A stretch of DNA of 22,438 nt, taken from positions 1-22,438 of the IMG/VR virus record IMGVR_UViG_3300027752_000124. One strand, given 5' to 3'. Shown here one piece after another: positions 1 through 22,438 of the stretch. Both the position numbers and the translations under genes were made by a program. The DNA is from a virus. Under the pieces are notes generated by a model. It made no database searches. It saw only the letters and a list, made by a program, of their open reading frames with translations, and was not told where the DNA came from. Position 1 is the first letter of the stretch; each line of letters starts with the position of its first letter.

Positions 1-264
1 TACCGATGCAGATTCCGTAGCTTCTGGTTGAACACCTGCAATTATGGATGCTCTGCTTAGACTTACTGGAACCACAGGCGCATCCTCCCCCGTAACTCCG
101 TTTTGAAAATTTTCTTTATTTTCTTCTCCATCTTCTTCAATAAATTGTAAATCATCAGTACTTGAAATATATTCATCTAATGTAGTAAAGCTACTCTGTT
201 CAAAACCTTCAGTCACAAACTCCTCAGAGATATCCTCTCCTTTGTATTTATATTTTTTAGACAT
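1..264 (-). CDS. N-terminus of a structural-region protein of unknown function (truncated by window edge)
   Basis: An open frame of 88 codons starts with ATG at 264 and runs off the left edge of the window. It opens MSKKYKYKGEDISEEFV, so it is basic at first, then becomes acidic (a run of D and E near residues 58-65). The start directly abuts the TAA of the upstream 612-aa gene (TAAATG), which suggests translational coupling and fixes the start. No signal peptide or membrane segment is visible. By position, after two likely internal virion proteins, it may be another large ejected or cargo protein, but the visible part shows no recognisable domain. Confidence 0.75.
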   Translation of the reverse strand, partial: MSKKYKYKGEDISEEFVTEGFEQSSFTTLDEYISSTDDLQFIEEDGEENKENFQNGVTGEDAPVVPVSLSRASIIAGVQPEATESASV

Positions 265-2103
265 TTAATTGTTTATTAATGGGTTAACCTTTAATGCTTT
301 GTTAGCTTCTTTTGACCAATAATCATTTGACTCTTTACTTATCTCAATAGACTTTATAAAAGCCTCTCTTTTATCGGCGTTTGAATCTCCGCTGTACAAT
401 TGGTTAGCAAAAGTATCTAACTCTTCCTTACTATTAAGATCTATTGACCTAGCTGTTCTATCCATTGTAAAAGTACCATTACTCCTTGCACCTTTACCTG
501 TTTCATGAATAAAATTTAACTTACCATCAACTATTTCAGCACTTTCAACTTTACCATAACCCGCTATATTTACATTTTTTAAAGCGCTGTTTGGATTATT
601 TAAGATACTAAAACCTTTATCAGCTGCTGATTTTACAGCCTTACTAGCGTTTTTAAGAGACGCGTTATACTTGGCTAAACTTATTTGCTCACTTACAGAA
701 GCGTCTCCGCTACTTGCTTTTTTAATTGTTTTTAGATTTTGTGTAAAATAAATATCATCACCTATTTCTATCTCTTTTCCATCAGCCTCGTACTGAGCTA
801 CATCTTTTGGTGTAGCTTTTCTACTTTGAAGAAGATTGTTTTTAGACACGCCCATAATGTTTCTCATGTCTCTCTCAGCTAAAGTTTTTGTTATGAGTTC
901 TTTCTTAGGATCGTCTGCCATCTCTGCCCAGGCTGCTTTGTCTATATTTCCCCAACCTAAGTTGTTAGCCATATATTTCATTTGCTGATCTAGCGGAAAA
1001 TGAATTATTTTCTCGGCATCAGCCATATGAATATCCTGATAAGCTTTATTTGTTGTTAAAGATTTTTTATCGAAGTGAGTTTCAGTAGCTTCAACAGTAT
1101 TTCCACTATCATCGAATGAGGTTCGCTTAATTTTTTCTGTTACAAAACCAAGGCCAGTTTCTTTATGCGTTTTAGGATCTAAGAAACCAGCTCCAGTTAA
1201 ACCAGAGTTTGCATCAGATGCTGGAGGTATTTTAACTATTAAGCCAAGACCTTCTTCTCCTAGCTCATTAAGGTTTCTTTCATATTTAGAAATTAAATAA
1301 CCCGTTGGATTTCCTTGCTCATCTAGCTCTTCTTCAAATTGCTGAGTAAGATTTCCTTTTTCTTCGCTTCCGTTAGTAGTTAAGCCATTATTTAGCCAGC
1401 TTTTATATATGTCACTTTCTTTATCTATTCTACTATTTATAGTTAAAGTATTATCGTATTTTCCAGTTTCTTCGTTAAGGTTTCTGCCATATACTTTTTC
1501 ACTTTCAACACCTTTTAAAGGTTGATTATTAACAGACATTGCTGCTATTAAATTGGCGGTACCTTCACCTCCTTCTCCTTGGATGTCATAATCTTTAGAT
1601 ATGAAACCTGGTTGATCAGGTTTTAGCTCCTGATTGTTAACCGTTACGTTAGCAGCAACTCCACCCATAAAATCCATATGTTGGTTATAACCACTTATAA
1701 TCTTTATATAAGCTTCTCTTGTATCCTTGTCTATGTTAGGATCACTATTTAAAAGAGCTTGAGCTTTGATAGCTCCCATGGTATAGTCTTTACCATTAAC
1801 TTTGACAGTGTTTCCAGCACCAGTTGTAGCCATTTCGCGAATGCTTTCTCCAACCTGCTCGTTCATTGACTTGTCCTTAAGAGTAGCAACGAATTTGTTT
1901 ATTCTTTCGTTTTCTTTTAACTCGCTTATATTTAACGCAAGCTGGTTAGATTCTCTTCTCTTGTTAGCAGCTTCTTGCCCTTTGGCTTGAGCAGCAGCGA
2001 AAGTATCTATACCTTTTGCTATGTTAGCTCCAAAACCTGCTATGGCTTTACCCCAGATGTCTCCAGAGTTGTCTATTATTATTTGTGGATTCCTATAACT
2101 CAT
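265..2103 (-). CDS. Probable internal virion (ejection/cargo) protein, 612 aa
   Basis: A 612-residue protein with no clear enzymatic motif. The N-terminus (MSYRNPQIIIDNSGDIWGKA) leads into a glycine- and alanine-containing helix near residues 20-45, then a charged helical stretch to about residue 90. The middle is rich in N, G, E and K with alternating polar and hydrophobic segments, and the last 120 residues are again helical and lysine-rich. There is no signal peptide. It lies 28 bases after the -1-extended end of the alanine-rich internal protein and abuts the next gene (TAAATG). In podoviruses, genes just after the tail-tube and nozzle genes usually encode proteins packed in the capsid and ejected with the DNA, so I infer an internal virion role. 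The leader (AAAAAATAAAAC before ATG) is A-rich without a Shine-Dalgarno. Confidence 0.7.
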   Translation of the reverse strand: MSYRNPQIIIDNSGDIWGKAIAGFGANIAKGIDTFAAAQAKGQEAANKRRESNQLALNISELKENERINKFVATLKDKSMNEQVGESIREMATTGAGNTVKVNGKDYTMGAIKAQALLNSDPNIDKDTREAYIKIISGYNQHMDFMGGVAANVTVNNQELKPDQPGFISKDYDIQGEGGEGTANLIAAMSVNNQPLKGVESEKVYGRNLNEETGKYDNTLTINSRIDKESDIYKSWLNNGLTTNGSEEKGNLTQQFEEELDEQGNPTGYLISKYERNLNELGEEGLGLIVKIPPASDANSGLTGAGFLDPKTHKETGLGFVTEKIKRTSFDDSGNTVEATETHFDKKSLTTNKAYQDIHMADAEKIIHFPLDQQMKYMANNLGWGNIDKAAWAEMADDPKKELITKTLAERDMRNIMGVSKNNLLQSRKATPKDVAQYEADGKEIEIGDDIYFTQNLKTIKKASSGDASVSEQISLAKYNASLKNASKAVKSAADKGFSILNNPNSALKNVNIAGYGKVESAEIVDGKLNFIHETGKGARSNGTFTMDRTARSIDLNSKEELDTFANQLYSGDSNADKREAFIKSIEISKESNDYWSKEANKALKVNPLINN

Positions 2104-2131
2104 GTTTTATTTTTTAATCTTATTTATGCGT

Positions 2132-2235
2132 TTACACATTGAAGCCGCTACCTTGAAATGCATTATCACCCATTGTTGAGAAATCAGGCATTACCATTTT
2201 CCCTACAGTTTCACCAGTTGTAGCTGGAGCTACTT
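2132..2235 (-). other. Candidate -1 frame extension (33 codons) of the internal virion protein
   Basis: Reading in the -1 frame from the last G of the AAG codon (2233), the sequence stays open for 33 codons to TAA at 2134-2132. The added tail begins VAPATTGETVGKM and ends FQGSGFNV, a normal polar, gene-like composition. It shortens the unexplained gap before the 612-aa gene from 126 to 28 bases, matching spacing elsewhere in the window. The full product would be 276 aa. The simplest alternative is a one-base indel in the sequence or a recent frameshift mutation. Independent initiation at an internal ATG would give only about 21 residues and is less likely. Confidence 0.6.
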
Positions 2236-2961
2236 TCCCGGAATTTTAGGTGCCCCTATAACAGATGAAGCTATTCCACCTACTGCACTCATCATACCTC
2301 CAATAGCCGAAGCTTTAGCTTGATTAGCTGAAGCCTCTGCCTGGGCAGCTTGCGCAACCTTTCCTGAAGCCATATCAAGATCGGCATTAGTTCTATTTTC
2401 TTGTGCCTGAAATTCAAATTGTTTACCAGCAGCATCAGCCGACTGTACTCTTTGACCTTCTGATATAGCAATGCCTTGAAGTCTTTGTTGTTCAGACATC
2501 TTCTGTTGGTTAAGCTGTTGCTCTCCTTGAGCTTTTAGTTTCTCATTTTGAGCTTCTTGACTCTCTATAGAAGATGCAATACCTTTTTTACTTTGTAAAG
2601 CCGCTTGAGCTAAAGCCGTAGCTCCACCTGCACTTGCACCTGTAGCTCTTAATGTATCCAAAGTGTTTGCTAAAGCAATATCGCTTTGTTCCATTTGAAT
2701 CTCAGCTGCTTGAGTAGCAACACCTAGTTGAGCGAAAGGATTGTTTAAGTTACCACTTAAATCCTTAGCCATACTAGATAAGTCCTTTGTACCGGCATAA
2801 GGGTTTATTATAGATTGCCTAGAAGCCTTTATACTATTAACCTCTGCTTGAGCTGCTGCTTTAGCATTTCTTGCATTTCTTGCATTTTTACTAGCCCCTG
2901 CTGCTCCAATCAAACCCCCACCTATTGATACCGCCGCTCCTATTGCTGCTGCTACTGCCAT
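2230..2961 (-). CDS. Alanine/glutamine-rich internal virion protein, 243 aa in the zero frame
   Basis: The protein begins with a small-residue hydrophobic segment (residues about 1-24, A/G/I-rich) that could insert in or fuse with membranes. A long Ala/Gln/Glu/Lys-rich helical or coiled-coil region follows (about 25-220), and a second Gly/Ala/Met/Val-rich hydrophobic segment comes near residues 220-237. Hydrophobic ends around a polar helical core fit podovirus ejection proteins, with T7 gp14 as a functional parallel rather than a demonstrated homolog. The zero-frame stop TAG (2232-2230) directly follows the heptamer G GGA AAG. A -1 shift there would give a 276-aa product ending at 2132, recorded separately. 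The gene follows the GNAT-like gene with almost no gap and precedes the 612-aa gene. Confidence 0.8.
   Translation of the reverse strand: MAVAAAIGAAVSIGGGLIGAAGASKNARNARNAKAAAQAEVNSIKASRQSIINPYAGTKDLSSMAKDLSGNLNNPFAQLGVATQAAEIQMEQSDIALANTLDTLRATGASAGGATALAQAALQSKKGIASSIESQEAQNEKLKAQGEQQLNQQKMSEQQRLQGIAISEGQRVQSADAAGKQFEFQAQENRTNADLDMASGKVAQAAQAEASANQAKASAIGGMMSAVGGIASSVIGAPKIPGK
2233..2239 (-). promoter_or_regulatory. Slippery heptamer G GGA AAG for -1 ribosomal frameshifting
   Basis: The heptamer is in the correct X XXY YYZ phase (codons CCG GGA AAG TAG), with the zero-frame stop directly after it. The same heptamer directs the -1 frameshift between the tail genes G and T of phage lambda. 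An AGGGG purine run ends 13 bases upstream (2257-2253). Downstream, CCAG/CTGG and CTACA/TGTAG interleave in an H-type pseudoknot layout at 2227-2203, starting five bases after the heptamer. The heptamer phase is certain; its use by ribosomes is inferred. Confidence 0.6.
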
Positions 2962-2962
2962 A

Positions 2963-3367
2963 TTATTTTATTTTTTTAATTATCTCGTACGATGGATCGT
3001 GATCCACGGTGTACCCTAGTTTTTTATGTTTGTCTATAAGGCTTTTACTTCTACCTATACTTAGAATAACTTCAAAACCACCTTCTACCGCCCATTCTTC
3101 TAATGAGGATATTAGTAGTTCTATAGCTTCTGATTTATTTCTTTCTTCTGGATTACCTACAATCCACTCCATCCACGCTATTTTTGAATTTGTACCATAT
3201 AGAAAACCAGCTACAATAGGATTACCATCTCTTTCGATCATAATACCACCTGTACCGTTTTCTGGTAATAAATTTCTAGCTAATGGCACCCAGTCTGGCC
3301 AAGATTCCCACCACTTTACAATAGTTTCGTAGTCATCATGTTGTAGTCTTCTTTTACTTAATTCCAT
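2963..3367 (-). CDS. GNAT-like acetyltransferase-fold protein, 134 aa
   Basis: The pattern suggests a GNAT fold. A helix-rich start (KRRLQHDDYETIVKWWESW) leads to strands around GGIMIERDGNPIVAGFLYG, a central strand with IAWMEWIVGNPE, a helix (EAIELLISSLEEWAVEGG), then a strand and the typical late motif SLIDKHKKLGYTV. The usual acetyl-CoA pyrophosphate loop (R/Q-x-x-G-x-G/A) is degenerate here (PEERNKSEA), so activity is doubtful. I chose ATG at 3367: the longer frame starting at 3415 would overlap the upstream 469-aa gene by 38 bases, while 3367 leaves a 10-base gap after an A/T-rich leader. GNAT-like proteins occur near internal virion protein genes in some T7-type phages (T7 gp13 has been likened to this fold), so a structural or assembly role is possible. 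Confidence 0.7.
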   Translation of the reverse strand: MELSKRRLQHDDYETIVKWWESWPDWVPLARNLLPENGTGGIMIERDGNPIVAGFLYGTNSKIAWMEWIVGNPEERNKSEAIELLISSLEEWAVEGGFEVILSIGRSKSLIDKHKKLGYTVDHDPSYEIIKKIK

Positions 3368-3377
3368 TTGATTATAT

Positions 3378-4787
3378 TTAGTATGCTGATTCAACGTAGT
3401 CTGAAGATACCGCAAACAATTCCATTGGCTCTGTTCTGCTTATTGTATCTGACTTTATAGTCACAGTAGCAACATAACCTTTTACACCTGTCATTGAATT
3501 TCCAAAAACTATTTCTCCTTGAGTAGCAGGGCTAGCGTTGACTAAGTTAGCTACATACTTACCTTCCTTCCTGTCGAAGCCAGCATAATATGTATAACCA
3601 AAGTCTCCAGTATATGCTCCTTGCGTATAACTTAATACAGGTGATATAGTATCTCTTAATTCAAAAGACCTGTTAGAATTAAACGTTGGTACTTCCCACC
3701 CGTTAGATCCTTCATAGTTAACTGTTTTGAACACCTTAGACATACTAGGTGAAGGGTTGAATACAAATTGTATAGATGAATCATACTGCACTCCATAGAA
3801 ATTATTTCTAGGTTGAGTAGAGTCATAATGCTTATATAACTTGCCGTCTTTAAACGTGTAGTAGTTACTCTGAACACTAAACACTTGATCTGGTTGGTAG
3901 GAGAATAAACTAGGGAAACCTAATACAGCTTCATCAAAAGATAAAGTTGCTGATTTAGGATCTGGATTAGGCTGTGGGTCCGCGGCTACAGTTTGTTTAC
4001 TTTGCTGCAAAGACAATACGTATTGCTTAGTGTATATATCAAAACCTCCAATTGCTTTACCTTTACCGTATATGCCATCTAAGATACCAAACTGATCTCT
4101 AAAGTAATCAGTCATACCATTATTAGATATTTCCGTTATACCGTCCATAGATAGTCTTAAAACAGAATTTCTATTCTTATCGGTGAAGTACTTTCTATAA
4201 CCATAAGCTGCAAAGCTTTCTGGGTTTTTGCTTATACCAAACTCTCCTGCATAAGGCTGTATCGCACCTATAACTAAATTAGAAGAAGTAACCGTACCCC
4301 CACCTTCCGCAGAGTATATAGCGTCTTTATCTATTAAAGCTCTGCTTATTTTAGATTCTTGAAATATAACTAAGTTAGTGTCTTCAGCATATAGCTTCTG
4401 TATAGAACCATTAGCAGGGTCAACCGCTTTAGTTATGTCTTCTCCAACAGAAAATACATTTGTATTATTTACACCTGTTCTAGAGTTGTATATACCAGAG
4501 TATATCATGGCATTAATCCTAAAAGAAGCATTAGGATTGTCTTCAACTAAGTAAGCTTTAACTCCGTAGTCTATATTTGTGTTGTTATAACCACCTCTAA
4601 TTCTAGCTTCTTCTATAGCCCAGCTACTACCATCTTCTGAAGGTGTCACGCCGGTAATTGGGGTAGATCCAGAAACCCCAGAAGGTACACCAAAAGAACC
4701 GTTCCAAACAGGCGCGTCTGGTGCAGTGTCTACAGTCTTTTTCAAAAGAAAAGAGTTAAAGTAACTTACTTCTATTATTGCTCCCAT
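3378..4787 (-). CDS. Tail nozzle (muzzle/stabilization-type) protein, C-terminal part as separate gene, 469 aa
   Basis: A beta-rich 469-residue protein with many short strands, aromatic residues and turns, compatible with a beta-propeller. Notable stretches are IRGGYNNTNIDYGVKAYLVE (about 63-82), VDPANGSIQKLYAEDTNLVI (about 122-141), SKISRALIDKDAIYSAEGG, ISKNPESFAAYGYRKYFTDK and FYTFKDGKLYKHYD-like segments. These resemble, from memory, conserved stretches of the large tail stabilization/muzzle protein of crAss-like and marine podophages. Those stretches normally follow regions present at the end of the conserved part of the upstream 1578-aa protein. The gene begins 31 bases after that protein stops. 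I therefore read the pair as two parts of one nozzle complex, either an ancestral split or always two subunits. Confidence 0.65.
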   Translation of the reverse strand: MGAIIEVSYFNSFLLKKTVDTAPDAPVWNGSFGVPSGVSGSTPITGVTPSEDGSSWAIEEARIRGGYNNTNIDYGVKAYLVEDNPNASFRINAMIYSGIYNSRTGVNNTNVFSVGEDITKAVDPANGSIQKLYAEDTNLVIFQESKISRALIDKDAIYSAEGGGTVTSSNLVIGAIQPYAGEFGISKNPESFAAYGYRKYFTDKNRNSVLRLSMDGITEISNNGMTDYFRDQFGILDGIYGKGKAIGGFDIYTKQYVLSLQQSKQTVAADPQPNPDPKSATLSFDEAVLGFPSLFSYQPDQVFSVQSNYYTFKDGKLYKHYDSTQPRNNFYGVQYDSSIQFVFNPSPSMSKVFKTVNYEGSNGWEVPTFNSNRSFELRDTISPVLSYTQGAYTGDFGYTYYAGFDRKEGKYVANLVNASPATQGEIVFGNSMTGVKGYVATVTIKSDTISRTEPMELFAVSSDYVESAY

Positions 4788-4818
4788 TGTTTATTTTAAA
4801 TTATTTATAGTTTTAATA

Positions 4819-7800
4819 TTAAATCAAACACCCTATAGAAAATGTGGTTCTAAGCCCAGCCGTATTAAATGTAGCTAAATGCTGACCGTTATCGTACCCT
4901 TCTTGATTAACCGCATCTATTCTAAACTTACGAACAACCTGTGAAGCAAAAGTAGCTTTAGTTGTCATTGCTATGTCAGTGTAGAGTTGAGTTACATATT
5001 TAGCTATAAATTCTCTAGCATAAAAAGTACCTTCGGTATAGGTACTGGCGCAAATGGCGTCAACATTGTTTAGTGACACCTTATAAGTATAACCCCCTGA
5101 TCCACTAGGTCCTCCATAGCTAGCATCACCCATTTGTATTGTTTGTGTTGTGCCGTTGCTTTGATTGTTGTTGGGTGTGCAATAACTTGGAGGGTATAAA
5201 GGATTAGGGGTTGGATCCCAGCCAGTGCCTGTATCATCCCACATATTACCAAGTGTTATTCTATATTCACCATCAGTCTTCCCGTCTTGGCTTCCGTTAA
5301 AAGCAAATATTCTAGAACCATAAGTCGAGTAAATGTAGCCCGCCGTTACTTGATATTGATAATTTGGTGCGGTATACCCGGGTATTTGCGAGCTTTCCAT
5401 TTGGTAGCTTCCCCCATATTGAGGTGGAAGACCAAATGTGGCAGATGGCACAAACCTAGCAGGTCCTTGAGTTCCATTCGCATCTAGTATTGTTTGACCA
5501 AAACTTGCTATTTGACCATTTATGTCTTTTGCTGGTCGCCAAGCGGTTACATTAGCCGATATGCTTCTCCATTCAACAGAGGCAGATGTACGTGATGTTT
5601 CTGATGGCAGTGGGTAGGGATAACCCTGCCATGGTGTAGTAGTATATGAGCTTGATTCAATCTTTACATAAAAAATAGCATTATCACTTCCTTTAATCCA
5701 ATCTCCTACACGTTCTCTAGTCCATTTAAAATTATCGGCTAGAGCTTTAGGTGGATCCGGGCAAACATAACCTGTTGTAGGATTAACTCCGCTAGGAAAG
5801 GCTGGATCGGTGGGCGTTGTGCCAGAATCGTCACTCTGCCGATATCCCGCATCTAAAACATGGGGATTGGCATTTAGCCCATAAAATCCATTCCAATAAC
5901 TGTAGTCAGGGTCCGTGAAGTAATAAGTTATCATGGCACCATTGCTACCACCCGACCCCGCAGGATTTGTAGTAGGTATTATAAACTGAGTAGGCACTGG
6001 CCCATTTCCAAAAGTAATAGTTATGGTAGCTTGAACAGTATTACCTCCGGCATCCGTAAGTTTAACAACTAAAGTATAAAGACCAGAAGCACCGTTATAT
6101 TGAGTTGCTAATACACCAGAATTAGAATTTAAAGTAAAAATACCATTAGGATAAGTTGCATTAGTAACATTGCCGCTAACGATTGACCAAACAAGGTTCA
6201 ACCGCTCTTGCCCTCCTAAAACGTTAGCTCCATTTAAACCTTCTAAAGTAACTATAGTACCTGTTGTTCCAATTGCCTTGGATATGTTTTGATTACCCAA
6301 TGGAATAGATGGAGCTATATTAGCAAGGCTACCTGTTGTTGATAGATACCTTGGAGCGCTTGGTGTTGTTGGGTCAGTGGTATCAATTATTTTAAAATTA
6401 AATATATAAGATTCGTTAGCATTAGCGTTAGGACCAAAGTATTGATAAGCAGCTGTGTTAAGATCATAAGATTCAAATCCGCTCCCTGGATCACCAAGAC
6501 TTACTAAAATCCACTCGCCAGTTCTGTCGTTGCCGGTCGTGTCTTCAACACTTTCAAGAGTAAGCGTTGAATTAGTTATACCTACGCCAGCTACATCTAA
6601 AGGATAGAAGCTGCCAGCAACGGTTGTTCCTAAAGACATGCCTTCGTTTTGGGCAAATATAAAACCATTAAAACCAAAAGCCCCTCCAATATCTTCAGCT
6701 ACAGCTAAGTTTAATTCTGATATTAATCCACTTGTCGATGTTTCAAAATAGAAATCTAATCTTGAAAGATCAGGTTCAGTTTCGAATATAGTTAAGTTTT
6801 TTATAGCAGCATATGTGGCGCTAGTACCACTGCCAATAGGTGTATTCACTAGTCCAAACTCTCGAGTTGTAGTTATTTGAGCTATTAATGGATCTGACTC
6901 TTTCTTATAGAAAGGAAAGTATGCACTTTTAGGATCTGTTACAGAGATAGGGGTGGTATGGCTGTTAATTAGCTCATCTACATCGAAAATACTACGTAAG
7001 TCTTCAATGGAAGAGGTTGTATTTGTTGTTCTTCCAGGGTAAAATTGTTGATTACCTACAGCTACTGTTTCGTACTCTGTATTTTCTACCCTACCTATTA
7101 ACCTAACCGATGATCTAAATTGCTTTTGTAGTGGACCTACTTCAGACAAATCTCTAGGAACTTTATTTATATTATCATTTACTAATGAAATATATGAAGT
7201 GTTTAAATTTTTAGTAACATCTGTAGGAGAACCTTTCATAGCTCCTGCATTGTACACATTGTAGTAATCTTGTTCTTTTTGTTGAACTACTATTTTATAG
7301 GAATACCAACCTAAAGGATTATACAAAGGACTAGTTATGTCGTTATTATACAAACCAGGAACCCCAGTAAGCAAGTTTCTATTACTAATTATAGTATCAT
7401 TAAATAACACTTTTAAAGAATCACCAGCCCATACAGCAGGAGGAGTGTTTGCTTCTGTTTGATAAGAAGAAAACACAGTTGAAGAGCCAAAGCCCATACT
7501 TGACAAAGGACTATCATTGTTAGAAAGTATAGTAGATGATTGTCTTCCAAATTTATCAGATAACACTATACCTACTTGGTAGTTTCTATTTTGTTTAACT
7601 GTTGAGCTTGGGTATTCTACGACTACTTTACTACTGAAAGGATCATCCTTAGCGTATTTTTCAGATACAGATACTTGGTAGTTTATAAAGTCAGGTGGAG
7701 TATGTTTATCTTGGAAGTTTCCATAAACAACTCTATTGCTTATAACTTCTTGAGAAAAAGCTCTAACTGGAATCTTATCATAAACTCTTATTAACTCTTT

Positions 7801-9555
7801 AGAAGGAAGTGTCTTAAAAGGCTTAGTAGACTCATAAACATATTCGTATATATTATTGTCACCAGTAGCAGCACTAAAAGCAAGGTTGATTGGTATTGTT
7901 TCTACCACTTGAACAGCTAAGCCATCAGACTCCTTGTATAATATATCAATAGCGGTTATTTTAAAAGGAGATGTATTAGATTGTAAATCAGAGCCGCTAG
8001 AAGGTAAAGGTACTTGAAGGTTTATCCTTGTAACTTTGTTTTCCATAAACTGCACTACTGTGCTGGAAAAAGTTTGTTTTTCGTCGTCGTTTATAAAGTA
8101 ACCATCTTGCTTTGGAATGAAACACGGCTGTGTAAAAGGCGCAAATATAGAATATTCACCATCATCAAACTTAAATCTATAGCTAAATCTAACGAACTTA
8201 TCTTCTAAGAAGTCAGGATCACCACCAAAGGTAGAGTCATAGTATGGGTTTAAAGTTCCGAAAGTTAACACAACGTTGTCTCTAAGATTTTGACCAACAC
8301 TTACTTCAAGAGTAGAAGTTGAAGCTGTGTAGTTTACAACTGTTGTACCTGCCGCAACACCTGCTCCAGATACCGTATCCCCTGCTGTAATAACGCCAGC
8401 GACATTGTCTATATTAAAAGTAGAGAGGTTTACAATGCTTTGAGATGTAAGAGCCGAACCACCATTTGGTAATGTAGAGGTAGATGCGTCATACATTGAA
8501 GTTTCTAATCCAACAAACTCAACAGTATCGTTGATGCTTAAATCTTGAACTTTGTTAACGGTTATATTGTTACCGTCTATACTTTCTACTACAGTACCTG
8601 TCTTAACACCTGTTCCAGTAACACCATTACCCACACTTATATCGGTAGAGTCAAACACCACAAGTACTTTTGTACTAGAAGCTGTTGTTAAATACGTAGA
8701 CCTTACTAAGGCACCTGCTTGAGCACTGGCTTTAATCACTCTAATACACTCGTATGGATTGTATTTAGCTACTGATATTTGATCTTCACTTACATAGTAA
8801 GTTGGAGCTATACTGTTAGCTACTGGATTAGCAAGGCTTACATTTATTTTTCTGGGTTGGTTTCTATTGTCGGTGAAGAATAATAGCTCCTCTAAGAGGT
8901 TTACACCTATTATCGGGCTAGTTGTTGAGAAGTTTAAGAAAGCTCCTCTAACAAGCACTCTAGTGTCTAGAGTACCTAAGTTATGTACAAATATAAAGTT
9001 TTTAGCGTTAGGACTATAAACTATATCGTTAGAGCTAGAAGTGTCTGTGTAGTTTGTAAAGAAAGAGTATACATTGTTTTTAAAGTCGTCAACAAAAAAA
9101 CCAATACATTTTAAACTACTTATAGATGTAACGGTTAAAGTAGCATTTCCAGCCCCTCCATTAATAGTTATCACATCTCCAACTGAATACCCATAACCAA
9201 CAGAAGCTAAACTGTAAGTAGTTATTTGCCCTCCATTTTCAGCTTCAATATTTACTAAAACGCCGGACCCTCCTGAAGGAGAAACCGTAGTGGTTACGTT
9301 ACTAGCTATAGAATAACCTTGACCACCGTCGAGGTTGGCTCCTACAACCTCACCGCCAGCTGAAACTATAGTTCCAAAATCTGTTTTTACATTAAATGAA
9401 TTTCCTAGTACGTTTTCTAAAGCCCCAACGTCTGAAGCCTCCGATTTACTCACTTGAACATTTAAAGCATCTCGGTATTCCCCACTAGGTATTAATCGAT
9501 CATCAAGATCTTTATTCATCTTGGATTTAATGAATGCGTTTTTAACTTCAGCCAT
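4819..9555 (-). CDS. Large tail nozzle/adhesin protein, 1578 aa
   Basis: This is the largest gene. The N-terminus (KMNKDLDDRLIPSGEYRDAL and a following ALENVLGN) matches the opening of large stabilization/muzzle proteins of crAss-like and related podophages. Residues about 65-150 are Gly/Ser/Val-rich with a YSVGDVITINGGAGNATLTV-type repeat. Residues about 292-430 hold two similar beta repeats with the pattern G-x-G-V-x-x-G-T-x-V. Residues about 600-1000 look like propeller or tail-tip sequence with VVYGNFQDKHTPPDF and TEPDLSRLDFYFETSTSGLI. Residues about 1075-1185 look cadherin-like, including GIFTLNSNSGVL and LYTLVVKLTDAGGNT. Residues about 1200-1500 are Gly/Pro/Tyr/Trp-rich and differ in base composition, suggesting a surface or receptor-contact domain. 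There is no signal peptide. It starts 5 bases after the B2 gene. Confidence 0.75.
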   Translation of the reverse strand: MAEVKNAFIKSKMNKDLDDRLIPSGEYRDALNVQVSKSEASDVGALENVLGNSFNVKTDFGTIVSAGGEVVGANLDGGQGYSIASNVTTTVSPSGGSGVLVNIEAENGGQITTYSLASVGYGYSVGDVITINGGAGNATLTVTSISSLKCIGFFVDDFKNNVYSFFTNYTDTSSSNDIVYSPNAKNFIFVHNLGTLDTRVLVRGAFLNFSTTSPIIGVNLLEELLFFTDNRNQPRKINVSLANPVANSIAPTYYVSEDQISVAKYNPYECIRVIKASAQAGALVRSTYLTTASSTKVLVVFDSTDISVGNGVTGTGVKTGTVVESIDGNNITVNKVQDLSINDTVEFVGLETSMYDASTSTLPNGGSALTSQSIVNLSTFNIDNVAGVITAGDTVSGAGVAAGTTVVNYTASTSTLEVSVGQNLRDNVVLTFGTLNPYYDSTFGGDPDFLEDKFVRFSYRFKFDDGEYSIFAPFTQPCFIPKQDGYFINDDEKQTFSSTVVQFMENKVTRINLQVPLPSSGSDLQSNTSPFKITAIDILYKESDGLAVQVVETIPINLAFSAATGDNNIYEYVYESTKPFKTLPSKELIRVYDKIPVRAFSQEVISNRVVYGNFQDKHTPPDFINYQVSVSEKYAKDDPFSSKVVVEYPSSTVKQNRNYQVGIVLSDKFGRQSSTILSNNDSPLSSMGFGSSTVFSSYQTEANTPPAVWAGDSLKVLFNDTIISNRNLLTGVPGLYNNDITSPLYNPLGWYSYKIVVQQKEQDYYNVYNAGAMKGSPTDVTKNLNTSYISLVNDNINKVPRDLSEVGPLQKQFRSSVRLIGRVENTEYETVAVGNQQFYPGRTTNTTSSIEDLRSIFDVDELINSHTTPISVTDPKSAYFPFYKKESDPLIAQITTTREFGLVNTPIGSGTSATYAAIKNLTIFETEPDLSRLDFYFETSTSGLISELNLAVAEDIGGAFGFNGFIFAQNEGMSLGTTVAGSFYPLDVAGVGITNSTLTLESVEDTTGNDRTGEWILVSLGDPGSGFESYDLNTAAYQYFGPNANANESYIFNFKIIDTTDPTTPSAPRYLSTTGSLANIAPSIPLGNQNISKAIGTTGTIVTLEGLNGANVLGGQERLNLVWSIVSGNVTNATYPNGIFTLNSNSGVLATQYNGASGLYTLVVKLTDAGGNTVQATITITFGNGPVPTQFIIPTTNPAGSGGSNGAMITYYFTDPDYSYWNGFYGLNANPHVLDAGYRQSDDSGTTPTDPAFPSGVNPTTGYVCPDPPKALADNFKWTRERVGDWIKGSDNAIFYVKIESSSYTTTPWQGYPYPLPSETSRTSASVEWRSISANVTAWRPAKDINGQIASFGQTILDANGTQGPARFVPSATFGLPPQYGGSYQMESSQIPGYTAPNYQYQVTAGYIYSTYGSRIFAFNGSQDGKTDGEYRITLGNMWDDTGTGWDPTPNPLYPPSYCTPNNNQSNGTTQTIQMGDASYGGPSGSGGYTYKVSLNNVDAICASTYTEGTFYAREFIAKYVTQLYTDIAMTTKATFASQVVRKFRIDAVNQEGYDNGQHLATFNTAGLRTTFSIGCLI

Positions 9556-9560
9556 TTAAT

Positions 9561-10781
9561 TTATGATTTTATCCATTTAGATTTACCTCTCATTACTTGA
9601 ACTATCTGATCAAGCTTAACATTAGATAATCTTATTTTAGCATTTCTAAGCTTAGCGCTTTTTTCTTGTCTTAGTCTATTGACTACGTACTCAGGTTGGT
9701 TTATTCTTGAAGCAATAACTGCATGACTAATATAAGCATATACAGCATCTTCAGCCATTTTAGGAACATTAGTGTCTAAGTCATAAGCTAATCCATCTGA
9801 TATGTACTCTAATATAATTAACTCACCAGCTAGATTGCTTGAAAAAGACATCTTACCTTCTCTGTGGTTTATAGTAAACCAACCATTTGATTGAGAGTAT
9901 TGTGGATCCATTCCGTAACGCTGACCGTACCCCATAGCTCTTTGTTCCCATAAAGGAGAGTCAAATTGATCGTTAAATAACCGTGGAGTTAGATTACCAT
10001 CTATTAAATTGTCATCTGCCGCAGCCCATCTAGCTTCTGTTATCGATGTTCCTTCTAGGTTTTCACCAAAATTATCCTGAGTAGGTACTCCAGAGCTGTC
10101 TTGTAAAGGCATCGTTCCAGGATTTATAGTTAAGTTGTTTGCTGGGTATATAGGTCTTTTAACACCCATAGAATCCACCCAAGAAGCTTTTACATAGTTA
10201 ACATAGTCTTGAGGTATAACAACGCTAAGACTAGGTGGTATGTTTAATTCTTGAGACTTAGTGCTTTGTAGAGTATCATAACTGAACTCCTGCATAGCTC
10301 TTTTTGCGTGGAAAATTATATCTGTTCTTTTTGCTGTAGGAATAAGTTTATCATCTCCAACGTAAGCAACCATGAAGTTATTTATTAATTCGTCAAGCTT
10401 GATATAAGCATAGCTATTATAGTTATCTTCAACAGCAACACCAACAGCATCTCTGTTTCCATAGTTACCACCGTCTAGCTTTTTAAGTTGAACAACAATA
10501 CTAACATACTGATTAAAGTCTTCAGTTATAGTTATTGTATTTCCACTTACAAAGTAAGGTAATATATACTCAGTATATGTGAATACTCCTGGAAGTGCAG
10601 AATATATTTTAAAGTTATTTAAAGCGTAATTTGTATCTGTAGGGCTCCAGGCGGTACCACCTCCAAAAACCAAATCCGTGTCAAAAGTAGTTGTAAACTT
10701 CTGATCAGGACCGTCATTAGGTACTAAAAATTTCTGAGAACCTGCATAGTACTGTTCATTAGTTTCTGTTATAAGTCCCAT
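9561..10781 (-). CDS. Ring/connector-type protein B2, 406 aa, with extra N-terminal domain
   Basis: Residues about 1-130 form a beta-rich domain (YYAGSQKFLVPNDGPDQKF, then EYILPYFVSGNTITIT and KKLDGGNYGNRDA). Residues about 132-406 are paralogous to the whole 197-aa protein B1: LDELINNFMVAYVGDDKLIP, FHAKRAMQEFSYDTLQ and PQDYVNYVKASWVD in B2 pair with LNDIINNFIISYTGPGKLIP, FHARRCLQEFAYETLK and PEDFVSTVSVVVNG in B1, and the C-terminal MAEDAVYAYISHAVIASR pairs with LAEEALYACIVYAILANR. B2 also has about 75 extra residues between the middle and last blocks. Its place between capsid and nozzle genes points to a neck or tail-tube ring. It follows A2 by three bases. The exact ring assignment is unknown. 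Confidence 0.7.
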   Translation of the reverse strand: MGLITETNEQYYAGSQKFLVPNDGPDQKFTTTFDTDLVFGGGTAWSPTDTNYALNNFKIYSALPGVFTYTEYILPYFVSGNTITITEDFNQYVSIVVQLKKLDGGNYGNRDAVGVAVEDNYNSYAYIKLDELINNFMVAYVGDDKLIPTAKRTDIIFHAKRAMQEFSYDTLQSTKSQELNIPPSLSVVIPQDYVNYVKASWVDSMGVKRPIYPANNLTINPGTMPLQDSSGVPTQDNFGENLEGTSITEARWAAADDNLIDGNLTPRLFNDQFDSPLWEQRAMGYGQRYGMDPQYSQSNGWFTINHREGKMSFSSNLAGELIILEYISDGLAYDLDTNVPKMAEDAVYAYISHAVIASRINQPEYVVNRLRQEKSAKLRNAKIRLSNVKLDQIVQVMRGKSKWIKS

Positions 10782-10784
10782 TTA

Positions 10785-11585
10785 TTAGCTTTTTTTATTT
10801 ATTTCTTCTTGTTGTATTTGTTGAGATGCTACTTGTACTATCTGAGGATCTCTTATAACTATACCAGCATAAAGTAATATCTTTAATATAACATTTGTTT
10901 GCTCCGTCGAAGAAAGCTCGAAGTTTACTGAACCTTGTCCAGGTTGACTATTAAATACATAGCTTTGACCAATACCAGTGGCGAAAGCCCATTGAATATC
11001 TAAAGGCTTTCTTAAGAAATCTACAGTCACAGTGCCATCAGCTAGAGCTGGGCTTACAAAAAGTTTGTTATTTTCGTACAAGTATACTGGGTTGTAAATA
11101 GAAGCAACTGTCAAGTCTGACTTTTGTAAGTTATAAAATTCTGCTCTACCTAGCCTTTGTAGCTCTGTTGGCAAAACCACTGGTGTTTGTAATATAGGCT
11201 TATACGTTACCGTTCCTAATTTATAGAAAGCAATCTGGTTACCAGTTACTGGAGCTAGCTGGTTATAAGCAACTGCTCTACTGTATAAGTCAACTACAGG
11301 TAAGTCCCAATAGGGATTACCAAGATCAGTACTATTAAGAGTCGCTGCTCCTGTTGTTTTAAAAGGAGATATCTTTTCGTCTAAAGCCATCTGCCTGTCA
11401 GCGTAATCTACATCAGATTGTGGTACACGTAGTTGTTGGTTTAAATCTTCAAAGTATTGCTCAAATATATCTAGCTGAACCTGTGTACCTATTCTATTGA
11501 ATTCAGGTGGCGTCATGTAGCCACGCTGTTCCTTGTTAAGTATCAACAAAACAGTCTTATATACTGTGTCTACGTTTATTGCCAT
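10785..11585 (-). CDS. Ring/connector-type protein A2, 266 aa (paralog of A1)
   Basis: The N-terminal third is plainly paralogous to the 243-aa gene two positions upstream: VYKTVLLILNKEQRGYMTP here against VYKTVLVILEQEKRGVLTP there, then QYFEDLNQQLRVPQSDVDYA against SYFDELNQLLRMPQTSLAYA, then LDEKISPF against LDEKISLF. The middle is beta-rich (LGTVTYKPILQTPVVLPTEL; YLYENNKLFVSPA), and the C-terminus is helical and glutamine-rich (VASQQIQQEEINKKS), again as in A1. The sequence resembles tail-tube/adaptor proteins of crAss-like phages by position and size. It sits between B1 and B2, 12 bases after B1 stops. Start at 11585 is supported by alignment of the first residues with A1 and by an A-rich leader. 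Confidence 0.7.
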   Translation of the reverse strand: MAINVDTVYKTVLLILNKEQRGYMTPPEFNRIGTQVQLDIFEQYFEDLNQQLRVPQSDVDYADRQMALDEKISPFKTTGAATLNSTDLGNPYWDLPVVDLYSRAVAYNQLAPVTGNQIAFYKLGTVTYKPILQTPVVLPTELQRLGRAEFYNLQKSDLTVASIYNPVYLYENNKLFVSPALADGTVTVDFLRKPLDIQWAFATGIGQSYVFNSQPGQGSVNFELSSTEQTNVILKILLYAGIVIRDPQIVQVASQQIQQEEINKKS

Positions 11586-11597
11586 TTATTTCTTTTT

Positions 11598-12191
11598 TTA
11601 AGAAGAAAAATTAGTAAAAATCAATCTAGATTTAGATCTTTCTAGTTTATCTATTTTTTCAATTAGTAATCTTTGTAAAACCCCTGGGTTTGTATTCTCT
11701 CTATTTGCTAGTATTGCATAAACTATACAAGCATATAAAGCCTCTTCTGCTAGTTTTGGAATAGCTGCACTCTCGTCAGTGGTTAAAGCGTTTGATAAAT
11801 ACTTTAAATCAAAATTTGCTTGACCTTGATTAGCTGCACTAAAGTACATAACTTTAGTAACATAGTTTATTGCGAATTTATTCACTTGTTGACCACTACT
11901 GCTATTGTATTCAATCTGAGTGAACGTAACCCCATTTACAACCACAGATACAGTACTTACAAAATCTTCAGGTAGAGCAAAAGTAGCTGGTAAATTATCT
12001 AGTTGTACTAAAAACTGACTTTTTAAGGTTTCATATGCAAATTCTTGTAGGCATCGTCTAGCGTGAAAAACTACTTCAGTCCTATTTGAATCAGGGATTA
12101 ATTTACCAGGTCCAGTGTAAGAGATTATAAAGTTATTTATTATATCATTAAGAGATATAAAAGCGTTTGTTAAAGCAATTGTGTCTGTCAT
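11598..12191 (-). CDS. Ring/connector-type protein B1, 197 aa (short paralog of B2)
   Basis: A helical N-terminal half (FHARRCLQEFAYETLKSQF near residues 47-65), a beta-rich middle (FALPEDFVSTVSVVVNG; FAINYVTKVMYFSAANQGQ) and a helical C-terminus (KLAEEALYACIVYAILANRE; KIDKLERSKSRL). The order and motifs match residues 132-406 of B2, but B1 lacks the N-terminal domain and the roughly 75-residue insert. Such small proteins next to adaptors commonly serve as head-completion or tail-ring subunits in podoviruses, with P22 gp4 a functional parallel only. The leader AAAAATAAAAAC before ATG is A-rich with no Shine-Dalgarno. It starts four bases after the A1 stop. Confidence 0.7.
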   Translation of the reverse strand: MTDTIALTNAFISLNDIINNFIISYTGPGKLIPDSNRTEVVFHARRCLQEFAYETLKSQFLVQLDNLPATFALPEDFVSTVSVVVNGVTFTQIEYNSSSGQQVNKFAINYVTKVMYFSAANQGQANFDLKYLSNALTTDESAAIPKLAEEALYACIVYAILANRENTNPGVLQRLLIEKIDKLERSKSRLIFTNFSS

Positions 12192-12195
12192 GTTT

Positions 12196-12927
12196 TTATT
12201 TTTGAGAGTCCGCGTTTATTTGTTGTTCTTTCTGAGAGCTTAAAGACATAGCGAATTGATCTTTAGCCATAACACCTGCATAGCCTAATATCTTATCAAT
12301 AAGTAAAGGTTGATCTGATTCATGTAGTTCAAAGTCTGTAGAATCAAAAGTATTGTATATATAGTTTCCAAGTTCTGGGTCTATAGTAAATCCCCACTTA
12401 GGATCTGAAGGGAATTTTAAATAGTTTAACTGTACAGTCCCAGTAAGAGACGAAGGATACAAACTAATAACTTTATTTTCATAAGTATATACAGGATAGA
12501 ACGCAGTCGGCGCTGTCAACGGAGATTGATTAGTTGTATATATATCTTGCTGTTGTATTCTTTGAACCTCTCTACCAATAACGGTTGGAGATACCGGTTG
12601 CGATGGAGTAAGTTGGTTAAAATAAATAACAGAACCAAGCTCTTGAACAGAAGCCGTTGGGGTTACTGCTGAAGTTGCTATAGATAACTGCTCGGTCTTT
12701 TTAAATAAAGATATTTTTTCATCTAATAATGCCATTCTATCAGCGTAAGCTAATGAAGTCTGAGGCATTCTCAGCAACTGATTTAACTCATCAAAATAAG
12801 ATGTAAATACTTCTTGTTGAGACTGCGTAGCAATCTTTCCAAATTCTGTCGGCGTTAAGACACCTCTTTTTTCTTGTTCTAGAATAACCAGGACAGTCTT
12901 GTACACTTTGTCTATATCTATAGCCAT
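12196..12927 (-). CDS. Ring/connector-type protein A1, 243 aa
   Basis: First gene of the duplicated A-B cassette. It starts MAIDIDKVYKTVLVILEQEK, shared almost block for block with A2. Following helices (FGKIATQSQQEVFTSYFDEL) and the LLRMPQTSLAYADRMALLDE segment are conserved between the two. The middle is beta-rich (YPVYTYENKVISLYPSSLTG parallels YNPVYLYENNKLFVSPALAD of A2), and the C-terminal end is Gln/Ser-rich (SLSSQKEQQINADSQK). No membrane segment is seen. Genes in this position usually encode the portal-proximal ring or adaptor. A hairpin-bearing 66-base gap separates it from the upstream 273-aa gene, so it may begin a separately controlled or processed transcript segment. Confidence 0.7.
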   Translation of the reverse strand: MAIDIDKVYKTVLVILEQEKRGVLTPTEFGKIATQSQQEVFTSYFDELNQLLRMPQTSLAYADRMALLDEKISLFKKTEQLSIATSAVTPTASVQELGSVIYFNQLTPSQPVSPTVIGREVQRIQQQDIYTTNQSPLTAPTAFYPVYTYENKVISLYPSSLTGTVQLNYLKFPSDPKWGFTIDPELGNYIYNTFDSTDFELHESDQPLLIDKILGYAGVMAKDQFAMSLSSQKEQQINADSQK

Positions 12928-12950
12928 TTTTTTATTGTTTTTAAAGTTAA

Positions 12951-12982
12951 AATATAAGGCCCGAGTGTACGAACCTTATATT
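12951..12982 (-). terminator. Perfect 9-bp hairpin between the 273-aa and A1 genes
   Basis: AATATAAGG (12951-12959) and CCTTATATT (12974-12982) are exact inverted repeats around a 14-base loop. In the transcribed direction the stem is followed by TTAACTTT, so a weak intrinsic terminator is possible. With a same-strand gene starting 24 bases later, an RNA-processing or stability hairpin that tunes relative amounts of capsid and connector proteins is equally plausible. The stem is mostly A-U, which weakens the terminator reading. Confidence 0.45.
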
Positions 12983-12993
12983 AATATTACAGG

Positions 12994-13815
12994 TTAATTC
13001 AAATTTTTCTCTACTGATCTGAAAACTTCTACACCTTCATCGGTTTTAAAGTAAGCAGCCATAGCTGAATAAGGATTTTCATCGAAAGGAACTGTCATTA
13101 GTTTTCTTCCGTTTGATCCCCAGCTAAATGTTCTTTGGTCTTGCGACAATACTATGATACCAGATTCTGAAGCTCTAATAGCTACGTTTCTAAGTTGAAC
13201 ATTTTCATCATTAGCTAAGTTTAAAAACAAAGCTGGATTGTTCTTAGCAAATAATAGTAAATCTCTTTTAAGTTCCTTAGAACTCATGCTACTAACTGAA
13301 GAGCCTAATTCTACTCTCATGATAGCTTCAGCTTGATCTACTTCCATTTCTCTTGCTGCAATTAAAGCATCGATTTGAAGATCTAAGTCTCCTAAGTCGT
13401 ATTCAGCTTCAGCCACTGCACTAAACTCTTCATATATCTTACCTTTTAAAGGGTGAAACAATGAAAGTAGTTTCTGCAGGTTTTGCATTTGTTTTGGTAC
13501 TTTTAAATCACCATTAGCGAACTGTATGTGACCTAGTGTACATTCTCCTTTTTGCTCGTCTACTAACGGAGATGATTGATTAGTAGCGTATCTTATTTCT
13601 CTTTGTATACCTGTAATGTTATCAAAATATAAAAGCGGATGCTTTCTAGTATGACGACATGGTATTGTTAGAGTAAGAGGGCTTTTATTGCCTCTTAAAT
13701 AATAAATTCTATCTTTAATTTCCCAAGTTGGTTCACTTGGTTTTGCAGCCTTAGTAGGTTGTGCTTGAGCTTGAGGTGCTACCTCAACTTTTTTAGCTTG
13801 TGCTTTTGTAGCCAT
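12994..13815 (-). CDS. Structural-module protein of unknown function, 273 aa
   Basis: The first 25 residues are Ala/Lys/Gln/Pro-rich (MATKAQAKKVEVAPQAQAQP) and probably disordered. Residues about 28-110 look beta-rich (EIKDRIYYLRGNKSPLTLTI; HPLLYFDNITGIQREIRYAT; GECTLGHIQFANGDLKVP), and residues about 112-195 are helical (MQNLQKLLSLFHPLKGKIYE; KELKRDLLLFAKNNPALFLN). The C-terminal 70 residues have alternating strands and a helix (GIIVLSQDQRTFSWGSNGRK). I do not recognise a named family. Its place directly after the capsid gene, behind a leader that resembles the one before the candidate scaffold, suggests a capsid accessory or head-to-tail role. Hairpin-bearing gaps lie on both sides, unlike the tight spacing elsewhere. 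Confidence 0.65.
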   Translation of the reverse strand: MATKAQAKKVEVAPQAQAQPTKAAKPSEPTWEIKDRIYYLRGNKSPLTLTIPCRHTRKHPLLYFDNITGIQREIRYATNQSSPLVDEQKGECTLGHIQFANGDLKVPKQMQNLQKLLSLFHPLKGKIYEEFSAVAEAEYDLGDLDLQIDALIAAREMEVDQAEAIMRVELGSSVSSMSSKELKRDLLLFAKNNPALFLNLANDENVQLRNVAIRASESGIIVLSQDQRTFSWGSNGRKLMTVPFDENPYSAMAAYFKTDEGVEVFRSVEKNLN

Positions 13816-13841
13816 AATATGATATAATATAAATGTTAATT
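13812..13841 (-). promoter_or_regulatory. AT-rich leader shared with the candidate scaffold gene
   Basis: The 30 bases up to and including the first four bases of the 273-aa gene match those before the 403-aa gene (16612-16641) at 25 of 30 positions. The shared core is AATTAAC, then a TATATTATAT-like tract, then ATATTATGG. A TGTCA sits two or three bases upstream of AATTAAC in both. This could be a phage promoter or a translation-enhancing leader; the sequence alone does not decide. It does not match the known Bacteroidota -7/-33 consensus. Confidence 0.45.
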
Positions 13842-13844
13842 TAA

Positions 13845-13885
13845 TGACAATAGCCTGTTACTATAATATATACTAGCTAATGTCA
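13845..13885 (-). repeat. Imperfect inverted repeat in the leader of the 273-aa gene
   Basis: TGACAATAGC (13845-13854) pairs with GCTAATGTCA (13876-13885) with one mismatch across a 21-base A/T-rich loop. It lies between the post-capsid hairpin and the 273-aa start, and one arm contains the TGTCA (read on the minus strand) that is also found upstream of the 403-aa gene. It may be an RNA structure or a binding site. Confidence 0.4.
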
Positions 13886-13899
13886 CATAAGAGTAATAG

Positions 13900-13926
13900 T
13901 TACCCCCGTAGTTAAAACGAGGGTAA
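13900..13926 (-). terminator. Hairpin after the major capsid gene
   Basis: TTACCC (13900-13905) and GGGTAA (13921-13926) pair, with an inner CG/CG pair across one C-A mismatch and a nine-base loop. It begins 23 bases after the capsid stop in the transcribed direction. No run of U follows, so a simple intrinsic terminator is doubtful. A 3' stabilising hairpin for abundant capsid mRNA, or a partial terminator, fits as well. Confidence 0.4.
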
Positions 13927-13948
13927 GAATTACATTAATTTTGAATCT

Positions 13949-15391
13949 TTAGATTCCTTTGAATAATACAAAGTTGTTAGCAGCTTGAGTTACTAAACAT
14001 CTTTCAGATAGGAAGTTTACTTCCATTGCATCTAAAGTAGATGTTGTTGCTCCTCCAGCAGAACCAGTTAACCAAGATTTCATACGTCTATCATCAGATG
14101 CAGACGCTCTATATCTTACGTGTAAGAAAGGTCTTCTAATGTTAGTTCCTAAAATTTGGTCATACACTGTAGATGTTCCAGCAGGTACTAATACTCCTTC
14201 GATAGAAGAGATACCAGTTAAACCTCCACGCGTAGAAGCATCGTTTAAGTATTTCCAGTCAGTCTTGTAAAAGTCATAAGAACCACGTCTGAATCCTGAG
14301 AATCCTAGGTTCAAAGCCATTTCTTCTGAGTTTTCAAATAAACCAAAAGCAGTACCTCCAGCGAATCCACCAGAAATAGAAGCTAACATATCGTCAAAAT
14401 CTAAAGACGTTTGTCTTTGTAAGAATAACATGTTCTCTTCAATTGCTCCTTGTGTATCTAAGTTCTTCAAGATAGCATCAAACTCATCTAAACCAGCAGC
14501 AGCAGTAAATCCTACTTCTACGTTTCCACGAGATTGAATAGCAGCAAATAATCCTTGTGATCCAGGGTTTGTTGCAGTAGTTGCAACTACTTGGTTGTAC
14601 TCAGCTTCTACCATACTCATTTCTAAGTAATCTTCGAAACGTAATCTTGTCTCAGACTCAGCTTTTAAATACCATAAGTATCCAGATGTTCCGTCTTCAG
14701 TTGCTACTTCAACCCATCCAATTTGTGACATATCAGAACCAGAGATTGTATACTGATTTCTTAAGATGATAGGAGAGTTAGAGTACTGCGTGAAAGAAGG
14801 TTGTACTGATACACGCGCACCAGTTGCAACATTAGATCCTTTAGAATAGTCAGAACCGTATACAAATACTTTGATACCTGTTCCAACAACTGCTCCTCCA
14901 ACACCAACTAAGTTTCCACCAAGACCAGTGTTATCGTAAGACTGTACGGTGAAAGTACCTCCAACACCAGGCGCAGAAGCAGTTACAATAGCTTTAGCCT
15001 CAGCTCCTGTAGCAGGGTTTAAAAGAACTACAGTGTCGTTTACAGATACAACATTTGTATCAGCAGCTCCAACAGTAATAATGTTTGTTGGACCCGCAGC
15101 TCCAACGTTTGCAGCTACACCAACTCCATTATAAGAGATGTGTAATCTGTTTTGCTCAGACCAAATTACTTGATCAGAAGTCATTGGCATTTCAGCGCCA
15201 ACCATTTTTAAGAATCCAGATAACGTTCTGTTTCCATAACGCTCTACTTCTTGTTCATAAATTTCAGGTAAATACTGTTGTGCGAAGTTATTCGCTCCAG
15301 CACCAGCTCCGTTAAACTGGAGGTAGTTACTCTGTAAAGGTTGTTGTACTTGACTCGGTTGGATTGAACCGAATTGTGGAGTTAAACTCAT
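13949..15391 (-). CDS. Major capsid protein, 480 aa
   Basis: This forms the icosahedral shell. Length (480 aa), position after portal and candidate scaffold, and the sequence pattern fit a crAss-type HK97-fold capsid protein. An N-terminal arm leads to FAQQYLPEIYEQEVERYGNR (about 37-56) and then a beta-rich Gly/Ala/Val insertion (about 82-185). Next come a conserved-looking block, ILRNQYTISGSDMSQIGWVE (about 210-230), a helical spine (YLWYLKAESETRLRFEDYLE) and a C-terminal strand/helix set ending VTQAANNFVLFKGI. Codons are visibly biased (TAC, AAC, TTC, GGT, GCT, GTA), as expected of the most highly expressed gene. The leader (TTTAACTAAAAAACAATTAT before the start) is A-rich without a Shine-Dalgarno. 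I see no protease cleavage site. Confidence 0.85.
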   Translation of the reverse strand: MSLTPQFGSIQPSQVQQPLQSNYLQFNGAGAGANNFAQQYLPEIYEQEVERYGNRTLSGFLKMVGAEMPMTSDQVIWSEQNRLHISYNGVGVAANVGAAGPTNIITVGAADTNVVSVNDTVVLLNPATGAEAKAIVTASAPGVGGTFTVQSYDNTGLGGNLVGVGGAVVGTGIKVFVYGSDYSKGSNVATGARVSVQPSFTQYSNSPIILRNQYTISGSDMSQIGWVEVATEDGTSGYLWYLKAESETRLRFEDYLEMSMVEAEYNQVVATTATNPGSQGLFAAIQSRGNVEVGFTAAAGLDEFDAILKNLDTQGAIEENMLFLQRQTSLDFDDMLASISGGFAGGTAFGLFENSEEMALNLGFSGFRRGSYDFYKTDWKYLNDASTRGGLTGISSIEGVLVPAGTSTVYDQILGTNIRRPFLHVRYRASASDDRRMKSWLTGSAGGATTSTLDAMEVNFLSERCLVTQAANNFVLFKGI

Positions 15392-15403
15392 AATAATTGT
15401 TTT

Positions 15404-16615
15404 TTAGTTAAATTTAGTTTTTTTAATACTTAGTTTTGAAGTATCAGAACCGCTATTAACCGCTTTAACTTTCCATCCATTTACAAATTCAGAACCAACA
15501 GATGTTTTTCTTGGCTGTGTTGTAATGTTTTTAGATTTAGCTATAACCTCTTTGACTGAATCGGCTTTACCCTGTTCGTAAAAATGTTGAGCTATTGTGT
15601 CAGCGTTTCTAGCAGCATACAAAGCTTTGTGGTAACCTTCTGCATCAGCTATTTCACCGTTTTTACCTAGGAACTTCCCAATAAAATTAGTGATATCTGA
15701 TTGTTGCTCGGCCACCGCTGAAGGGTTTTTAACACCATACCTAAACTTCTTTTCTCCAACGTTGAAATCAAAACCTTTGAAATCGTTATTAAAAAGATTG
15801 TTAGTAGTGTTTTTAAAACTCTCCTGTTTAGCAATGTTTACTTTCTGCTCTTCGTTATATCGGCTAAAAAAGTCAGATGCTTTCTGTTGGTCTTGAGTTA
15901 CGCCTGGTCTCAACTTGATCTCATCGTAATATTTACTCTTAGTTTCCTCTAGAAAGTTTCTAGCTTTATTAACTTCTTCTTTAAACGCAATTTTTTTCTT
16001 GCGTATATCTCTTTCCTCGTCTAAATCTTCATCATATTCATAATCTTCTAGGATTATATCCATGTCTTGATTATCTAGATAAGGTTTTGTTTTTCTGTAA
16101 TACTCTCTTAGTAATTGAGTTTCATCAACGTTAGAATAGTCAGCATTTAATCTAACGTAATCTTCAACAGTACCACCAGTATCTTCCATGAAGTTAACTA
16201 GTTTCTCTACGTTTTCTGGTAGCTTTCTACCCAGTACTTTCTCGTCTCTTACTGCTTCTTGAGCCTCTCTAGTTACTTGCTTTACTTCTTCTTCAGTTAC
16301 TTCTTGAAGTGGCGTAAACTCGGCAACAACATCTTCAGTGGGTTTGTCGTCTCCTTGTCCCACTTCTTGCAGTTCCACTTTGGGCTGTTCAGTTTGTAAC
16401 ACAGGTTCCTTTGTTTCTTGCTCTTGAATGGCATTTTCTTCAGGTTTTAAAGTGTCGTTTGGAATTACTACCTTAGTAATATCCTCTTTAGTTTCTAACT
16501 CAGGGGCTTTGATACTCACCTTTGTTATAGCCGAAGCTTCCTTGTTTAGTTGCTTAGGCTTGGTACTTTTTCCTTTTAAAGAAAAGTCACCTTCTTGTTT
16601 AGTTACTTCCTCCAT
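15404..16615 (-). CDS. Candidate capsid scaffold protein, 403 aa
   Basis: A highly charged, Glu/Lys-rich protein lying between the portal and major capsid genes, the usual place of the scaffold. The first 110 residues are low-complexity and acidic with many E, T, P and Q (for example VIPNDTLKPEENAIQEQETK), then EEVTEEEVKQVTREAQEAVR-like helices. Residues about 175-260 form a charged helical or coiled-coil region with a strongly acidic patch (DIILEDYEYDEDLDEERDIR). The C-terminus turns basic (KLSIKKTKFN), as in many scaffolds where a short basic tail binds the shell. No enzyme motif is visible, and no protease domain. Function is inferred from position and composition only. Start at 16615 follows the repeated AT-rich leader. 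Confidence 0.6.
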   Translation of the reverse strand: MEEVTKQEGDFSLKGKSTKPKQLNKEASAITKVSIKAPELETKEDITKVVIPNDTLKPEENAIQEQETKEPVLQTEQPKVELQEVGQGDDKPTEDVVAEFTPLQEVTEEEVKQVTREAQEAVRDEKVLGRKLPENVEKLVNFMEDTGGTVEDYVRLNADYSNVDETQLLREYYRKTKPYLDNQDMDIILEDYEYDEDLDEERDIRKKKIAFKEEVNKARNFLEETKSKYYDEIKLRPGVTQDQQKASDFFSRYNEEQKVNIAKQESFKNTTNNLFNNDFKGFDFNVGEKKFRYGVKNPSAVAEQQSDITNFIGKFLGKNGEIADAEGYHKALYAARNADTIAQHFYEQGKADSVKEVIAKSKNITTQPRKTSVGSEFVNGWKVKAVNSGSDTSKLSIKKTKFN

Positions 16616-16641
16616 AATATAATATAATTAAATAGTTAATT
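16612..16641 (-). promoter_or_regulatory. AT-rich leader of the candidate scaffold gene (copy of the 13812-13841 element)
   Basis: It shares 25 of 30 positions with the leader of the 273-aa gene, including AATTAAC and ATATTATGG across the start codon, and has TGTCA just upstream. It lies in the 36-base gap after the portal gene. Similar but weaker TTAAC-plus-A-rich leaders precede the capsid and A1 genes. Confidence 0.45.
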
Positions 16642-16651
16642 GTTGACAGTA

Positions 16652-19063
16652 CTAGAAGTCATCTAGTCCGAAACCACCAAGTGTGTCATTTCCGGCTGAT
16701 TCAAAATTTGTTGGCAATGAATCATTCTGTCTTTGTGATATCATCTCAGATTGCTGAGTTGCTTGTATTTTAGTTCTTTCGTCCTTCCTGTCTTCTATTT
16801 CTTTTTCTTTAGCTCCTTCTGCGTTAGCTCTTATCTGGGCTAGTTGCATATTGTAGTTAAACTCTTCAGCCATCAACTGCTTCTTAATCTCTGCTTCTTG
16901 CTGTAGGTATTGAATCTTAAATTGCGACTTGCCTTGTTCGAATTGTAAATTAGTCTCTGTTAAAGCTTGTTGCTTTTGAACTTCAGACATAGCCGCTTGT
17001 TCAGCCGCTTGAGCACTAGCTTGAGATTGAGCTTGAATGTTTTGAAGGTTTTGTTCTTGAGCTGCTTCTGCCTTTCTTTTACGCTTAACTTTAAGCATTT
17101 GATTAGCTAGTTTCATATTAGATATATCTCTTATATCTATTACGTCCTCTAAGTCTATACTACCTGTTTGTAAAGCTATTTGAATGTTTTTTTCTAATGA
17201 TTGTTTATCTTCTTCGTCTGGTTCTAAATCTAAGAATATACCAAACTCATGCATGTTTAAATTTTCAACTTGCTTTAAAGTATCTACATTGAAAGAACTT
17301 ATAGAGTTCATTAAGGCGTTTCTAGTTAAAGGAAAAGCTATCATATCAGCCGCTCTTAAACTAATATTCTCAGCATTTTTTATAGTTAAATACATCAACG
17401 ATTGCAGTATATGCTTAGTAGCTGTGTTAGATGCCGTAGCTGCTAGCTTCTGTAATCCAACTAAAGAATCCTTAGCTGGTTGACTTCCGTCTCTAGCTTC
17501 GTTTAATCCAGTTACATCTCTAATCATTTGAAGATAGTACTGGTAAGTTTGTATTAAAGCTTGTATCTTTCCAATACCAGAAGAACTTTGTAATTCTTGA
17601 ATAGGTATTTTACCTCTATTAGGATCACCGTCTTGAGTTAAGGATCTACCAACAATACTACCAGTTTGGAAGTACATATTTAAAGCTTCTTGAGCATTGT
17701 AGTTTGTACCGTTGCCTAAATCAACTTCAGCCAAACCATCTACATCTACAAAGACACCATCGGGAACTAGCTTTTGTAGCACTTGTTGTATTTTAAGATG
17801 TGTCACCTGAATCATATCAGCAAAGCTTATAGTCTTACTAACTATAGACTCAATTCTACCTTGATACATTCTAGGAGCTGATAAGCTATAATTCATAGAA
17901 ACCTTTGTTTGATCGCTATAAGGTCTTGTCATGTTCTCGGCTAGTTCCCATCTAAGCATTTGATCGTGCCCCAGTATCTTAGCCCCGCTGTATAAAACTT
18001 CTATAGATCTACTTACTGTATCAAATTTATCGTTTTTCGGTGGAGCATAAGTATCTGGTTTTTCAAGAGACTTTTCTAAGCCCTGCTCTGTTTGCTTTAT
18101 TTTCCACACTTGATCTGAGTATGTTTTGTACTCAAAGTAAAGAACTTGAACGCTATTTTGATCACTATTCTGCCCTCTAGGAGTTCTAGTATAGCTTGAA
18201 TCTCCAGGATATTTTTGTATCTTTTCTAACTCTTCATCAGTTAAATCAGGAAATTCTTTTTTTAGTTCTTGTAAACTTATGCTTTTAACTTCTCCTACAT
18301 AGTATATGTCCTCAAAATTAGGATCTTCAGTGTAAGAGTATATTACATCTACTGGGTCTACATACTCTACAGTAATTCCATTAGCTAAATTAAAGCTAGT
18401 TTTACTACAAGCAATACCTAGAACTGTTAAGTCATAAGCTAATCTTCTTTTAGTCTGCTCATACTTGTTGAAACTGAAAACATTTTCAATTAACTCTTCT
18501 TCAGCTATCTCTATAGCTTGTTTATATTTTAACTGCATGTGAAGATCTAGCTCTTCTTTATCTCTTGGTAGTTCTTCTACGGGTATGCTAGTTCTCTTTA
18601 AATCTATACCAGTCTTCTGCATAGTTTCAGCCATGAGTTCAGCGGCAAAAGCATCTTCTGCTATAGCCGTAGCGTGGTCTGTTCTTTGTTTTACAGCAAA
18701 CGGGTCTGAAGCACGTGATCTTATCTTGTACCCTTTATCTGTCATACCGTTTACAACTATATCAACAAATTTAGATAAAACAGCAATAGGCTTCCAATCC
18801 AAATTAAGATAAGACAAATCACCGTTTATAGATAATTCGTCTTTATATTTTCTAACTGATTGTTCTCCTCTAGCATATAGTCTTAAGTTATGGAAGTACT
18901 GCCAATTGTTAGCAAAACGACCTCCAGAAGCTAATCCTGTATCTCCTCTAAACCATTCGTTCTCTATCGCTCTTCCTACGGCTTTACCGTAATCGTAGCT
19001 TTGTTTCTCTTCATCAGAAACTACCTGGCTTGGAAAAGTGCTATTTGAATTTGTATAAATCAT
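16652..19063 (-). CDS. Portal protein, 803 aa
   Basis: This forms the dodecameric ring at one vertex through which DNA enters and to which the tail attaches. It directly follows the large terminase (TAAATG junction) and precedes the scaffold and capsid genes, the classic portal position. The length suits the long portals of crAss-like phages. The N-terminal part has KAVGRAIENEWFRGD and WQYFHNLRLYARGEQSVRKY segments. The middle has alternating strands and helices with GITVEYVDPVDVIYSY and VLQKLVPDGVFVDVDGL. A segment at IRDVTGLNEARDGSQPAKDS suits the stem and tunnel-loop region. Residues about 675-785 are a long Gln/Ala/Glu/Lys helix, the expected C-terminal barrel. The tail after that is disordered and ends GGFGLDDF. 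Confidence 0.8.
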   Translation of the reverse strand: MIYTNSNSTFPSQVVSDEEKQSYDYGKAVGRAIENEWFRGDTGLASGGRFANNWQYFHNLRLYARGEQSVRKYKDELSINGDLSYLNLDWKPIAVLSKFVDIVVNGMTDKGYKIRSRASDPFAVKQRTDHATAIAEDAFAAELMAETMQKTGIDLKRTSIPVEELPRDKEELDLHMQLKYKQAIEIAEEELIENVFSFNKYEQTKRRLAYDLTVLGIACSKTSFNLANGITVEYVDPVDVIYSYTEDPNFEDIYYVGEVKSISLQELKKEFPDLTDEELEKIQKYPGDSSYTRTPRGQNSDQNSVQVLYFEYKTYSDQVWKIKQTEQGLEKSLEKPDTYAPPKNDKFDTVSRSIEVLYSGAKILGHDQMLRWELAENMTRPYSDQTKVSMNYSLSAPRMYQGRIESIVSKTISFADMIQVTHLKIQQVLQKLVPDGVFVDVDGLAEVDLGNGTNYNAQEALNMYFQTGSIVGRSLTQDGDPNRGKIPIQELQSSSGIGKIQALIQTYQYYLQMIRDVTGLNEARDGSQPAKDSLVGLQKLAATASNTATKHILQSLMYLTIKNAENISLRAADMIAFPLTRNALMNSISSFNVDTLKQVENLNMHEFGIFLDLEPDEEDKQSLEKNIQIALQTGSIDLEDVIDIRDISNMKLANQMLKVKRKRKAEAAQEQNLQNIQAQSQASAQAAEQAAMSEVQKQQALTETNLQFEQGKSQFKIQYLQQEAEIKKQLMAEEFNYNMQLAQIRANAEGAKEKEIEDRKDERTKIQATQQSEMISQRQNDSLPTNFESAGNDTLGGFGLDDF

Positions 19064-21274
19064 TTATCTTATTATTTTTGAGAACTCTCCGTTGTTGTCG
19101 TATTTTTTAAAACCTAGTGGAGAAACTTTTTTAGCTTGAGTAAAAACAGGTGTATACCTATTCTTATTACAAGCCATCAATGCTAATCCAGAGCTTATAG
19201 AAGCATCATGACTAGTTCTATTGTTTATATTAAACCTAGCCCAATCCTCTAATGTTCTTTGAAAGTACATATTACCATAACCTTCTTCTGTTTTACCAAC
19301 GTGAGAATTTATATATGTTTCTATCGCTGAAGCATGAGCTTGTTTTATGTCTTCACTAGAGTTAGGTATTCCACCTATTTCTTTTTCTGTTACTGATAAT
19401 TTATTCCAAACCTTGTCAGGTCTATTCATTGAAAACCCTCTATAACCTCTTCTTTTGAAATGATAAAGTAATCTAGGTTTGTTATTCTCGCATAGTATTG
19501 GCATGCCGTAAAACACGCAAGCCATCAATACGTCTTCAAAGAATATCTCAGCCGTTTGAGGTCTAGCTATATATTCTAAAAAAAACTGATTAGGTGGAAC
19601 ATCTTCCATGCTAAACTTAGTCAAACCAGCTAAAGCTCCGTTAGAACCTCTCTTATCAACCGTACCTGATATATCATAACTATCACAGCCAAATGCTCCG
19701 CAGTGTTCGTTACCAGGGTATTTAACCCCATTCTTTACTATCACACGGTTTTGAAGATTAACAGGTGGAACCCAAGATATTTTAAACCTACCGTCTTTAT
19801 TAGGTATGAATATAACTTTTGAATCCAACTTAGCATTCTCCCATTGAAAAGTACCAGTAGTAACTACCGACGTATTCTTAAGGTCTGCATTGTAATCTAT
19901 TTGTTCGTATATTTTCGTTAGGTTAAATAAAGACTCTTTCGCTTCGTCTCTGAATGCATGTTCTTCAGTTCTTGGGAATTGTCTATAAAATTCATTTAAC
20001 CCATCTTGATCATCTTTTAATCCTTCTACCTCGTTCTTCCAAAACTCTATAACACCTAATGTTATCTTGTCTCCAAAAACATCTAGAACTTCTTCCTTGG
20101 GTGTATCGAATACAGGAAAGCCATAAGAATCGATGTATCCTTCGTAGTTCCATTCCATAGGTATGAACAAAGAATAGAGTCCTGAACTAGTCTGCCCGTT
20201 GCGGTTTCTCTTTGTAGTGTCTGATGCATGATATAATTTCTTAAAGTTCTCCCCTCCTTTATCTAAAGCATTTGACGTTGATCCCATCATACACTTTCCA
20301 ATAATTCTAGAACCTAATCTTAACGTTGTTTTCGTAACCCTCCAGTTATTGAGGATGTTGTTTGGCCTCTCCCACTTACCGCTCTCATCGTGGACGAGTA
20401 GCTTGAGCTTCTCTCCATCGTAGGCATTATCACCTGTGTTTTTCCAGTCGATTGTGGTATCAAGACCTGTAAGCGTCTCAAGCTGTGTTTTTGAATCGAG
20501 TCCTTTACGGGTGAGTTTTGAGGCGGGTACACGATAGGCGAGTTCTGTCTTTGGCCTATCCATACCGTCTTGAATCGGTTTAAAGAAAAATGGGTAGTTG
20601 ACCGATATGGGTACAACTTTATCTGTGAACATTTTCTTTGCATCGGCTCCAGATTTGGACAAAATCCCGAAGCGTGAATCGCTTGATATGGTTGCCATGT
20701 TAACAGCCTCTCCTGATGCCATGAATGAAAATCCAGAACGTCTGTTCTTGAGATATGACATGCCATAACATCTCCTGTCTGCCTTGCAAGCTTCCCAGAA
20801 TATATAGAATAGTCTATTGGACTCTCGAAAATCTGGCTGCCCAACATCAATTTTGGACCACTGCAGGTACATGTAATGAGTGCCAGTAATATAAGTAGGC
20901 TTGTCTTTATTAAAAAACCACAACCCTTTTTCACGCCTTTGAAACTCTTCTTCAATATAGTCATACCATTCTTCTTTAAAATCTTCAGAGTAATTCTTCC
21001 AGTCAAAAACAGTTTTAATGTTTTTTAATTCTTTAGGATAGTCAGCGGCTTTCCACTTGTCACCTTCTTTCTTAACTACATCAACAGCTTTTGGTAAGGC
21101 TATAACTAAGTTTTGTATTTCGTAAATCTCCCCAATTTCACCAGTCTTACTGATAATAACCATATCGTGGTCTTCATCGTAACCGTAGTTCCATTTCTTA
21201 AATTTATTATTTCTATTTAAGATCTTGGTTTTAACGTAGTTGGGTAGTATTTTATATAATGACTGCTCGTACAT
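19064..21274 (-). CDS. terL: Terminase large subunit (packaging ATPase-nuclease), 736 aa
   Basis: This pumps DNA into the capsid and cuts it. The N-terminal ATPase shows a deviant Walker A around residues 172-181 (YLKNRRSGFS, lacking the usual GK[ST]) and a Walker B near 288-297 (LKLLVHDES, hydrophobic strand then DE). The C-terminal RNase H-like nuclease shows an acidic strand near 528-534 (GCDSYD), a middle CENN near 590, and a last acidic site near 686 (HDASISSGLAL). Length and motif spacing fit crAss-like terminases. The start overlaps the stop of the 91-aa gene by one base (TAATG). About 540 bases covering the ATPase core (roughly 20340-20880) are clearly higher in GC with different codon choice, suggesting recombination or a chimeric assembly. 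The reading frame is intact through it. Confidence 0.85.
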   Translation of the reverse strand: MYEQSLYKILPNYVKTKILNRNNKFKKWNYGYDEDHDMVIISKTGEIGEIYEIQNLVIALPKAVDVVKKEGDKWKAADYPKELKNIKTVFDWKNYSEDFKEEWYDYIEEEFQRREKGLWFFNKDKPTYITGTHYMYLQWSKIDVGQPDFRESNRLFYIFWEACKADRRCYGMSYLKNRRSGFSFMASGEAVNMATISSDSRFGILSKSGADAKKMFTDKVVPISVNYPFFFKPIQDGMDRPKTELAYRVPASKLTRKGLDSKTQLETLTGLDTTIDWKNTGDNAYDGEKLKLLVHDESGKWERPNNILNNWRVTKTTLRLGSRIIGKCMMGSTSNALDKGGENFKKLYHASDTTKRNRNGQTSSGLYSLFIPMEWNYEGYIDSYGFPVFDTPKEEVLDVFGDKITLGVIEFWKNEVEGLKDDQDGLNEFYRQFPRTEEHAFRDEAKESLFNLTKIYEQIDYNADLKNTSVVTTGTFQWENAKLDSKVIFIPNKDGRFKISWVPPVNLQNRVIVKNGVKYPGNEHCGAFGCDSYDISGTVDKRGSNGALAGLTKFSMEDVPPNQFFLEYIARPQTAEIFFEDVLMACVFYGMPILCENNKPRLLYHFKRRGYRGFSMNRPDKVWNKLSVTEKEIGGIPNSSEDIKQAHASAIETYINSHVGKTEEGYGNMYFQRTLEDWARFNINNRTSHDASISSGLALMACNKNRYTPVFTQAKKVSPLGFKKYDNNGEFSKIIR

Positions 21275-21549
21275 TACTTAGATCTTCCTTCAGCGAATCC
21301 TTTAAAAGCTTTTTCTTCTTTAACTTCTTTAGGTTTCTCGTTAAGAATACTATCCTCTTCATCAATACGCTTAAGTATTTCAAAAGCATCAAATATTGCT
21401 AATTTTTTAGTAGCAGCAGCATTTTTAAGTTTATCTGCCGTTAAGTCATCATCTGAATCTACAATAAGCTCTTTAGCTACCTTAACTAGTTCCGCTATCG
21501 CGATGTGCCCAGCTTGGATTATACTCAACTTGGTTTCCTTGGTGTTCAT
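21274..21549 (-). CDS. Small helical protein before terL, possible small terminase subunit, 91 aa
   Basis: A 91-residue, mostly helical and acidic-then-basic protein with LSIIQAGHIAIAELVKVAKE near residues 8-27 and AATKKLAIFDAFEILKRIDE near 45-64. Its stop overlaps the terL start by one base. Adjacency to terL and small helical make-up suggest the small terminase subunit that selects DNA, but no helix-turn-helix is clear. The start at 21549 overlaps the co-chaperonin-like gene by 68 bases in a different frame, much longer than other overlaps here. This is the only ATG in the frame, and it follows an A/T-rich leader, so I keep it; a later non-ATG start is possible. Confidence 0.6.
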   Translation of the reverse strand: MNTKETKLSIIQAGHIAIAELVKVAKELIVDSDDDLTADKLKNAAATKKLAIFDAFEILKRIDEEDSILNEKPKEVKEEKAFKGFAEGRSK

Positions 21550-22099
21550 ATTTGATTACAATATCATTAGATTTCATACAAAAAACTCTTTGCTCGTCTA
21601 CGATAAAATCCCATTCACTGTTAGGAGTAAATCCTACAACATCTCCTGGGTTGATTTCAAGCGCTTCTAAGGACTTATTACCGTACTTTAGTATACCAAT
21701 AAGCTTTTGCTCTTTATCGTTCGTTAGAATGTCTTCGTTTTTTAGAGGCATTACAAAACACCTGTCTCCAAATGATTTCCAATCCTCTTTGTTCTTATAC
21801 AAGTATATCTGGTCTATAGCGCAGAAATATAGATCATCTTTAAAATATGATCTACTATTTTTCTTTACACCTTTCATGTCGTAGAATACTCTAAAAACAT
21901 TATGATGTATTAATACTATATCTCCTTTTTGTATGCTTGTCTTAAATGCCTTTGGTGTTTCAACTACAACCGCTAAGTTATTAACAGATTTGAAACTTTC
22001 TATCTTAGTATTTAAGACTAAAGTTTTATCACCAATCTTTATCTCGTTTTCATATCTATCACCAAGAGGCTTGATGATGAAGTCGTACAAGCTCTTCAT
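21482..22099 (-). CDS. Tandem GroES-like co-chaperonin domain protein, 205 aa
   Basis: Two successive halves each resemble a GroES/Cpn10 domain. Half one (about 1-100) has FIIKPLGDRYENEI at the start and SIQKGDIVLIHHNVFRVFYD, then FCAIDQIYLYK. Half two (about 104-190) has WKSFGDRCFVMPL, LIGILKYGN, EINPGDVVGFTPNSEWDFIV, then VFCMKSNDIVIKYE. GroES has the same order: an N-terminal RPLxDR, a G-x-V-x-A-V-G-x-G strand, V-K-x-G-D-x-V, and a final strand after E-x-D-I. Phage co-chaperonins such as T4 gp31 cap the host GroEL so it can fold the capsid protein, so a role in capsid folding is a reasonable inference. The mobile loop is not obvious in either half. Fused double Cpn10 proteins are known from chloroplast Cpn20. 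The start overlaps the previous stop by one base. Confidence 0.65.
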   Translation of the reverse strand: MKSLYDFIIKPLGDRYENEIKIGDKTLVLNTKIESFKSVNNLAVVVETPKAFKTSIQKGDIVLIHHNVFRVFYDMKGVKKNSRSYFKDDLYFCAIDQIYLYKNKEDWKSFGDRCFVMPLKNEDILTNDKEQKLIGILKYGNKSLEALEINPGDVVGFTPNSEWDFIVDEQRVFCMKSNDIVIKYEHQGNQVEYNPSWAHRDSGTS

Positions 22100-22326
22100 T
22101 AATACTCTAAATCGTATTCAACAGATATTGCCATGTTAGAATTAAACTTCTTCCATGGCATTACCTCATCTTCTTTTTTAATGTATATACTGTAAGAGTT
22201 TGATTCTTGATCATGTAGTATAGCTGTAATAGTGTGCCCGCCATAAACGTTTTGCCCGACCGCATAATGCATGGCATCGTTTTTATAATCAGAGCCTATA
22301 CTGATCTTTCTTACAATAGAGCTCAT
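22099..22326 (-). CDS. Small protein of unknown function, 75 aa
   Basis: A 75-residue protein with probable beta strands: VGQNVYGGHTITAILHDQ (about 23-40), SYSIYIKKEDEV (about 44-55), then WKKFNSNMAISVEYDLEY. Both ends overlap neighbours by one base in TAATG junctions, so it is translated in a coupled series with the genes on either side. There is no signal peptide, membrane segment or enzyme motif. I do not recognise a family. Its place before the co-chaperonin-like and terminase genes makes it a part of the packaging/head module. Confidence 0.65.
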   Translation of the reverse strand: MSSIVRKISIGSDYKNDAMHYAVGQNVYGGHTITAILHDQESNSYSIYIKKEDEVMPWKKFNSNMAISVEYDLEY

Positions 22327-22438
22327 TATACTTTTTCCAAAGTACTTGCAGATTCTTCTTTCTCAATAACAGTATAACTACCATCAGTTAGATCAATATT
22401 AACTTGACCATACTGTTCTTCTAGTTGTTTCTTAGTTG
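22326..22438 (-). CDS. C-terminus of an unknown protein (truncated by window edge)
   Basis: An open frame enters from the right edge and ends at TAA (22328-22326), overlapping the next ATG by one base. The visible 36 residues include KKQLEEQYGQVNIDLTDGSY followed by an acidic TVIEKEESASTLEKV end. Too little is visible to assign function. Coding status rests on the open frame and on the TAATG junction repeated in this cluster. Confidence 0.6.
   Translation of the reverse strand, partial: TKKQLEEQYGQVNIDLTDGSYTVIEKEESASTLEKV

Follow-up and report, generated by a model that had tools for sequence, protein, structure and literature searches.

The lambda G/GT tail-chaperone shift uses the heptamer G GGA AAG. 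The minor -1 product of this system has its N-terminus in common with the main product (PMC5009743). Phage virion proteins extended by frameshifting have also been described, among them those of T7/T3 gene 10, Lactobacillus phage A2 and Listeria phages such as PSA, in which the tail-shaft site directly precedes a stop codon (PMC5009743), and the capsid frameshift of Privateer takes place at GGGAAAG (PMC7881722). For genes 39/40 of Alteromonas virus vB_AspP-H4/4, one of which encodes an internal virion protein, a putative -1 slippery sequence was reported (PMC5658483). In crAss001, the genes after that of the muzzle protein gp44 encode the cargo proteins gp45 and gp46, which are thought to form a channel for DNA entry (PMC10172136); the paper describing this structure makes no mention of a frameshift. 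In the open-access literature we found no internal or ejected phage protein with a C-terminal tail added by frameshifting, and no programmed frameshift in phages of Bacteroidota.

We have analyzed a stretch of viral DNA of 22,438 nucleotides (IMG/VR record IMGVR_UViG_3300027752_000124, positions 1 to 22,438; the whole stretch is hereafter called the window). A preliminary description of it had proposed that a gene for an internal virion protein ends in a programmed -1 ribosomal frameshift. The persistence of the site in homologs, purifying selection on the tail and a positioned 3' hairpin supported this proposal and, as judged from these sequence comparisons, a programmed shift at this gene end is very probable.

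Slip site, stop codon and -1 extension

The zero-frame ORF finished with CCG GGA AAG TAG, and positions 2239-2230 of the minus strand read GGGAAAGTAG (Table 1). These letters agreed with the preliminary description, which had placed the heptamer in phase with the stop codon adjoining it. Its remaining figures were reproduced as well, namely a -1 frame open for 33 codons as far as the TAA at 2132 (2134-2132), two isoforms of 243 and 276 amino acids, and a gap to the ATG of the next gene (at 2103) reduced from 126 nt after the zero-frame stop to 28 nt after the -1 stop. The peptide spanning the junction of the fused product would be ...KIPGKVAPATTGETVGK.

Table 1. Features at and around the putative frameshift site (positions in the window).
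Feature	Position	Strand	Remarks
Next gene (612 aa), for another putative cargo/ejection-type protein	265..2103	-	Synteny with phi38:1 gp100
-1 extension VAPATTGETVGKMVMPDFSTMGDNAFQGSGFNV, 33 codons plus TAA (GTA at 2233 to TAA at 2134-2132), predicted 276-aa isoform	2132..2233	-	
TGTAG, pairing with loop CTACA (2223-2219); candidate small H-type pseudoknot	2203..2207	-	L002 sequence identical there
Stem-loop CCAG-CTACAA-CTGG, 5 nt 3' of the heptamer; -3.2 kcal/mol (weak alone)	2214..2227	-	Predicted stimulator; identical in L002
Zero-frame stop TAG, directly 3' of the heptamer	2230..2232	-	Opens the 5-nt spacer TAGCT (2232-2228)
Zero-frame ORF, 243 aa (short isoform); helical internal virion protein rich in Ala and Gln	2230..2961	-	Family alignment, all-helical model
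Slippery heptamer G GGA AAG, in X XXY YYZ phase for a -1 slip	2233..2239	-	Same place in homologs
GNAT-like small protein (phrog_17252), upstream	2963..3415	-	Slot conserved in cultured relatives
Muzzle-like tail structural protein (phrog_14478)	4819..9555	-	Second related piece at 3378-4787

Gene neighbourhood and identity of the protein

The window derives from a marine crAss-like podovirus of Bacteroidota, of the flavophage type. Its genes followed the order terminase, portal, scaffold-like protein, major capsid protein, two tandem pairs of ring/tail proteins and muzzle-like genes, after which came the GNAT-like protein, the frameshift gene and the 612-aa protein. The same order was found in Cellulophaga phi38:1 (Pervagoviridae), the Flavobacterium elemo phages and Maribacter phage Panino. 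A tandem two-gene duplication was noted at 9561-12927 (minus strand), in which 12927-12196 was a paralog of 11585-10785 (38% identity) and 12191-11598 a paralog of 10781-9561, a duplicated layout like that of the crAss ring/tail-hub proteins.

When the profile of the family was compared by hhalign with the proteins occupying the same slot in the cultured phages (phi38:1 gp099, elemo gp20 and Panino CDS0072), a probability of 95.7% was obtained (E 1e-8); gp099 of phi38:1, a syntenic distant homolog, is annotated as structural. The AlphaFold2 model of the 243-aa protein (m3db95bb62860) was all-helical, with a mean pLDDT of 75.7 and a pTM of 0.43, and its only significant match in BFVD, a library of viral structures, was an 'Internal virion protein' (E 6e-4). 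Fold and sequence searches of the PDB with the protein gave nothing significant, and no match was obtained by tblastn either with the protein against phage records or with the fused protein against plasmids. The N-terminus carried a hydrophobic Ala/Gly segment. The preliminary description had considered the protein internal and probably ejected. This view fits the synteny, the best structural match and distant homology to a structural protein of cultured phages; these same lines of evidence, together with the gene position shared with the crAss001 cargo proteins, suggest an ejection-type internal virion protein, ejection itself being deduced from them.

Occurrence of the slip site and tail among homologs

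From six scans of viral contigs and a further scan of genome contigs, we collected 221 distinct homologous genes whose 3' end was complete. In 28 of them, the window included, an in-phase heptamer lay 0-2 codons before the stop and was followed by a -1 tail of 15-38 codons, so that heptamer, stop and tail, whose retention in homologs the preliminary description had put forward as a check, are kept in independent homologs. The heptamer was G GGA AAG/AAC/AAT/AAA in 22 genes, A AAA AAG in four and T TTG GGG in two; as compared with these 22 gene ends carrying G GGA AAN, six GGGAAAN were present among the internal heptamers listed, over 52,926 codons. Five apparent variants of the device were left out of the 28, owing to a noncanonical slip site, a cut frame or a possible indel (L335, L369, L370, L237, and L245).

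The full signal was counted in 1,847 distinct ORFs of the homologous loci, and was defined as an in-phase heptamer no more than 2 codons from the stop, an extension of at least 12 codons and a hairpin of -2 kcal/mol or lower located 4-7 nt downstream. It was present in 19 of 216 family genes vs. 1 of 1,631 other ORFs. The signal seen in the window is far beyond chance.

Some of the homologs deserve separate mention. The tail of L335 was homologous to that of L005, and its junction read GCT TTT TAG; here the stop codon would occupy the A site while a slip on U UUU UAG may take place in the P site. In L370, GGGGGAAAGTAG was intact and the tail conserved, but an in-frame TGA occurred a few codons 5' of them; this phage may read TGA as sense, or else the gene is mutated. 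Homologs L276-L285 were found on MAG contigs labelled Bacteroidetes, Flavobacteriaceae, Saprospiraceae, and Crocinitomicaceae, and also Aliivibrio, Ilumatobacteraceae, and Woesearchaeota; these are probably binned phage contigs.

If the gene were really a single frame of 276 codons, disrupted by a recent frameshift mutation or by a mistake in sequencing or assembly, one contig would have the same appearance. An instance of this type may be L245, which differed from L244 in a poly-A run (A9 vs. A10) and lacked the hairpin, as a result of an indel, a sequencing error or slippage. For the window, however, such an origin is extremely improbable: heptamer, stop and -1 tail occurred in 27 other contigs from different samples, one of them (L277) a MAG contig from outside IMG/VR, and errors do not explain a hairpin at a fixed spacing. 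A homolog carrying the window tail in one continuous frame, which the preliminary description had named as evidence against a shift, was not found in the collection scanned.

Coding and constraint in the tails

The sequences of the 28 tails diverged widely, yet they recurred in families. Gly, Thr, Ser, Asn, and Pro were abundant in them, and a short motif of hydrophobic or aromatic residues, for example LADTFKVTNPLF or YKPNDTVGFYSSLF, often formed their end. The homolog L002, 79% identical to the window protein over the matched body, carried the tail VVPATTGKTVDEFEMPDFSKMGDNAFQG, as compared to VAPATTGETVGKMVMPDFSTMGDNAFQG in the window, with a pN/pS of 0.48 in the -1 frame. Over 11 tail pairs the pN/pS in this frame was 0.42, and changes at the three codon positions numbered 85/63/134. 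Values as low as 0.14 (L005/L335) and 0.16 (L342/L343) contrasted with the weak constraint of some other pairs (0.82 for L274/L266, and 1.44 for L306/L361, in which changes were few). As read from these substitution patterns, purifying selection acts on the tails in the -1 frame, with the largely synonymous change that the preliminary description had suggested looking for.

Searches with the tails returned little outside the family. A pattern search with the tail motif MGDNAFQG retrieved L002 and three out-of-frame chance matches, and a comparison of the tails with all ORFs of the loci gave L244, the in-frame twin of L245, and a weak match to L247 inside the family. Two short and weak tail matches in other genes (E 0.005) were taken as chance, as was the one short match of a nucleotide search with L293.

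Alternatively, the downstream frame could be a small gene of its own, with a start codon within the tail and no fusion. Two in-frame ATGs were indeed present in the window tail (in the region of codons 13-17) and one at a similar place in L002. Most tails, however, had no ATG at a common place, the conserved elements were located at the junction, and fewer than 20 codons would be left for such a gene; we regard this possibility as highly improbable.

The -1 stop was mostly 10-18 nt from the next ATG, with a median of 14 nt, as compared with 13 nt in untailed homologs and 108 nt from the zero-frame stop. Such proximity would also be expected if the shift were real but served the next gene, by bringing termination near its start for re-initiation, the tail peptide itself being unimportant. 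This is unlikely, given that the amino acids of the tail are under purifying selection and that untailed homologs show the same gap without any shift. The latter rather indicated that the tail is fitted into the normal intergenic gap.

Downstream hairpin

The preliminary description contained neither the stem-loop nor the homolog family, both of which were found here. In the window alone the stem comprised 4 bp and the local fold was no better than that of shuffled sequences, and the evidence for a stimulator therefore sits at the level of the family. A hairpin, mostly GC-rich, starting about 4-7 nt past the heptamer was present in 20 of the 28 genes, for instance GCCCTC-ggcg-GAGGGC in L011, GGGCC-ggaaata-GGCCC in L202, and GGCCC-ggcg-GGGCC in L261; a clear hairpin was missing in 8 of the 28. 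The mean energy of the best hairpin at offset 4-7 was -4.35 kcal/mol in 32 shifted genes vs. -0.44 kcal/mol (sd 0.23) in shuffles, and the peak was confined to this offset, whereas the same energy scan gave essentially no hairpin signal in the 177 homologs without shift. Recoding the tails of the 28 genes synonymously resulted in a considerable loss of structure (-4.55 kcal/mol in the real sequences vs. -1.26 kcal/mol, sd 0.35, after recoding), and hairpins of -2 kcal/mol or lower, present in 20/28 real genes, averaged 7.1 in the recoded sets and never exceeded 14.

In four genes (L009, L266, L274, and L292) the stop was one codon further on and the distance between hairpin and heptamer was unchanged. 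The spacing therefore tracks the heptamer when the stop moves, which is the behaviour expected of a frameshift stimulator. At family level, the hairpin is a candidate for the 3' stimulatory structure that in bacterial -1 frameshifting is expected 5-9 nt downstream. An upstream Shine-Dalgarno stimulator, which is an optional feature, was not enriched, SD-like sequences occurring in 6/33 shifted genes and 27/135 controls. The likely Bacteroidota hosts make little use of Shine-Dalgarno sequences.

Turnover of the C-terminus

In the wide set, the C-terminus was bare in 135 genes, carried an in-frame peptide in 44 and an S74-type domain in 9, and was shifted in 33. The C-terminal state changed at least 22 times on the tree of the 221 genes. 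Neither tail nor heptamer was found in L001, the nearest homolog of the window in the tree (83% identical over the match), or in L252, 91% identical to the shifted L261; this indicated that the phages can dispense with the tail or replace it. Modules are exchanged at the C-terminus.

The in-frame S74-type module (endosialidase chaperone-like) was observed in L033, L018, L145, L241, L060, L248, L330, L353, and L402, with an E-value of 2e-4 for PF13884 in L033, just below the Pfam cut-off. A module of this type is odd on an internal protein. Past the stop of L010 at 4651, the -1 frame encoded INKIDVEFKRIS, resembling the end of the S74-type module (KIDVQFKQI in L033), and this out-of-frame stretch is apparently a relic of a lost module.

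The turnover at this gene end, the remnant in L010 and the loss of the tail in the close relatives L001 and L252 would all be in keeping with a shift that is real but neutral or a relic, in which a decaying in-frame C-terminal module is kept alive by slippage and is heading for loss. This interpretation is nevertheless rather unlikely, since the hairpin exceeds what synonymous recoding predicts and the amino acids of the tail are constrained. Both features argue instead for selection on the shift itself in many lineages.

Proposed mechanism and function

According to the programmed -1 shift that we favour, most ribosomes would read GGA AAG TAG and terminate, giving rise to the 243-aa protein. 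A minority, with tRNAs on GGA and AAG, would encounter the small hairpin or pseudoknot that begins 5 nt further on, the stop codon being the next to be read; the two tRNAs would re-pair on GGG AAA, and 33 more codons would be translated in the -1 frame, yielding the 276-aa isoform. The hairpin would favour slippage, and termination at the neighbouring stop, if slow, may contribute. We infer that slippage does occur and that both isoforms enter the particle.

The likeliest role of the tail, proposed tentatively by analogy with lambda gpGT, which links two partners, would be that of a docking peptide tethered to a sub-stoichiometric share of the subunits. On a broader scale, it is conceivable, although we would put it somewhat below an even chance, that marine crAss-like phages of a widespread group use the shift to equip a constant minority of the copies of a channel-forming ejection protein with an exchangeable docking tail, the tail having been repeatedly gained, lost or hard-wired. 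If this were true, recoding would act on the genome-delivery machinery, and no programmed frameshift would have been shown before for an ejection protein of a phage.

Gene callers stop at the zero-frame TAG, and the tail has therefore likely been missed in such genomes. The cassette of heptamer, 5-nt spacer and hairpin adds a well-supported case for phages of Bacteroidota, and a family with natural untailed, in-frame-tailed and shifted-tail versions provides a comparison for addressing why only some copies are extended.

Comparison with known systems

The window protein resembles the ejected internal proteins gp45 and gp46 of crAss001 and gp14 of T7 in the position of its gene after the muzzle gene, its helical nature and its hydrophobic N-terminal segment; no sequence match or significant fold match to these three proteins was found. 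In common with lambda G/GT and many of its siphophage counterparts, the window presents G GGA AAG near the 3' end of the gene. The products differ: those of lambda are assembly chaperones absent from the virion and the window gene belongs to a family of internal virion proteins, and GT contributes a folded partner domain whereas the tail in the window has around 30 residues. The location is also different, because siphophage G/GT lies between the major tail protein and the tape measure, to which its product binds, and the gene order here is of the podovirus type, with no tape measure. In vB_AspP-H4/4 the genes linked by the shift are those of an endolysin and of the internal protein, whereas in the window the internal protein's own C-terminus is extended.

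T7/T3 gene 10A/10B, the phiEco32-like phages and Privateer are similar to the window in that the shift occurs at the end of a virion-protein gene and produces a minor isoform extended at its C-terminus. The preliminary description had regarded a shift in an internal, probably ejected protein rather than in a tail chaperone as an unusual use of the mechanism. Shifts outside the tail-chaperone setting are already known from T7/T3, PSA and Privateer, and what is unusual is therefore the type of protein. In T7/T3, the phiEco32-like phages, Privateer and PSA (the latter by a +1 shift) the extended products are major capsid or tail proteins, in contrast with the internal, ejection-type protein of a crAss-like phage described here, and a frameshifted extension on a protein of this type looks new.
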